Assembly: GCF_013085255.1 (NCBI RefSeq)
Contig: NZ_JABFCX010000002.1
Coordinates: forward strand, 1,168,501-1,232,500
DNA length: 64,000 bases
From: Parvularcula mediterranea
GTDB taxonomy: Bacteria; Pseudomonadota; Alphaproteobacteria; Caulobacterales; Parvularculaceae
Reading direction: 5' to 3'
Part shown: positions 1-64,000 of the stretch, piece after piece
How the letters are laid out: the number at the start of each line of letters is the position of its first letter
Position numbering within the stretch: the first letter of the stretch is position 1
Position numbers and translations under genes: made by a program
The notes under the pieces: generated by a model
What the model saw: the letters and a program-made list of their open reading frames with translations, nothing else
Databases searched by the model: none
What the model was told of the DNA's origin: nothing

Positions 1-1
1 G

Positions 2-1444
2 GTTCTGTCTGTCGGCGACGGCATCGCCCGCGTCTACGGCCTCGACAATGTCCGCGCAGGCGAGATGGTCGAGTTCGAAGGCGGCGTGAAAGGCATGGCG
101 CTGAACCTCGAAGAAGATAATGTCGGTGTCGTTATCTTCGGCAACGACCAGGGCATCGCCGAGGGCCAGACGGTCAAGCGGACCGAAGCCATTGTGGACG
201 TCCCCGTCGGCAAGGGCCTCCTTGGCCGCGTCGTCGACCCGCTCGGCAATCCGCTGGACGGCAAGGGCCCCATCGAAGCCACCGAGCGTCGCCTCGTCGA
301 TGTGAAGGCCCCGGGCATCCTGCCGCGTAAATCGGTGCACGAACCGGTGCAGACGGGCATCAAGGCCATCGACGCCATGATCCCGGTTGGCCGTGGCCAG
401 CGCGAGCTCGTCATTGGCGACCGCCAGACCGGCAAGACCGCCATCTGTGTCGACGCCATGCTCAACCAGAAAGAGCCGAACGCTGCGGCTTCGGACGATT
501 CAGGCAAGCTCTTCTGCATCTACGTCGCCATCGGCCAGAAGCGTTCGACCGTCGCCCAGATCGTCAAGACGCTCCAGGACAATGGCGCCCTCGACTACAC
601 GATCGTCGTCGCTGCGACCGCGTCGGATCCGGCACCACTCCAGTTCCTCGCGCCGTTCGCCGGCACCGCGATGGGTGAGTATTTCCGCGACAATGGCATG
701 CACGCCGTGATCGTCCACGACGACCTCTCAAAGCAGGCCGTCGCCTACCGTCAGATGTCGCTCCTCCTCCGCCGCCCGCCGGGCCGCGAAGCGTTCCCGG
801 GTGACGTCTTCTACCTTCACTCCCGCCTCCTCGAGCGCGCGGCGAAGCTCAACGAAGACCACGGTTCCGGTTCGCTGACGGCCCTGCCGATCATTGAAAC
901 CCAGGCCAACGACGTCTCGGCCTACATCCCGACCAACGTGATCTCGATCACCGACGGCCAGATCTTCCTCGAGACGGACCTCTTCTTCCAGGGCATCCGT
1001 CCCGCTGTGAACGTCGGCCTCTCGGTCAGCCGCGTCGGCTCGGCCGCCCAGATCAAGGCGATGAAGCAGGTTGCCGGTAAGATTAAGGGTGAGCTTGCTC
1101 AGTACCGTGAGCTTGCAGCCTTCGCCCAGTTCGGCTCGGACCTCGACGCCGCAACCCAAGCGACGCTCAACCGCGGTGCACGCCTGACCGAGCTCCTCAA
1201 GCAGCCGCAATACTCACCGCTGCAGGTCGAAGAGCAGGTCGTCGTGATCTTCGCCGGTACCCGCGGCTATCTCGACCGGATCGAGACCGCGAAAGTCGGT
1301 GAGTTCGAAGAAGAGTTCCTCCGCCACATGCACAGCCAGCACGCGGACATCCTCACGACCATCCGCACCGAGAAGAAAGTCTCCGACGATACCGACAAGA
1401 AACTGACGGATATCCTCGAAGCCTTCACCAAGTCGTTCGCGTAA
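2..1444 (+). CDS. atpA: ATP synthase F1 subunit alpha (5' partial)
   Basis: Catalytic-core regulatory subunit of the membrane ATP synthase; alpha alternates with beta in the F1 hexamer. The reading frame is open from base 2 ([17 protein letters not shown]), which matches the alpha beta-barrel domain, so roughly 30 N-terminal residues lie outside the window. The Walker A motif GDRQTGKT is near visible residue 140, and the conserved alpha segments [16 protein letters not shown] and [20 protein letters not shown] are intact. The C-terminus is complete. It is followed after 9 bases by a lipoprotein gene instead of atpG, which is unusual for an atp operon. Identity is certain; only the true start cannot be seen. 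Confidence 0.98.
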
Positions 1445-1453
1445 GGACTTTCC

Positions 1454-2167
1454 ATGACCGGCGCTGGGATCTCGGGAGTGCTTTTTGCGGCGAGTCTTGT
1501 ACTCGTCTCTGCCTGCGCTTCCGTCCAGCCGCCCGTCAGTGACGAGACCTGCGAGCCTTGCGTGACGATAGCGACAGGGCCCGAAGCTGAGTTCGACTTC
1601 TACAGCCAAATCCTGACGATTTTAAACAGGCTCTACCTCGACGGGAAACAGCCTTATGTTTCGCTCACGCGTGATTTTGGTCAGCGAGATGGTGCACGGT
1701 TCGTTGTCGCGCCCGCTTTTGACCCTGTTATCATGGTTACACTCCAGAACATGAGTGAACCTCAACTCGAGCCAAAGGGTTCGCGTCGAGAATTTGCCGA
1801 GCTCAGGGTTGTCCGTGGTCGGAGCAGTCGGGAGCTTCTATCAGCTATCGATGGCGTGACTAAGAGCGAAGTGTTTGTAGAGGTTTGGGCTGAGGAGCTC
1901 TCACGAGCTGATTCTCAGCGGCTCTTGGATGAGGCGGCGCTTGCCGATGTCGAGTGGGGCTCGTCCGAATATGCTTGCGAAGATGGTATCACGATCTTCG
2001 GTGAAGAACTGCGCGGCGGAGAGCACACGATCGTGGATTTCCACGTCTGTGATGGTGCTGCCTATGATGCTCTCAAAGCACGATTCAGCGGTCTGTTGAC
2101 GCGTGCTGAACAAATGGATCAGAAAATCGCAACGGACCTCACGGCGACTTTCTCCCGGTACGAATGA
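1454..2167 (+). CDS. Predicted lipoprotein inserted between atpA and atpG
   Basis: A 237-residue protein I do not recognise. The N-terminus is a lipoprotein signal: a hydrophobic stretch at residues 5-20 ending in LVSAC, so Cys21 is the probable lipidation site. The mature part has several further cysteines (ETCEPC near residue 35, YACEDG and FHVCDG near the end) and no known catalytic motif. AAGGA lies just before the start. Codon use is visibly less GC-biased than in the flanking atp genes (for example the stretches near 1620-1640 and 1790-1870), suggesting later acquisition. It sits 9 bases after atpA and 12 bases before atpG, so it is presumably co-transcribed with them. No function is assigned. 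Confidence 0.85.
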   Translation: MTGAGISGVLFAASLVLVSACASVQPPVSDETCEPCVTIATGPEAEFDFYSQILTILNRLYLDGKQPYVSLTRDFGQRDGARFVVAPAFDPVIMVTLQNMSEPQLEPKGSRREFAELRVVRGRSSRELLSAIDGVTKSEVFVEVWAEELSRADSQRLLDEAALADVEWGSSEYACEDGITIFGEELRGGEHTIVDFHVCDGAAYDALKARFSGLLTRAEQMDQKIATDLTATFSRYE

Positions 2168-2179
2168 ATAGAGACAGCT

Positions 2180-3058
2180 ATGCCTAGCTTGAAAGACCTC
2201 AAAAACCGGATCGTCTCGGTCAAGTCGACCCAGAAGATCACCAAGGCCATGCAGATGGTCGCCGCGGCCAAGCTGCGCCGGGCGGAAGATGCCGCTCGCG
2301 CGGGCCGTCCCTATGCTGAGCGTATCGAGACGGTGCTCGCGAACCTCGCCGCTGGCATGACGCCGGGCGCGCCGGGGCCGAAGCTCCTGACGGGTACGGG
2401 CGAGGACAAGACGCACCTCCTGGTCGTCGCGACATCCGAGCGCGGCCTTTGCGGCGGCTTCAACTCCTCGATTGTCCGCCTCGCGCGCGAGACCATTGTC
2501 CGCATGCAGAGTGAAGGCAAGACGGTGAAGATCATGACCGTCGGCAAGAAGGGCTATGAGCAGCTCAAGCGCCTCTACGCCGACCTGATCATCGAGCACA
2601 CGACCTTCGAAAACGTCAAAACCGTCGGCTTCGACCAGGCTTCGGCCATCTCCGAGAAACTCCTCGAGATGTATGAAGACGGCGCGTTCGACAAAGCGCA
2701 CATCTTCTTCGGCGAATACCAGTCGGTGATCTCTCAGGTCCCAACCGCGCTGCAGATCATCCCTGCGCAACCACCCGAGGTCGAAGGCGATGAGAAAATC
2801 GCTGCGCCTTACGAGTACGAGCCGGGTGAAGAAGAGATCCTCGAAACCCTGCTGCCGCGCTACGTCGCCGTGCAGGTCTTCCGTGCACTGCTCGAGAACG
2901 CAGCGTCGGAGCAAGGCGCCCGCATGTCGGCCATGGACAACGCCACGCGCAATGCTGGCGACATGATCGACAAGCTGAACCTTCAGTACAACCGCGCCCG
3001 CCAGGCGCAGATCACGACCGAGCTGGTCGAGATCATCGCAGGCGCCGAGAGCGTCTAA
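2180..3058 (+). CDS. atpG: ATP synthase F1 subunit gamma
   Basis: Central stalk of F1, transmitting rotation between Fo and the catalytic hexamer. The 292-residue protein has the typical N-terminal helix ([20 protein letters not shown], then [15 protein letters not shown]) and the conserved C-terminal helix with [20 protein letters not shown]. Length fits the family. Start chosen at the ATG giving the canonical N-terminus. It is downstream of the inserted lipoprotein gene and 83 bases before a sulfotransferase-like gene that separates it from atpD. Confidence 0.98.
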
Positions 3059-3141
3059 CGAGCCAGAGGTCCCGCCGCGAAGGCCGCATCCGGGCGGCTT
3101 GGCGGCCGGCGACCTCACAAGAGGGACCGACCGGCCAGGCG

Positions 3142-3954
3142 ATGAAGCGTCACGCGATCCTCACCAATGGCCGCTCGGGTTCGAACTTCTTCGCCCAAGT
3201 CCTGAACCAGCACCCCCATGTTGTGAACTATGGTGAGGTGCTTGGGCCCTGGACCCTTCCGGGCAAGCATATCAAACCGCGCTTTTCAGGGGTTGGCCCC
3301 TATCTCGACTGGATGCTGTCGAGCCGCGCTGCGTTCTACGCAGGGCAGGGGGCATCCTTCGCCGCGCGCCTCAAGGCAGGCAAGGACCGCCACTTCCGCA
3401 GGAGGAGCGAAGTTCGCTCGATCGGCTTCAAGGAGTTCGAGATGAACTTCCGCCGCATGGAGGGCGTCGGCTATTTCAAAGCGCGGCCAGACATTGCGCT
3501 CCTGATTCTGATCCGCGAGAATATCATCGACCGTCACGTCTCAACCCGGCTCCTCGAAGCCACTGGCGTGGTAGCGGATAAGGACAAAGCCGCGACCAAA
3601 GCGCAGACCGTCCGCCTCGATCCAGAACGAATCATCTGGGAACTCGACGTGATCGCCAACGAGAACGCTGAGCTCCTCGAGACCCGTGACAGCCACCAGG
3701 GCGACACGATGACCATCACCTATGAAGGCTTCTTCGCAGGCTCACCTGATGAGCAGGCTGCGAAGCTCAAGCAAATCCAAGAATTTATTGGCGTGGAGCC
3801 ACATGACCTCGCGTCCGAGCACAGGAAGCTCAGGCGCACGTCACTCCGCGAAACTATCGAGAATTTCGGCGAGATTTCAGAGGTCCTCACCGCATCGCAC
3901 CATGGCGAGGCCTGGAACGCAGCAATCTCCGCCGAAGGGGCCAAAAACCCATAG
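3142..3954 (+). CDS. Sulfotransferase-like protein inserted between atpG and atpD
   Basis: A 270-residue protein with the N-terminal motif LTNGRSGSNFF, which matches the 5'-phosphosulfate-binding loop of Stf0/NodH-type PAPS-dependent sulfotransferases (basic-Ser-Gly-Ser/Thr-hydrophobic). Further support is the conserved order of a 'GEVLGPW' segment near residue 32, an 'ILIRENIIDRHVS' segment near residue 130 (3'-phosphate-binding region in the family), and a C-terminal 'TITYEGFF' strand. The acceptor is unknown; the family modifies polysaccharides, lipids or small molecules. No signal peptide, so it is cytosolic. It lies inside the atp gene set, 51 bases before atpD, and is probably co-transcribed. 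Family assignment is by motif only. Confidence 0.75.
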   Translation: MKRHAILTNGRSGSNFFAQVLNQHPHVVNYGEVLGPWTLPGKHIKPRFSGVGPYLDWMLSSRAAFYAGQGASFAARLKAGKDRHFRRRSEVRSIGFKEFEMNFRRMEGVGYFKARPDIALLILIRENIIDRHVSTRLLEATGVVADKDKAATKAQTVRLDPERIIWELDVIANENAELLETRDSHQGDTMTITYEGFFAGSPDEQAAKLKQIQEFIGVEPHDLASEHRKLRRTSLRETIENFGEISEVLTASHHGEAWNAAISAEGAKNP

Positions 3955-5433
<1,479 letters not shown>

Positions 5434-5470
5434 ATTTTGTGCGTGGCGGTAACGCCACGTCAATCACATT

Positions 5471-5502
5471 TGCCTTGGGGGCACGAACCAGCCCCCTAGG
5501 CA
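5471..5502 (+). other. Hairpin after atpD
   Basis: Two 12-base arms (5471-5482 and 5491-5502) pair with one mismatch around an 8-base loop. It lies 37 bases after the atpD stop and before the small membrane ORF. There is no clean T-run after it, so it may be an RNA stability or partial-termination element rather than a strong terminator. A weaker 7-bp hairpin precedes it at 5442-5459. Confidence 0.5.
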
Positions 5503-5545
5503 CGGCCTTTGCAATCACTAGATACAGGCGATTGCGGAGACCGAC

Positions 5546-5716
5546 ATGATTGTGACCTTCCTCGACAAACTCTGGATCCAAGCGGGTCTTCAGCGTGAGG
5601 AACTGCGTCGCGAGCGTGGTCGCGGCGTGGTCTATGCCATTCTCGGCGTGGCCGTGCTTGGCTCGACCTTCCTCGCGGCGGATCTCGTCCTGAACATGTC
5701 AGGCCGTTTCAGCTGA
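5546..5716 (+). CDS. Small membrane protein between atpD and atpC
   Basis: A 56-residue ORF starting MIVTFLDKLW and ending MSGRFS. It has an amphipathic, basic middle (ELRRERGRGVV, residues 20-30) and one hydrophobic segment at about residues 28-50, consistent with a single-pass inner-membrane protein. The start is preceded by a GGAGA sequence about 10 bases upstream. Codon use is GC3-rich like the neighbours, which argues that it is translated. It is followed within 100 bases by a strong terminator. The position inside the atp set suggests an ATP-synthase-related role, but nothing in the sequence proves it; I know no family for it. Confidence 0.6.
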   Translation: MIVTFLDKLWIQAGLQREELRRERGRGVVYAILGVAVLGSTFLAADLVLNMSGRFS

Positions 5717-5807
5717 AGCGCCTGACGCCCAGAACGGGAACCTCGCCCTGACCCCTCCCTCAGGAGGTGTAATCGGCAAGGACCGTGCCAGAGTTTGACC
5801 TTTGACG

Positions 5808-5840
5808 AAGGGCGCTTGCTTTGAGCGCCCTTTTCCTTTT
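5808..5840 (+). terminator. Rho-independent terminator between atpD/small ORF and atpC
   Basis: A perfect 9-bp stem (5808-5816 with 5824-5832) around a 7-base loop, followed by a T-rich tract TTTTCCTTTT. It lies 53 bases upstream of atpC on the same strand, so it should reduce read-through into atpC or act as an attenuator. Confidence 0.75.
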
Positions 5841-5893
5841 GAACCTGCCGGAAACGGGCGATCCCGCCCTCCCGATCTTTACCTGGTGATCCC

Positions 5894-6277
5894 ATGGCCC
5901 AGTTTGCCTTCTCCCTCGTCTCCCCCGAACGCGAGCTCTTCAGCGGCGATGTCGACGCTGTTGTCGTCCCTGGTACTGAGGGCACCTTCGAAGTCCGCGC
6001 GGGCCACGCCCCGCTGATGGCAACGCTCTCGCCGGGCCTTCTGGAAGTGCACCAGGGCGGTGAAGTGACCCGCACCTATGTCCGCGGCGGCTTTGCTGAC
6101 GTCGGCACGAGCGGCCTGACGGTCCTCGCCGAGAAGGCGATCAACGAAAGCGACCTGCAAGGCGACACGCTCACTTCCGAGCGCGACGAAGCCCAGGCGA
6201 CCGTCGATGCCGAAGGCGAAGAGCCCGAGAAGGTCCTCAACGCCCGCCGGGCGCTGGACAGCCTCGCCAAGTACTAA
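5894..6277 (+). CDS. atpC: ATP synthase F1 subunit epsilon
   Basis: 127 residues; the small F1 subunit that couples gamma to the c-ring and can inhibit ATP hydrolysis. The N-terminal beta-sandwich carries the family pattern FSLVSPERELFSGDVDAVVVPG and 'GTFEVRAGHAPLMA'. The C-terminal helical part is short. GGTGA lies upstream of the ATG. It is separated from atpD by a small ORF and a terminator, so its expression may be set separately. The stop codon overlaps the stop of the convergent gene at 6274 by 4 bases. Confidence 0.97.
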   Translation: MAQFAFSLVSPERELFSGDVDAVVVPGTEGTFEVRAGHAPLMATLSPGLLEVHQGGEVTRTYVRGGFADVGTSGLTVLAEKAINESDLQGDTLTSERDEAQATVDAEGEEPEKVLNARRALDSLAKY

Positions 6278-6549
6278 GCACGTGGTCTCGTAAGCACCCA
6301 CGCCAGAGTGGAAAGGGTGCTCGCGCCAAGCGAATAGAAAAACATCGCAGCCTTTCCGAAGCGATCCGCATCATCGAGCGGATCAGCTTCGAACCAGTCG
6401 TACCAGAAGTAGTAGGCGAAGGCACACGCGGGCAGGGCGACGAGTATCAGTTGCACGAAACTCGAGAGCCACCGCTGGCTCAGAAGTAACCCCGAAAATA
6501 GCGTGACTGCCAACGCCGCCAAAGCGATCATGATGACGACGTCGGTCAC
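6274..6549 (-). CDS. Small three-helix membrane protein, unknown
   Basis: 91 residues beginning at a GTG. Three hydrophobic segments (about residues 3-22, 29-50 and 66-85) predict an inner-membrane protein. No catalytic motif and no recognised family. It is the last gene of a leftward run with TerC (9 bases upstream) and the small M50 protease, so the three are probably one transcript. Its stop overlaps the atpC stop by 4 bases. Confidence 0.7.
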   Translation of the reverse strand: MTDVVIMIALAALAVTLFSGLLLSQRWLSSFVQLILVALPACAFAYYFWYDWFEADPLDDADRFGKAAMFFYSLGASTLSTLAWVLTRPRA

Positions 6550-6558
6550 TGTCTCGCT

Positions 6559-7389
6559 CTACTCGGCAGGCGCGGCTGCTGCGCCGCCGCCATCGCGCTT
6601 CTGCTGGATCGCGCCGACCTCCACGCCGGGGCCGTTCTCGACCGGCTTGCCTTCGGCCAGCGCCTTTCGCTTCGCGCGGCGCATCATCATGTTGAGACCC
6701 TCGACAAAGGCGGAGAACGCCATCGCTGCGTAGATGTAGCCCTTGGGTACGTGGGCTCCGAAGCCTTCGGCGATCAACACCGTGCCGATCAGCAGGAGGA
6801 AGGCGAGGGCCAGCATCACCACGGTGGGGTTCTTCTCGATGAAGTTGCCCACCGGGTCAGCGGCAATCAGCATGACGGCCACTGCAATGATGATCGCGAC
6901 ATACATGACGGCGATGAACTCGGTCATGCCGATCGCGGTCAGGATCGAGTCGATCGAGAAGACAGCATCGAGGATCAGGATCTGAACGACGACGGATGCC
7001 ATCGTCGCTGTGCCAGCGGCTTTGCCTGCCGCATGGGCGAGATGATGCTCCTCAGGGTCGGTCTTCTCATGGATCTCCCGCGTTGCCTTGAAGACGAGGA
7101 ACAGCCCGCCTGCGATCAGGATAATGTCTTTCCAGGAGAATTCGTGCCCGAAGGCTTCGAACAGCGTCTGCTTCAGCCCGATGATCACCGTCACAAGGCT
7201 CAGGAATACGAGCCGCAGGACCGCCGCCCCGCCGATGCCGATACGCCGGGCGCGTTTGCGCTGGTGCTCAGGCAGCTTGTTGGTCAGCACCGAGATGAAG
7301 ATGAGGTTGTCGATGCCGAGCACGACTTCCATCACCACAAGCGTCAGCAATGCGGCCCAGGCCGCGGGATTCGAAAAAAGCTCGATCAT
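6559..7389 (-). CDS. TerC/YoaE-family integral membrane protein
   Basis: 276 residues with 7 or so membrane segments. The N-terminal '[15 protein letters not shown]' is the TerC family signature, in which acidic residues inside helices are thought to bind metal ions; a second '[16 protein letters not shown]' acidic helix is also present. Members are linked to manganese export, tellurite resistance and metalation of exported proteins. The C-terminal tail (residues 240-276) is polar and probably cytoplasmic. It is downstream of the M50 protease gene by 10 bases. Substrate cannot be read from the sequence. Confidence 0.9.
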
Positions 7390-7399
7390 CGGTCGTCCT

Positions 7400-7924
7400 C
7401 TAGATCACCAGGTCAGGAACATAGGCTTCGCCTAGCACGATCCCTGAAATCGCAATCGTGAATGCGATCCATGCGAGGATAATCCTCCCGACCCCCGGCT
7501 TCGATGCCCGGCCGGCCCAGAGCATGAGGATGAGGAGCACGACCATCATAGCGATCGGCACGGTCCACGCGCCGATGCCGATCATCTCGCTGACCCGCAT
7601 TTCGTCATTAGGGCTCTTGAAGGAGATGACCTGCGCCATCAGGCGCATCATGAAGGCGGTGAAGACGCCCCAGAACGCAAAGACACTGCCCGTCGCCCTC
7701 GCGACGAGCGCGAAGAAGATAGCCTGAACCAGAGTGACCATGGGGCCCGTGATCGCGCCGACAATCGCGTCGCTGGTCGAGTTGACCCCGCCGATGGGCC
7801 CTGCGCTGTTGATGTTGATGCGCACCTGGTCATAGCCGAGCAGGTCGTAGGCGAGCCCGTGACCCGCCTCGTGGACGAAAAACGTCAAGGCGGTGAGGAT
7901 GATCACCGTGACCAGAGTTTTCAT
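7400..7924 (-). CDS. Small M50-like (site-2-protease-type) membrane peptidase
   Basis: 174 residues from the ATG at 7924 ([10 protein letters not shown]); a longer reading to 8074 exists but its extra 50 residues look like non-coding sequence and would run into the cysK leader. The first membrane helix ends in [13 protein letters not shown], an HExxH zinc motif in a membrane helix as in M50 proteases. Four more hydrophobic segments follow. The NPDG-type motif of site-2 proteases is not obvious, so it may be a minimal or inactive member. It starts the leftward M50-TerC-small membrane protein run. Confidence 0.7.
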
Positions 7925-8061
7925 GGATTGGCTCGCTCGCTTCCCTCGCGATTTATTGTGAAACGGCAAAGCCCACCTGTCGAGGGGGGGGTGCGCGACT
8001 TCCTTGCTTCGGAGCGCTGAAGTTGCACATGACCGGGCACGGACAAACGAAGGAGCTGCCC

Positions 8062-9135
8062 ATGACCTCGCCACGCACCACCGAAGGCCGCGGGAAAACC
8101 TATGCCTCGATCGTCGACACGATCGGCGACACGCCTGCGGTCAAGCTCCAGCGCCTCTCCCCTAAAGGCGTCGACATCTATGTGAAGGCTGAGTTCTTCA
8201 ACCCTGCTTCGAGCGTGAAGGACCGCCTCGCCATCGCGATCATCGAGCATGCTGAGAAGACAGGCGCGCTTAAGCCCGGCCAGACCGTGGTCGAAGCGAC
8301 GTCAGGCAACACCGGAATCGGCCTCGCCATGGTCTGCGCAGCCAAGGGGTATCCGCTCGTCATCACCATGGCCGAGAGCTTCTCGGTCGAGCGGCGCAAG
8401 CTGATGCGCTATTTCGGCGCCAAGGTCATTGTGACGCCCAAAGCCGAAAAGGGCTCGGGCATGGTCACCAAGGCCAAGGAGCTCGCCGAGAAGAACGGCT
8501 GGTTCTACGCCCGGCAGTTCGAGAACGAAGCCAATGCCGACATCCACGAGGCCACCACCGGCCGGGAGATCATCCGTGATTTCCAAGGCAAGCGGCTCGA
8601 CTGGTTCGTCACGGGCTTTGGCACCGGCGGCACGGTCACCGGCGTGGCGCGGGTCCTGAAGAAGGAGCGCCCGGAGGTGAAGATCGGCCTCTCCGAACCT
8701 GACCTCGCCCCCATGCTCGAAAGCGGCAAGCCCCAGGAGCGCCACGAAGACGGCTCAGCCGCAGGCAGCCACCCGGCCTGGCAACCGCACCCGATCCAAG
8801 GGTGGAGCCCTGATTTCATCCCGAAGGTCCTGCAGGAGTCCGTCGATCATTCGTACTATGACGAACTCCTCCCCGTGACGGGCGCGGAGGGCATGAAGGG
8901 TGCCCTCGATCTTGCGGCCAAGGAAGGGATCATGACGGGGATTTCGGGCGGTTCGACCTTTGCCGTCGCGCGGAAGCTGGCGGAGCGTGCCGAGAAAGGG
9001 AGTGTGATCCTCTGTATGCTGCCTGATACGGCGGAGCGATACATGACCACGCCGCTCTTCGAAGCGATAGGTGCGGATATGGATGACGAGGAGAAGGCGC
9101 TGTCGCTTTCAACGCCCTCGGCGCAACTGCCTTAA
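8062..9135 (+). CDS. cysK: Cysteine synthase (PLP-dependent O-acetylserine sulfhydrylase type)
   Basis: Converts O-acetylserine and sulfide to cysteine. 357 residues from the ATG at 8062, preceded by AAGGAG. The PLP lysine is K53 in SSVKDR, the substrate loop TSGNTG is at residues 80-85, and the phosphate-binding GFGTGGTVTG is present. A roughly 40-residue charged insertion after 'LSEPDLAPML' distinguishes it from short CysK but is common in alphaproteobacterial members. Cytosolic. Divergent from the M50 gene; the stop overlaps the convergent gene at 9132 by 4 bases. Confidence 0.93.
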   Translation: MTSPRTTEGRGKTYASIVDTIGDTPAVKLQRLSPKGVDIYVKAEFFNPASSVKDRLAIAIIEHAEKTGALKPGQTVVEATSGNTGIGLAMVCAAKGYPLVITMAESFSVERRKLMRYFGAKVIVTPKAEKGSGMVTKAKELAEKNGWFYARQFENEANADIHEATTGREIIRDFQGKRLDWFVTGFGTGGTVTGVARVLKKERPEVKIGLSEPDLAPMLESGKPQERHEDGSAAGSHPAWQPHPIQGWSPDFIPKVLQESVDHSYYDELLPVTGAEGMKGALDLAAKEGIMTGISGGSTFAVARKLAERAEKGSVILCMLPDTAERYMTTPLFEAIGADMDDEEKALSLSTPSAQLP

Positions 9136-9650
9136 GAGCGCGGAAGCCGGCGAACGAGGCGGCGGGGCATTTGCTCCGCCTTCAAAGCCGGCTTCGCCTC
9201 CGCCTCGATGGTCAGCATCTCGCGGGTCTCGAGGCGCTCACCCTGACGGTCGCGGCGCAGGGCTGCGACCTGCTCGGTCAGCTCGGTGACGGCTTCTTTC
9301 AGCTGCTGGGTCTCAGAACGGCCTTTGAAGACCGCGCCGAACACGCCGCGGATGACGTAGAGCGCCACCACCGGCGCCAGCATCACGGCGAGATAGGGTC
9401 CAAGGGCATTGATCTTGTCCTGCATGTCGCCAACGCCCTGCAGCCCGAAGAGCAGGATGCACGCGACCAGCACCACGACGGTCAGATAGTTGGCAAGCTT
9501 GGGCAGCGGAGAGAACGATCCCGTCAGCGCCAGCAGCACCAGCGACATGACGAACAGGACGATGCCTGTCAGGCCGAGAAAGTCGAAGAACCCGCCGAGC
9601 AGCGTGACCGCCTGGCCGAGAAATTCCGCAACGTTTCCGAGTTCACGCAT
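9132..9650 (-). CDS. Membrane protein with C-terminal coiled coil, unknown
   Basis: 172 residues with three or four hydrophobic segments in the first 110 residues, then a heptad-like stretch (ETQQLKEAVTELTEQVAALR, about residues 115-135) and a basic tail. I do not recognise the family. It stands alone between convergent cysK and the metallophosphoesterase gene. ATG start; no close operon partner. Confidence 0.7.
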   Translation of the reverse strand: MRELGNVAEFLGQAVTLLGGFFDFLGLTGIVLFVMSLVLLALTGSFSPLPKLANYLTVVVLVACILLFGLQGVGDMQDKINALGPYLAVMLAPVVALYVIRGVFGAVFKGRSETQQLKEAVTELTEQVAALRRDRQGERLETREMLTIEAEAKPALKAEQMPRRLVRRLPRS

Positions 9651-9741
9651 GACCGTCTGCCCTGCTGGCGTGCGGCCATGCCATCATGCCCGCTTCGCGC
9701 CCTTAACCTTGGGGTAAGGATAGGGCGAAAGCGCGACATTG

Positions 9742-11796
9742 TCACCTCACAGGCGGGCCGTTTTCGACAGCTTCGAAGACATCGTTCCTGAACCGTGCAG
9801 GGGGCTGGATATCCCGGACTTCGAGGACGGTCGTGTCCTCCGTGACCCGGCCGTGGCGATCGGTCGCCCGGACCCTTGCGACGTGAACGCCTTGGGGCAG
9901 GTCGTCAGGCAGGCGCGCACGCCAGAGGTGGCTGTTGCGGTCAGCGACCGAGCCCTGCGGCTGCGGGGTGGAGGGACCGAAGCGATTGCCCTTGTAGGCT
10001 TCCCAGCCCTGGTTGCGCTCGATGCCTGAGCGGCTTTCCAGCGCATAGCGGGCGACGGAGAGCTGGCGTTGGGCGGCGAAGGGGTCAGCCCATTCAGCGC
10101 CGATCCTCGCCGCCTCGCCTTGCGCTTCCTGAGTCCTCTCCATTGTGATCGTCCGCTCACCGATGATGACCTCAGCGCGCGTCTCGGTGGAGCCGTCCCA
10201 GATGTTCGCCGTTAGGAAGGTGCCGCGCGACAGGTCCCGCGGCGTCAGGATCTTCACGTCAGGCAGGTCATTGATGGAGAGAGGCGGGACGGGATCGCGG
10301 CGGTTCCTCGGCGTATCACGCCATGCCATGATCTGGGTGTACCAGCTCCTGAAGATCGGCGTGTTGACCGAGACCCACATGCTCCGCTCACGGCCGACAT
10401 TGGAGCCGATGTAGCGCTCTTTGTACGTTGCACCGTCAAAATCGAGGCTCAGCCAGCCGCGCGGTGCGCCCATCCGCTGGAGCGCCATCGGCACCCCGTG
10501 ATGGTCGAAGTCGCCATTGTACCATGCGCCAGAAGCGGCCCCTGCAATGATGTGCCGGAAGGGCAGGCTTTCGACGCCGACCATCTTTTCCCAGCCTTCA
10601 AAGCTGTCGCCAGGCGCGAAGTTTTCGGTCGTGTGCGTATGACCTGAGAGCGACAGCGCCTCGCGTCCCTCGGTCAGTGCATAGAGCTCCCGCACATTGT
10701 CCGTCTGGTGGGCGCCTGCGGTCTGGTCGAAGAAGGTTACGAAGGGGATGTGGTGGGCATAGACCACCAGCTTGTTCTCATCCGTCAGGGCAAGGAGGTT
10801 CTCGACAAACGCCATCTGGTCGGTCGTGATGCGGCCGTTGTAGCGCTTGTTCTTGTCGTCGGTGCAGAAGCGCCGCGCCATCTGCGCCTCGTCGAACCAT
10901 TTGACCGGCCATGCCTCGTAGGCAACATCTTCCTGCGTGCACGGATAGACCACATTGTCGAGGGCGATGAAAAGCACATCACCGATCTCGAACGCGTAAT
11001 AGTTCGGTCCCCAGAGCCTCCGCCAGCTATCCGCGGAGTCCTCATCATAGTCAGCATCGAAATCGAGATCGTGGTTGCCGTGGATCCACCATTGGGGAGC
11101 CCTCAGCGTGCCGATGACCTCCGCCATGCGCGGGATCAGGCCCAAATCATCACCCATGACGTCGCCAACGGCCACGATGCAGGCAGGATGCTCAGCCTCA
11201 GGACGATCCAGGATGTCGTCGACAGTCGAATCCCGGAAATAGCCGATCTCCTGATTGGCATAAGTCTGAGTGTCGCCAAGGATCGCGCAGCGATAGTTGT
11301 CACTCGTCCCTGTGCGGATGAGGGGGAAATTGATCTCGGATGGCAGCGGGCCGGTGGCTGGAAGGCCGCCATACCTTAGCGGCTTCGGAGACCCCGATGG
11401 CTTATGCTGGTAGGCGAACTGCGGGACCCAGTTCTGGTTGTGGGGTACCTGATAGCCCGAAGGCTGGATCACGAAGACCGCCATGTCATCCCGCGCGGGC
11501 AGGCTGTAGCTGCCATCGGCGCCTGTGAGGACAACTTCCCGGCCATTCGAGACCTTGACGCCCCTGACACCGGGCTCGTCCTCATCCTGCGTGCCGTTGC
11601 GGTTCTGGTCGTCAAAGACCGTCCCACGCGCTTCGTCGGAGGGCGCACCTGACCGGCGCATGATCTCAGGCGTTCCCTGATAGTCGGAGAACAGCGGCCC
11701 GCGGGGCGCGGACACCGAAGCGCTATCGGCGGGAACGGTTTCGCAGGCTGCGAGCAGCGCGCCTGTCACGAGACCAAGGGCGAGAGTTCGTCGCAT
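9742..11796 (-). CDS. Calcineurin-like metallophosphoesterase lipoprotein
   Basis: 684 residues. The ATG at 11796 has GGAG upstream; a GTG one codon earlier is less likely. Signal: hydrophobic stretch ending LLAAC (Cys19), a lipobox. Next is a beta-sandwich of the SdrD/carboxypeptidase-regulatory type (GTVFDDQNRNGTQDEDEPG). The catalytic domain has the full metal-binding set in order: AILGDTQTY, AVGDVMGDD, IHGNHDLDFD, VVYAHHIPF and LSGHTHTTEN. The C-terminal 200 residues are beta-rich. Likely a periplasmic or surface phosphodiesterase/phosphatase; substrate unknown. Expressed alone. Confidence 0.9.
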   Translation of the reverse strand: MRRTLALGLVTGALLAACETVPADSASVSAPRGPLFSDYQGTPEIMRRSGAPSDEARGTVFDDQNRNGTQDEDEPGVRGVKVSNGREVVLTGADGSYSLPARDDMAVFVIQPSGYQVPHNQNWVPQFAYQHKPSGSPKPLRYGGLPATGPLPSEINFPLIRTGTSDNYRCAILGDTQTYANQEIGYFRDSTVDDILDRPEAEHPACIVAVGDVMGDDLGLIPRMAEVIGTLRAPQWWIHGNHDLDFDADYDEDSADSWRRLWGPNYYAFEIGDVLFIALDNVVYPCTQEDVAYEAWPVKWFDEAQMARRFCTDDKNKRYNGRITTDQMAFVENLLALTDENKLVVYAHHIPFVTFFDQTAGAHQTDNVRELYALTEGREALSLSGHTHTTENFAPGDSFEGWEKMVGVESLPFRHIIAGAASGAWYNGDFDHHGVPMALQRMGAPRGWLSLDFDGATYKERYIGSNVGRERSMWVSVNTPIFRSWYTQIMAWRDTPRNRRDPVPPLSINDLPDVKILTPRDLSRGTFLTANIWDGSTETRAEVIIGERTITMERTQEAQGEAARIGAEWADPFAAQRQLSVARYALESRSGIERNQGWEAYKGNRFGPSTPQPQGSVADRNSHLWRARLPDDLPQGVHVARVRATDRHGRVTEDTTVLEVRDIQPPARFRNDVFEAVENGPPVR

Positions 11797-11906
11797 CACA
11801 TCTCCACATCGGGGGCAGGTCGTCTTACGTCCCCGTCATGGCGAAGGAAGGTGGCACTTAAAAGGCACATATCCATGAACGCCTGCACAAACGAAGGACA
11901 TCACCC

Positions 11907-12896
11907 ATGAAGGCACTCGCGGCAGCTCTCCTCTCTGTCTCGTTCAGCGCCTCGCAGGCACTGGCAGGCGGCGCGGTGATCGCTGTCCAGAAGGGCGGTG
12001 CGAAGCCAGAGATCAGGGTCCTTGGCGATGGTGTCTCCGGCGAAGCCTATCAGGTCGGCTCCATCGGCAAGGTGGCCTGCACGCTGGCGGCCCTGAGCCT
12101 AGAGAAGCGCGGCAAGCTCTACCTCGACAGCCCGATCGGAGAGCTGCTCCCAGGCTATGACGGTGTTCGCCCGGAGGTGACCTTGCGCCAGCTCCTCGCG
12201 AACCGTGCCGGGATTGCAGACGGCGCTGTCGCTGCATTGCTTCAGGACCGGTCAGTGGCCGAGGCCTCCATGCCTGCGCTCGACGCGGCAAACCGGTTCG
12301 CCACCGAAGCCACGGACGATGCTCCGGACACGACCTTCGATTACGTTCAGACCAACTGGGTGATCATCCAGGCGATCCTCGAGGAGGCGAGCGATAAGCC
12401 GATCACGAAGCTGATCCAGCGCGAGGTCCTTCGCCCTGCAAGGATGCGCGATTCCTACGTTTTCATCGGAGATCTCGACCGGGATGGCATCCCTCAGACG
12501 GAGACGCCCTATCTTCCGCTTCCGGACTTTATCTCCTGCGCAGGTGGGCTGGCCGCAACCCCTGAGGACATCATCAAGCTCTCGCGCCTGCCTTTCGTCT
12601 CACGGCGCTTCGATGAAGCCAGACGTGAAGCGCTGATGGCCGTCACGACGGAGGAACAGGACTATACCCTCGGGGGAAGGTTCGAGACCGTGACGGACCG
12701 CGAGGGCAACACCCGCCGTATCTCATGGCAGAGCGGAAACAATGGTCCGTGGTCGGCGCAGGTTATCTATGACCATGTGCAGGACGTGGCGTGGAGCGTT
12801 GTCTCGCTGGACGGTGACTTCGAGGCGATCCTTGCGGACAGGGCGCAATGGCTTGAGAGCGAGGGCCTCACCTGGGACGAAGCGCCTGCTGATTAG
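11907..12896 (+). CDS. Beta-lactamase/transpeptidase-like serine hydrolase, secreted
   Basis: 329 residues with a Sec signal peptide (residues 1-20, ending SQALAGG). It has class C beta-lactamase-like features: an SxxK motif, SIGK, near residue 52, and a later FDYVQTNW segment where the family usually has YSN-TNY, so the Tyr is kept but the Asn of YxN is Gln. A region resembling the third motif is not clear. Most such proteins are esterases or D-aminopeptidases rather than beta-lactamases. It stands alone and overlaps the convergent dehydrogenase gene by 4 bases at the stop. Confidence 0.8.
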   Translation: MKALAAALLSVSFSASQALAGGAVIAVQKGGAKPEIRVLGDGVSGEAYQVGSIGKVACTLAALSLEKRGKLYLDSPIGELLPGYDGVRPEVTLRQLLANRAGIADGAVAALLQDRSVAEASMPALDAANRFATEATDDAPDTTFDYVQTNWVIIQAILEEASDKPITKLIQREVLRPARMRDSYVFIGDLDRDGIPQTETPYLPLPDFISCAGGLAATPEDIIKLSRLPFVSRRFDEARREALMAVTTEEQDYTLGGRFETVTDREGNTRRISWQSGNNGPWSAQVIYDHVQDVAWSVVSLDGDFEAILADRAQWLESEGLTWDEAPAD

Positions 12897-13771
12897 CGGG
12901 TCGGGACCGGGACCTCGCCCTTGTAGTCGTAGAAGCCGCGGCCAGACTTGCGTCCGAGCCATCCTGCTTCGACATATTTCACAAGCAGCGGGCACGGACG
13001 GTATTTGGAGTCAGCCAAGCCGTCATAGAGGACCTGCATGATCGACAGGCAGGTATCGAGGCCGATAAAGTCAGCAAGCTGAAGAGGGCCCATCGGATGG
13101 TTGGCACCGAGCTTCATGCCGGTGTCGATCGCGTCCACCGTGCCGACACCTTCGTAGAGACAGTAGATTGCCTCGTTGATCATCGGCATCAGGATGCGGT
13201 TGACGATGAAGGCCGGGTAGTCCTCGGACACGGCCATTGTCTTGTCGAGCTTGTCGACGAGGCCCTTGGCGGCTTCGAAGGTCTGCTCGGACGTGGCGAT
13301 ACCGCGGATGACTTCCACGAGTTTCATCACTGGCACCGGGTTCATGAAGTGAAGGCCGATGAACCGGTCGGGCCTGTCGGTGACGGCGGCGAGGGCCGTG
13401 ATCGAGATCGACGAGGTGTTCGTCGCGATAATCGAGCCGGGCTCGAGCACTTCGCTCAGCTCACGGAAGATGGCCTTCTTGAGTTCGATGTTTTCCGTCG
13501 CCGCTTCGATGACGATGTCGCATGCGGAGAGTTGGTCGAGCTTCGGTGCCCCGGCGATGTGCGCGAGGGCGGAGGCTTTCTCCTCTTCGGTGATCTTGCC
13601 CTTGAGGAGCTGCCTGCCGAGGTTCTTGTCGATCAGACCTTTGGCCTGGTCGATGGCGCCTGCGTTGACGTCATGGAGGTGGATATCGAACCCAGCCAGC
13701 GCGAAGACATGCGCGATGCCGCTTCCCATCTGGCCCGCGCCGATCACGCCGATGCTCTTGATTTCGTCCAA
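12893..13771 (-). CDS. 3-hydroxybutyryl-CoA (3-hydroxyacyl-CoA) dehydrogenase
   Basis: 292 residues; NAD-dependent oxidation/reduction of 3-hydroxyacyl-CoA in fatty acid or butanoate metabolism. The N-terminal Rossmann motif IGVIGAGQMGSGIAHVFA and the family segments NTSSISIT, GLHFMNPVPVMKLVEVI and GANHPMGPLQLADFIGLD are complete, including the catalytic His in the HFMNP stretch. The start is a TTG (codon for the M before DEIKS) with GAGGAGG about 10 bases upstream. Cytosolic single-domain enzyme, without a fused hydratase. Confidence 0.93.
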   Translation of the reverse strand: MDEIKSIGVIGAGQMGSGIAHVFALAGFDIHLHDVNAGAIDQAKGLIDKNLGRQLLKGKITEEEKASALAHIAGAPKLDQLSACDIVIEAATENIELKKAIFRELSEVLEPGSIIATNTSSISITALAAVTDRPDRFIGLHFMNPVPVMKLVEVIRGIATSEQTFEAAKGLVDKLDKTMAVSEDYPAFIVNRILMPMINEAIYCLYEGVGTVDAIDTGMKLGANHPMGPLQLADFIGLDTCLSIMQVLYDGLADSKYRPCPLLVKYVEAGWLGRKSGRGFYDYKGEVPVPTR

Positions 13772-13846
13772 CGCCTTGGCCTCCTCAGGTCATTCGCGAC
13801 CCTTATGTGACACCATCATGCACGGCGCCGTGCTGCGGTGCAACAA

Positions 13847-14797
13847 TCATCCCGGTAAGACAAAGGTCAGATAGGCCGTGAGGGTCAGGAGGCCCAGCGA
13901 CGTGCCGATGGCAACCACACCTGAGACACCACCGATCCACTGGCGGTAGACCGAGGCCAGGACGATCGAGGCAACCGCTGGCGGCAGGCCAGTGAAGAGC
14001 GCGGCGACGGATGTCGCGGTGGGATCTCCCGTGAAGAGCCAGACGAGCCCGGCTGTCACGCCTGGGAAGATCACCAGCTTGAAGGGGAGAAGGAGCGCTG
14101 CGCCCTTCAGCTCGCCGACCTTTCGGCTGAGGAGAAGGTCAGCAGCGTTGAGGCCGAGCACGAAGAGGCCCACCGGCCCCGCGGTCTGGGCCATGAAGCC
14201 GAGGAACCCCTGGACCGGCGCGGGCGGCTCGAACCTGACGAGCGAAGCGATGAGGCCAAGGGACGTGCCCACCACGATCGGGCTCCTGATCGAACGGAGC
14301 ACCGCCTGCCGGACGGTCGTCAGCACGCTTGCCTCGCCGCTCGCAGCCTCGCCTTCGGGCCAGGTCATGAGCGCGGAGGCGATGGCAAAGACCACCGTGC
14401 CTTCGAAGAGGACGAGGATGAGGAAAGGCGAGGCCCACCCGTCGACCGCCGCCGCAATCGGGATGCCGAGGAAGATCGCGTTGCCGCAGGTCGAAGCGAA
14501 GACTGCGGCCCCCGCTTCCCTGATCGTCAGGCCAAGGATCGACCGCGACAGGATGAAGACTGCAAACGAAATGAGCGCGAGACTGAGCACGTAGCCCGCT
14601 GCGAGCCCCACGAAGATCTCGCCGTCCACCTGGCTCTGCCGCATGAACTCGAAGCCCGCGAAGGGCATCGCGATCATGAAGACAAAGCGCGACATGCGCC
14701 GAGAGTCTTCCGCGTCGAAGAGCTTCAGGACGCGGGTGCCTGCGCCGACAAGGATGGCGCCGAACAGCGGGACAAGAAGTGAAACGAGGGAACCCAT
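13847..14797 (-). CDS. AEC-family (auxin efflux carrier-like) permease
   Basis: 316 residues with about ten membrane segments in two halves. Family features include the N-terminal LVPLFGAILVGAG helix, the polar 'CGNAIFLGIPI' helix in the middle and the closing 'TGLPPAVASIVLA' helix. AEC proteins export or import small organic acids such as malate, or auxin-like compounds. The substrate cannot be deduced. Stands 75 bases after the dehydrogenase start and is probably separate. Confidence 0.88.
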   Translation of the reverse strand: MGSLVSLLVPLFGAILVGAGTRVLKLFDAEDSRRMSRFVFMIAMPFAGFEFMRQSQVDGEIFVGLAAGYVLSLALISFAVFILSRSILGLTIREAGAAVFASTCGNAIFLGIPIAAAVDGWASPFLILVLFEGTVVFAIASALMTWPEGEAASGEASVLTTVRQAVLRSIRSPIVVGTSLGLIASLVRFEPPAPVQGFLGFMAQTAGPVGLFVLGLNAADLLLSRKVGELKGAALLLPFKLVIFPGVTAGLVWLFTGDPTATSVAALFTGLPPAVASIVLASVYRQWIGGVSGVVAIGTSLGLLTLTAYLTFVLPG

Positions 14798-15004
14798 TGC
14801 CGGGGTCTAGGCAGATTGCCGCGCCGTGCAAGCGCTGAAGTGCCGGTCAGGAGGGCAGGGCGGCCAGACGCGGGATGCCCTCGGGGGGCTGGGGGGCGAG
14901 ATGTTCCGAAGGCAGGATCAGTCCCTCGCCTGGCCGAGAAAAACACTGGCCCATGAATGAGGCCATTCTGGGGACGATTGTGGGCGGCTTCGGGATTTGC
15001 GCTC

Positions 15005-15775
15005 CTAGGCAGCGTTTGTTTTCAGGGCTTCAGCCAGTTCAGCTTTCGTCATGTCCGAACGGCCCTCAACGTCCTGCTCTTCGGCAAGCTTGTAGAGTTC
15101 GTCCTTCGTCTTGCTGCTGGGGTCTGAGGGCGCTGGATGGTTGGCGATGGCATCGGCGAGCTCATCCTTTGTCATGTCCGAGCGGCCTTCGATCTCGCGC
15201 TCCTTCGCCATCCCGTAGAGCGCGTCTTTCGATTTCTGGTCGAGGGAGACCTTCGAGCCTTTTTTCCGCCCGTTCTCGTCCGTGGCCTCCTCGATGGCTT
15301 CGAGAAGCTCTTCCCTGGTCATGTCCGAATAGCCAGTGAGACCGAGATCCTTGGCCCGTTCGAGAAGCATGTCCTTGGTCGGCCCGTCCTTTTTGATCTT
15401 CGAGACCTTGTCTTTGACGTCGCCGGGCTGGTCGACGAACTGCTGGTCGCCGTTTTTCTTCTTCTGGGTCGAGCGGGCGTATTCGTCCTCGGTCAGGAGC
15501 ATCCGCACCTTCTTCGGCAGGTAGCGCTCCCCGCTTTCGAGGCTCTCATCGCCCGACTTGGTGCCCCAGTCCTGCTCGGTCCATTCGTGGAGGTCAGTCT
15601 CTTCCTGGGAAGCACCATCATCCTCGTAGCCGCCGCCACGCTTTTTATACGCCTGCACGGCCATCTGGGCCTTACGCGCGGACCACTGTCCGGGATCCCC
15701 GCCCTTATCCGAGGCCATGATCTCGTCCTTCACCGCTTCCCAGAGCTCAGGGTCTGATTTCGTGGCGCTCGACAT
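15005..15775 (-). CDS. DUF5872-type protein with three SAP/Rho-N-like repeats
   Basis: 256 residues from the ATG at 15775 (GGGAG 9 bases upstream); a TTG-started extension of six codons is less likely. The N-terminal 60 residues match the DUF5872 pattern 'DPELWEAVKDEI...DKGGDPGQWSARKAQMAVQAYK'. Residues 120-256 hold three helix-extended-helix repeats, each with a 'SDMT(R/K)xEL' core, which resembles SAP or Rho N-terminal motifs that bind nucleic acid. Highly charged, no signal or membrane segment. It could be a chromatin-like or stress-related DNA-binding protein; that is inference. Confidence 0.8.
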   Translation of the reverse strand: MSSATKSDPELWEAVKDEIMASDKGGDPGQWSARKAQMAVQAYKKRGGGYEDDGASQEETDLHEWTEQDWGTKSGDESLESGERYLPKKVRMLLTEDEYARSTQKKKNGDQQFVDQPGDVKDKVSKIKKDGPTKDMLLERAKDLGLTGYSDMTREELLEAIEEATDENGRKKGSKVSLDQKSKDALYGMAKEREIEGRSDMTKDELADAIANHPAPSDPSSKTKDELYKLAEEQDVEGRSDMTKAELAEALKTNAA

Positions 15776-15896
15776 AAGGGTCTCCCGGATCAACTCGGTG
15801 AAAGAATGGGTTGAGCGTTACGAGCGTTCCCAGGCTGCGGCACCTCGCCGAAAGGGAGAGGCTTGCCGGTTAAGCGTTTCGGGGTAGGCTCTTCTC

Positions 15897-16229
15897 ATGC
15901 GTGAGACCCAAGGGCAGGCGCGCCGCGCGCCGACCGTTCATTTCGACCGCCGCGAGCTCGATAGGCTCCTGCAGCTCTACGGCTTCTTTGTCGCGAGCGG
16001 TGACTGGAAGGACTACGCCATCGATGACCTCCCGGACCGGGCGGTCTTCTCCGTCTTCCGCCGCGCCGCGGAAATGCCGCTCTATCGGATCGAGAAAAAC
16101 CCCAAGCTCAGGGGACGCCAGGGCCAATGGTCCGTCGTCTCGATGGGCGGGCAGATCCTCAAGCGCGGGCAGGAGCTTGAGAATGTCCTCAAGGTCTTTG
16201 ATTCAAAAAAGCTGAAGCTCGTGACCTGA
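15897..16229 (+). CDS. DUF2794 family protein
   Basis: 110 residues. The block VHFDRRELDRLLQLYGFFVA, then DWKDYAIDDLPDRAVFSVFRR and PLYRIEKNPKL, is characteristic of DUF2794, a small conserved alphaproteobacterial family with no established function. No signal peptide or membrane helix. The ATG at 15897 lies after a TTCTC-rich leader without a strong Shine-Dalgarno. Stands alone. Confidence 0.88.
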   Translation: MRETQGQARRAPTVHFDRRELDRLLQLYGFFVASGDWKDYAIDDLPDRAVFSVFRRAAEMPLYRIEKNPKLRGRQGQWSVVSMGGQILKRGQELENVLKVFDSKKLKLVT

Positions 16230-16298
16230 GCTGCGCTGGCTCGTTTACTAAGTTCACGGACGCATTATCTTCCTCTCGGGAATAATGAGGGGATCATC

Positions 16299-16919
16299 AT
16301 GAAAAAACTCGCCATCGGCGCAGCGGCGCTGGCGTTCTTCGGAATGGGCCATGCGGCCACGCTCGGCGTGCAGTCGGCTGCGGACGCGAAACCTCTTGGG
16401 TTCGAAAGCGCTTCAGGGCCGATCCCAATTCTTGCCGGGTCCTTTTCGTCGAGGGTCGTCGGTGACGTCACGATCAGTGCCGTGCCGCCCTCCTCGCTCA
16501 ATTTCCGCCAGGACTGGACGACCCGCATTTCCGGAAACCAGTTTGCAATAAACAACGTGGAGAGCTTCGACCTGACCTTCAGCGGCCTGGTCCGCGGCTT
16601 CGGGTTCGACTTCGTGGAGGCGGAGAACGATCCTCTCGTCAATGGCGCGTTTGTCGACTCTATTTTCGAGATCACGCTTTGTGACGGTACGGACTGCTTC
16701 GACAGCGTCATGCTCGATGCGGCCAACGACACAGGCCTGTTCGTCTTCGTCACGTCGAGCCGTGCGTTCGACAGTGTCGAGATCCGCGAGACCACGGGGA
16801 ACATCGGCAACGAGTTCTTCGGCGAGATCTACACACAGGCCGTGCCCATCCCGGCTGCAGCGCCGCTCTTCCTTGCAGGTCTCGGCCTTGCGGGATGGCG
16901 CGGACGTCGCAAGCGCTGA
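16299..16919 (+). CDS. VPxPA-CTERM sorted surface protein
   Basis: 206 residues. Sec signal peptide at residues 1-19 (MKKLAIGAAALAFFGMGHA). The C-terminus has the tripartite exosortase-type sorting signal: VPIPAAAP, a hydrophobic helix (LFLAGLGLAG) and a basic end (WRGRRKR). The middle is beta-rich and has one 'LCDGTDC' cysteine pair. The family is thought to be processed by an exosortase/archaeosortase-like enzyme and linked to exopolysaccharide; no exosortase gene is in this window. RBS GGGGAT precedes the ATG. Confidence 0.85.
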   Translation: MKKLAIGAAALAFFGMGHAATLGVQSAADAKPLGFESASGPIPILAGSFSSRVVGDVTISAVPPSSLNFRQDWTTRISGNQFAINNVESFDLTFSGLVRGFGFDFVEAENDPLVNGAFVDSIFEITLCDGTDCFDSVMLDAANDTGLFVFVTSSRAFDSVEIRETTGNIGNEFFGEIYTQAVPIPAAAPLFLAGLGLAGWRGRRKR

Positions 16920-16971
16920 ACGGTTTGGTTCCGCCGGGTGTTCCCCTGCCAAGACACGCAGGAGAACGCCC

Positions 16972-17388
16972 ATGGCCGACGCAACAAGCCTCACCATTGG
17001 CGCGGATGAAGTCCGCGCCTTCGCCGCCCAGCTGAAAGCCTTCCACGGCAAGGCTGCGTTGACGGGTCAGAATGACGGCTCGAACGAGACCGATACCCAG
17101 CAGGACAATCTCGAGCTGACCGACAAGGCCGGTGAGATGGCTGGCTTCCGCGGCACCTATGGCGAAATGAACGCAGCGAAGCGCCTCGACCTTGCCGCCC
17201 TGACGCTCCTGGGCATGGAGCAGGCTTCGACCTTCGACGAGGCCATGACCATCGCCAAGGACCGCAACGGTCCCGATCTCGATGCCTTCCGGGAGATGCC
17301 GCTCAGCCCGAACTTCCTCCTGTCGGGCCTCGACCAGGTCGGCATGCCCGGCGGTGACGACATCGAGGCGAAGCGAGAGCCCCAATAA
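16972..17388 (+). CDS. Cytosolic protein resembling DUF3775
   Basis: 138 residues from the ATG at 16972, preceded by AGGAGAA. A longer in-frame reading from 16642 overlaps the previous gene and is rejected. Acidic, soluble, no signal. The segment 'MNAAKRLDLAALTLLGM' with a preceding Asp/Asn-rich linker resembles DUF3775 proteins, but I am not certain. It is followed by a strong bidirectional terminator at 17412. Confidence 0.7.
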   Translation: MADATSLTIGADEVRAFAAQLKAFHGKAALTGQNDGSNETDTQQDNLELTDKAGEMAGFRGTYGEMNAAKRLDLAALTLLGMEQASTFDEAMTIAKDRNGPDLDAFREMPLSPNFLLSGLDQVGMPGGDDIEAKREPQ

Positions 17389-17411
17389 GCGCTCCGGCTT
17401 CCTGACAACAA

Positions 17412-17441
17412 AAAAGCCCCGGCACGATGGCCGGGGCTTTT
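17412..17441. terminator. Bidirectional terminator between convergent genes
   Basis: Perfect 12-bp stem (17412-17423 with 17430-17441) around a 6-base loop, with A-rich and T-rich ends so it works on both strands. It separates the 138-residue gene from the convergent BAX-inhibitor-like gene. Confidence 0.9.
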
Positions 17442-17465
17442 CTCGTTCTGAGATCAGCGTTCGCG

Positions 17466-18182
17466 CTATTCGCGCATGATGCCGAGAATGTTCAGGACGT
17501 GAATGAACAGCGTCACGAAGCTGCCGTAGAGGGCAAAGGCGCCGAAGATGGCGGCCCGCTCGTTCTGCTCGCCAGCACCCTCTGCGTAGAGGTTCTTGAT
17601 CATCTGGGTCTCATAGGCGGTGACCGCCGAGATGAAGAGGATCACGCCAGCGGAGATCAGGAAGCTGAAGCCCGTGGACTGGATGAAGAAGTTCGCGACG
17701 ATCAGCACGAGGAACCCGATACCCGCCATGAACAGGAACTTGCCCCAGGGCGAGAGGTCCTTCTTCGTCGTGTAGCCGAAGAGCGACATGGCCATGAAGA
17801 TCGAGGCCGAGATGAAGAAGGCCAGCGCCACGTCCTGTGCGAGGCCAAGGCCCACATAAATTGCGACGATCGGCCCGATCAGGACGCCCCAAAGCGCGAC
17901 ATAAGCGGCGTAGGCGCCGAACGCGACGGCACGGCTTGCCGAGAAGATCATGCGCGGGGCAAGCCAGCCAAGCGCGATCACGCCGATGAAGCCGACGATA
18001 CGCAGGGGGCCGAGCGCGGCGATCCACTGGGGGTTCATGATAAAGGCGAAGGCGACCAGTGCGGTGCCTGCGATACCAAGCGCCATGTAGTTGTAGACGC
18101 CAAGCATATAGCGCCTCAGGCCCTCGTCATAAGCGACGGCTCCTGTGCCTGCGCGCTGCTGGAAACGTTCCGTTTCTGACAT
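17466..18182 (-). CDS. BAX inhibitor-1/YccA family membrane protein
   Basis: 238 residues with seven hydrophobic segments. The N-terminal part 'AYDEGLRRYMLGVYNYMALGIAGTALVAF' and the central 'YVGLGLAQDVALAFFISASIFMAMSLFGYTTKKDL' are typical of the bacterial YccA/YbhL/BI-1 family; the polar C-terminal helix carries 'LYGSFVTLFIHVLNILGI'. Members are implicated in ion or calcium homeostasis and in modulation of FtsH. Inner membrane. Single gene. Confidence 0.93.
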   Translation of the reverse strand: MSETERFQQRAGTGAVAYDEGLRRYMLGVYNYMALGIAGTALVAFAFIMNPQWIAALGPLRIVGFIGVIALGWLAPRMIFSASRAVAFGAYAAYVALWGVLIGPIVAIYVGLGLAQDVALAFFISASIFMAMSLFGYTTKKDLSPWGKFLFMAGIGFLVLIVANFFIQSTGFSFLISAGVILFISAVTAYETQMIKNLYAEGAGEQNERAAIFGAFALYGSFVTLFIHVLNILGIMRE

Positions 18183-18453
18183 TCAAATTCTCCTTGCCGC
18201 GGCCTGAATGGCCGCTTGCACGTGCCTTGAAGATAAGGAACATCGCGCTGGGCGCAATGGTCCTAGGCTCCGGTTAGCAGGGCAATAATCACGCTCGCGG
18301 CGCAGCCCTTGCAGACGATCCTCCCATCGATACCGAATTTGTTACCAGAGCGTTGCGCTCAGCGTCCAACTTGTTACGGTATCTTTAAGACATGGGCTGG
18401 GGGCACCGCTTTTGGGCGCGGTGGTTCCGGCAGGACCTGGGGAAGGGCATAGT

Positions 18454-21018
18454 ATGATCCGCAATCTCAAGACGCGCGCGCTGCTTGGCGCCGCCGTTTC
18501 CGCATTCACGGTTTCGGCTTTCGCCGCGGCTAACGCTCAGGAAGACAAAGGTCTTCCGACGATCGCGGAGAAAACCGAAGGCTACGAGCAGATCGAGGGC
18601 CTCTTCCCGTTCTACCGCAATGCGGACACCGGCGAAGTCCTGATGGAAGTCACCGAGGAGCAGCTCGGCGACGAGTTCATCGCGTTTACCTATGTGGAGA
18701 ACGGCGTCCTCGACGCGGGCGTCTTCAAGGGCCTCTTCGCTGACCAGCGCATCATCCGCTTCGACAAGCATTTCGGCGCGCTCGAGCTGAACGAAGTCAA
18801 CACATCCTATTACTTCGACCCTGAGAATGCGATCGCGAAGGCCGCTGACGCCAATATCGCCCCGGCGATTATCGGCACCCTCGACATCGTTGCCGAGACC
18901 AAGGGCGATGATGATGGCGACGACCGCTACCTCATCCCCGCAGCTCCGCTCTTCAAGTCGGAGATGCTGACCCAGATCAACCGCCCGAACCCGCTGGCTG
19001 GCCCGTTCCAGTTCAACCTCGGCGGCCTCAACCCGCGTCAGACGAAGTATGACGACGTCCGCGGCTATCCTGAGAACGTCGACGTCGTTGTCGACTACGT
19101 CTTCAACAACCCGATGCCGTTCAATGGCGGCTCGTCGACCGTTACCGATGCCCGTTCGGTCACGCTGCAGGTCCAGCACTCGCTGATCGAAATGCCGGAC
19201 GATGGCTACGAGCCGCGCTTTGACGACTACCGCGTCGGCTACTTCTTCGACCAGACCACGGACCTGACGAGCTACGAAGCGGCTCCTTATCGCGACGTCA
19301 TCAACCGCTGGCGCCTCGAGAAGAAAGACCCGGCCGCTGCGATCTCCGATCCGGTCAAGCCGATCACCTTCTGGATCGAGAACACGACCCCGGTCGAATA
19401 CCGCGACATCGTCGCCGAGGGTGTCCTCAACTGGAACGAAGCCTTCGAGCAGGCCGGTTTCTCGAACGCCCTCGAAGTGAAGGTGCAGCCTGACGATGCC
19501 GAGTGGGACGCGGGCGACATCCGCTACAACGTCCTGCGCTGGACCTCGTCGCCGATCCCGCCCTTCGGCGGCTACGGCCCGAGCTTCACCAACCCGCGCA
19601 CCGGCGAAATCCTCGGCGCGGACATCATGCTGGAGCTCGTCTTCCTCCAGAACCGCGTCTTCGCCTCGCAGACCTTCGAATCGATCGGCCTGCCTGAGTG
19701 GATGATGGACGAGGACAAGTTCGACGAAGAAGGCCACATCATCACGCCTGAGCATGATGAGCACCGCCACTGCATCGCCGGCTCAGCGATGCAGGATAAG
19801 CTGAACTTCGGCATCACGGCTCTTCAGGCGCAAGGCGCGCCCCAGGAAGAGATCGACGAGATGGTTCGTCAGGCTCTGATGACCCTGATCCTTCACGAAG
19901 TCGGCCACACCCTCGGCCTCAACCACAACATGAAGGCGACCACGATCTATGGCCCTGACGAGATCCACGATGCGAGCGTCACCCAAGGCGCGCCGTCGGG
20001 TTCGGTCATGGACTATCACGCCACGAACTACGCCCCTCTCGGCGTTGAGCAAGGCGACTACGAGCACACCCGCGTGGGTGCCTACGACAAGTGGGCGATC
20101 GAGTTCGGCTACAAGCCTGAGGTCTCGGACCCTGAGGTTCGCGCCGAAGTTCTGTCGCGTTCGGACGATCCGATGCTCACCTTCGGCAACGACGCTGATG
20201 ACATGCGTTCGCCTTGGAACGGCATCGACCCGCGCGTGATGATCGGTGATCAGTCCTCGGACACGATCGAGTACGGCATCGACCGTATCAAGCTCGTCCG
20301 TTCGCTGATGAAGGACCTCCTCGCCAACCACGAGGGCGACAGCTACCAGATGCTGCTCCGTCAGTACTTCACTCTGACTGGCCAGCAGGCCCAGGCGGGT
20401 GTCGTGATGTCGAAGCAGATCGGCGGGGTCTATGTCGAGCGCATCGAACCGGGTCAGGAAACGGATAAGCTTCCGTACACGGCCGTTCCGAAAGCCATCC
20501 AGAAAGAAGCCATGGACACGCTCGCCGAGTATGTCTTCGCGGCTGATGCCTGGGATGCGCCGGAAGACCTCATCCGTCACCTCCAGCCCCAGCGCCGCGG
20601 CTACAACTTCTTCTTCAACACCGAAGATCCGAAGCTCCATGAGCGTGTGCTCGGCATCCAGAACGCGGTCCTCAGCCAGGTTCTGAACCCGAACGTCATG
20701 CGCCGCATGACCAACTCGGCTCTCTACGGCAACGAGTACTCGGCCGCTGAAGTCGTGCAGGATCTCAACGACGCGATCTTCGGCAACGATCTAATGGGTG
20801 TGACCAATACCTACCGCCGCAACCTGCAGATCGCCTACGTCCAGCGCTTGACCCGTATCGCCTACGGCTTCGGCTGGGATCCGGTTGCGCAGGCTGCTGC
20901 CCTCGCAGGCATTCAGGACATCAAAGGCCGCTTCGGCCTGATGCCGGAGATGCTCCTGCCGCTCGAAACCCGCGCCCACCGCGCCGCGATCCGCTTCGAG
21001 CTGCAGTGGGTCGGTTGA
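18454..21018 (+). CDS. Secreted zinc-dependent metalloprotease (DUF5117/DUF4953 type)
   Basis: 854 residues from the ATG at 18454; a TTG-started extension of 14 codons lacks support. Signal peptide at residues 1-29 (ends ANAQED). The zinc site is HEVGHTLGLNH starting at residue 481, the extended HExxHxxGxxH signature of metzincin-like proteases, followed by 'SVMDYH', consistent with a Met-turn. The N-terminal half corresponds to the DUF5117 domain. Strong codon bias towards C/G third positions suggests high expression. Exported; substrates unknown. Transcription ends at the terminator at 21041. Confidence 0.9.
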   Translation: MIRNLKTRALLGAAVSAFTVSAFAAANAQEDKGLPTIAEKTEGYEQIEGLFPFYRNADTGEVLMEVTEEQLGDEFIAFTYVENGVLDAGVFKGLFADQRIIRFDKHFGALELNEVNTSYYFDPENAIAKAADANIAPAIIGTLDIVAETKGDDDGDDRYLIPAAPLFKSEMLTQINRPNPLAGPFQFNLGGLNPRQTKYDDVRGYPENVDVVVDYVFNNPMPFNGGSSTVTDARSVTLQVQHSLIEMPDDGYEPRFDDYRVGYFFDQTTDLTSYEAAPYRDVINRWRLEKKDPAAAISDPVKPITFWIENTTPVEYRDIVAEGVLNWNEAFEQAGFSNALEVKVQPDDAEWDAGDIRYNVLRWTSSPIPPFGGYGPSFTNPRTGEILGADIMLELVFLQNRVFASQTFESIGLPEWMMDEDKFDEEGHIITPEHDEHRHCIAGSAMQDKLNFGITALQAQGAPQEEIDEMVRQALMTLILHEVGHTLGLNHNMKATTIYGPDEIHDASVTQGAPSGSVMDYHATNYAPLGVEQGDYEHTRVGAYDKWAIEFGYKPEVSDPEVRAEVLSRSDDPMLTFGNDADDMRSPWNGIDPRVMIGDQSSDTIEYGIDRIKLVRSLMKDLLANHEGDSYQMLLRQYFTLTGQQAQAGVVMSKQIGGVYVERIEPGQETDKLPYTAVPKAIQKEAMDTLAEYVFAADAWDAPEDLIRHLQPQRRGYNFFFNTEDPKLHERVLGIQNAVLSQVLNPNVMRRMTNSALYGNEYSAAEVVQDLNDAIFGNDLMGVTNTYRRNLQIAYVQRLTRIAYGFGWDPVAQAAALAGIQDIKGRFGLMPEMLLPLETRAHRAAIRFELQWVG

Positions 21019-21040
21019 TCCTCTGAAGGCAGATGAATTG

Positions 21041-21070
21041 AAAAGGGGCGCCCAAGCGGCGCCCCTTTTC
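21041..21070 (+). terminator. Terminator of the metalloprotease gene
   Basis: Perfect 12-bp stem (21041-21052 with 21058-21069), 5-base loop, ending in TTTTC. It lies 22 bases after the stop codon. Confidence 0.9.
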
Positions 21071-21100
21071 TGTGTGCGGATTTTTCAGCAGCGTGCTACG

Positions 21101-21213
21101 CCCACCTCTCCCTATGGGAGAGGTCGAATTCCATGATTTCGGGTGAGGGTGTTCGGATTCACGGCACAGATCGCCCTCATCCTCAATCCCTCTCCCTTTG
21201 GGGGAGGGAGGCG
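21101..21213. repeat. Extragenic palindromic repeat
   Basis: A perfect 9-bp hairpin with a 3-base loop (21104-21112/21116-21124) is followed by 'GGGTGAGGGTG' and the partly inverted 'CCCTCATCC', then a second CTCTCCC/GGGGAG hairpin near 21188-21208. This CTCTCCC-hairpin plus GGTGAGGG layout is typical of dispersed intergenic repeats in proteobacteria. No gene is seen in 21071-21251. Confidence 0.6.
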
Positions 21214-21251
21214 GCACCTGAGCAATCAGTCTTAAAAAAGGCGGTTTTCGC

Positions 21252-22730
21252 TCAGCCGTTCTTCCGCAGGCGGCAGGCGAAGAAGCCGTCCATGCCGCCG
21301 TCTTCCTGCATCCGGTGGGGCAGGGTGCGCACATCACCCTCTTTCGTCAGCACAGGGAGGTTCGCGACCTCGTCTTCTGTCACCGGCACGCGCTCGACAT
21401 CGTCACGGCGCTCAAGAAGCGCTGCGATCTGCTCTTCGCCTTCCTCCGGCAAAAGCGAGCACACGGCGTAAACGAGCGTACCGCCAGGCTTCACCAGCTC
21501 CAGCGCCTTGTCGAGCATCCGCGCCTGGAGCCTGACAAGGTCAGGCACCTGGGTCTCCCGCGACGTCCACAGAAGATCAGGGTTCCGGCGAATGGTACCC
21601 GTCGCCGAGCATGGCGCATCAAGCAGCACCCGGTCGGCCGCATTGGGCGGGCTCCATTTGAGGACATCCTCCTCAAGGACCACAGCTTTGAGGCCCGTCC
21701 GCTCGAGGTTCTCGCGAAGGCGGATCGTCCGTGGCCCTGAATGGTCCACTGCAAAGACGTTCGCGCCCGTGGAAGCGAGCTGCATCGTCTTCCCGCCCGG
21801 CGCGGCGCAGAGGTCGTAGACCGTCTCACCCTCCTGCGCGCCGAGGATCTCGGCTGGCAGGCTGGCGGCCAAATCCTGGGCCCACCAGAGGCCCTCTTCG
21901 AAGCCCGGAAGCTCCCGCACCTGGGTCGAGCTCATGCGCACCGTGCGCGGCCCGATCCGGCGTGCGCCGACTTCCTCAGGCCAGTCGATCTTTGCCGAAG
22001 GATCTCGCAGGGAGAGATCGAGCGGCGGCTCGTTCCGATGCGCCTCGGCAATCGACCCAGCCCGCTTCGCGCCATAGGCCCGGGCGAGCTTGCGCCAGAG
22101 CCAGCCCGGCGTATCCGCCCGCAAGGGCACGGCTTCCGCCTTCGCCTTGCCTTCCTCGGCAATCCGGCGGGAGACAGCGTTGATCAGGCCCTTGTAGCCC
22201 TTGGTCTCGACCCGGAGCTTCGAAAGCTCCACCGCCGACCAGGCAGCCGCGTGGGCTTCGGTACCCATGAAGCAGAGCTGCGCCGCGGTGATCCTAAGAA
22301 TGTCCGCAAGGTTCGTCTGCTTGGGCTTGAGCGGCTCGCGCAGATACTGGGCGATCACCTCGTCGAGCGTCCCCCGGCGCCTGAGCGTCGTCGATGCCAG
22401 CGCCCGGGCGAAGCCCCGGTCAGACCCCTCCAGCGCATTGAAAGTCCTGCAGATTTCAAGCGCTACATCGAGCGTGAAGCCCTTTCCCGTAAGGCGCAGG
22501 AGGTCGATCGCGGCGTTCCGTGACTCCACCCCCGGCGGTAGCGGCGGCAGCTCTTTCTTGCGCGGCGCGTCATCATCGCGGTCGCGGCCTTTCGGGCCGT
22601 CAAAGTCCCGTTTGCGAGGACCGTCGAAGTCGCGCTTGCGCGGCCGGTCTTCATCCCGGCCGGAGGAGCGTCGTTTACTCCCCCTTAACTCTTCGCTACG
22701 CTGGGGTCTGGCTTTATGGGGCGGCTTCAT
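21252..22730 (-). CDS. RsmB-like rRNA (cytosine-5) methyltransferase
   Basis: 492 residues from the ATG at 22730. An Arg/Asp/Gly-rich disordered N-terminus (residues 5-60) is followed by a NusB-like domain and the SAM-dependent methyltransferase domain: SAM-binding VYDLCAAPGGKTMQLAS, the RVLLDAPCSATGTIRRNP motif with the PC catalytic cysteine, and 'YAVCSLLPEEGEEQI' with the second (TCS-like) cysteine. This is the RsmB/Sun architecture; methylation of 16S C967 is inferred. Its ATG overlaps the ATG of the divergent gene at 22729. A TTG/other start further upstream (to 22829) would overlap that gene and is rejected. Confidence 0.9.
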   Translation of the reverse strand: MKPPHKARPQRSEELRGSKRRSSGRDEDRPRKRDFDGPRKRDFDGPKGRDRDDDAPRKKELPPLPPGVESRNAAIDLLRLTGKGFTLDVALEICRTFNALEGSDRGFARALASTTLRRRGTLDEVIAQYLREPLKPKQTNLADILRITAAQLCFMGTEAHAAAWSAVELSKLRVETKGYKGLINAVSRRIAEEGKAKAEAVPLRADTPGWLWRKLARAYGAKRAGSIAEAHRNEPPLDLSLRDPSAKIDWPEEVGARRIGPRTVRMSSTQVRELPGFEEGLWWAQDLAASLPAEILGAQEGETVYDLCAAPGGKTMQLASTGANVFAVDHSGPRTIRLRENLERTGLKAVVLEEDVLKWSPPNAADRVLLDAPCSATGTIRRNPDLLWTSRETQVPDLVRLQARMLDKALELVKPGGTLVYAVCSLLPEEGEEQIAALLERRDDVERVPVTEDEVANLPVLTKEGDVRTLPHRMQEDGGMDGFFACRLRKNG

Positions 22731-23463
22731 GATGAGACATCTGATCTTGGCTGTGGCAGCAATGTTCGTGGGCCTCGGCTCGGCCGCGGCACAATCCAAC
22801 GCGCTTGGCACGTCGGGCAAAATCCGCAACCCCTCGCAGACCTTACCGAGCCTCCACGCTGAGGCTCTTATCCCGGTTCTGAAGCAAATGGGCCTCGGCT
22901 ATGAAGGCGCCACGCTGCCCGGCGGTGAGAAGGCAATCCTCGTCCAGACCGCAGAAGGCGTGCGTTTCCAGATCACTCCGATGGCCTGCGACCGCTCGAA
23001 CCGCTGCCGCGGCATGCACCTCGTCACCATGTTCGAGACCGAGGTCGACCGCCGTACGGTCGCTGCATTCAACGACCGCTACGCCTTCATTTCCGCAGGG
23101 CTGAGCAGCGACCGGCTCGCCTACCTCGCACGCTATGAGATCGCCGACTTCGGCATGCCCCGCGGCAACGTCGCGGTGTCCATCGAGGTCTTCCTCGAAA
23201 CCGCAGGCCTCTTCGCCGAGCATCTCCAGAAGGCGCAGCCCGGTCTCAAGAAAGAGCCCCACGGCAGCGACCTCTCCGCCAATGGCCTCAACATGTCCGG
23301 CCTGATGCGCTCGGTCTCCACCGGCTTCGCACCCCGCGTGGCCATGCCACACAGCCATGCGCTGAGCTTTGAAGAGACGACCGACATCGTTGAGACCTTC
23401 GTCCGGGCCGAGAAGCTCTACCCCGGACGGATCGTCAACGAGCTCGATCCCCTGAAGAAGTAA
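22729..23463 (+). CDS. Exported YbjN-domain protein
   Basis: 244 residues starting with tandem ATGs (22729 and 22732). Signal peptide at residues 1-21 (LGSAAAQS). The region 'LIPVLKQMGLGYE...VRFQITPMACDRSNRCRGMHLVTMF' and 'VAAFNDRYAFISAGLSSDRLAYLARYEIADFG' fits the YbjN-like sensory-transduction fold. Function unknown. Ends 49 bases before tRNA-Arg. Start codons of this gene and the methyltransferase overlap on opposite strands, so both promoters must lie inside the partner's coding region. Confidence 0.82.
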   Translation: MMRHLILAVAAMFVGLGSAAAQSNALGTSGKIRNPSQTLPSLHAEALIPVLKQMGLGYEGATLPGGEKAILVQTAEGVRFQITPMACDRSNRCRGMHLVTMFETEVDRRTVAAFNDRYAFISAGLSSDRLAYLARYEIADFGMPRGNVAVSIEVFLETAGLFAEHLQKAQPGLKKEPHGSDLSANGLNMSGLMRSVSTGFAPRVAMPHSHALSFEETTDIVETFVRAEKLYPGRIVNELDPLKK

Positions 23464-23512
23464 CGCCTTGCCAAAGGGGGCACCGTGCCCCCATACGGTC
23501 CCCCCGGCATCA

Positions 23513-23589
23513 GCACCCATAGCTCAGCTGGATAGAGCGCTGCCCTCCGAAGGCAGAGGTCATAGGTTCGAATCCTATTGGGTGCGCCA
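23513..23589 (+). tRNA. tRNA-Arg (anticodon CCG)
   Basis: 77 bases including an encoded CCA. The acceptor stem GCACCCA pairs with TGGGTGC; the D arm GCTC/GAGC, the anticodon arm CTGCC-CTCCGAA-GGCAG with anticodon CCG, and the T arm ATAGG-TTCGAAT-CCTAT are complete. Reads CGG codons. Confidence 0.97.
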
Positions 23590-23786
23590 TTTTCATTGTT
23601 TCACGGGCCGTGGGCCCTCCAACGGGGCGGCCTGACCGGCCGGGCCGCGGTCGCAGCCTTAGCTCGTCGCCATAGCGACGAGCGTGCTGAAGCGGGCCTG
23701 TTTGATATTCAGTCCTGACTTGTCGGCCTGACCGAAGTCCTACCTTATGACCTGGCGCTACGATGTGCTGGCTGAGGAGGATGTCG

Positions 23787-25871
23787 ATGAGCGGAACTGC
23801 TGGAGCGCCGGGGCGGAGCCTTTCGGTGAGTGCGACCATCGCAATCTTCGAGCCGCCTCAGTTCGACCCCTCCCAGACTTTGCCTTCGCTCATGCTCAAT
23901 GGAGAGCCTGAGACCTCGCCGCTCGAGGACCCTTGGCCAACCACCCCTTCCTTCGGCGAGGCGCATGGCAAGCGCACCGTGGACATCGCTATTGATCGCG
24001 ACACAGACCTTTACGGTACGGGCGAGGTCACAGGCCCACTTCGCCGCAACGGCCAGACGATCGAGCTGTGGAACACGGACAATCCCAGCTACCGCCGGGT
24101 TCAGGGCCAGCGCCTTTACCAGTCCCACCCCTGGGTCCTTGGCGTCAGGCCAGACGGCAGCGCCTTCGGCATTCTTCACGACAGCACCTGGCGGCAGTCC
24201 CTGATCTGTGGGCGGACCATCAGGTTCGAGACTGACGGCCCCGCAGCGCGCGTCATCGTCATCCTCGGCGAGGACGCAATGGATGTCCTGCGCCAGCTCT
24301 CCAACCTCACCGGCAAGATGGAAATGCCGCCACTCTGGGCCCTCGGCTATAACCAGTGCCGGTGGTCCTACTACCCCGACGCGCGCGTGCGCGAGATCGC
24401 CAATGAGTTCCGCTCACGGAAGATACCGCTCGACGTCATCTGGGTGGATATCCATTACATGGATGACTACCGGGTCTTCACCTTCGACCCTGAGCGCTTC
24501 CCTGATCCTGCAGCAACCAACGCCTATCTCCATGAGAGGGACGTGAAGGCCGTCTGGATGATCGATCCGGGAGTCGCAAAGCAGGATGGCTACTCTGTCT
24601 ACAACAGCGGCGAGGCACGCGATGTCTGGATCAAGACCGCTGACGGGCAGCCTGCCCAAGGCGAGGTCTGGCCGGGCCAAACAGTCTTTCCCGACTTCAC
24701 CACTAAAGAAGCTGTCCATTGGTGGTCGGAGCAATATCAAGACTTCCTCGCGGTTGGAATCGACGGTGTCTGGAACGACATGAACGAGCCTGCGATCTTC
24801 GATGCCGAGACCTGGACCTTGCCGGAGGACGCTGTCCACCGCGGCGGTGCTGCCCACGCAGGTTTGCCGATCCCTGAGGGTCCGCATCTGCGCTATCACA
24901 ACGCCTACGGAATGCTGATGGCGCGCGCCACACGCGACGCGGTTTTGAAAGCCAAGCCGGACAAACGGCCTTTCGTCCTAACCCGCGCCAATGTGCTCGG
25001 CGGGCACCGCTATTGCGCAACCTGGACAGGAGACAATCGTTCGTGTTGGCATCATCTCAAAATGTCGATCCCGATGAGCGTCAACCTCTCGCTATCCGGC
25101 CAGCCCTTCCACGGCCCGGACATTGGCGGCTTTGAGGGCGAGGCTTGGCCAGAGCTGTTCGCTGAATGGATGGCCATTGGTGCCTTTTTCCCCTTCTGCC
25201 GTGGGCACACGATCGAGAAGAGCGCGGATCACGAGCCCTGGTCTTTTGGTCCGGAGACGGAGGAGGTTTGCCGCGTGGCGCTGAGGCGCCGTTATGCGTT
25301 GATGCCCTATCTCTACACGCTGTTCCGCCGGGCAAGCGAAACGGGTGCGCCCGTTATGCTCCCGGCTTTCCTCGCCGATCCGGCGGAGGAGGAGCTGCGT
25401 TTCTGCGACGATCGCTTCCTCCTGGGTTCCGATCTCGCCGTCGAGCCCGGCTGGGCGGATAAGACGATCTCCCTTCCAGAGGACTGGCGGCTGATCCCTC
25501 CGCTGGCGGAGGAAGTGCCCGGCGATATCCATCCGGCACTACGCCTCCGTCCGGGAGGGTTGATCCCGGCCTGTGCGCCCGCGGTCAGTACGGAAGCACT
25601 GACGCTCGAAACCCTGACCCTCCATGTGAACTTCGACCAAGATGGGCACGCGACAGGGTCGCTCTACTGGGATGAGCGAGAGGGCTTCGGCTTCGAGAAT
25701 GGTGCCTATACGGATCTGTCCTTCGTCTGCCAGCGCACCGATGCAGGGGCCACGCTCAAGGTCACGGCAGCAGGCCAGAGGCCGTTGCCAGCTGAGACAA
25801 AGATCATCGTGATCGATGTCGCGAACGCTGAACAACCAGTGCTCGCAACAAGGCTCGGCGCGGTGCTCTAG
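23787..25871 (+). CDS. GH31 family alpha-glucosidase
   Basis: 694 residues from the ATG at 23787, which has TGAGGAGG 6 bases upstream; in-frame ATGs at 23763 and 23781 are less well placed. Retaining alpha-glucosidase fold: nucleophile Asp331 in [12 protein letters not shown] and acid/base Asp416 in TWTGDN. Other family blocks: [16 protein letters not shown] and [17 protein letters not shown]. No signal peptide, so probably cytoplasmic, cleaving alpha-linked gluco-oligosaccharides after uptake. Its stop shares 4 bases with the convergent TolC-like gene. Confidence 0.95.
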
Positions 25872-27265
25872 CCTCCGGACGTCAGTCGTTCTATGTCAAA
25901 GGTTGCGGCGAGGTAGGAGATCCTCGCGGCGGCAAGGGCAAGCTCCGCCTCCGCGACCCGCACCCTGGCATTTGCAGCCGTCTGTTCACGGATGTTGACG
26001 AGGAAGAAGTCACTGGCGCCGTTCCTGAAGCGCCGCCGTTCTGCTTCCTCCAGCTCAGCTGCCTGTTGCGCCTCTAGTGTCGCCAGTTTTAAAAGCTCCT
26101 CTGCCGTTTCAATCGAGACGGTCAGCTTGCGGATTTCCTGCGCGATACGATCGGACAGCAGCCGCTGGCGCTGCTCGAGAGCATCAAGCCGTGCATTGGC
26201 CGAGCGGACACGGCCGCGCGCATCACGGCGTCCGAAGGGCACTTTGAGGGTCACCCCTGCGATGACTTCAGCGTCGTCGCGGCTGATCCCGCCGGGGCCT
26301 ATGGCACCGAAATCGTCACCCGCTTCGACCTTGAGGTCGAGGTTCGGCAAGAGGTCATTGCGCGCAAGGTCACGCTTGAGCTCGAGCCGCTGCCGGGCAA
26401 TCTTCAGGAGGCGAAGTTCTGGCTGTCCGTCGACAATCGAGGCCAGCTCCGCAAGGGACACAGGGCTCGGTAGGTCAAGGTTCAAAGGCTGCTGCTCAGG
26501 AGACGGAACGATCGGCTCGCCATTCTCATCCCTGAGATAAAGCGCCAGATCGTTTGCCGCGAGGGCGAGGGCGAGGTCTGCGCGGCGGACACGGTCACGC
26601 CTCCTCGTCAGGTTCTGGGCATTCTCGGTCAGGAAGATCGCCGCTCTCGCGCCTGAACTGACCTCACGCCTGAGGGCGACATCGCGCCGCTCGGCCAATG
26701 CGAGCAGCCCGGCATAGGCCTGCCGTTCACGGCCCGCGGTCACCCACTGCCAGTAGGCGATCTGCGCACGCTCCTGCACCTCGAGGCGAGCGATCAGGAC
26801 ATCCAGCGCGGCCTCGCTGAGGCCAAGTTCGGCTTCGAGGATGCCCGCCCGCCGGCTATCAATCGTCCGGTTGCGGAGGAGCGAGAAGAGCACGCCGACC
26901 TTGGCTTCGCCGCCTTGGTTAGTGAAGTACTCATCCTCATAGATCGGGAAGTCGCCCTGGGACAGACGATAGCCGCCATAGACCTCAGCACCTAAGGGGG
27001 CGAGGGGCTTGGTCGCCTCCACCGAGGCAATGTCGCCTGAGTAGAAGCCCGCGAGCCTGCCCCTCAGCCTGCTTTCGATGACCGTGTCGAACGCGCCCTC
27101 CGCGCTCAGGCGTTCTCCGGCTGCTACGCGCTGTTCCGCCTCGGCTGCGAGGAGCGCGGGGTAGTGGCGCTCAACGGACTGGATCACCGTTTCGGGCAGG
27201 AGTGGTGCCGTCTGGGCATGGGCAAGCCCTACCAGGAAGATCAGTGCAAGGACAACATACCTCAT
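25868..27265 (-). CDS. TolC-family outer membrane efflux/secretion protein
   Basis: 465 residues; Sec signal peptide (MRYVVLALIFLVGLAHAQ). Long alpha-helical heptad regions (residues 170-260 and 340-440) and repeats of the OEP family indicate the trans-periplasmic channel. It is the last gene of an export operon: its ATG overlaps the stop of the HlyD-like gene by 4 bases (ATGA), indicating coupled translation. It should form the outer-membrane duct for whatever the ABC/HlyD pair moves. Confidence 0.9.
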   Translation of the reverse strand: MRYVVLALIFLVGLAHAQTAPLLPETVIQSVERHYPALLAAEAEQRVAAGERLSAEGAFDTVIESRLRGRLAGFYSGDIASVEATKPLAPLGAEVYGGYRLSQGDFPIYEDEYFTNQGGEAKVGVLFSLLRNRTIDSRRAGILEAELGLSEAALDVLIARLEVQERAQIAYWQWVTAGRERQAYAGLLALAERRDVALRREVSSGARAAIFLTENAQNLTRRRDRVRRADLALALAANDLALYLRDENGEPIVPSPEQQPLNLDLPSPVSLAELASIVDGQPELRLLKIARQRLELKRDLARNDLLPNLDLKVEAGDDFGAIGPGGISRDDAEVIAGVTLKVPFGRRDARGRVRSANARLDALEQRQRLLSDRIAQEIRKLTVSIETAEELLKLATLEAQQAAELEEAERRRFRNGASDFFLVNIREQTAANARVRVAEAELALAAARISYLAATFDIERLTSGG

Positions 27266-28299
27266 TGAGGTGCGAACCCGTCGCTGCTGGCCTCGCCGGT
27301 GAACTCCGGCGGGAAGTTGTTGAGCTGGCGCCAGAGCTCGAAGCCAAGGGGCACGGTCTCGAGGAGGATCCAGCCGCGCACCGTGGCGCCGTAGCGGATG
27401 AACCGCTGGTCAGGCCAGGGCACTTCAGGATTGTCGACTTCTGTCACCAGAACGCGGAACTGACCGTTCGGCTGTGCCGTCGGGTCGATCGTAAGGACCC
27501 GTGCCTCGAACGTGCCGACAGCGACCGATGGCCAGCCGGAGAACTGCACCGCTGGCCACCCCTCGAAGAGGAGGCGGACATCGTCGCCCGGCTTGACCAG
27601 GGCCACGTCGCGGCCGTCGATGAAGAGTTCCACCGCACGCTTCGCGCCATCGGGCTGGAAGGTGGCGACGGCGCTCCCTGCGGAGATGGTGGTGGCGACG
27701 TCGCCTGCATTGAGGCGGAGGATCGTACCGTCCCTCGGTGCACGGATGAGCTGCAGCGACTGGCGCGAGATATCGACCTGCTGGCGGGTGAGGGCCGCTT
27801 CGGCGGCGGCAAGGTCAGCGCGCAGGCCTTCCACGCGGATCGTGGCCTGCTCATAGTCGCGCCGCGCGGCGAGGCCGTCCTCGAACAGGCGCTGGGTCCG
27901 TTCAAGGTCGATCCTCGCGGTGGCAAGGGCGGACGCTGCGGCATTGCGCTGCTCGAGTAGCTGCTGTTGCTCCGCATCAAGACGTTCGAGGAGCTGGGGG
28001 TCATTGTCAGCGACCTTCAGGATCGGATCGCCCTTTTTCACCCGCGCGCCATCACGGACGTACCAGCGCTCGATCCGCCCTGAGACGAGGGCGTTGATCT
28101 CCTGCTGGCGGTCATTGGGGTCGAGGGTCGTGACGATCCCGGGGCCTGACGTGGTCTGGACCCAGGGCGTCATGGTCAGGAAGGCAATCGTCGCGGTGAT
28201 GGTCACCACGAGGATGATCGCCACCGCGGTGAAGATCCGCGGCTTCTTGATCGAGGCCAGGGTGGTGAAGTGTTTGATATGACGCTCACGGAACGGCAT
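27262..28299 (-). CDS. HlyD-family periplasmic adaptor
   Basis: 345 residues: short cytoplasmic N-terminus, one membrane helix at about residues 23-45, a split lipoyl/barrel domain (ALVSGRIERWYVRDGARVKKGDPILKV and IRAPRDGTILRLNAGDVA) and an intervening coiled-coil hairpin at about residues 105-185. It bridges inner-membrane transporter and TolC channel. It lies 3 bases after the ABC gene and overlaps the TolC gene start. 'RAPRDGTI' is the adaptor family's typical return strand. Confidence 0.92.
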   Translation of the reverse strand: MPFRERHIKHFTTLASIKKPRIFTAVAIILVVTITATIAFLTMTPWVQTTSGPGIVTTLDPNDRQQEINALVSGRIERWYVRDGARVKKGDPILKVADNDPQLLERLDAEQQQLLEQRNAAASALATARIDLERTQRLFEDGLAARRDYEQATIRVEGLRADLAAAEAALTRQQVDISRQSLQLIRAPRDGTILRLNAGDVATTISAGSAVATFQPDGAKRAVELFIDGRDVALVKPGDDVRLLFEGWPAVQFSGWPSVAVGTFEARVLTIDPTAQPNGQFRVLVTEVDNPEVPWPDQRFIRYGATVRGWILLETVPLGFELWRQLNNFPPEFTGEASSDGFAPQ

Positions 28300-28302
28300 G
28301 GA

Positions 28303-30054
28303 TCAGGCGCTCTCCATCACGGATGCAAGCGGGACAGGTTTTCGCGCAGCCTCGGCCCGGTCGAGGGCTTCGCAGAACGCCGTGTAGTCGCGGTGGATCG
28401 TCTGCTTGTCAGGCTGCAGGAACAGATATCCGTCAAGGTCCATGTCATCCCGCCGGTTCGAGAAGACGATCACGGTCGTCGGCGCTCCGCCGTCCGTCGT
28501 GGACAAGGCGATCGCCCGCTTCAGGAGCGAAGCCGACATGGTGTCGTAGAGCTGGTTCAGGATGAGTACGGACGGTTTCGACAGAATGCCTGCGGCAAGC
28601 TTGAGGCGCATCGCCTCACTCACCGACAGCGGCCAGCCTGTAGAGCTCAGCATCGTGTCGAGCCCGTCCTCAAGCTCATCAAGCGCCGTGTCGAGGCCGA
28701 CGGCCTCCAAGGTCTGGAGCATTTCCTCCGAGCTGACATTCTTGCTCGAGAGGCGAAGATATTCGCGCATCGTCATCTCAACGAGGGTCGGCCGGTCGAG
28801 CACAACCACTTCGCGGCGGAGAGCATGGATCTCCGTGTCGCGCAGGTCATCGCCGCCAAGGGTGATGATGCCGCCTTCGGGGCTCTCAAAGCGCTTCAGC
28901 AGGTTGCCGAAGAGGCGCTGGGTACCGTGGGTGGACGCGACCGCCTGCAGCTTGACGCCTGAGGGGATATCGAAATCGAAGCGCGCAGGAATGTTCCGGG
29001 CACGGCCTATGACTGAGCGGAAGTGCAGCGAAGCGTCGAGGCGGTCAGGCGTCAGCTGGCCCACGGGCGCTTCCTGCTCGACGTCCCAGAAACGGCTCAG
29101 CTCTTCGGCTGCCGCGCAGAGATCATAGAAATAGACAAGGTACGTCCCAAGCTGGCTCACGCCGAGAAAGGCCACCGACAGCACGAGCTCAGCTGCAACA
29201 AGCTGGCCGAGGGTCAACTGCCCTTCGATCACCAGCCAGCCGCCGAGGCCCAAGAGCGCCGCGCTCGCGGCTGCGTAAAGGATCAGGAAGCTGACCGTCT
29301 GGGAGAAGTGCCGGCGGAAGTGGATGCGGTGCTTCTTCACATACTCCGCGGTGGTGTCATCGGTCTTCCGAAGGGCGAAGGCGATATGGTCGTCGGACTT
29401 GAAGAAGCCGTTCGAGGCACCGAGCCCCTCGAGCCACGCTGCGGCCTTGTGCTTGGCGATGGAGAGGTCGACCGACGTCCTGATCGCCGAGGGCCCCCAG
29501 ATCAGCCAGATCGCCCAGATCAGCACGATCATCACGAGGTTCAGGGCGAGGAACAGCGGATGGTAGAAGCTCGTCAGGACGAAGCCGACCCCTGCCTGCA
29601 GGATCACCGTGAAGCCGCCGATCACAAGGACCGGCATGGCCTTCTGGATGATGATGATGTCGAAATAGCGGTTGAAGAGCGGCCCGCGACCGTCATCGAG
29701 GAAGAACGGGTTCTGCGCATAGAGCGCTCTGAGGGCGATTTCTGACGTCATCCGGGCGTAAAAACGCCGGGCGAAGATCTCCATCAGGTGCACCCGAAGG
29801 GCATTGAGGAGGCCTGAAGCCAGAAGCAGGAAGAACAGCGTGAAGGACAGAACCACCAGCGGTACGGCGAGCCCTGTATAGCCCACCGAGTTGATGAGCA
29901 CCTGCACCGCGATCGGCGTTGCAAGGCTCAACAGGCTGATCCCTATGCCATAAATGACCGCCAGCGCGACGAAACTGCGCTCCGGCTTGATGACATCAGC
30001 CGCCAGGCGAATGACGTGGCGCGCTGAAGGGGTCTCTGGTGATCCAGCGTTCAA
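28303..30054 (-). CDS. ABC transporter (membrane domain plus degenerate ATPase domain)
   Basis: 583 residues from a TTG at 30054 that has GGGAG 6 bases upstream; an upstream reading to 30333 uses no good start and overlaps the divergent lipoprotein leader. Residues 20-300 form a six-helix exporter membrane domain ('VIYGIGISLLSLATPIAVQVLINSVGYTG' region). The C-terminal 240 residues align in order with an ABC ATPase but every key motif is altered: Walker A reads ASTHGTQRLFG (no GKS/T), the signature reads PLSVSEA, Walker B reads VLILNQLYD without the DE pair. ATP hydrolysis is therefore unlikely. First gene of the ABC-HlyD-TolC operon. Frame is uninterrupted, so it is not a simple pseudogene. 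Confidence 0.88.
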   Translation of the reverse strand: MNAGSPETPSARHVIRLAADVIKPERSFVALAVIYGIGISLLSLATPIAVQVLINSVGYTGLAVPLVVLSFTLFFLLLASGLLNALRVHLMEIFARRFYARMTSEIALRALYAQNPFFLDDGRGPLFNRYFDIIIIQKAMPVLVIGGFTVILQAGVGFVLTSFYHPLFLALNLVMIVLIWAIWLIWGPSAIRTSVDLSIAKHKAAAWLEGLGASNGFFKSDDHIAFALRKTDDTTAEYVKKHRIHFRRHFSQTVSFLILYAAASAALLGLGGWLVIEGQLTLGQLVAAELVLSVAFLGVSQLGTYLVYFYDLCAAAEELSRFWDVEQEAPVGQLTPDRLDASLHFRSVIGRARNIPARFDFDIPSGVKLQAVASTHGTQRLFGNLLKRFESPEGGIITLGGDDLRDTEIHALRREVVVLDRPTLVEMTMREYLRLSSKNVSSEEMLQTLEAVGLDTALDELEDGLDTMLSSTGWPLSVSEAMRLKLAAGILSKPSVLILNQLYDTMSASLLKRAIALSTTDGGAPTTVIVFSNRRDDMDLDGYLFLQPDKQTIHRDYTAFCEALDRAEAARKPVPLASVMESA

Positions 30055-30237
30055 GTCCGACTCCCGACGAAAAAAGGGCCCAGCTCTGCCGCTGTCCCTT
30101 GGATCAATTAGAACCGGGAAAGATTGAAACAAGCCTATGGAGACAGGGTCGACTGATAGGTTTTGCGCTGCACCATGGAGCGGATGCTTGAGGGCCCTCC
30201 CAGCTTGCGGCAGCATTCCGGTCAGGGAGACTACGCC

Positions 30238-31440
30238 ATGATGAGAACTGCTCTTGCAGCGTCCTTGATCCTGCTGACCGCCTGCGGAGGCGAGCAGGAA
30301 GCCGCCGCGCCTGTGACCGATGCCAGCTACCAAGAAGAGCTGCAGCTTGCGCTCCTCGACGCACAGCCAGGCGATGTGATCACCATTCCCGCAGGCACCT
30401 ACGCCTTCGACCGGGGGCTCAGCCTCACTGCCGATGGGGTGACGATCCGCGGGGCCGGGATGGCAGAGACGGTGCTAAGCTTCAAAGGGCAGCTCGCAGG
30501 GGCGGAAGGGCTTCTCGTCACCGGCGATGACTTTCTGATTGAGGATCTCTCCATCGAAGACGCCAAGGGTGACGCACTCAAGGTCACCGAAGCGGACGGC
30601 GTGACCATCCGCCGGGTGCGGGTCGCGTGGACCGGCGGGCCGAAAACCGAGAACGGCGCCTATGGATTCTATCCGGTGCAGACCACCAACGTGCTGATCG
30701 AGGACTCTGTCGCGGTCGGCGCCTCGGACGCTGGCATCTATGTCGGTCAGTCGAAGAACGTCATTGTCAGGAACAATCTCGCCGAAGAGAACGTCGCAGG
30801 TATCGAGATCGAAAATACACAGGACGCGGACGTTTACGGGAACGTCGCGAAGAACAACACGGGCGGCATCCTCGTCTTCAACATGCCGAACCTCAAGCAA
30901 GCCGGCGCGAACATCCGTGTGTTCGAGAACGAGGTCGAGGAGAACAACCTCGATAACTTCGCCCATCCCGGAACGCCCGTGGCATCGATCCCCGCAGGCT
31001 CCGGGATTGTCGTGAACAGCCATGACGATGTCGAGATATTCGGCAACACCGTGCGCGACAACCGCACGGCCAATGTGATCATTTCTTCCGTCTACAGCTC
31101 AAACTACGCCGATGATAGCTGGTCAGACAGTTTTGATCCTTATCCTGAGCGTATCGCACTCCACTCGAACACCTTCGAGGGCGGCGGCAATCGCCCCGAC
31201 GGGATGGAGCTGAAGGCTGCGAAACTCATGCTGTTCGGCCCGACGGGGCGGTTCCCTGACGTTCTCTGGGATGGCTACGCGCCAGAAGGCCGTTCACCCG
31301 AAATCTGCATCGGTGACCAAGGGACCGAGGTCCTGAATGCCGACATGCCGAACGGCTCAAAGAACATGCGGGTCGACGCGGAAGGCTTCTCCTGCACGCT
31401 TGAGCCGCTAGCGGCGGTGAGGCTGGCCGAGGCGCTGTAG
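30238..31440 (+). CDS. Parallel beta-helix repeat lipoprotein
   Basis: 400 residues from ATG 30238 (GGGAG upstream). Lipobox LLTACGG gives Cys19-type lipidation. The body is a right-handed parallel beta-helix with NosD/pectate-lyase-like repeats (for example 'GVTIRGAGMAETVLSF', 'NVLIEDSVAVGASDAGIYVGQS', 'NVIVRNNLAEENVAGIEIENT'). It is 6 bases upstream of the diheme cytochrome gene. In Shewanella and others a beta-helix protein is paired with an SO2930-type cytochrome, so the pair probably forms one envelope system of unknown function. Confidence 0.88.
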   Translation: MMRTALAASLILLTACGGEQEAAAPVTDASYQEELQLALLDAQPGDVITIPAGTYAFDRGLSLTADGVTIRGAGMAETVLSFKGQLAGAEGLLVTGDDFLIEDLSIEDAKGDALKVTEADGVTIRRVRVAWTGGPKTENGAYGFYPVQTTNVLIEDSVAVGASDAGIYVGQSKNVIVRNNLAEENVAGIEIENTQDADVYGNVAKNNTGGILVFNMPNLKQAGANIRVFENEVEENNLDNFAHPGTPVASIPAGSGIVVNSHDDVEIFGNTVRDNRTANVIISSVYSSNYADDSWSDSFDPYPERIALHSNTFEGGGNRPDGMELKAAKLMLFGPTGRFPDVLWDGYAPEGRSPEICIGDQGTEVLNADMPNGSKNMRVDAEGFSCTLEPLAAVRLAEAL

Positions 31441-31446
31441 TCGAGG

Positions 31447-32526
31447 ATGAAGAGAGCCCTCCTTGCGATTGCCATGCTTCTCTCTGCATGCGGAGAGAAA
31501 GCTGTCGAGCCCGTCTTCTTCCCTGATGAGAACCCGCAGCTCCTCTCTGACTGGGGTGCGGTTTCGGTGGACAGGGGCGAGCTGCGCCTTGGCGAGGGCG
31601 TCACGCCCTATGCGCTCAGGACGCCGCTCTTCACCGACTATGCGCACAAGCTCCGCACCGTGTGGTCGGTTGGCGAGGCCACTCCGCGAGGAGATTGGGC
31701 GCCGGACTTTCCCGTCGGGACCGTGCTGACCAAGACCTTTTACTACCCTGAGAGCGGCAGCAATGTTCTGAAGGCTGAGGACATGCAGCCGGTGAACGGG
31801 ACGCGCGGTCTGGACCTAGCGGAGCACAGGCTGATCGAAACCCGCCTCCTCGTCAGGCGCAGCGATGGCTGGCACGCTCTCTCCTACGTTTGGAACGAGG
31901 ATGAGACCGAGGCTCGCCTCAAGCGCACGGGCGCAGTGGTGCCCCTGACGCTCGCCTCCAGCGCAGGGGAGGAGGCTTTCCCCTACATCGTGCCCAATGA
32001 AAATCAGTGTGCGTCCTGCCACATCCGCGACGCGACTGATGGCGGTCTCGAACCCCTAGGTCCGACCGAAGCACAGCTTGATCATCCGTACGGCTACGCA
32101 GGCGGTGAGGCGAACCAACTTGCCGCCTGGCGGGAACGCGGCCTTCTGGTGACGACTGGTTATGAGCCTTCCAGCACGGACCCGCTGGCGAGCCTCGATG
32201 GCCGGGCGCGGGCCTACCTCGCTGCCAACTGCGCCCACTGTCACAACCCCGTCGGCCCTGCGGACACGTCCGGGATGGATCTGACGCTCTCCGCCGATGG
32301 CCCGGCGCTCGGGCACTGCAAGCCGCCGATCGCGGCTGGGTCCGGCACAGGGGGCAGGCGCTTCGGAATTGTTCCGGGTGCCCCTGATCAGTCCGTCCTC
32401 ACCTATCGTGTCGCTTCCCGCGACCCCGGCGCCATGATGCCCGAGGTCGGGCGGAGCCTCGTCGATGAGGAAGGCCTTGCGCTTCTCGAGGAATGGATCG
32501 GGGCGATGGACGGGGCCTGCAGCTAG
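31447..32526 (+). CDS. SO2930-family diheme c-type cytochrome lipoprotein
   Basis: 359 residues; lipoprotein signal ending LLSACGE. Two heme-binding CxxCH motifs: NQCASCHIRD (about residue 182) and NCAHCHNPVG (about residue 261), with candidate distal Met ligands in 'GAMMPEVG'. Layout and the 'TPLFTDYAHKLRTVW' N-terminal block match the SO2930 family. Periplasmic electron carrier or redox enzyme. Co-transcribed with the beta-helix protein. Its stop shares 4 bases with the convergent TonB-receptor gene. Confidence 0.9.
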   Translation: MKRALLAIAMLLSACGEKAVEPVFFPDENPQLLSDWGAVSVDRGELRLGEGVTPYALRTPLFTDYAHKLRTVWSVGEATPRGDWAPDFPVGTVLTKTFYYPESGSNVLKAEDMQPVNGTRGLDLAEHRLIETRLLVRRSDGWHALSYVWNEDETEARLKRTGAVVPLTLASSAGEEAFPYIVPNENQCASCHIRDATDGGLEPLGPTEAQLDHPYGYAGGEANQLAAWRERGLLVTTGYEPSSTDPLASLDGRARAYLAANCAHCHNPVGPADTSGMDLTLSADGPALGHCKPPIAAGSGTGGRRFGIVPGAPDQSVLTYRVASRDPGAMMPEVGRSLVDEEGLALLEEWIGAMDGACS

Positions 32527-35500
32527 TAGCCGAACTCGATACCGAAGCCGAAGCTCCGGCCTACGATGTCGTAGTGCTCTGCATAGATGTTCCGTCCACG
32601 GGTGAACCCGACAATGCCTGGAGTGTCATCGGTCAGGTTGGAGATGCTCGCACTGATCCGTACCCGGTCGCCAATCTCGTGCCGATAGGCGAGGTCAAGC
32701 GTCGTGATCGCATCAATCTCCGACTGCGGAAGGTCGAGGGTCGTCGTCCTGACCCGGCCCCGCCGTCTTAGCTGCACCGCGATCTCCTGCCGGTCCCATT
32801 GAATGCCTGCAGCGGCCAGGGTCTCATGCCGCGGCGCGTTGACTTGCCCTTCCTCAAGCGCGCTATCAAGCCGAGCTTCGAGAAGCCACGTATGGAGCCC
32901 CGATGCCCACAGCCGCTCGACCCCAAACCGTCCATCAAGCGACTTCACATAGCGGCTTTCGAAGTCAAACCCACGCCATTGCAGCCGCTGGTCGTTCTCA
33001 AGAACATAAGCATCGCGGAGCAACCGCCCCGTCTCGTCTTCCCGAAGGATATAGGACGCACCCGAAGGATCTACGCCGCAGGTAGGATGCTCAAGACCCT
33101 TTGAGGCCAGGCATAAACCCGTTGCTGTAGCGAACCGCCTGCCGCGCCTTAGGAGGTGGTCCGTGTACGATGCCCTCAGCTGAAGCCGATCGTTCTCCCA
33201 CCCCAGAAGGTCATGGGGCTTGATGATGATATCGCCGCGATAGCTGACTGTGTGCTCTGGTTCGCCGCCGCGAAGGTCGAGGAGGGGAGTCTCCAGAAAT
33301 CCTGCGCCCAGGACCGGCGCCGGATCGACGCCGTTGGGCAGCGTCTGCCGGCAGTTCACCGCAACCGTCCTTTGGTCCGCAGGGAGAAGACCTGCGCAAG
33401 GGTCGCGGGCGTAGGACACCTCATCTGGCTGCCGTGCGAAGACCTCAGAGAGGTTGGGTGGCCTGCCCGCAGCCGTCGCCATGGCGCGCACATCCACCCA
33501 CGAGCGTGGGTTCCAGGAGAACCCTGCCTCGCCAGCGCCCGTCCAGTCCGCCTCTTCGCTGTGGATGGCCCGGGCGCCAAGATGGAGGTTGAAGGGCCCG
33601 AGGACGCTCTCCTCACCGTTGAGAGGGATGACCGCTCGCAGCGCCAGCTGTCCCAGCCGCTCATGGCCTTCAAAGCGCGTCCCGTCAAAGACACCGATCA
33701 GGCGATCTATCGCGGTACGATCCGTATGCGTAGAAACGCTGTCCCAGCGAACGCTGCCCTGCGCACGAAGCTCGATGTCTCTGCCGATAGGCGTACCAAT
33801 CCTCTGGAAGGCATCGGCGAGAAGCTCTGTCTCAGCGACATTGTACTTGGTGCGCTCGGTTCCCGCACGGATGAAGTTTTCGGTACCCGCAAAACCATCA
33901 GCATCAAAAGGCCGGGCGACAACGCAGCCCGCTGTCACCGCGCAGAGATTAGGCGAGAGGGTAGCTTCGAGCGCTCTACGGTCCGCGATGTTCTTCTGCC
34001 TGAAGCCTGTCTGGGTCAGGCCCTGACGCAGCTGAAAGCTCAAGGACAGGCTATCGGTAGGCTGAACATCCACCCCGAGCGCGGCATCCAGCGTCAGCCG
34101 GTCTGTCTCACTGATCCGGGGGCCGAGCGCCGTGAGGCGCTTGTCGAGAACAATCGACGAGACGCCAAGGCCCTCGAAATTCGCCCGGATCGCCTCAGGC
34201 ACGAGGCTGCTCTCAAGATCAATGACCAGCCCGCTGCCCGTCGCATCCGGGCCTGCCGAAAAGCTGACGGCGCCCACAGGAGAGAGCCGCGTCTCTGTCC
34301 GGTTCGCGCCAAGATGCAGCTCGGTAAAGAGCGCGGCGCTGTCGGAAAGCTCATAGTCCAGCTTGCCATAGCCGAGGAGACGTTCATTGGGCAGGAGCGT
34401 GCTCTGCCCCGCCGACCAATTGTAGAGCTGGTCTCGCGAGCCGACGAAAGGCTCGAGCGATCGTCCGTCCCCTGACACGATCAGAGCATTTGTCAGGGAA
34501 CTGGCCTGCACGATCGAGCCGTCATCAAGCACCGCAAAACGCAACCGCCCCTCAGGCGTCAGAGCGCTGCCTCCAAATCCCGGCAGAAGCTCTCCCGTTC
34601 CGGTTTCGGAGAGAAGTCCGTCCACGGCAAAGCCATAAGGCTCACTGGTCAACGCGCGGTCCCGGCCCACAAGGCCATCGGCGATGGTCCCTTCGAGGCC
34701 GAGAACGAAGCTTCCCCGCTCGCCGCGGAACTGCCCTCCGTACACAGTGTAGAGGCTGTAGAGTTCGCCATCGCCTTCTTCCGAGACTGAGCCCCGCGCT
34801 CCCACCTCAAGACCCTCTGCGGCCTGGCGCAGGACGATATTGATCGAGCCCGCTGCTGCGTCGGGGCCGACGGCAACGCTCTGGTTGGAATCGAGGATCT
34901 CGATCCGGTCCAGAAGCGCCGTCGGGATTCCGGTCAGGTCCACCGCGAATACCGTGCCGTTGCCCCCCGAAACGGGCGTCCTGCGCCGACCGTTCACGAG
35001 GACCTGCGTCCTGTCAGGGCCAAGGCCGCGAAGGTCGGCCAGATTGAGGCCCGCGGTTGCGCCAAAGAGCGCCGTGTTGGCCGAGGTGAAAGAGGCGAGG
35101 GTCTGGGGCAGGTCGAAGATCGCGTCGGAGATATCGGTATCGTTCAGGAGGCGGAGCTCTTCGCCCTCGACGACGGTCACCGCGCCCTCCTGGGCAAACC
35201 GGGTCGCGATCGGCGCGCCTGTCACGACAATCGTGTCCACGAGCTGGAGGGAGGGGTCGAGGCTCGCCACCACCACAGGCTTCTTCGGGCCTTCGGTCCT
35301 GATGGCGAAGGTGCCGCGTCCTACCCGCTCGAGCTCCATGCCGAGGGACTGCACGACATCCTGCAGTGCACGCCGCGGATTACGCGCAGGGTCGATGGCC
35401 ACCATCCCTGCGCGGTCCAGACGCCTTGGGTCGTAGATGACCACGAGCCCCGCCTCGTCAGCGAGAGTCTGCACGGCTTCGCGGGCAGGCACTTCGTAGA

Positions 35501-35573
35501 CGGTCGAGCTCGCGAGCGCCGTCCCCGCGAGGCCAGCCGCGAGGGCCGCTAGACTGATCGTCAGCCTGCGCAT
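32523..35573 (-). CDS. TonB-dependent receptor with secretin/STN signalling domain
   Basis: 1016 residues: signal peptide (1-21), STN domain at about residues 22-95 (VYEVPAREAVQTLADEAGLVVIYD...), a TonB-box-like 'VDTIVVTG', the plug (about 115-235) and a long beta-barrel ending in an aromatic-terminated strand (FGFGIEFGY). The STN domain signals to the periplasmic FecR-type regulator when ligand binds. It starts at the base before the FecR stop codon's end, so is translationally coupled. Ligand unknown; Fe-siderophore is one option but glycans are as likely. Confidence 0.95.
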   Translation of the reverse strand: MRRLTISLAALAAGLAGTALASSTVYEVPAREAVQTLADEAGLVVIYDPRRLDRAGMVAIDPARNPRRALQDVVQSLGMELERVGRGTFAIRTEGPKKPVVVASLDPSLQLVDTIVVTGAPIATRFAQEGAVTVVEGEELRLLNDTDISDAIFDLPQTLASFTSANTALFGATAGLNLADLRGLGPDRTQVLVNGRRRTPVSGGNGTVFAVDLTGIPTALLDRIEILDSNQSVAVGPDAAAGSINIVLRQAAEGLEVGARGSVSEEGDGELYSLYTVYGGQFRGERGSFVLGLEGTIADGLVGRDRALTSEPYGFAVDGLLSETGTGELLPGFGGSALTPEGRLRFAVLDDGSIVQASSLTNALIVSGDGRSLEPFVGSRDQLYNWSAGQSTLLPNERLLGYGKLDYELSDSAALFTELHLGANRTETRLSPVGAVSFSAGPDATGSGLVIDLESSLVPEAIRANFEGLGVSSIVLDKRLTALGPRISETDRLTLDAALGVDVQPTDSLSLSFQLRQGLTQTGFRQKNIADRRALEATLSPNLCAVTAGCVVARPFDADGFAGTENFIRAGTERTKYNVAETELLADAFQRIGTPIGRDIELRAQGSVRWDSVSTHTDRTAIDRLIGVFDGTRFEGHERLGQLALRAVIPLNGEESVLGPFNLHLGARAIHSEEADWTGAGEAGFSWNPRSWVDVRAMATAAGRPPNLSEVFARQPDEVSYARDPCAGLLPADQRTVAVNCRQTLPNGVDPAPVLGAGFLETPLLDLRGGEPEHTVSYRGDIIIKPHDLLGWENDRLQLRASYTDHLLRRGRRFATATGLCLASKGLEHPTCGVDPSGASYILREDETGRLLRDAYVLENDQRLQWRGFDFESRYVKSLDGRFGVERLWASGLHTWLLEARLDSALEEGQVNAPRHETLAAAGIQWDRQEIAVQLRRRGRVRTTTLDLPQSEIDAITTLDLAYRHEIGDRVRISASISNLTDDTPGIVGFTRGRNIYAEHYDIVGRSFGFGIEFGY

Positions 35574-36560
35574 CTAGTCCTCGCTCACCGGTCGCGAGAG
35601 GATGATACCGCCGGGCACGCGCTCGACGTCGAGGCCGAGGGCGACACTGATCCCGCGCACGGCCGTCTCTTGGCTATCAAGGGTGAAGGTGCCAGTGACA
35701 ACCTCCTCCGCACCAAGATCATCCCCAAGCCTGATCTGTGTCACGAAATAGCGGTTGAGCTCCTCCACCACCTCGCCGAGGGGCGCTGCGTCAAAGACGA
35801 GCCTTCCGCCGCGCCAGGAAAGAAGCGCGTTCGCGTCGAACCTGACGGGCAGCACAGCCTCTCCATCGGCACGGAACATCACGGCTTCTCCGGCGATCAG
35901 GGTGACGGGGCTCCGCCCTTCCGGGCTGACCTCGACCGTGCCTGAGAGGACCGAGACGTGGGTCTCGGGGCCCGTCTGCCTGACGTTGAAGCTCGTCCCG
36001 ATCACCGTCACCCGGCCATGATCCGTATCGACCGTAAAGATGCGGGAGGGATCCCGCTCCACGTTGAAGAAGACCTCGCCTTCATCAAGGGTGACCATGC
36101 GCGCATCGTCGGTCAGCGCGACTTCGACGGCGGTCCCTGTGTTGAGGGTCATCACCGAAGCATCATCGAGCGTCACGGTGCGCTGGGCCCCGATCCGCGT
36201 TGCGTAGCGGGTAGGCTCGAGAGGTTCCGGTGTGCTCGGCAGGCTGAAGAATATGGCCGAGGCCGCCAGCACGACCGTGGCTGCAACAGCTGCAAACGGC
36301 CAGGGCGAGCGGCGTTCAGCACTTCCTTCTGAAAGCGCGTGAAGCTCTTCCTCGAAGCTCTCCGCAAGAAGGTCCTCAGCATGGGGATCAAGCGCTGTCA
36401 CTGCCCGCTCCATCTCCCCGAGCGCATCCTCATTGGCAGGCTCCGCGCGCCATTCAGTAAAACGGCGCTCCTCGTCGGGGGTGAGGGGGCCTCGTTCGAT
36501 CCTCGCGAACCACTGGGCGACTTCCGCTTCGGTGGGTTTGGGGGTCTGGTTCATGGTCAT
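35574..36560 (-). CDS. FecR-family anti-sigma/transducer protein
   Basis: 328 residues. N-terminal cytosolic DUF4880 (QWFARIERGPLTPDEERRF), one membrane helix at about residues 88-105, a periplasmic FecR domain ('TRIGAQRTVTLDDASVMTLNTGT', 'VEVALTDDARMVTLDEGEVFFNV') and a C-terminal DUF4974-like STN-interacting domain. It transmits the receptor signal to the sigma factor. ATG at 36560 with AGGACC just before it; a second ATG is two codons in. Operon order sigma-FecR-receptor is the standard one. Confidence 0.94.
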   Translation of the reverse strand: MTMNQTPKPTEAEVAQWFARIERGPLTPDEERRFTEWRAEPANEDALGEMERAVTALDPHAEDLLAESFEEELHALSEGSAERRSPWPFAAVAATVVLAASAIFFSLPSTPEPLEPTRYATRIGAQRTVTLDDASVMTLNTGTAVEVALTDDARMVTLDEGEVFFNVERDPSRIFTVDTDHGRVTVIGTSFNVRQTGPETHVSVLSGTVEVSPEGRSPVTLIAGEAVMFRADGEAVLPVRFDANALLSWRGGRLVFDAAPLGEVVEELNRYFVTQIRLGDDLGAEEVVTGTFTLDSQETAVRGISVALGLDVERVPGGIILSRPVSED

Positions 36561-36564
36561 GGTC

Positions 36565-37173
36565 CTAGCGCCCCCTACCGCGGCCTGGCGCGTTCAGCGG
36601 GACGACATTGCTGGCCTCGTCACCCCTGACCGATGCACGGAGATGGGCGAGGGCGGCGATGATATACTTTTCGATGCTGGACACTGAGACACCGAGAACG
36701 CCCGCTATCTCAGCGTAACTCTTCTCTTCGAAGCGCGACATAATGAATGCCCGCCGCTGCTTCTCCGGCAGGCCGCGGATTGCCTCGAGGGCGGAGAGGG
36801 TCTCGGTGCGGGTCAGGAGCTGGCTCTCGGGCGAGGGGCTGTCCGACGGCACACTGGCCACAAGATCAGTCTCGTCGTCCTTCGACTGCTCGGTCAGGCC
36901 AGCCTTACGGCGGCGCGAGCGGGAGCGGAACTCGTTGGCGGCAAGATTGGCGGCCGTCCGGAAGAGGAGCGCCTTCACGTTCTCAATGTCGTTGCTTTCG
37001 GCGTAGCGCCAGACGCGCAGATAGGTGTCCTGCGCCAGGTCTTCCGCCATCTCCCGGTCGCCGAACTTCGACGTGAGCCAGCCAACAAGCATGCGGTGAT
37101 GCTTGCGGAGCTGCCTATCCAGAACCCCGCGGTTTCCTTGGCCTGCAAGGATCCTCTCAGGATCATCAGTCAT
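36565..37173 (-). CDS. ECF RNA polymerase sigma factor (FecI-like)
   Basis: 202 residues from ATG 37173. Region 2 is in 'REMAEDLAQDTYLRVWRYAES' and 'ALLFRTAANLAANEFRS', region 4 in 'LPEKQRRAFIMSRFEEKSYAEIAGVLGVSVSSIEKYI' (helix-turn-helix). It is presumably held by the adjacent FecR protein and released when the receptor binds ligand, to transcribe the receptor gene. A stretch of 8 residues earlier is possible but not needed. Followed by FecR after 4 bases. Confidence 0.93.
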   Translation of the reverse strand: MTDDPERILAGQGNRGVLDRQLRKHHRMLVGWLTSKFGDREMAEDLAQDTYLRVWRYAESNDIENVKALLFRTAANLAANEFRSRSRRRKAGLTEQSKDDETDLVASVPSDSPSPESQLLTRTETLSALEAIRGLPEKQRRAFIMSRFEEKSYAEIAGVLGVSVSSIEKYIIAALAHLRASVRGDEASNVVPLNAPGRGRGR

Positions 37174-37516
37174 AACGCATCCAACTCTGCCGGGCACGCG
37201 CCCGGCGTTTCTGCCTGACCGTCAGGATCCTTGGGTGCGCTCCCTCCTGCATTTTTCATGCAGTGCCTTGAGGGGTCTTTGCGTCCCGGTGTCCTTTTGG
37301 TCGGGCAGTCAGTTGATGCTGAGTGTCCTACCCCAATGAACTTGGCGGATCCGAATGCCTCTCGGATCCGCCGCTTTTGTAGGATCGAAGAACAGCGCTT
37401 GGCAAGCGCCGCCGCCTCAAGAGAGCCTCGGAAGAGGCTGGGCGTTGCGTAAAGAGCACGAAAAAACCGCGCCCTTTAGAGCGCGGTTTTCGTCGTGTCC
37501 GGAATATCCGTAGGCG
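37174..37516. other. Intergenic region upstream of the sigma operon, with two hairpins
   Basis: No gene is seen on either strand. A perfect 11-bp stem (37344-37354/37362-37372) with 7-base loop is followed on the + strand by GCTTTTG, as for a terminator with no visible upstream gene. The terminator at 37463 belongs to the GH97 gene. The remainder should hold the sigma-factor promoter. Confidence 0.5.
37461..37490 (-). terminator. Terminator of the GH97 gene
   Basis: 10-bp perfect stem (37463-37472 with 37481-37490), 8-base loop; on the minus strand it is followed by a run of T's. It lies 27 bases beyond the GH97 stop. A weaker T-run on the other side makes it possibly bidirectional. Confidence 0.85.
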
Positions 37517-39616
37517 TTAGTCTTCGGCGCGGAACCTGACAGCTGCACCGCCGCCTGCGCCAAGGTCGAAGGACATGGTGTCGGCTGACGTCACCGTCTT
37601 GTCCTCGCGGACGAAGGCGTAAGGATTGGTTTCCCAGTGGGCGCCCTCACCATCGCGGTAGATCTCCGCGACATAAGACTTGCCCTCTTCGAGGAAGCTC
37701 AGGTCGAAGCTGACTTCGCGAGCGTCTTCGTCCGTCAGTGCACCGACATACCAGTCATCGCTGTCCCAGTCCTTGCGGGCCTGGACGATGAAGTCACCGA
37801 CTTCGCCTGCGACGGCGATCGATTCTTCCCAGTTGGTGGGGACGTCCTTGATGAACTGGAACGCCTCCGGCTTGGCGAGATAGTTCTGCGGCAGGTCCGG
37901 TGCCATCTGGATGGGCGAATAGATCACCACATAGAGCGAGAGTTGCTTGGCGAGCGTCGTCTGGGTGAAGGCCTCGGGGCTGTTCCGGTCGTCAATGTCA
38001 TAGTCCGGGTTCTCGTTCGGCCTCAGGTCAAAGATGCCAGGGGTGTAGTCCATCGGACCCGAAAGCATGCGGGTGTACGGAAGGATAGCCGTGTGCTCCG
38101 GCACATTCGGCGGCACACCCCATGCGGAGAACTCCATGCCCCGGGCACCCTCTCGGGTGATCCAGTTCGGATAGGTACGGCGAAGCCCTGTATCCTTGAT
38201 CGGCTCGTGAGGGTTCATGGCGATCATGTGGTCATGCGCCTTCTCGAGGACGAGGATGTGGTGGTTCGAGTTCTTCTGTCCGTCGTGGAACTCGTACTGC
38301 TCGATGCCGTTTTTATCCGTCCACTTCAGGTTTCCGCCATCGGCGACATAGCCTGACTTCACCTGGCGCACGCCATGCTTCTCGTAGAGGTCAAAGGCCT
38401 CGTCGATCTGGTCTTCGTAGCGGCCGATATTGCCCACGGTCTCGTGGTGACCGATCAGGCGGACGCCCTTGGAGAGGGCGTAGTCCGTGACTTCCTTGAT
38501 GTCGAAGTCAGGGTAGGGCTTGGCAAACTCCATGACGTCGCCGGCATTGTACCAGTCGCCATCCCAGCCTTCGTTCCAGCCTTCGATCAGCACACCGACA
38601 AAGCCGCTGTCAGCTGCGAAGTCGATCATTTCCTTCGCGTACTCGGTCGTTGCGCCATGCTTCGGTCCCGAGCCCCAGGTCTTGGTGCGGATGTGCATGT
38701 CCCACCAGATGCCGGTGTATACCCCGAGGTCCTCGGCCACATAGGCGACATCACCAAGCACGTTCGGCTCATTGAGGTTCAGGTAGATATCGGTGCCGTT
38801 GACGAGGCCCGGCGCATCTTCGGCGATCTGCACGGTGCGCCAGGGGGTGTTGAACGGCGCGCGTTTCTTGACCTTAGGGCCGTCCGAACGCGGAGCAAGG
38901 TCAGCTTCGAGGATATTGCCGCGCTTGAGCTGCAGGGACATGCCCGAATAGTCGAGGAGCGCCGCTTCGTGGATCGACACGTGGGTGCCTGAGCCAAGCT
39001 CCAGCGTCACCGGCGTGTGGACCTTCTGCATCCCGCTCACGGGCGTTGTGTCATAGAGATATTCGTAGCGGTTCCAGAGGCGGGCGCCGATATGGAAGGC
39101 GGTGGCATCCTCCGCGGGCAGAGCGAACTCTGTCAGCTCGTCGACAATCGCGATCTCACCGCGCAGGGCTTTCTGCTTGGGAAACTCATAGCGGAAACCG
39201 ATGCCGTCATCGAAAGCGCGGAAGCGGACGTCAAAGCTGTGGCGCTCATCGTCGGCGTCGCGGAAGGTGACGACCATCTCATTGTGGTTGTCGCGCACAT
39301 AGCGGCGCTCGCCCCAGGGCTGCTCCCAGGTCTCATCATGGCTCGCCGTGCTCTTGCGGCCGATGAGGAGGTTGTCCTTGAACTGCTTATGCTTGGCGAA
39401 GCGCATGCCGAGCTTCGAGCCGAGGACCACCGGCTCACCGTCATGGGTGACCGCATACATCGGCTCGCCATATTGGTTCGTGAACGCCGTGATTTCGATA
39501 TCGCCGTCAGGAGAAGTGACCGAGTAGCGGGCATCGTCAGCGAAGCTGATATCCTCCTGCGCTGCATGGGCGAGGCCCAAGCTTGCGACGGACAGCATCA
39601 TCATTGTGCGGATCAT
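37517..39616 (-). CDS. GH97 family glycoside hydrolase (SusB-like alpha-glucosidase)
   Basis: 699 residues from ATG 39616 (GGGAGAAG upstream). Signal peptide at residues 1-19 (LGLAHAAQ). Domain order: N-terminal beta-sandwich, catalytic barrel, C-terminal beta domain. The catalytic glutamates of inverting GH97 enzymes appear kept: GHHETVGN, NPHEPIKDTGL and ARGMEFS. Acts on alpha-glucosides in the periplasm. Divergent from the GH13 gene, whose promoter region it shares; together with the TonB receptor at 41761 it makes an alpha-glucan utilisation locus. Confidence 0.95.
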   Translation of the reverse strand: MIRTMMMLSVASLGLAHAAQEDISFADDARYSVTSPDGDIEITAFTNQYGEPMYAVTHDGEPVVLGSKLGMRFAKHKQFKDNLLIGRKSTASHDETWEQPWGERRYVRDNHNEMVVTFRDADDERHSFDVRFRAFDDGIGFRYEFPKQKALRGEIAIVDELTEFALPAEDATAFHIGARLWNRYEYLYDTTPVSGMQKVHTPVTLELGSGTHVSIHEAALLDYSGMSLQLKRGNILEADLAPRSDGPKVKKRAPFNTPWRTVQIAEDAPGLVNGTDIYLNLNEPNVLGDVAYVAEDLGVYTGIWWDMHIRTKTWGSGPKHGATTEYAKEMIDFAADSGFVGVLIEGWNEGWDGDWYNAGDVMEFAKPYPDFDIKEVTDYALSKGVRLIGHHETVGNIGRYEDQIDEAFDLYEKHGVRQVKSGYVADGGNLKWTDKNGIEQYEFHDGQKNSNHHILVLEKAHDHMIAMNPHEPIKDTGLRRTYPNWITREGARGMEFSAWGVPPNVPEHTAILPYTRMLSGPMDYTPGIFDLRPNENPDYDIDDRNSPEAFTQTTLAKQLSLYVVIYSPIQMAPDLPQNYLAKPEAFQFIKDVPTNWEESIAVAGEVGDFIVQARKDWDSDDWYVGALTDEDAREVSFDLSFLEEGKSYVAEIYRDGEGAHWETNPYAFVREDKTVTSADTMSFDLGAGGGAAVRFRAED

Positions 39617-39822
39617 TATCGTCTTCTCCCTGTCAGAGACCACTCGGCCGAGGGTCTTCCCGCGGCTCTTTTCTGGCCCTGACTTGCCCCACCAATGGCG
39701 CTCTTGCCAAGCCTTTATGCGGGTTTCGTGCAGTTTGCGTCATTGACCGGAGGGGCCTCACCGCGCATCTTCGGGGTCCAGTTTGGAGTGTCCGATCAGC
39801 TTAGGACGCATAAGGAATGACC

Positions 39823-41640
39823 ATGACAACGATGTTTGGCGCCCTCGCCGGAGCGGCGGTTCTCGCCTCCTCTTTCGCACTTGCACAGAGTGATCTGAAC
39901 AGGCCCGTGGAGGACGATGTCATCTACTTCATGCTCCCCGACCGGTTCGAAAACGGCGATCCGTCGAACGACCGCGGCGGTATGGAAGGGGATCGGCTTA
40001 CCCATGGTTTCGATCCGACCCACAAGGGCTTTTATCATGGCGGTGATCTCAAGGGCCTCACCGAACGGCTGGACTATCTCGAGGAGCTGGGCGTCACTGC
40101 GATCTGGCTCGGCCCCATCTACAAGAACAAGCCCGTTCAGGGCGGCCCGGGTTTTGAGACCGCAGGCTATCACGGCTACTGGATCACCGATTTCCTCGAC
40201 GTCGATCCGCACCTTGGCACCCGCGACGATCTCAAGCGTTTCGTTGATGCGGCCCACGGCCGCGGCATGAAGGTCATCCTAGACATCATCACCAACCACA
40301 CCGCCGACGTCATCGCCTATCGCGAGTGCCACGACAGCGAGAGCCCTCTTTTCATTGGCGAAAACTGCGGCGGTTACCGCTCCGAAGCTGACTATCCCAT
40401 GACCACTCGCGGCGGTCCCGACGGTGTGCCGATCAACCAGGACTTCCTGGGCATGGATATCAGGACCGAGGAAAACTTCGCCGCTCTCGAACGCACGGAT
40501 TGGGCGTACACGCCCTACATTCCTGCGGGCGAAGAAGAGGTGAAGAACCCCGCCTGGCTCAATGACCCGGCCTATTACCACAATCGCGGGAACTTCGATA
40601 ATCCGGGCGAGAGCTACGTCAACGGCGACTTCTTCGGCCTCGATGATCTGATGACGGAGCACCCCAAGGTGGTCGAAGGCATGATCGAGATCTTCGGCAG
40701 CTGGATTGAAGACTTCGGCATTGATGGCTTCCGCATCGACACGGCCCGCCATGTCAAGCCTGCGTTCTGGCGTGAGTTCCTTCCTGCGATGGAGGCCAAG
40801 GCCAAGTCCGTCGGCAAGGACGAGTTCTACATCCTCGGCGAAGTCTTCGACCCCGACCCCGCCGCGCTCGCGCGCCATACCTGGGACGATAAGTTCCCGA
40901 CGGTTCTCGACTTCGCGTTCCAGGACGCGGTCCGCGATGTCGTGGCGAACGGCGAGGGCACGGACCGGCTGGCCTATCTCTTCCGCGCCGACACCCTCTA
41001 CCGCGGAGGCCATGCTGGCGCCCGCAAGCTGCCGACATTCCTGGGCAATCACGATATGGGCCGGTTCAGCCAGTTCATCCGCGAGGCCAACCCCGACGCC
41101 GGTGAGGAGGAGATGATCGCGCGCCTCAAGCTCGCCCACACGCTGCTCCTCACGGCGCGCGGCGTGCCGACGCTCTACTCAGGCTCCGAACAGGGCTTTG
41201 TCAGCGACGAGGGCGACCAGGGTGCGCGGGAGGACATGTTCCCGAGCCGCACGGCCGTCTACAATGACAACGATATTCTCGGTACGGACGCGACAACAGC
41301 CGAGGATAATTTCGACACGGATCACCCGCTTTTCGTCTTTATACGCGATATGATTTCGCTGCGCCGCAACAATACTGCGCTGCGACATGGAACTCAGGTC
41401 ACGCGTTACTTCGAAGAGGAGGGCGGACTCTTCGCTTTCTCGCGTATCCATCCCGAGGATGGCGAGGTCATCGTTGTCATCAATTCAGGCGAGGAGGATC
41501 GCGTTAAGAATGTCTCCGTTGAGCCCCAATCGGTTGAATGGGAAGCGCTTTTCGGAAATTGTGCAGTGCAATCAACTGCTCAGGCTACGGTACGAGTCGA
41601 AGTTCCGGCGCTGTCTTCTGTGATTTGTAAGTCACAGTAG
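39823..41640 (+). CDS. Secreted alpha-amylase family enzyme (GH13)
   Basis: 605 residues from the ATG at 39823, 6 bases after AAGGA; an ATG at 39817 abuts the RBS. Signal peptide ends near ALAQS (residues 1-22). GH13 motifs: ILDIITNHTAD, GFRIDTARH (nucleophile Asp306), ILGEVFDP (acid/base Glu340), FLGNHDMGRF (Asp411). Substrate-start block YFMLPDRFENGDPSND is like that of maltogenic/neopullulanase-type secreted amylases. Periplasmic or extracellular breakdown of starch-type glucans. Confidence 0.95.
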   Translation: MTTMFGALAGAAVLASSFALAQSDLNRPVEDDVIYFMLPDRFENGDPSNDRGGMEGDRLTHGFDPTHKGFYHGGDLKGLTERLDYLEELGVTAIWLGPIYKNKPVQGGPGFETAGYHGYWITDFLDVDPHLGTRDDLKRFVDAAHGRGMKVILDIITNHTADVIAYRECHDSESPLFIGENCGGYRSEADYPMTTRGGPDGVPINQDFLGMDIRTEENFAALERTDWAYTPYIPAGEEEVKNPAWLNDPAYYHNRGNFDNPGESYVNGDFFGLDDLMTEHPKVVEGMIEIFGSWIEDFGIDGFRIDTARHVKPAFWREFLPAMEAKAKSVGKDEFYILGEVFDPDPAALARHTWDDKFPTVLDFAFQDAVRDVVANGEGTDRLAYLFRADTLYRGGHAGARKLPTFLGNHDMGRFSQFIREANPDAGEEEMIARLKLAHTLLLTARGVPTLYSGSEQGFVSDEGDQGAREDMFPSRTAVYNDNDILGTDATTAEDNFDTDHPLFVFIRDMISLRRNNTALRHGTQVTRYFEEEGGLFAFSRIHPEDGEVIVVINSGEEDRVKNVSVEPQSVEWEALFGNCAVQSTAQATVRVEVPALSSVICKSQ

Positions 41641-41657
41641 GGTTAGCGCGAAATTGT

Positions 41658-41693
41658 CCCTCCCCTGACTGACTTGCTTCGCTCAGGGGAGGG
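41658..41693. repeat. Intergenic hairpin repeat upstream of the TonB receptor
   Basis: Perfect 11-bp stem (41658-41668 with 41683-41693) around a 14-base loop, built of CCCTCCCCTGA and its complement. It lies between the GH13 stop and the receptor gene. It may stop some GH13 transcripts or protect their ends; no T-run follows. The CTCCCCTGA/TCAGGGGAG type looks like a dispersed repeat. Confidence 0.5.
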
Positions 41694-41760
41694 GAGCACC
41701 CTCTCCTCCTAAGGTGACCGGACACAATAAATCCGGACGTCTGTAACAGGGAGGACATCA

Positions 41761-44532
41761 ATGTTCAGGATGAATCGCAAAGCTGCTCTGCTTTGCTGCG
41801 CTGCACTGCCAGCCATCGCGATCTCGACGGGCTTCGCCCAAGAAACCGCGGTTGAAGAAGACGGCGACGTTATCGTCGTTCGCGGCATTAAGAAGGCAAT
41901 CGAGGACTCGCTCGACGCCAAGAAGAATTCCAACTCGATTGTCGAAGCGATCTCTGCCGAGGACATCGGTAAGCTTCCCGACGTGTCGATCGCCGACTCG
42001 CTCGCACGCCTCCCCGGCGTGACCGCCCAGCGCGTTCGTGGCCGCGCTCAGCAGATCTCGATCCGCGGCCTTGGCCCGGCATTCTCGATCGCTCTCCTCA
42101 ACGGTCGTGAGCAGGTCTCCGCAAACAACAACCGCGGCATTGAGTTCGACCAGTTCCCATCGGAACTGATCGCCCAGGGCCTCGTCTATAAGTCGCCTGA
42201 CGCAACCCTTGCTGCGACCGGTATCGCTGGCGCTGTGGATCTTCGGACGGTTCGCCCGCTCGACTACAGCAGCCGCCGCGTCAACGTTTCGGGCCGCTAC
42301 GTCGTCAACAGCGAAGACGAAGCCAACCCTGATTTCGACCGCAACGGCTACCGCCTGTTCGGTTCGTACATCGATCAGTTTGCGGACGGTACGATCGGTG
42401 TCTCGATCGGCATCACCGACCAGTCGAACCCGACCCAGTACACCTCGCGTGAGCTGAAGACGAACCCGTTCCAGATCGCCATCGATCCGGACAACGGCCT
42501 CTTCTATCCGTCGGACAACCCGCGGACTGGTGTTGTCAGCCGTGACTTCGAGCGCACCTCCTACGCTGGTACCCTCCAGTGGAAGCCGAATGACCGCTTC
42601 GAAAGCACCTTTGACGCCTTCATCACCGAGACCGAAGATGCAGGTATCTTCCGCGGTGTCGAAACGCCGATCGCTTCCTGGTCGGGCGCTCAGTTCGAAG
42701 GCACCACCGGCAATGGCGGTTTCTTCGCTGACAGCGCAACCTTCAGCGCCGTTGTTCCGATCCTCCGTACCGATACGGAAAGCAGCGAATCGACCATCGA
42801 GTCCTATGGCTGGAACACCGAGTACGCTGTCACCGACCGCTTCAGCATCATGCTCGACGTGGCGCGCTCCACCATGGAACGCACCGACCTCGACTATGAA
42901 AGCTATGCCGGTACCGGCGTTGCCCGTTCAGGTGCTCAGGACACGCTGACCTACAACATCGACCCCGATGGCGAGTACTCGATCACCTCGCAGATCGACT
43001 ACACCGATCCGGGCGTTGTGCTCCTGACGGACCCGGGTGGCTGGGGCCAGGTCGGCTTCACCCGTTCGCCGAACATCGAGGACGAGCTCGACCAGATCCG
43101 CCTCGAAGGTGAGTATGACCTCGAGAAAGGCTGGCTGGACTCCGCAGTCGTCGGTTACCTCTACACGGCCCGTGAAAAGTCCTTCCAGGACACGGCAGCA
43201 TTCATCCGTGCAGGGACCGGTTTCAACACCGACCGCGAAGCTTCGATCCCGCAGGACGCCATCGTCGGCCAGACCGACTCGGGCTCCATCGGCCTCGACA
43301 TCATCGCGTATGACCCGTCGGCTCTGATTGCCAACGGCACCTACATTGTCGACCCGACCCCGGGTAATGACGGTTGGACGGTCGAAGAAAACATCGACAC
43401 CTTCTACGCGATGTTCAATCTCGACGGTGAGCTCGGCGGCAAACCGCTGCGCGGTAACGTCGGTGCTCAGTATGTCATGACCGAGCAGTCCTCGACCGGT
43501 ACGCTGGCTGGCGGCAATGGTGGCCTCCAGACTGTCGACTACGAGTACGAAGACTTCCTGCCGAGCCTCAACCTCGCGCTTGAAGTCGCGGAGAACACCT
43601 TCCTCCGCTTCGCAGCCGCCAAGCTGATCACGCGTCCGCGCCTCGACCAGCTCGCTGCCAACCAGAGCATCGGGTTCAACCCGCTGAGCTGTGTGGACAC
43701 CGACTCGGACGGCTTCCCGGACCAGGTCATCGACTTCGACCCGCCGCAGCTCGTCTGCTTCAACATCGGTGGTGGTAACGCGACCCTCGAGCCGTTCCGC
43801 TCGACCCAGTACGACCTCGCCTTCGAGAAGTATTTCGGCGATGCCAGTGCGCTGTCCTTCGCAGTCTTTCACAAAGACCTCTCGGACTGGGTGGTCAGCC
43901 GGAACGACTTCATCGACGGCACCGGTACGATCCAGAACTTCGGTGACTCAGGCGATCTCCTCGCTACCAACCCCGAAGTTGCGCTCACCGGCATCAACGG
44001 CCCGGTCAACTTCGCTGACGGTTCGCTGACAGGCTTCGAAGCCACGGTCCGCGTTGGCCTCGGCGACGTCTACGAGCAGCTCGACGGCTTCGGCTTCTCG
44101 GCAAGCTACACCTACACCGACAGCGAACTTGAAGCTGACGGCGTGGCGATCCCGATCCCGGGCTACTCGGAAGAGATCTGGTCGGGTGACGTCTACTACG
44201 AAAAAGGCGGCTTCCGCGCTCGCCTGAACGCCCGTCACCGCGGCGACTTCCGCGCCGAGGTCACCCAGTTCGACGGTGCGCTCATCGGTTCGGACCAGCT
44301 CGGCGAGACGGTTCTCGACGGTCAGATCGGTTACGAGTTCAACGAAGGCGGCCCGCTTGGCGGCTGGTCCTTCATCCTCGAAGCCTACAACCTGACCGAC
44401 GAGCGTATTGGTGATCAGAACGACATCTTCACCAATAACGATCCGAACAATGGTGACGTCGTCGGCACGTTCCCGAGCCGCTTCGAGCAGTACGGAACGA
44501 CCTACAACTTCATCGTCTCGAAGAGCTTCTAA
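41761..44532 (+). CDS. TonB-dependent receptor, probable maltodextrin/glucan importer
   Basis: 923 residues. Signal peptide ends at TGFAQE (residue about 29). TonB box DVIVVRGIKKAIEDSLDAKKNS, plug domain with 'DVSIADSLARLPGVTAQRVRGRAQQISIRGLGP', and a 22-strand-type barrel ending in NFIVSKSF. No STN domain, so it is a transporter without transcriptional signalling. GGGAGGA lies before the ATG. Location after the amylase and GH97 genes supports alpha-glucan import, as for MalA-type receptors of Caulobacter. Ends 31 bases before a strong terminator. Confidence 0.93.
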   Translation: MFRMNRKAALLCCAALPAIAISTGFAQETAVEEDGDVIVVRGIKKAIEDSLDAKKNSNSIVEAISAEDIGKLPDVSIADSLARLPGVTAQRVRGRAQQISIRGLGPAFSIALLNGREQVSANNNRGIEFDQFPSELIAQGLVYKSPDATLAATGIAGAVDLRTVRPLDYSSRRVNVSGRYVVNSEDEANPDFDRNGYRLFGSYIDQFADGTIGVSIGITDQSNPTQYTSRELKTNPFQIAIDPDNGLFYPSDNPRTGVVSRDFERTSYAGTLQWKPNDRFESTFDAFITETEDAGIFRGVETPIASWSGAQFEGTTGNGGFFADSATFSAVVPILRTDTESSESTIESYGWNTEYAVTDRFSIMLDVARSTMERTDLDYESYAGTGVARSGAQDTLTYNIDPDGEYSITSQIDYTDPGVVLLTDPGGWGQVGFTRSPNIEDELDQIRLEGEYDLEKGWLDSAVVGYLYTAREKSFQDTAAFIRAGTGFNTDREASIPQDAIVGQTDSGSIGLDIIAYDPSALIANGTYIVDPTPGNDGWTVEENIDTFYAMFNLDGELGGKPLRGNVGAQYVMTEQSSTGTLAGGNGGLQTVDYEYEDFLPSLNLALEVAENTFLRFAAAKLITRPRLDQLAANQSIGFNPLSCVDTDSDGFPDQVIDFDPPQLVCFNIGGGNATLEPFRSTQYDLAFEKYFGDASALSFAVFHKDLSDWVVSRNDFIDGTGTIQNFGDSGDLLATNPEVALTGINGPVNFADGSLTGFEATVRVGLGDVYEQLDGFGFSASYTYTDSELEADGVAIPIPGYSEEIWSGDVYYEKGGFRARLNARHRGDFRAEVTQFDGALIGSDQLGETVLDGQIGYEFNEGGPLGGWSFILEAYNLTDERIGDQNDIFTNNDPNNGDVVGTFPSRFEQYGTTYNFIVSKSF

Positions 44533-44562
44533 GCCCTTCAAGACAAGATAAGTTCTCCCTTG

Positions 44563-44599
44563 CCCGTCGGAAGGTCGCACCTTCCGGCGGGTTTTTTTG
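44563..44599 (+). terminator. Terminator of the TonB receptor gene
   Basis: 12-bp stem (44563-44574 with 44580-44591, one G-T pair), 5-base loop, then seven T's. Among the clearest terminators in the window. Confidence 0.93.
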
Positions 44600-44602
44600 T
44601 GG

Positions 44603-44608
44603 TATAAT
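44603..44608 (+). promoter_or_regulatory. Possible -10 element of the halogenase-like gene
   Basis: A TATAAT hexamer lies directly after the receptor terminator and 26 bases before the halogenase-like start. No convincing -35 box is seen at the right spacing (that position falls in the terminator stem), so support is modest. Confidence 0.35.
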
Positions 44609-44634
44609 GCCCAGGCAAGACCAGGGAGATACAG

Positions 44635-46140
44635 ATGGCGCGCCAGCCTATCGAACGTGTGCTGATCGTCGGCGGAGGAACCGCAGGCTGGATCACCGCT
44701 GCCGCCATGTCCAAGCTCCTGCCAAAGAGCATCAAGATCGAGCTCATCGAAAGCGACGCTATCAGAACGGTCGGTGTGGGCGAGGCCACCATCCCCCAGA
44801 TCCGCAGGCTGAACATGATGCTCGGCCTCGACGAGATGGAGTTCGTCCGGGAGACCAAGGGCACCTTCAAACTCGGCATTGAGTTCAACAATTGGGGCGG
44901 CAAGGGCGAGAGCTACATCCACACCTTCGGCGACGTCGGCATGCCGCTCGCAAGCCTTCCCTTCCAGCACTACTGGCTGCGCGCGAAGGAAGCGGGGCAG
45001 GCTGACGACCTTTGGCAGTATTCGCTCCACCGCCGTGCCTGCGACGCGGGCCGGTTTGCGCCGCTTGAGCGCGTAGGCCGTACACCGATGGGTGGGCTCT
45101 CCTACGCTTTCCACTTCGACGCTGGCCTCTACGCCCGGTATCTCCGCAAGTTCGCAGAAGCCCACGGCGTCACACGGACCGAAGGCCTCATCGAGGATGT
45201 GGCGCTGGACAGTGAGACCGGTTTCATTCGCTCGGTCTCCCTCAAAAGCGGTGAGGTCAGGGAAGCCGACCTCTTCATCGACTGCTCTGGCTTCAGGGGT
45301 CTCCTCATTGGCGGCGCCCTCGGTGTCGATTATGTCGATTGGTCGAAATGGCTCCCCTGCAACCGCGCGGTGGCTGTCCCTTGTGAGCGCACTGACCCCC
45401 TTCTTCCGTACACGAAAGCGACCGCCCATGACGCTGGCTGGCAGTGGCGCATTCCGCTCCAGCACCGGACCGGCAATGGGCATGTCTTCTGCGATGGCTT
45501 CACCACGGAGGAGGCCGCGACGGAGACGCTGCTCGCGCATCTCGACGCTCCGACCACGGCGGATCCGCGGCCGCTGCGGTTCACGACCGGCAGGCGGAAG
45601 GATTTCTGGCACAAGAACTGCGTCTCGGTCGGTCTGTCGTCAGGCTTCCTCGAGCCACTGGAGTCGACCTCGATCCACCTGATCCAGTCGAACGTCTCGC
45701 GCCTCTTGGAGCTTTTCCCGGACAAGAGCTTCAACCCCGCGACCATCCGCGAATACAACCGCGTCGTGGGCAAGGAGTATGAGCTGATCCGCGATTTCCT
45801 CGTTCTTCATTATCACCAGACGGAACGTGAGGACACGGAGTTCTGGCGTTACTGCAAGAACATGGACGTCCCCGACAGCCTTCGCGAGAAGATGGCGCTC
45901 TTCGAAGAGAGCGGCACGATCTATCGCGAGGCGGACGATCTCTTCCGCGATTCTAGCTGGATCCAGGTGATGGTCGGGCAGGGCGTCGCGCCAACAGCCT
46001 ACCACCCCATGGCTGACCGTCTCTCGGATGATCAGCTCAAGGATTTTCTCGGGAACGTCGACAGGATCATCGACCAGGCTGTTGCCAAGCTTCCGACCCA
46101 TGCTGAGTTTATCGATCAGACCTGCGCTGCTGGGGCATAG
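44635..46140 (+). CDS. Tryptophan-halogenase-like flavoprotein
   Basis: 501 residues; FAD-binding LIVGGGTAGWITAAAM at the N-terminus, a conserved lysine in TFKLGIEFNNW, the WQWRIP motif diagnostic for flavin-dependent halogenases, and 'FLEPLEST' with the active-site Glu. All family motifs are intact. Such genes next to TonB receptors are common in Caulobacterales/Sphingomonadales, but most of them have no proven substrate, so calling it a true halogenase is inference. GGGAGA lies upstream. The 3' end overlaps the convergent paralogue by 25 bases. Confidence 0.88.
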   Translation: MARQPIERVLIVGGGTAGWITAAAMSKLLPKSIKIELIESDAIRTVGVGEATIPQIRRLNMMLGLDEMEFVRETKGTFKLGIEFNNWGGKGESYIHTFGDVGMPLASLPFQHYWLRAKEAGQADDLWQYSLHRRACDAGRFAPLERVGRTPMGGLSYAFHFDAGLYARYLRKFAEAHGVTRTEGLIEDVALDSETGFIRSVSLKSGEVREADLFIDCSGFRGLLIGGALGVDYVDWSKWLPCNRAVAVPCERTDPLLPYTKATAHDAGWQWRIPLQHRTGNGHVFCDGFTTEEAATETLLAHLDAPTTADPRPLRFTTGRRKDFWHKNCVSVGLSSGFLEPLESTSIHLIQSNVSRLLELFPDKSFNPATIREYNRVVGKEYELIRDFLVLHYHQTEREDTEFWRYCKNMDVPDSLREKMALFEESGTIYREADDLFRDSSWIQVMVGQGVAPTAYHPMADRLSDDQLKDFLGNVDRIIDQAVAKLPTHAEFIDQTCAAGA

Positions 46141-47621
46141 CCAGCCATGAAATCCTCATGGCTCGGCATCTCATTTGCCGCGTCACCGATGGCTGCCTTC
46201 ACTTGCGCAAGCCGCTCCGCCACCGGGACGCCCGTGCGCATCTCCGTCATCACCGGCGCGCGCTCCGGCACGATGTTCTGGCCGAAGTAGACCGCCAGCC
46301 AGCTCGGGTTCCGGAACAGCTCGCCATCCTCGGCGACGACCATCCCGTAGTTCCTAAACTGATCAATCTTGTACTTAAGGGAGTCCGGGATCTCCATATG
46401 CGCGCAGTAGCGCCAGAGCTCCGTGTCCCGACGCTCCGTCGCATGGTAGTGCAGGACGAGGAAATCGCGCACCCGCTCATACTCCTGCTGGGTTAGACGG
46501 TTGTACTCTTGCGCCAAAAGCGGCGACATATCCGCATCGGGGAAGAGGGCGAGAAGGCGCATGATCCCGTACTGGATCAGGTGCAGCGACGTTGACTCCA
46601 GTGGTTCCATGAACCCGGCAGAAAGACCGATCGCAACGACGTTCCGGTGCCAGAACTTCCGCCTACGCCCTGTCGTGAAGCGCAGCGTCCGCACATCGGC
46701 AAGGGCCTCGCCATCAAGATTATCGAGCAGCGTCTTGGTAGCTTCCTCTTCTGAGATGAAGGCATCACAATGGACATAGCCATTGCCCGTGCGGTGCTGC
46801 AGCGGAATGCGCCATTGCCATCCCGCTTCGCGCGCCGTCGAGCGGGTGTAGGGCGCCATTGGCCCCGTCTTCGCGCAAGGCACAGCCACGGCCCTGTTGC
46901 AGGGTAGCCAGTGGGACCAGTCTTCATAGCCCGTATGCAGAGCATCTTCGATAAGAAGACCGCGAAAACCAGAGCAATCAATGAAGAGATCGCCCTCGAT
47001 CTCCTGCCCGTCTTCGAGCGTGACGGAGCGGACAAATCCGTTCTCAGGATGAAGGGAGGCGTTGCTGATCCGCCCCTCGCGCCGGACAACGCCGCGCTCC
47101 TCGGAGAACCGCCTCAGAAAGGCTGCATAAAGAACAGCGTCGAAGTGATAGGCATAGTCAAAGGTCGACTGGATCTTGCCGCGATCGCGCGAGGGGTGTG
47201 AGAACTTGCCCGCCTCCGCCGCACCCCATGCCATGCAATAGTCCTCAAGACGCCCGGCACGCCCCGCCAGGTGCTCCTTCATCCAGTGGTGGTAGAAGGG
47301 GACGAAATCAAACTCCGCCCCGTACTGACCAAATGGATGGAAATAGGCGTCGCCTTTCTTCCCCCAGTCGACGAACTCGATGCCGAGTTTGAAGGAGCCT
47401 TGGGTTTCGCGTAGGAAGGTCTGCTCGTCGATGCCAATGCGCTGGTTGAAATAGCGGATGGGCGGGATCGTCGCTTCGCCAACGCCGACCGTTCCGATGG
47501 TTTCGGACTCGATCAGCGTGATCTTCGTCGACCTTCCGGCTGCAGAGGAAAGGGCCGCGGCTGTCATCCAGCCGGCAGAGCCTCCGCCGACGATCACCAC
47601 GTTTTTCAGCACCCTGCTCAT
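46116..47621 (-). CDS. Second tryptophan-halogenase-like flavoprotein (paralogue)
   Basis: 501 residues, same length as its convergent neighbour. Motifs: VVIVGGGSAGWMTAAAL, SFKLGIEFVDW, WQWRIPLQHR and FMEPLEST. The two proteins differ through much of their length but share the same core blocks, so an old duplication is likely. GGGAGA lies 8 bases before the ATG. The tail-to-tail arrangement with 25 shared bases is unusual for paralogues, which normally lie in tandem. Confidence 0.88.
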   Translation of the reverse strand: MSRVLKNVVIVGGGSAGWMTAAALSSAAGRSTKITLIESETIGTVGVGEATIPPIRYFNQRIGIDEQTFLRETQGSFKLGIEFVDWGKKGDAYFHPFGQYGAEFDFVPFYHHWMKEHLAGRAGRLEDYCMAWGAAEAGKFSHPSRDRGKIQSTFDYAYHFDAVLYAAFLRRFSEERGVVRREGRISNASLHPENGFVRSVTLEDGQEIEGDLFIDCSGFRGLLIEDALHTGYEDWSHWLPCNRAVAVPCAKTGPMAPYTRSTAREAGWQWRIPLQHRTGNGYVHCDAFISEEEATKTLLDNLDGEALADVRTLRFTTGRRRKFWHRNVVAIGLSAGFMEPLESTSLHLIQYGIMRLLALFPDADMSPLLAQEYNRLTQQEYERVRDFLVLHYHATERRDTELWRYCAHMEIPDSLKYKIDQFRNYGMVVAEDGELFRNPSWLAVYFGQNIVPERAPVMTEMRTGVPVAERLAQVKAAIGDAANEMPSHEDFMAGYAPAAQV

Positions 47622-47749
47622 GGCCCGGTCTCCCTTGCGGACAAGCCGCTTTTTCTAAAGCCCATCTTGGCGAAAAGCCCCGCAGCGGACAAGCCGGAGT
47701 GATGCCGCATCCCTTGCCTATGGGGCCGTCTCCGTGCTGGAAAAAGGCC

Positions 47750-48463
47750 ATGGTGGCCTTCACGCTCAACCCCTCACCCGACGTGACGTTCCGGCAGATG
47801 GGCGACGAACAATCGCCCCTGCTGATCCTCGACAATGCGACTTCGGGGGCGGAGGAATTGGTGGCTCTTGCCAAGGCCGCGACCTTCACGCTGGAGCGCG
47901 GCAGGGGCAATCATTTCCCGGGGGTCAGGGCGCCTCTGCCCGATACTTACGCCAACGCGATGGAGGCGTTGCTACGGCCGCATCTCCACCACTTCGGCCT
48001 TGCTGAGGCAGCCCGTTCGGCAACCCCGCTCAATGCCCTTCAAATGGTGACCCTCCCGGCGAGTGATCTCGCGATCCCGCAAAAGGTCCCTCACTTCGAC
48101 ACCTTCGAAGAGCACCAGATCGCGGTTCTCCACTTCCTCACTCATGAAGACCGTGGGGGTACGGATTTTTACCGCCACCGAGAGACAGGCTTTGAGCGGA
48201 TCAGCGAGGAACGCTTCACCCCCTATACCCAGACATTGGTCAAGGAAGTGCAACGGGACGGGATCGGTGAGGGTTATATGCAGGGGGCTGATGACCGGTT
48301 CGAACTGATCGACCATGTCGAGAGTAAGTTCGATAGGGTCGTCGCGTACTTCTCCAACAGCTTGCATTCTGGCCATGTCGAAGGCGCTGGTCCGTTCCCG
48401 GATGATCCGGAGCAGGGTCGCCTCATGGCCTCGGTCTTCCTACGCTTCAACCCTGGCGCCTGA
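47750..48463 (+). CDS. DUF6445 family protein (2OG-oxygenase-like)
   Basis: 237 residues from ATG 47750 (GGAAAAAGG just upstream); an in-frame GTG at 47699 is less likely. The HFDTFEEHQIAVLHFL segment and a C-terminal 'YFSNSLHSGHVE' resemble the HxD...H metal site of double-stranded beta-helix oxygenases, but iron binding is not proved. DUF6445 proteins are regularly found next to tryptophan-halogenase-like genes and TonB receptors, as here. The 3' end overlaps the convergent receiver gene by 24 bases. Confidence 0.75.
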   Translation: MVAFTLNPSPDVTFRQMGDEQSPLLILDNATSGAEELVALAKAATFTLERGRGNHFPGVRAPLPDTYANAMEALLRPHLHHFGLAEAARSATPLNALQMVTLPASDLAIPQKVPHFDTFEEHQIAVLHFLTHEDRGGTDFYRHRETGFERISEERFTPYTQTLVKEVQRDGIGEGYMQGADDRFELIDHVESKFDRVVAYFSNSLHSGHVEGAGPFPDDPEQGRLMASVFLRFNPGA

Positions 48464-48850
48464 CTGCTCAGCTATCCCAGCCGCGTACATTTCCTCGATC
48501 TGGTCTGCGAGGACCAGGATGTCGAACGGCTTCGCGATGATGCCGAGGGCACCCATACTCTCGATCTGCATCTTCGCCTGCGTCTTCGCGGTCATGAAGA
48601 TCACAGGGGCCAGATGGTCCTTGTGCTGTTCTTTGATTGTCCGTGCCGCGTCGATGCCATCAAGGTCGGGAACCATGACGTCAAAGAGCATCAGGTCAGG
48701 CTTCACCTCCGGAAACCGCGCGATCGCATCGGGACCCGTGGCAACATGGACAAGCTCGAGATCGTCACGGGCGGCCAGAGCGAGCAGGACCAGCTCCGAG
48801 ATAGCCGGATCATCTTCCAAGTATAGGATAGTCTGAAGCTTTTTCGTCAC
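48440..48850 (-). CDS. Single-domain response regulator
   Basis: 136 residues from a GTG whose codon overlaps the upstream stop (GTGA). Receiver domain only: acidic pocket LEDD (residues 11-14), phospho-acceptor Asp57 in PDLMLFDVM, Thr in IFMTAKT, Lys in 'IIAKPFD'. No output domain, so it must relay to another protein or act as phosphate sink. Co-transcribed with the HPt-receiver gene. Confidence 0.9.
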   Translation of the reverse strand: MTKKLQTILYLEDDPAISELVLLALAARDDLELVHVATGPDAIARFPEVKPDLMLFDVMVPDLDGIDAARTIKEQHKDHLAPVIFMTAKTQAKMQIESMGALGIIAKPFDILVLADQIEEMYAAGIAEQSGARVEA

Positions 48851-49668
48851 AGCGCGACCTCCGCGCTCATTTGATCCTGGCGCGCTTTCAGGAGCGCAGT
48901 GGCCTCTCCAACGACGACATCGGGCATGAAGGGCTTCTGGATGTAGCGGACATTCTGTTCCGAAAACCACGCAGACGGAGCTTTCGCCGAGAGCACGATG
49001 ACAGGTATCTTGGAGAGCTCGGTATCTTGTTGAAGCTCCAGCAGGACCGACGTGCCCGACATGACAGGGAGGCCCCTGTCGAGGATAATCAGGTCGGGGC
49101 GTCTGTGCTTGATCGAAGCCATGGCTGCGATCCCGTCCCTCAGGACTTCCGTCTCATAGCCAAAACGCGAGAAAGCCGCCCAGAGAAGGTCAGACACGGA
49201 CGGATCATCATCGACCAGAACGATGCGCGCCTCTTCCTGTCCAAGAGGAGCAGCGGCTTTCGGCGCAGAGGCGGAAGAGCGTTCTTTCCGCAGTTTGTCG
49301 AGCTGGCTTTCCTGACGATAGAGCTGAACCGCACTGTCGACGGCGTCGCGCAGCTGGGTCAGCGTCATGGCGAGATCGCGCGCATCCCGGTGACCGGAGA
49401 TCGCGGCGTCGAGGGAGTCCTCCGCCGCAAACGCAGCTTCGCTCACATCCGGAAACCCATAGGTCGTCCCCGAACCTGCAAGCCTGTGCACGAGGTCCCT
49501 GAGAACGAAGAGATCGCCTGGCTTCTCGCCCGACTGGGCACGCTCAGACGCCAGATTGAATGTCTCGCAGGCTGCCTCCAGCCGCTTCAGATAGCGCAGG
49601 CGCAGCTCCTTGAACAGCGCGCGGCCCGAGCCCGATCCCTTGATGTAGTCTGTCATAGTACCGCTCAT
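48847..49668 (-). CDS. HPt-receiver phosphorelay protein
   Basis: 273 residues from ATG 49668; a second ATG four codons later is also possible. N-terminal HPt domain with His61 in LVHRLAGSGTTYGFPD, then a charged linker, then a receiver domain with DDD at residues 153-155 and acceptor Asp197 in PDLIILDRG, and Lys in 'RYIQKPFMP'. It can carry phosphate between the hybrid kinase upstream and the lone receiver downstream. Lies 87 bases after the kinase gene. Confidence 0.88.
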   Translation of the reverse strand: MSGTMTDYIKGSGSGRALFKELRLRYLKRLEAACETFNLASERAQSGEKPGDLFVLRDLVHRLAGSGTTYGFPDVSEAAFAAEDSLDAAISGHRDARDLAMTLTQLRDAVDSAVQLYRQESQLDKLRKERSSASAPKAAAPLGQEEARIVLVDDDPSVSDLLWAAFSRFGYETEVLRDGIAAMASIKHRRPDLIILDRGLPVMSGTSVLLELQQDTELSKIPVIVLSAKAPSAWFSEQNVRYIQKPFMPDVVVGEATALLKARQDQMSAEVAL

Positions 49669-49755
49669 TACTTCGTTTGCCGCCAGCCTACGATCATCAA
49701 GTTGCCAGTCCCTCAACGCGCAATTTCAGATTGTAGGCCTTAACCATCGCCATCG

Positions 49756-51321
49756 TTACGCTGCGCTTTCCGATGCCGTTTCCTTAACAAGACCCGCGAT
49801 CGTCCGCAGAAGGAGGTCATGATCGATGGGCTTCGGGACATAGTCGTCAGCCCCTGCCTGCAGGTACTCGTCACGCTGTTGGCGCAGGGCGTTCGCGGTC
49901 AGCGCAATGATAGGTATATCAGCCTGCGGAACATCACCTCGCCGGATCGCACGGATGGCTTCATCGCCTGTCATGATGGGCATATTGATATCCATCAGGA
50001 CGATATCGAAGCGTCGTGTACGAAGCATATCGAGCGCCTGCTTCCCGTCCTCGACCGTCGTCACCTCGTAGCTTCCTGCGAAGGCCAGCATCTCCTCGAC
50101 AATCTCCTGATTGACCGGATTGTCTTCAGCCAGAAGCACGGCTGCGTTCCCGCTGGGTGCGGTGGGCTCCGACTCCTCAGGAGCTGTTGTGGGCCGCTGG
50201 ATATGGCCGTCCTCGACGCAGGGCAGGGTGAACCAGAACGTTGAGCCCTCGCCCAGCTTGCTCTCGACACCGATGGCCCCATTCATACTGTCAATCAGCT
50301 CACGGCTGATCGCAAGGCCGAGGCCGGTGCCGCCGAACTTACGGGTCGATGAGCTGTCCGCCTGGGTGAACCGTTCGAAGATCTTGGCCTGGTGCTCCTC
50401 GGAGATCCCAAGGCCCGTATCGGTGACGCTGAAGCGCAGGACGTCACCCTGTTGCCTGACAGCCATCGTCACAGAGCCGCTTTCGGTAAACTTCACCGCG
50501 TTCCCGACAAGGTTGAGGACGACCTGGTTGATCCGCTTACGGTCACCACGGCTCGCGGGCAGCGGCTCCTCAGGCAGGTCCACACGGAGCTTCAGGCGCT
50601 TCGAGGCGGCAAGGCCAATCGCAGCGTCCCTGACCTCTCCAAGCATAGCAGGCAGGTCGAGGCTCTCCATTTCGAACTCGATCTGACCGGACTCGATCCT
50701 TGAAAGGTCAAGGACATCATCGATGATCGACAGGAGAGCATTCCCGGACGCGCTCAGGCGCTTCACATATTTGTCCTGCTGGGGGTCAAGGTTCGTCCTC
50801 GACAGAAGCTGCGCCATGCCCAGAACGCCATTGAGGGGTGTGCGGAGCTCATGGCTGATGTTGGTGAGAAAGTCCGTCTTCTGTCGGTTGGCTGCTTCGG
50901 ACGCATTCCTCGCCTCAAGAGCCTCTTCGAGCCGCCGGGCATCGGCCTCGATGTCATCGGTACGCCCCAGGACCTCTGCACCGGAATGCCGACTGCCCTT
51001 CGATACGACGATCTTGGTCCGGTAGCGGCGCACCTCGCCGGGATGGAGCGTCAGGCTATGCTCGAAGGTGAAGCCGCGAGCAGATTCCACGGCCTGGATC
51101 AGCTGTTCATCGAACAGGCTCCGCTCCTCGCTTCTCATCCGCCCACGAAGGAACTCGATCGACAGGGGTTGGTCCTGCACCTCCGTCAGCTTTGCCCGGA
51201 GGAGAGGGTCGAGATGCAGCGCGTTGCGCTCCACATCCCATCGCCAACGGCCTTCGTCGAGTACGCAAGGGTCAGGAGACTGACGAGAAAAGCTGTTCAA
51301 CTGGGTAGCGGCTGCAACCAT
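49756..51321 (-). CDS. Hybrid sensor histidine kinase (HisKA-HATPase-receiver)
   Basis: 521 residues from ATG 51321; a TTG-started extension of 11 codons is unlikely. Residues 20-115 form a PAS-like sensory region without membrane helices, so the kinase is cytosolic. Then H-box ISHELRTPLNG (His157), N-box NLVGNAVKFT, G1 DTGLGIS, G2 GGTGLGLAIS, and a C-terminal receiver with acceptor Asp in IVLMDINMP. All motifs intact. Heads the operon with the HPt-receiver and single receiver genes. Confidence 0.93.
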   Translation of the reverse strand: MVAAATQLNSFSRQSPDPCVLDEGRWRWDVERNALHLDPLLRAKLTEVQDQPLSIEFLRGRMRSEERSLFDEQLIQAVESARGFTFEHSLTLHPGEVRRYRTKIVVSKGSRHSGAEVLGRTDDIEADARRLEEALEARNASEAANRQKTDFLTNISHELRTPLNGVLGMAQLLSRTNLDPQQDKYVKRLSASGNALLSIIDDVLDLSRIESGQIEFEMESLDLPAMLGEVRDAAIGLAASKRLKLRVDLPEEPLPASRGDRKRINQVVLNLVGNAVKFTESGSVTMAVRQQGDVLRFSVTDTGLGISEEHQAKIFERFTQADSSSTRKFGGTGLGLAISRELIDSMNGAIGVESKLGEGSTFWFTLPCVEDGHIQRPTTAPEESEPTAPSGNAAVLLAEDNPVNQEIVEEMLAFAGSYEVTTVEDGKQALDMLRTRRFDIVLMDINMPIMTGDEAIRAIRRGDVPQADIPIIALTANALRQQRDEYLQAGADDYVPKPIDHDLLLRTIAGLVKETASESAA

Positions 51322-51487
51322 GACGCGAAGAACTCCCGGGGCGGCCAAGGACAAAAGAACAGCCTTGTTGCAAGGCTGGCCTAAGGTCTGGTGAAGCTGA
51401 CCCTGAAAATCTTCTGCTGCGTTGCAAGCGAAGTCTTTACCGCCACAACCCTAAAGAGTTCCCGTCAACAAATCGGCAGGGGACATC

Positions 51488-52816
51488 ATGGAACTATCGC
51501 TCGTTGAGACCATCCTTTCCATCGCGCTGGCTGCGGCGGGTGTTTGGGTGCTGAAATTGCTCTCGGAGAAGAGAGCGGAAATGGAAGCGGCGCGGGCAAG
51601 GCTCGTCTCGCGCTCCCAGCTCATCAGGGCAGCTGCCCATGAGCTACGCCAGCCCCTCAACGGAATCGTCGGGCTTGTCTCGACCATGAGAAGTCAGTCC
51701 GGGAACGATCCTGCATTCCGGGAGGAGATCGCAGAGAAGATCGACGTCTCGGCGCGGGAACTGAATGCAGCCTTGATCGACACGCTCGAGATCTTCGAGC
51801 TTTCGACGGGCGACCTTGGCTTTGATCAGGCACCGATCGACCTCAGGACAGAAACGAAGCTCCTCATCCGCAAAATGAACCGTGAGCTGAAGGAGAAGGG
51901 AAGCGAGATCACGATCCTCGGTGGCCACCTGCCAGAGATTTGGGTCGAGCTTGACGGCATGCGCCTGAAGCAGTGCCTCCGTACCCTGATCGAGCAGGCC
52001 ATATCCCAGTGCAAAGCTGGCCATGTCCGGGTGTCGTTCAAGGTCGAGAAGGTCAAGGGTGCGCGTCACCGGATGACCTACACGATCCGCGACAGCGGCG
52101 CCGGAATGGACCAGCACCGTGCACGTCGTTTCTTCGATCCTGTCGAGTACAACGAGAACCCGGCGCTCCGCGGCAGGCCAGCAGCGATGCTGCGCCTCAA
52201 CCTTGCTGCTGGCCTTGCTGAGCTGATGCAAGGGGGGATTGCGGTCGAGAGCAGCCTCGGGCGCGGAACCTCGTTCACCTTCGTCCTTGAAGCTGAGACC
52301 TGTCCGCCGATCGAGAACTTCACCCACGAAGAGGAGAGCCGCGCTGCCGAGGAGATGATCGACCCGAGTTTTGGAAACCTCAGTGTGCTGTTGGTTGACG
52401 ACAACGAGGTCAACCTCTTCGTCCTCCAGGAGTTCATCATGCCTTTGGAGTTTGGCCGGGTGGTCTGCGCCAAGGGTGGCCAGCAGGCCATCGACCGGGC
52501 GGAGGAGGAGCATTTCGACCTCATCCTCATGGACCTCGCCATGCCGGAGGTCGATGGCTTTCAGGCGTCCCGCGCCATCAGGGATGGTGTGAAAAGCGCG
52601 GGCGCTCCGATCATTGCGGTGTCCGCGGAGCATATGCGCCGCGGCGATGACCGGCTGGCGAAGGCAGGCATCGACAATTTCGTGCCGAAGCCTGTCGTCA
52701 ACGCGGACCTCTTCGCCGCGATCCTGAAGGCGACCCCTGACATGATCGCCAATGCGAGAGCGCGCGGCGTAGACGTCGAGCGCTCCGGCGAAGCCAAGCT
52801 CCGCTTGACGGCCTAG
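51488..52816 (+). CDS. Membrane histidine-kinase-like protein with receiver; ATP site degenerate
   Basis: 442 residues with one N-terminal membrane helix (about 6-24). His51 is present in AAAHELRQPLNG, but the ATP-binding lobe is altered: the N-box reads TLIEQAIS (Asn replaced), G1 DSGAGM remains, and G2 reads MLRLNLAAG instead of GxGxG. The C-terminal receiver is intact with DDNE (about residue 303) and acceptor Asp in LILMDLAMP. It may be phosphorylated by the neighbouring kinase, acting as a partner or phosphatase. Divergent from the kinase operon. GGGGAC precedes the ATG. Confidence 0.85.
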   Translation: MELSLVETILSIALAAAGVWVLKLLSEKRAEMEAARARLVSRSQLIRAAAHELRQPLNGIVGLVSTMRSQSGNDPAFREEIAEKIDVSARELNAALIDTLEIFELSTGDLGFDQAPIDLRTETKLLIRKMNRELKEKGSEITILGGHLPEIWVELDGMRLKQCLRTLIEQAISQCKAGHVRVSFKVEKVKGARHRMTYTIRDSGAGMDQHRARRFFDPVEYNENPALRGRPAAMLRLNLAAGLAELMQGGIAVESSLGRGTSFTFVLEAETCPPIENFTHEEESRAAEEMIDPSFGNLSVLLVDDNEVNLFVLQEFIMPLEFGRVVCAKGGQQAIDRAEEEHFDLILMDLAMPEVDGFQASRAIRDGVKSAGAPIIAVSAEHMRRGDDRLAKAGIDNFVPKPVVNADLFAAILKATPDMIANARARGVDVERSGEAKLRLTA

Positions 52817-53760
52817 AGGCCGGCCTTAGCTTCGGAGAACTCCGTGGCCAGACGATCAACCAGCTTCGAGACAGGGCCGACGCTCTTCACCGAGCCGATG
52901 CCCTGTCCTGCACCCCAGATGTCCTTCCAGAGCTTCGCTTCGCTATCTCCGCCGGACTTGAAGCTCATCTTGGAAGGGTCAGCTTCCGGCAGATTGTCCG
53001 GGTCCATGCCCGCCGCCTTGATCGACGACTTCATGTAGTTGCCGTGGATGCCGGAGAAATAGTTCGTGTACACGATATCTTCCATATCGCCCGAGGCCAC
53101 GCCCTGCTTGTAGGGGTCAGGCGCATTGGCCTCGTCCGTCGCAATGAAGGCCGAGCCGACGTAGGCCGCGTCAGCCCCCGCCGCGAGCGCCGCGAGGACG
53201 CCTGCGCCCGAACCGATCGCCCCTGAGAGGAGGATCGGGCCGTCAAACCACTCACGGACTTCCGCCACGAAGGCGAAGGGGGAGAGCACCCCTGCGTGAC
53301 CGCCAGCGCCAGCCGCCACGAGGATCAGGCCATCGGCGCCTTTTTCGACAGCCTTCTTCGCGAAGGTGTTGTTGATCACATCATGGAAGCACAGGCCGCC
53401 ATAGCTCTGGGTCGCTTCAAAGACCTCTGGCCGCGCGCCTAGCGAGGTGATCGCCATCGGCACCTGGTGCTTCACGGTCACTTCGAGGTCATGCTGCAGC
53501 CGGTCGTTCGAGCGGTGGACGATGTGGTTCACCGCGAAGGGCTTGCCGACGGTCTTGATCTCGTCGAGCCACTCGGTCAGCGCCTCGGCAGGCCGTGCGT
53601 TGAGCGCGGGGAAGGAGCCGATGACCCCGGCCTCGCACTCGGCCTTCACGAGCTGGGGGCCCGAGACGATGAACATCGGCGCCGCAACGACCGGCACTTT
53701 TTGTTGGGAAATGAGGGATTTGAAGTGGGCGCGCGCGTCGGCGGGCGATCTCTTGGCCAT
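52813..53760 (-). CDS. NAD(P)H-dependent flavin oxidoreductase / nitronate monooxygenase-like
   Basis: 315 residues from ATG 53760 (GGGAGGAACC upstream). TIM-barrel FMN enzyme of the 2-nitropropane dioxygenase/FabK-like family: 'VPVVAAPMFIVSGPQLV' N-terminal strand, 'LILVAAGAGGHAG' phosphate loop, the following 'PILLSGAIGSGAGVLAALAAGADAAYVGSAFIAT' flavin-binding strand and loop. Cytosolic; nitronate detoxification is the usual inferred role. Its stop shares 4 bases with the divergent-kinase gene's stop. Confidence 0.9.
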   Translation of the reverse strand: MAKRSPADARAHFKSLISQQKVPVVAAPMFIVSGPQLVKAECEAGVIGSFPALNARPAEALTEWLDEIKTVGKPFAVNHIVHRSNDRLQHDLEVTVKHQVPMAITSLGARPEVFEATQSYGGLCFHDVINNTFAKKAVEKGADGLILVAAGAGGHAGVLSPFAFVAEVREWFDGPILLSGAIGSGAGVLAALAAGADAAYVGSAFIATDEANAPDPYKQGVASGDMEDIVYTNYFSGIHGNYMKSSIKAAGMDPDNLPEADPSKMSFKSGGDSEAKLWKDIWGAGQGIGSVKSVGPVSKLVDRLATEFSEAKAGL

Positions 53761-53951
53761 GGTTCCTCCCGTGGCGTCGGTTTCAGGTTTGGGCCGACAG
53801 TCGAACCGAGTGGGCGCGGGGTCAAGCGCGGCGCTTCGGGGCACTGTTTGTTCTTGACGGAGAGCCGCTTTCCCACTAGCTGCACCCGCTCACTGGGGCA
53901 CCAGAACCCCGGGCCAAAAAGGCAAGTCATCAAGCTTAGCGGAGCAACATT

Positions 53952-54263
53952 ATGAACTACGCAGTCATCAAGACTGGCGGCAAGCAGTACCGCGTGAAGT
54001 CCGGCGACGTGATCAACGTCGAAAAACTCGCCGGTGAAGCGGGCGATACGGTCAAGCTCGAGGACGTCCTCATGCTTGGCGGCGACGATGTCAAAATCGG
54101 CGCACCGCTCATCGAAGGCGCTTCGGTTGAGGCCGAGATCCTCGAGCAGGCACGCGACAAGAAGATCATCGTCTTCAAGAAACGCCGCCGCCAGAACTAC
54201 CGCCGCAAAAAGGGCCATCGTCAGGAGATGACGGTCCTCAAGATCAACACCATCAACGGCTAA
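53952..54263 (+). CDS. rplU: 50S ribosomal protein L21
   Basis: 103 residues; complete L21 with N-terminal [19 protein letters not shown] and C-terminal '[16 protein letters not shown]' basic RNA-binding segment. Followed after 15 bases by rpmA in the standard order. Confidence 0.98.
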
Positions 54264-54278
54264 GGAGCCTAGAGGACC

Positions 54279-54545
54279 ATGGCACATAAAAAAGCAGGTG
54301 GCTCGTCCAGGAACGGCCGCGACTCAGAAGGCCGGCGCCTTGGCGTCAAGAAGTATGGCGGCGAATCCGTCATCCCCGGCAACATCATCGTCCGCCAGCG
54401 CGGCACGAAGATCTTCCCGGGCGACAATGTCGGCCTCGGCAAGGACCACACGATCTTCGCCAAGATCGCAGGCAACGTGAAGTTCCGCACCATCAAGGAC
54501 GACCGCAAGGTCGTCTCGGTCGAGCCTCTCAAAGCCGCCGAGTAA
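54279..54545 (+). CDS. rpmA: 50S ribosomal protein L27
   Basis: 88 residues starting [16 protein letters not shown], the L27 N-terminus that reaches the peptidyl transferase centre. Length and C-terminus complete. Clear RBS AGGAG just upstream of the ATG. Confidence 0.98.
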
Positions 54546-54706
54546 CAAAGCGCATCGGTCCCGTCCTCCCGGCCGAAGCGCGTCAGCGCTGAAGAGCCGG
54601 GACCCATGGACCGATCGCCAGCAGCCCTCGCTGCGCCGGTGTCGATCTTCATCCATGGATCCCGGATAAGTCCTTCGGCCTTTCCGGGAAGACGCTGGAA
54701 AAGACG
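54546..54706. repeat. Structured intergenic repeat between rpmA and the GNAT gene
   Basis: Several inverted segments are visible: TCCCGGC with GCCGGGA around 54573-54603, and GGGACCCATGGA with TCCATGGATCCC (11 of 12) at 54599-54665, then CCCGGAT with the later TTCCGGG. No coding sequence. It looks like an intergenic repeat and may mark the end of the ribosomal transcript. Confidence 0.5.
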
Positions 54707-56289
<1,583 letters not shown>

Positions 56290-56369
56290 CCGAAAGGGCA
56301 AAGACAGCTCTCCTGATTGTGCTTTCGGGTACGGCGTGAAAGGTTTCTCTCTTTCAGGAGGGAGCAACT

Positions 56370-56768
56370 ATGAAAACGCGTTCGATCGACCCGACCCCTT
56401 CGCTTGAGCATTTCGGCCTCAGCCATGCCGTTGAGGTCTCAGGCGGTGCGAGAACTCTTTACCTTTCAGGCCAGACGTCGACCGGTCCTGAGGGAGAGCC
56501 GCTTCATCCCGGTGATCTCGTGGCGCAGTTCAAGCTGGCATGGAGCAATCTGAAGGATACGCTGTCAGCCGCAGATATGGGTCCCATAAATGTGGTCCGC
56601 CTGAACATCTACACGACCGATGTTCAGGGCTTCATGGCGAAAGCGGAGGAGTTGGTGCCGATCTGGGCCGCGGACGGTATCCGGCCGAGCTGTACGCTTC
56701 TCGAAGTTTCGGCACTCTTTGACCCAACCCTGTTGGTCGAACTGGAAGCAACCGCAGTCGGAGACTGA
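56370..56768 (+). CDS. RidA/YjgF-family enamine deaminase-like protein
   Basis: 132 residues; 'LYLSGQTSTGPEGEPLHPGDLVAQFKLAWSNLKD' fits the RidA fold and 'VVRLNIYTTDV' is the usual strand. The conserved catalytic Arg of RidA ('R in TxPxxRxxxxV') is replaced by the 'RPSCTLLEVSAL' block, in which Arg is present. AGGAGGGAG lies before the ATG. Cytosolic; probably a distant paralogue rather than canonical RidA. Confidence 0.85.
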   Translation: MKTRSIDPTPSLEHFGLSHAVEVSGGARTLYLSGQTSTGPEGEPLHPGDLVAQFKLAWSNLKDTLSAADMGPINVVRLNIYTTDVQGFMAKAEELVPIWAADGIRPSCTLLEVSALFDPTLLVELEATAVGD

Positions 56769-56894
56769 CTTATCCCCCTCGCGTGCTGGCGCTGTAGAGT
56801 TGATCGGTCTCCTGAAGATCGCGGGCCTGACCGGTCGTTCCGCTCATGGCTTCAGGAGCGGTGCCGATGGCGCGCGAGGCGTAACGACCCCCGT

Positions 56895-57048
56895 GCGTTG
56901 CCCGAGAGTTTGAAGTGCTTAGCCGCCGGGTCTCAAAGCCCCACGGACATGGCCTCTCGCATAAAGCACCGCCGGGCGCGGCCTTGTGCTGCGCATACAA
57001 ACTATCAGCTTACGCACGGCCAAGGCTGCGCCCGGGCTCCCGCAACGC
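56895..57048. ncRNA. Candidate structured RNA in the RidA-NDUFA9 intergenic region
   Basis: Nested helices: 56895-56901 with 57042-57048 (7 bp), 56915-56920 with 56964-56969 (6 bp), and 56972-56986 with 57021-57035 (15 bp, one G-T pair). Together they fold about 154 bases into a closed multibranch shape. No protein gene is apparent in 56769-57091. I cannot assign it to a known RNA family and cannot tell the strand. Confidence 0.4.
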
Positions 57049-57091
57049 TTCGGAACCGCCTACGGGCGGGTATCTGTGCTGGGACGAGCCC

Positions 57092-58057
57092 TCAAACAGG
57101 CACTTCCGGCGAGAACTGCCCCTGCTTCCGGTAGCGGAAGAGGTAGGTCGGCAGGACCGCGTCGAGGGTCTCTGGCGTGATGCCGAGATCGTCGAAGGTC
57201 TTCACGCCCTCGCCGACGATGTTGTCGCGCTTGAGCATCTTGACCTGATCTTCCGTAATCGGAGCTTGGATGATCGGCAGCTTGGAGACGAGGTCGCCCA
57301 TCTGGCCCATCGGCTTCGCTGCGAAGAACGGGACCGGGACCAGCGGACGGCGGCGGTCGACGATCTTGAGCATCAGCTCGAGGCATTCCTTGAAGGTCAG
57401 GACCTCAGGGCCGCCAAGCTCATAGGCGCCGCCGGTCTCGGCCTCGCCGTCGATCAGGCGGGCGATCGCGTCGGCGATGTCGTCCACATAGACCGGCTGG
57501 AACTTCGTCTTGCCGCCACCGATCAGGGGCAGGGCAGGGGCCATGCGGGCCATCTCGGCAAAGCGGTTGAAGAAGTCATCCTGCGGACCGAACACGATTG
57601 AGGGGCGGACCACGGTGACCTTGTCGCCAAGGTGCTCGCGCATCGCGGCCTCGCCCTCGGCCTTGGTGCGGGCATAGACGCTTTCACTCTCCGCGTCGGC
57701 GCCGATGGCGGAGACGTGGACGACATTGTCGATACCCCCACGGGCGCATTCCCGGGCGATATGCTCGGCGCCGTCGGCCTGCACCGCCTGGAACTTTTGC
57801 TTGCCGCCCTCGGCGAGGATGCCGACCAGGTTCACGCAGGCATCAGCCCCAGCCAGCGCATCGGAGACCGAGGTGCGGTAGCGCACGTTCGACTGGAAGA
57901 GCTGGATCTGCCCAACCGCGCCCATGGGCTGGAGGAACACTGCGTCATGGGGCCTGCGCACAGCGGCGCGTACCCTGTGCCCGCGCTTCGCCAGCTCGCG
58001 CACCACATGCCGGCCGAGGAAGCCCGACGCCCCAAAGACAGTGACCAGTTTCGACAT
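57092..58057 (-). CDS. NAD(P)-binding protein related to complex I NDUFA9
   Basis: 321 residues from ATG 58057 (GAGG upstream). Rossmann N-terminus LVTVFGASGFLGRHVVREL; atypical extended SDR of the NDUFA9/complex I-associated group, including 'ADACVNLVGILAEGGKQKFQAV', 'VVRPSIVFGPQDDFFNRFA' and 'FQPVYVDDIADAIARLI'. It lacks a full SDR YxxxK, as family members do. In alphaproteobacteria it is thought to be an accessory of respiratory complex I; no nuo genes are in this window. Confidence 0.88.
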   Translation of the reverse strand: MSKLVTVFGASGFLGRHVVRELAKRGHRVRAAVRRPHDAVFLQPMGAVGQIQLFQSNVRYRTSVSDALAGADACVNLVGILAEGGKQKFQAVQADGAEHIARECARGGIDNVVHVSAIGADAESESVYARTKAEGEAAMREHLGDKVTVVRPSIVFGPQDDFFNRFAEMARMAPALPLIGGGKTKFQPVYVDDIADAIARLIDGEAETGGAYELGGPEVLTFKECLELMLKIVDRRRPLVPVPFFAAKPMGQMGDLVSKLPIIQAPITEDQVKMLKRDNIVGEGVKTFDDLGITPETLDAVLPTYLFRYRKQGQFSPEVPV

Positions 58058-58200
58058 GTTCAGCCTCGTTTCCTTGCGTCTCACAGCGTGAGGATCGCCT
58101 ATCAGCCCCGCCCGTTAGGACAAGCCCGCTCTTTTGCCCAGAGGGCATGAATGCTTCTTGACGCGAGCCTCACCAGAAAGGTATGGCGCGCCCTCCACCT

Positions 58201-58287
58201 GCCCAGGTGGCGGAATTGGTAGACGCGCCAGCTTCAGGTGCTGGTGTCCGTATGGACGTGGAGGTTCGAGTCCTCTTCTGGGCACCA
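58201..58287 (+). tRNA. tRNA-Leu (anticodon CAG), integration site
   Basis: 87 bases with encoded CCA. Acceptor stem GCCCAGG pairs with TCTGGGC; anticodon stem CCAGC-TTCAGGT-GCTGG gives anticodon CAG; a long variable arm GTCCGTATGGAC is typical of tRNA-Leu; T arm GGAGG-TTCGAGT-CCTCT. The gene is intact. A recombinase ORF is read antisense into it, so it is likely the attachment site of the adjacent element. Confidence 0.97.
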
Positions 58288-59868
58288 TTCCTGGTCAAAA
58301 CTGGGCACTTCGAGCCCGCTCCCGCTTGGCGCAGTCGCTTTGGCGAGTATGGCGGCGTTGGGGCCTTGGATCGTGATGGCTTCCTTGGACACGGATACAT
58401 CGGAGACGAGCGTCCTGAGATAGGCGCGGCGGAAGCTTGGGTCGGCTTGGTCTGTGAGGCGGGTTCGGGCGGCTTTGGCGAAGGCTTCGATCTTCGCGCT
58501 TGAGAGCGCTGCCAGCGGGGCTTGAGTCGCCGCTTCGATCCTCGCGAGCTGATGGTTGATGCGGGCGATCGCATCTTTGCCGCTGTCGATCTTTCCACGG
58601 AGAACCGTGTCGAGTTCGAGCGCGCCCTCGGCGAGGAGGTCGTAGAGCCGCTGGAGCTTTCGGGTCTCGGCGGCCTTGCGGTTCCTGAGGTCACGGATGG
58701 CGGCAGCCTGATCGCCGCGCCTGTCCTGAAGCCGCTTGATTAGTAGAGGAAGCATCTCGCTGAGGCGCGAAGGGGCAAGGGCTTCGTCGAGAACAGCCTC
58801 GGTCACAGCGCTGTCGAGGGCCGCTTCGGGGACAGACACGCCATCGCAGCGGGCCTTGCCGCTATCGAGCTTGCGGGCGCATTTATAGTAGCGGTAGCGG
58901 CCTGCCTTGCCCGTCGCGATCCGCAAGGGCCCTCCGCATGCCGAGCATGTAGCGAGGCCCGTTAGGAGTACCTTGCTGGTCGTCACCCGGGGCGGGGTCT
59001 TGAGCGGGTGCTGGCGTTCAAGCTTCTCTGCAGCCTTGGCAAAGACCTGCGGTTCGATGATCGCGGGGACATCCATCTTCACCCAGTCCGCAGACGGGCG
59101 AAGCGCGCCGGTCTTGGCGCAGGCGCGGCCGAACCAGTATTCGCCGATATAGGTCTCGTTACGGAGGATTTTGGTGATGAACTGCTTGGTGAAGGCGGTC
59201 CCGCGCCGCGTCTTGAGCCCAAGCCTGCCGAGCTGTCCTGCAATAGCCGTGACGCCGATCGGCCCTTTCCGGCCATCGCCGGTGACGTAAAGCGCGAAGA
59301 TGAGCTTCACGATCTCGGCTTCTGCCGGGTCGATCTCCAGCTTCTTCTTTTGCTTCTTGCCCCGGGTCTCGGCGACGTGAGTCCGGTAGCCCAATGGCGG
59401 CTGGCTCCCGTTCCAGAAGCCCTGACGGGCATTCTCCAGCATGGCGCGGGTGGTGTGCTTGGAGGTCTCCCGGCTCTGGTGCTCATCGAACATCCCGATC
59501 ATGGCCCGCATCATCGGAGCGGTCTCGGCATCACCGAAGTCCTGGCTGATCGAGACGAGCTTGACGCCCGCTTTTTGCAAGGCGCGTTCGTGGATCAGGA
59601 GGTCGGTCAGGGATCGCGCAAAGCGGGACTGCGAATGAACGACGATGACGTCGAAGGGGCGCGGTGTGCCCTTCGCGGACCCTAGCATCGCCTGAAGCTC
59701 AGGCCGGTTGTCCGTGGTCGCACTGTAGCCGCGATCAACGAATTCCGCTTCGCCGCTCCAGCCTTTGGCACGAATATAGTCCTGGCACCTCGCAATCTGA
59801 TCGGGGATCGAAAGCTCCGCTTCGGCCTGCTGGCCCGTGGACACCCTCGCATAGATCACCGCGCGCAT
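58234..59868 (-). CDS. Large serine recombinase (integrase), 3' end inside tRNA-Leu
   Basis: 544 residues. Resolvase domain with catalytic Ser in IYARVSTGQQ (Ser10), then the recombinase domain (GYRTHVAETR... to residue about 290), a zinc-ribbon with CSACGG and YYKCARKL near 315-355, and a coiled coil at about 380-460. The last 17 residues from Trp in EWCPEEDSNLH, and the stop, lie inside tRNA-Leu, read antisense. The ATG overlaps the upstream 60-residue ORF by 13 bases. Site-specific integration into the tRNA gene is inferred from this overlap. The enzyme is otherwise intact. Confidence 0.93.
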   Translation of the reverse strand: MRAVIYARVSTGQQAEAELSIPDQIARCQDYIRAKGWSGEAEFVDRGYSATTDNRPELQAMLGSAKGTPRPFDVIVVHSQSRFARSLTDLLIHERALQKAGVKLVSISQDFGDAETAPMMRAMIGMFDEHQSRETSKHTTRAMLENARQGFWNGSQPPLGYRTHVAETRGKKQKKKLEIDPAEAEIVKLIFALYVTGDGRKGPIGVTAIAGQLGRLGLKTRRGTAFTKQFITKILRNETYIGEYWFGRACAKTGALRPSADWVKMDVPAIIEPQVFAKAAEKLERQHPLKTPPRVTTSKVLLTGLATCSACGGPLRIATGKAGRYRYYKCARKLDSGKARCDGVSVPEAALDSAVTEAVLDEALAPSRLSEMLPLLIKRLQDRRGDQAAAIRDLRNRKAAETRKLQRLYDLLAEGALELDTVLRGKIDSGKDAIARINHQLARIEAATQAPLAALSSAKIEAFAKAARTRLTDQADPSFRRAYLRTLVSDVSVSKEAITIQGPNAAILAKATAPSGSGLEVPSFDQEWCPEEDSNLHVHTDTST

Positions 59869-60038
59869 GGTCTTTGTCCCTCGTCATTGTCGTTGGCTGC
59901 CAGAAGCTCAGCGATCAAGTCTGCAGCATGGGATTCGAACAGCGCAAGCTCCTCGACTGTGATGTGCGGCGGGAAGGATCCTTCGAAGCGAACAGAAGGC
60001 GCGTTGTCGTTAGCGGCAGGCTGCATGGTCTTGCTCAT
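59856..60038 (-). CDS. Small protein in the recombinase operon
   Basis: 60 residues from ATG 60038, which overlaps the stop of the Rep-like gene (ATGA). Acidic, no signal. It holds two 'AANDN' tracts, near residues 8-12 and 48-52. The stop is 13 bases inside the recombinase gene. Tight overlaps at both ends argue that it is translated. Function unknown; small recombinase-associated proteins include directionality factors, but no motif supports that here. Confidence 0.65.
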   Translation of the reverse strand: MSKTMQPAANDNAPSVRFEGSFPPHITVEELALFESHAADLIAELLAANDNDEGQRPCAR

Positions 60039-61111
60039 CGCTTGACCTCCAGCGCATCCATCTTGGCCCGGACGTCGGCGTCCCAGAGAGGCCCAGGACA
60101 ATTGTCGTTGGCGCGCCTCAAAAGGAGCGCGAGGGCATCGTCCGTGCTCAGGATGTGATCACCACCCTCCAAAAGGCTGGCTTCCGCTGCAAAGCGCTTG
60201 AGATAGCCGAGGATCGCGAGGGCGGAGCGCTCATGGACTACCGCCAAGCTGTCGGGCCATCGCTCCTGTGGCGTCTCGATATCGAAGCCTGCGAAGCTCC
60301 GTGAGCGTTCGATGAGATTACGCCAGAGGAGGTGGAGGGGCCAGCGGGAGCGGTTCTGGTCATCGCAGGGCTGCCTCAGGCTCGTGTGATCCGATGCGAG
60401 GCTCACGAGAACGCCGGAAAGCCTGGCCCCGAGATCGTGAAAGCTGTCGATACCCCGTTCCTTCAAGGCCTCACGCCGAAGCTGCCATTCGATGCGCCAG
60501 ACATCGTCCTTGATACCCCAAAGTGGGTGGAACCACGTCTTGCTGCTAGCCTCGACGATCTCGGCGCTCTTGTCATAAACGCGGAGCTGGAGGTCGCCCG
60601 AGCCAAGATGCATCGTCTGGACCTGGCCTGAGCGCCGGAAGCGTTTGTCCCGCCGCAGCCGCGTCACGAAGTGATCGAGGCAAAAGTCCATCACCGGGAG
60701 GTGCGTGTCGAAGGCGACATCGACGCGGCTCACCCGATCAGGCCCCAAGGGTGTCATGCCAAGGGCTCCGCACCAGTCCCGAACGCTCTGCACCAAGGCG
60801 ACTGACCCAAAGTGCCAAAGGGCTTCGGAGCGGAACTCCACAAAGAGGGCCGGGCTCATCCGCTCCGCGAGCTTCAGGGTGAAGTGCGGATGCTCGAAGA
60901 CATGGGCGTAGGGGAACTGCCCTGACGGCAGGAGGCCTAGCTCCAGCCCGCCGAGGGTCATGCGGTGGACTGAGCGTTTCGGGTCATCGCGAAGAAGCTG
61001 CTTGAGGTAATCAAGCTCGGCAAAGTCGATGGCGCTTGGCCGGGGGTCGACGTCGAAGCTTAGATAGAGGCTGTCGATGCCGGAGATCAGAGGGCGGAAG
61101 GTGTCGTTCAC
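60035..61111 (-). CDS. Replication-initiator-like protein (Rep_trans/phage initiation factor type)
   Basis: 358 residues from a GTG with AAGGAGAG 6 bases upstream; a longer reading to 61213 lacks a good start. Features match replication initiation factors of small plasmids/filamentous phages: 'SGIDSLYLSFDVD', 'RVSRVDVAFD', 'LQLRVYDKSAEI' and 'WRIEWQLRREALKE'. The catalytic Tyr of rolling-circle initiators cannot be fixed by eye; 'RVYDKS' is a candidate region. Together with the recombinase it suggests an integrated, formerly autonomous element. First gene of the overlapping three-gene operon. Confidence 0.75.
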   Translation of the reverse strand: MNDTFRPLISGIDSLYLSFDVDPRPSAIDFAELDYLKQLLRDDPKRSVHRMTLGGLELGLLPSGQFPYAHVFEHPHFTLKLAERMSPALFVEFRSEALWHFGSVALVQSVRDWCGALGMTPLGPDRVSRVDVAFDTHLPVMDFCLDHFVTRLRRDKRFRRSGQVQTMHLGSGDLQLRVYDKSAEIVEASSKTWFHPLWGIKDDVWRIEWQLRREALKERGIDSFHDLGARLSGVLVSLASDHTSLRQPCDDQNRSRWPLHLLWRNLIERSRSFAGFDIETPQERWPDSLAVVHERSALAILGYLKRFAAEASLLEGGDHILSTDDALALLLRRANDNCPGPLWDADVRAKMDALEVKR

Positions 61112-61198
61112 GGTTCTCTCCTTATGAAACGAGATCACGGGAGAGGCGCTTCGCTTTGCTACGCGCCACGTGTTGGGCGTCAACCGGGTCCCTCGTAC

Positions 61199-61243
61199 TG
61201 CCCTTAAGGGCACTTACCGAAGGTTCATCTTGGCCCTTAAGGG
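61199..61243. promoter_or_regulatory. Two CCCTTAAGGG palindromes upstream of the Rep-like gene
   Basis: The perfect palindrome CCCTTAAGGG occurs at 61201-61210 (extended to TGCCCTTAAGGGCA, 61199-61212) and again at 61234-61243. They are 33 bases apart, about three helical turns, and 90-130 bases upstream of the GTG. This layout suits an operator or an initiator-binding site at the origin. No protein evidence. Confidence 0.5.
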
Positions 61244-62278
61244 ACATGCGTCTTTTTGATCTGGGTAGGACCCGTAATGAGGCGGCCCGGTTCTTGATGG
61301 CAAGGTCACCAGCAGGGGGTAAGGTTGGTGTGTAGACTGACATATCGGCTCCGTGATCGGGAGCGTCAGTCACCAATGAGTCGGTATACGGAAATACACC
61401 CGAACATGCAGGTCATTTGAACGAAGGTTATGGGTGAAGTGTAGGTGAGATGCAGGAAGCGGCTTCCAAAGCCGCTTCAGCTCGAACGGCGTGACGTCCA
61501 CGAGGGATAACGAGTTGCGCGATGCCCTTTCTTTCCCTGGTGAGCTACTCGCTGCGAAGCTGCAGCCTCAAGGGAACCCCGGCTGCGCCGTGGCGGCCCT
61601 TCCGGGCCGCCCTTGACCCTGCACCTTCAGAGCGAGGGAAGGGCTGCCATACGGCTTGCTACGCAAGCCGCCTTGGCGAAGGCGACGGGATCAGACCCGG
61701 CTGAACCCCTGCTCTGAGCCCCCTGAGAACGCTCAAGCGGAGCCCATGTCGGTGGAGGCCCCCGTGTTACTGATCACGGGGGCCTAGGGATCGAGAGATT
61801 AGAGCCAGATGCTCCTCAGCGGGCCTGCACCAGGTATCGCATCGTCACTTCGCTACTGCGCCTCCGGGATACTACATTCTGGCGGTCATCGCCGAGCGTT
61901 TCCCCGCAGTAGGCTAATGCTCAGCGCGCGTCCCAGCAGATGGCAGCGATGCTGAGCCTTAAGCCGTCCGAGGAGCTTGAAGCGCCCGTCGCGAGCCAAG
62001 TCTTGCTTGCAAGCTCGGCTTCAGCGGAGTGCCTCCGGAGGGCGGCTATACCTGAACAGACGTTTGAGGCTCGTGAGATGAACCTGCGGCTTGGTACTAA
62101 GGCGCAAGGCAGCATGACGAAGCTGATTGATGGCCTGCTGAAACGCGGTGGGGAGAGAGGAAGCAGACGGTCCATGTCCATCACTATAAACACTGCACCG
62201 ATGCGAGGACCCAAGTTGCGGCGACGATCAACATTCAGGGCCCTTGGGAGGGGCAGAGCGAGAATGGAGGACAACTAC
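61244..62278. other. Non-coding stretch of the element with strong palindromes
   Basis: No supportable gene on either strand. It has perfect hairpins at 61456-61478 (10 bp, 3-base loop), 61592-61611 (8 bp, 4-base loop) and 61756-61785 (11 bp, 8-base loop). GC content is similar to the core. Possible origin, transfer or regulatory region of the mobile element; ORFs here show no family features. Confidence 0.5.
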
Positions 62279-62443
62279 ATGAACCCCAAGCTCTCTGTTA
62301 CCAGCCCAGCCTACAGGCTGAACCTGACCCTGCGCTGCGGAGAAAAGAACCGGCAGGGTGCGCAATGGCAAGCCCCAGCGATGCGCGGACGGAAAAGGTG
62401 TCGGCTGCACGGAGGAAAGGCTACGGATTCGACAAAAAGGTGA
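62279..62443 (+). CDS. Decayed HGG-motif small protein
   Basis: 54 residues from ATG 62279 with GGAGG 8 bases upstream. The pattern CGEKNRQGAQWQAPAM then CRLHGGKATD is like mobile-element proteins with CGAxTRxGxPCxAPAMxNGRCRxHGGxSTG. Here the second Cys is Trp (WQAPAM) and the end is altered (HGGKATDSTKR), so it is probably a degenerate copy. Function of the family is unknown. Confidence 0.5.
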   Translation: MNPKLSVTSPAYRLNLTLRCGEKNRQGAQWQAPAMRGRKRCRLHGGKATDSTKR

Positions 62444-62769
62444 GGGTAACGCGATGAGAAGTTCTACTCGGGTCTCTGGCCCGGGCTGACACACACTCGG
62501 ACACCATTAAAAGAGCAATTGCACCCGGGTTCTGGAAACAATACTTCAAAATGATCGTTCGTGAGTTAGGTCTCAGGCTATGTACCTGCCATTTTGGCTC
62601 TAAGTGCACTAACGAATCAACATCTACGGGCCAAATTCCAAGGAAAGGTTATCCAGGCACCGCACTCTCAGGCGCCCTAAGCCGGTCGCTTTTCCTATGT
62701 CGGTTTGGCAAGTAAATTTGACTGTTGTCTCTCGAGAAAAGAGCGATCACTGAAAAACCTAGCCTAGCT
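62444..62769. other. AT-richer stretch between the element and the RHS module
   Basis: I see no gene, RNA or clear terminator here. Base composition falls markedly from about 62500 onwards, which marks the entry into the RHS/immunity module. Confidence 0.5.
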
Positions 62770-63309
62770 CTAATCAAGCGCTTCGGATGCTCGAGTATCA
62801 CAGGCATCTTTGGACGAAAACAAACCGATTCCATCGGCAGCAAAAATTCCAGTCACGAAGCCTGCAGGTTCAGAATTCCACACGACTATGGTTTGTACAC
62901 CACGACAGAAGTCATACTCGTAAACTGTTAGATAGCCATCATTCGATCGCGCTGTGACTAACCAACCATCCGCAAGCACATTTGAGACGGTGAACTGTGT
63001 TTCCTTAACCGTCCAGTCTACGATCGATACATCAATTGGGATGCTAATCCGAGCATTCATTGCCGGGATGGTTAGGCATTTAATCTCCGAAGTTGAACAT
63101 ACATCGATCGGCCCAGAAATAGTATCAAATGAATATGTGTCTAAGCGCTCAACCGAACGCGCCTTAACATCGATAGCATATGATGTTTTACTGTCTGGCA
63201 AAACGGGAATGTATAAGTACTGACTTTCCGTGAGCTTCTCGTCGTGGGCGCACGAGCAAGCTAGGAAGGTCAGCAAGAGGACACTACTCCGCACTATGAA
63301 TGAACGCAT
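62770..63309 (-). CDS. Candidate immunity lipoprotein
   Basis: 179 residues; hydrophobic signal (MRSFIVRSSVLLLTFLACSC) with cysteines at 18 and 20, so a lipoprotein is likely. AT-rich codons, unlike the core genes. No recognised family. It starts 5 bases after the RHS gene's stop on the same strand, the normal position of an immunity gene beside a polymorphic toxin. A role as immunity is inferred from position and signal only. Confidence 0.65.
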   Translation of the reverse strand: MRSFIVRSSVLLLTFLACSCAHDEKLTESQYLYIPVLPDSKTSYAIDVKARSVERLDTYSFDTISGPIDVCSTSEIKCLTIPAMNARISIPIDVSIVDWTVKETQFTVSNVLADGWLVTARSNDGYLTVYEYDFCRGVQTIVVWNSEPAGFVTGIFAADGIGLFSSKDACDTRASEALD

Positions 63310-63314
63310 CTAAG

Positions 63315-64000
63315 TCACCAAGTTCCAATTCTGTATGCGGCGCCACGATACCCTTCGGAAATGACACCCAGACGTTTACCGGCCTCGCGGGACTCCACAT
63401 CATTCTGGTATTCTGCCCGCTTGAATGCAAGCTTCTGCGCGAGAAAAGGCTCTGCCAGTGCGCGTGCCCGCCGATTTCGATCCGATGCGGTAAAGTGGTA
63501 TACCTCATGAATAACTATGTGAGCTGATAGATCAGAGGGCGAAAACTTGACATTGCCTTCAGAAGCGGCCTTGGCGACAGCATCAACTCCTCCCTTCCAT
63601 ACGTCTACTGAATTATCGGTACCAACGTTTGCCGTTGCATAACGCTGAGGATCTTTCGAATTGTGTGTCTTAGGACGGATATTAAACGCAGATATTTCCT
63701 CCCAAGCCGCAACCTCTTCCTCAGTGCCACCGTCCGCAATCGCTCCTCCAACAATCTTTATCTGCGCCTCAAGCTCGGCGACAGCGGCTTCCTCCTCAGG
63801 GGTGAGATCTTCGCGATCATGGATGTTTATCGTACAATCTTGGTAGCGCTCCGCACGAGTTCCACAAAGTCCCATTGGGTCTATTATTGTCGTGGGGCTG
63901 TTGAGTGCATACGAGTATCTATTGAAGTAAGCGGGCCCACCCGTGTCGAACTCAACCGGATCCTTTGCAAGAAACCTCCCAACCACTGGGTTGTAGTACC
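63315..64000 (-). CDS. RHS-repeat protein C-terminus with HExxH toxin domain (5' partial)
   Basis: About 228 residues are visible; the gene continues past the right edge. It begins YYNPVVGRFLAKDPVEFDTGG, the RHS-associated core end, followed by 'YALNSPTTIIDPMGL', the usual boundary before the variable toxin domain. The C-terminal 170 residues include VIHEVYHFTASD, an HExxH metal motif, suggesting a metalloprotease-type effector. AT-rich like its downstream neighbour. Likely a contact-dependent or secreted toxin; delivery unknown. Confidence 0.85.
   Translation of the reverse strand, partial: YYNPVVGRFLAKDPVEFDTGGPAYFNRYSYALNSPTTIIDPMGLCGTRAERYQDCTINIHDREDLTPEEEAAVAELEAQIKIVGGAIADGGTEEEVAAWEEISAFNIRPKTHNSKDPQRYATANVGTDNSVDVWKGGVDAVAKAASEGNVKFSPSDLSAHIVIHEVYHFTASDRNRRARALAEPFLAQKLAFKRAEYQNDVESREAGKRLGVISEGYRGAAYRIGTW

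Follow-up and report, generated by a model that had tools for sequence, protein, structure and literature searches.

The exporter gene in our window, the whole 64,000-nucleotide stretch of Parvularcula mediterranea DNA that was analysed, encodes a member of what the alignments support well as a conserved class of ATP-dead exporters, ABC-fold proteins whose nucleotide-binding domain (NBD) is shown by sequence comparison to be under purifying selection while lacking the residues of a normal ATPase. The loss of ATP-site residues, and the fact that this loss is common to many species, point to a preserved exporter that is probably not powered by its own ATP hydrolysis. Taken together, the loss of the ATP site, a glutamate in TM6, an inversion of conservation between the two domains and a change in the adaptor suggest ion-coupled transport, and we regard it as an evenly balanced possibility that this ABC-fold tripartite exporter has turned from ATP-driven to ion-gradient-driven transport.

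The exporter operon and its former ATP site

The ABC gene (28303..30054, minus strand) runs from a TTG start through 583 amino acids and a stop, with no internal stop, and encodes an ABC-exporter-fold protein made up of a membrane domain and a dead NBD. It is the first gene of an operon that continues on the minus strand with an HlyD-like periplasmic adaptor of 345 aa (27262..28299; Pfam HlyD_3) and then a TolC-like outer membrane channel of 465 aa (25868..27265; Pfam OEP), and we refer to the three genes as the triad. Three bases separate the ABC stop from the adaptor start, and the TolC-like and HlyD-like genes overlap by 4 bases. Pfam ABC_membrane matches the ABC protein with 37.6 bits (cut-off 28), and ABC_tran barely passes at 25.4 bits against a cut-off of 25. 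An AlphaFold2 run using an alignment of 52 rows gave a whole exporter fold (pLDDT 84.9, pTM 0.72) with PCAT1 (8vox) and HlyB (8dck) as its top PDB matches in Foldseek, both at a TM of 0.83; by these matches and that of Pfam ABC_membrane, the membrane domain and fold of an ABC exporter are present. The initial annotation, which named no strand, had described an ABC protein that keeps its membrane domain and shares an operon with HlyD and TolC partners, and the Pfam matches, the gene spacing and the whole exporter model all bear this out.

No curated NCBIfam model was passed by the ABC protein, the highest score being 83.6 bits against a cut-off of 709. The top four matches were peptide or type I secretion exporters (76–84 bits, cut-offs 524–726), and the type I secretion (T1SS) models LssB (76 of 693 bits) and HlyB (78 of 726) both stayed below cut-off. 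Compared with HlyB, LssB and PCAT1, the window system is alike in fold and in its gene set of HlyD-like adaptor and TolC-like channel, but differs in its dead NBD, short adaptor and TM6 glutamate and in passing no T1SS model. The window protein has no N-terminal peptidase-like domain. Public records often label proteins of its clade plainly as 'ABC transporter ATP-binding protein'.

Six key residues of the ATP site (the Walker A Lys, the Walker B Asp and Glu, the Q-loop Gln, the H-switch His and a signature Gly) were read by column in an alignment of 157 distinct exporters, made up of 100 clade members, the window protein included, and 57 canonical exporters. All six are replaced in the window NBD; in the same alignment 51 of the 57 canonical exporters keep all six, two keep five, three keep four and one keeps three. 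On the minus strand, the former Walker A reads VASTHGTQR (residues 372–380; 28915..28941), the former Q-loop LDRP (residues 419–422; 28789..28800), the former signature region TGWPLSVSEAMRLKLA (residues 472–487; 28594..28641), the former Walker B VLILNQLYD, with D changed to N and E to Q (residues 496–504; 28543..28569), and the former H-switch IVFSNR (residues 529–534; 28453..28470). A functional ATP site therefore appears to be absent from the window protein across Walker A, Walker B, signature, Q-loop and H-switch. In the model, the strand at residues 368–373 runs nearly straight into a helix predicted from residue 376, and since the two almost abut there would be scant space for a P-loop. 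The earlier reading of an intact frame in which Walker A, the signature and Walker B have all lost key residues thus agrees with the column count and the uninterrupted 583 codons, and the structure prediction it had suggested for the C-terminal domain, here part of the whole exporter model, is consistent with it.

The clade and the spread of ATP-site loss

We cut the clade by profile score, with 100 sequences (window included) at 225 bits or above, 57 below, and none between 195 and 260. A membrane-domain profile made without the TM6 segment gives an identical split, the lowest clade member scoring 168 bits and the highest other sequence 36. The clade spans Alpha- and Gammaproteobacteria and Bacteroidota, and of its 100 members 75 have none of the six key residues left, 18 have a single one, six have two and one has three. 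The initial annotation had reasoned that loss shared by many species would indicate a distinct transporter class, as these counts do; the opposite picture, of homologues with normal motifs around a lone damaged copy, was also sought, and a complete motif set was found in none of the 100 clade members, where three of six is the maximum. The Q-loop Gln is missing in 100 of 100 and so its loss may be old, and the Walker A Lys-Ser/Thr pair is missing in 97.

The most intact member, L180, has a Walker A of GGPGTGKSS and the Walker B DE and lacks both the Q-loop Gln and the H-switch His. Walker A also survives in L134, together with the Walker B Asp, and in Riemerella L168, which has a Glu in Walker B, and Persicobacter L167 and L170 have GKN in Walker A; a Lys stands in the Walker A column of L089, L093, L169 and L183, yet no P-loop surrounds it. 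L180, L167 and L170 have ~160–180 additional aa at the N-terminus, which may be the peptidase-like domain that type I secretion transporters carry. For L183, L184 and L185, from gammaproteobacterial genomes of ~2–3 Mb, in-frame stops are listed, and their open frames hold most of the domain.

The membrane-domain tree separates its nine T1SS-type outgroup sequences at 100/100, but its rooting within the clade is unsure; the first such tree held one very long outgroup branch. In 78% of bootstrap trees a branch sets 31 dead sequences (group A) apart from all others, though the best tree does not have it, while group B is formed by the partly intact members and the dead L169, L183, L184 and L185. 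A single clade for group A was not rejected (p-AU 0.213), the groups having been named after the first tree was inspected.

Within the genus, orthologues with 60–71% identity occur in six of nine other genomes (7/10 counting the window's own), all with degenerate motifs. At family level the count is 12 of 62 genomes, own genome included, and a sample of the order gave orthologues in 17 of 398. Clade members were found in 3 of 385 genomes sampled from the class, the fourth match (L126) being canonical, in 11 of 398 from the phylum, the twelfth (L135) being canonical, and in 14 of 369 from the class of G1090, in which 361 genomes match but every match read beyond the fourteenth is canonical; these three samples partly overlap and count the own genome where it was drawn. 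Named genomes, when scanned, contributed 68 loci in Alpha- and Gammaproteobacteria, including Parvularcula, Erythrobacter, Porphyrobacter and Halieaceae (Luminiphilus, Pseudohaliea, Chromatocurvus and others), a number that includes second copies of already counted genus genomes and one fragment (L106). The triad is also borne by Sphingomonadaceae plasmids, and divergent triads by Bacteroidota replicons. A Blastomonas fulva 'HlyBD2-OMP2' operon with similar gene lengths is treated as an ordinary ABC pump in PMC9505733, and judged by those lengths it is probably a member of the family.

Selection, membrane residues and adaptor

As dN/dS across all pairs was saturated, we used close pairs instead, drawn from the 95 sequences left after removal of five with Walker A GK[S/N]. 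The NBD dN/dS was 0.032–0.47 in 13 disjoint close pairs, and the full set of 163 close pairs has a median of 0.273 (range 0.032–1.066). Conservation is higher in the membrane domain than in the NBD for 99.9% of 4943 clade pairs, as opposed to 1.4% of 1540 canonical pairs, and at 50–60% membrane-domain identity the mean NBD identity is 67% for canonical exporters (25 pairs) and 40% for dead ones (908 pairs). Purifying selection together with this inverted constraint suggests that the NBD is retained as a domain and is no longer constrained as an ATPase. The family's NBD also retains motifs of its own, namely LDRP, TG[WY]PLS, QLKLA and LFD.

The TM6 glutamate of the window protein, E289 (29188..29190, minus strand), lies within GQLVAAELV and is the sole charged residue from 278 to 310. 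A Glu at this position is present in 100/100 clade members and 0/57 canonical exporters. It occurs as well in the relatives with Walker A GK[S/N] (L134, L180, L168, L167 and L170), so we treat it as a marker of the clade and not as a mark of ATP independence. Towards the cytoplasmic end, the position of D311 holds D or E in 94 of the 100 clade members, but it does so in 19 of the 57 canonical exporters as well. R129, F131, K201 and W207 are near-invariant in the clade; we take the first two to lie in the first coupling helix and the last two in the second, and their conservation suggests that the dead NBD still docks.

Genes for the adaptor and channel come next in 77 of 77 loci having at least 3 kb downstream, a set that includes some second fetches of one place. 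Distance limits in our script caught the adaptor in 75 and the channel in 70; in the eight exceptions, read individually from the output, both matches are on one strand and fall slightly beyond the limits, an effect of working with stop-to-stop frames. Across lineages only the triad is conserved, and in the neighbourhood we found no conserved substrate or enzyme gene. Several apparent clusters in the flanks were antisense frames of high-GC genes, the Erythrobacter loci have local flanks of their own in common, and adjacency to a LysR-type regulator is weak (upstream in 9 and downstream in 5 of 72 loci).

The window adaptor has a short hairpin and an FEGWP/FSGWP motif, and passes the RND adaptor model TIGR01730 (RND_mfp) with 96.5 bits against a cut-off of 94.9, scoring only 59 with type_I_hlyD. 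In the two other adaptors covered by this NCBIfam scan, those of L136 and L168, type_I_hlyD scored higher (80 and 96.5) than the RND model (63.5 and 62), all below cut-off. Adaptor lengths were read at 98 distinct loci and are 337–376 aa in 87 distinct dead proteobacterial systems, 329–359 in L183–L187, and 434–451 in the five Walker A GK[S/N] systems (L134, L180, L167, L170 and L168). The exception is the dead Aureibacter L169, whose adaptor is also long and within 434–451 aa, and the length pattern may reflect ancestry instead of function. When 18 adaptors were aligned, the short hairpin had ~46 residues less per side than those of L134, L180 and L168. The passing of TIGR01730 and the short hairpin are likenesses to RND pumps with their AcrA/MexA type adaptors, but the inner-membrane component of the window system has an ABC fold and not an RND one.

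Possible energy sources and genes nearby

Under ion coupling, the ABC-fold protein would form a homodimer in the inner membrane, its dead NBD still folded, docked against the coupling helices and serving as a scaffold for dimerisation or gating. Alternating access would be powered through E289, perhaps with D311, by an ion gradient, most likely of protons, and the substrate, probably a small molecule, would exit via adaptor and channel. For the family as a whole, we give a little less than an even chance to the broader picture of widespread natural ABC-fold exporters that do without ATP, their NBD scaffolds variously decayed in several lineages and an ion gradient used through the Glu. ABC exporters are defined by their use of ATP, and ion coupling, if true, would make this a new energetic class of transporter in which a primary-active ABC exporter evolved into a secondary-active one, a natural counterpart to LmrA and MsbA engineered to lack the NBD. 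A selected natural family without an ATP site, with relatives at intermediate stages, makes the ion-gradient question directly testable.

In PMC2704374, PMC6155054 and PMC4979069, it is LmrA and MsbA, whole or truncated, that provide the evidence for ABC membrane domains working with ion gradients. There, NBD-less LmrA and MsbA move ethidium using the proton gradient, purified NBD-less LmrA is an ethidium-proton symporter that requires E314 of TM6, and NBD-less MsbA uses the pH gradient and exports less well than whole MsbA. The window family is similar in having an ABC membrane dimer and acidic membrane residues of the kind needed there, but those proteins are laboratory truncations, whereas here the loss of the ATP site is natural and the NBD is retained. 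By a rough offset from the Walker A lysine, made without aligning an LmrA sequence, LmrA E314 is ~21 residues beyond E289 and near D311, so LmrA serves as an analogy and not as a shared site. Among the open-access literature titles listed, none concerned a wholly ATP-dead conserved T1SS-like exporter family; the fold and gene set themselves are known already.

Several other explanations could account for the dead NBD, and the initial annotation had raised three of them: a passive conduit, a domain used for substrate binding, and power from another ATPase. The membrane dimer may be a gated pore or downhill carrier feeding the adaptor and channel, a passive or facilitated conduit for which the missing Walker A Lys-Ser/Thr pair in nearly the entire clade speaks; we consider this unlikely, as the conserved residues of the coupling helices, the constraint on the NBD and the invariant TM6 Glu would have no obvious use in a pure pore. 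The NBD may instead be a ligand sensor or regulatory domain, with the protein acting chiefly as a receptor or as a regulator of the adaptor and channel. Its constrained evolution and the family motifs it retains fit such a role, but the membrane domain is the best-conserved part and the adaptor and channel genes always follow, as for an exporter, and we find the idea quite improbable. Some cryptic use of nucleotide, with ATP or another nucleotide bound or used at a non-canonical site, draws on L134, L180 and L168, which keep Walker A, so that a nucleotide role once existed in the clade. It seems very doubtful, as the window protein and 74 other members keep no key residue, and in the window model the strand all but meets the helix where the P-loop belongs. 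Loss of catalytic motifs is also what a pseudogene or decaying copy would display, which is scarcely credible here given that homologues across classes and phyla show a like loss; we rejected decay on the open frame, the intact operon and the 13 disjoint close pairs, none of which reaches an NBD dN/dS of 0.5.

It had also been suggested that another ATPase powers the system, through pairing with an intact ABC half-transporter or with a separate ATPase encoded elsewhere. According to PMC7756269, a heterodimer in which one of the sites is weak is the form taken by many ABC exporters; the other site stays canonical, and ATP is still held at the degenerate one. The window protein resembles heterodimeric exporters such as TM287/288, TmrAB and TAP in that its NBD has lost catalytic residues; unlike them, it retains not one of the six, and the genes close by encode no partner. 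Looking at flanks across lineages, we found no second ABC gene conserved beside the triad, and a dedicated partner adjoining the operon was rejected. Elsewhere in the genome, three exporter types found in both triad-bearing and triad-less congeners are possible shared partners, and one type (L230/L232/L233, 50–58% identical) is present in three of six triad-bearing genomes (G000, G001 and G006), its best match in two triad-less congeners being only 34–35% identical. Against this, the triad-bearing G003 and G005 hold just four other ABC_membrane matches each. All four of G003 were compared, three having orthologues of at least 58% identity in triad-less congeners and the fourth sharing at most 38% identity with any sequence in the comparison, which means that G003 lacks the L230 type; in G005 three of the four were compared. 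Over the 35 loci compared, a subset of the exporters of eight genomes, none of the exporter types was both present in all triad-bearing congeners and absent from all triad-less ones. ATP supplied in trans is thus disfavoured and in our view rather unlikely, the absence of a conserved partner beside the triad weighing against the suggestion and the L230 type in its favour.

Returning to ion coupling, an exporter that runs on a gradient would be well served by proton pumping with light, and we compared light genes between genomes with and without the triad. Within the family, reaction centre genes (PF00124) are present in 4 of the 12 genomes that have the triad and in 3 of the 50 that lack it (Fisher p = 0.022), and in gammaproteobacteria in 2 of 14 and 0 of 30 (p = 0.096), while microbial rhodopsins are present in 5 of 28 triad-bearing genomes, the window's own among them, and 1 of 18 triad-less genomes tested; as these tests ignore genome relatedness and incompleteness, we treat the association as a lead only.

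Distances between light genes and the triad vary. In the window's genome, one microbial rhodopsin gene (G000:C1:1165417-1166100) lies ~2.4 kb before the window start and ~31 kb from the triad, and a second is on another contig. The triad is ~12 kb from reaction-centre genes in L234 (G1145:C9:80500-100400) and ~31 kb in L235-L236 (G541:C1:1896000-1935800), with other genes between in both cases; in G058 the distance is ~110 kb, in G409 and G1066 the genes are far off, and in others they are on another contig. Divergent from the exporter operon, the window has a gene pair at 30163-32526 (plus strand) for a parallel beta-helix protein (TIGR03805) and then an SO2930-family diheme cytochrome (TIGR03806), each scoring above the cut-off of its model. 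Next to these, at 32523-37197 (minus strand), TonB-dependent receptor-like, FecR-like and ECF sigma genes stand in a row, a typical cell-surface signalling set.
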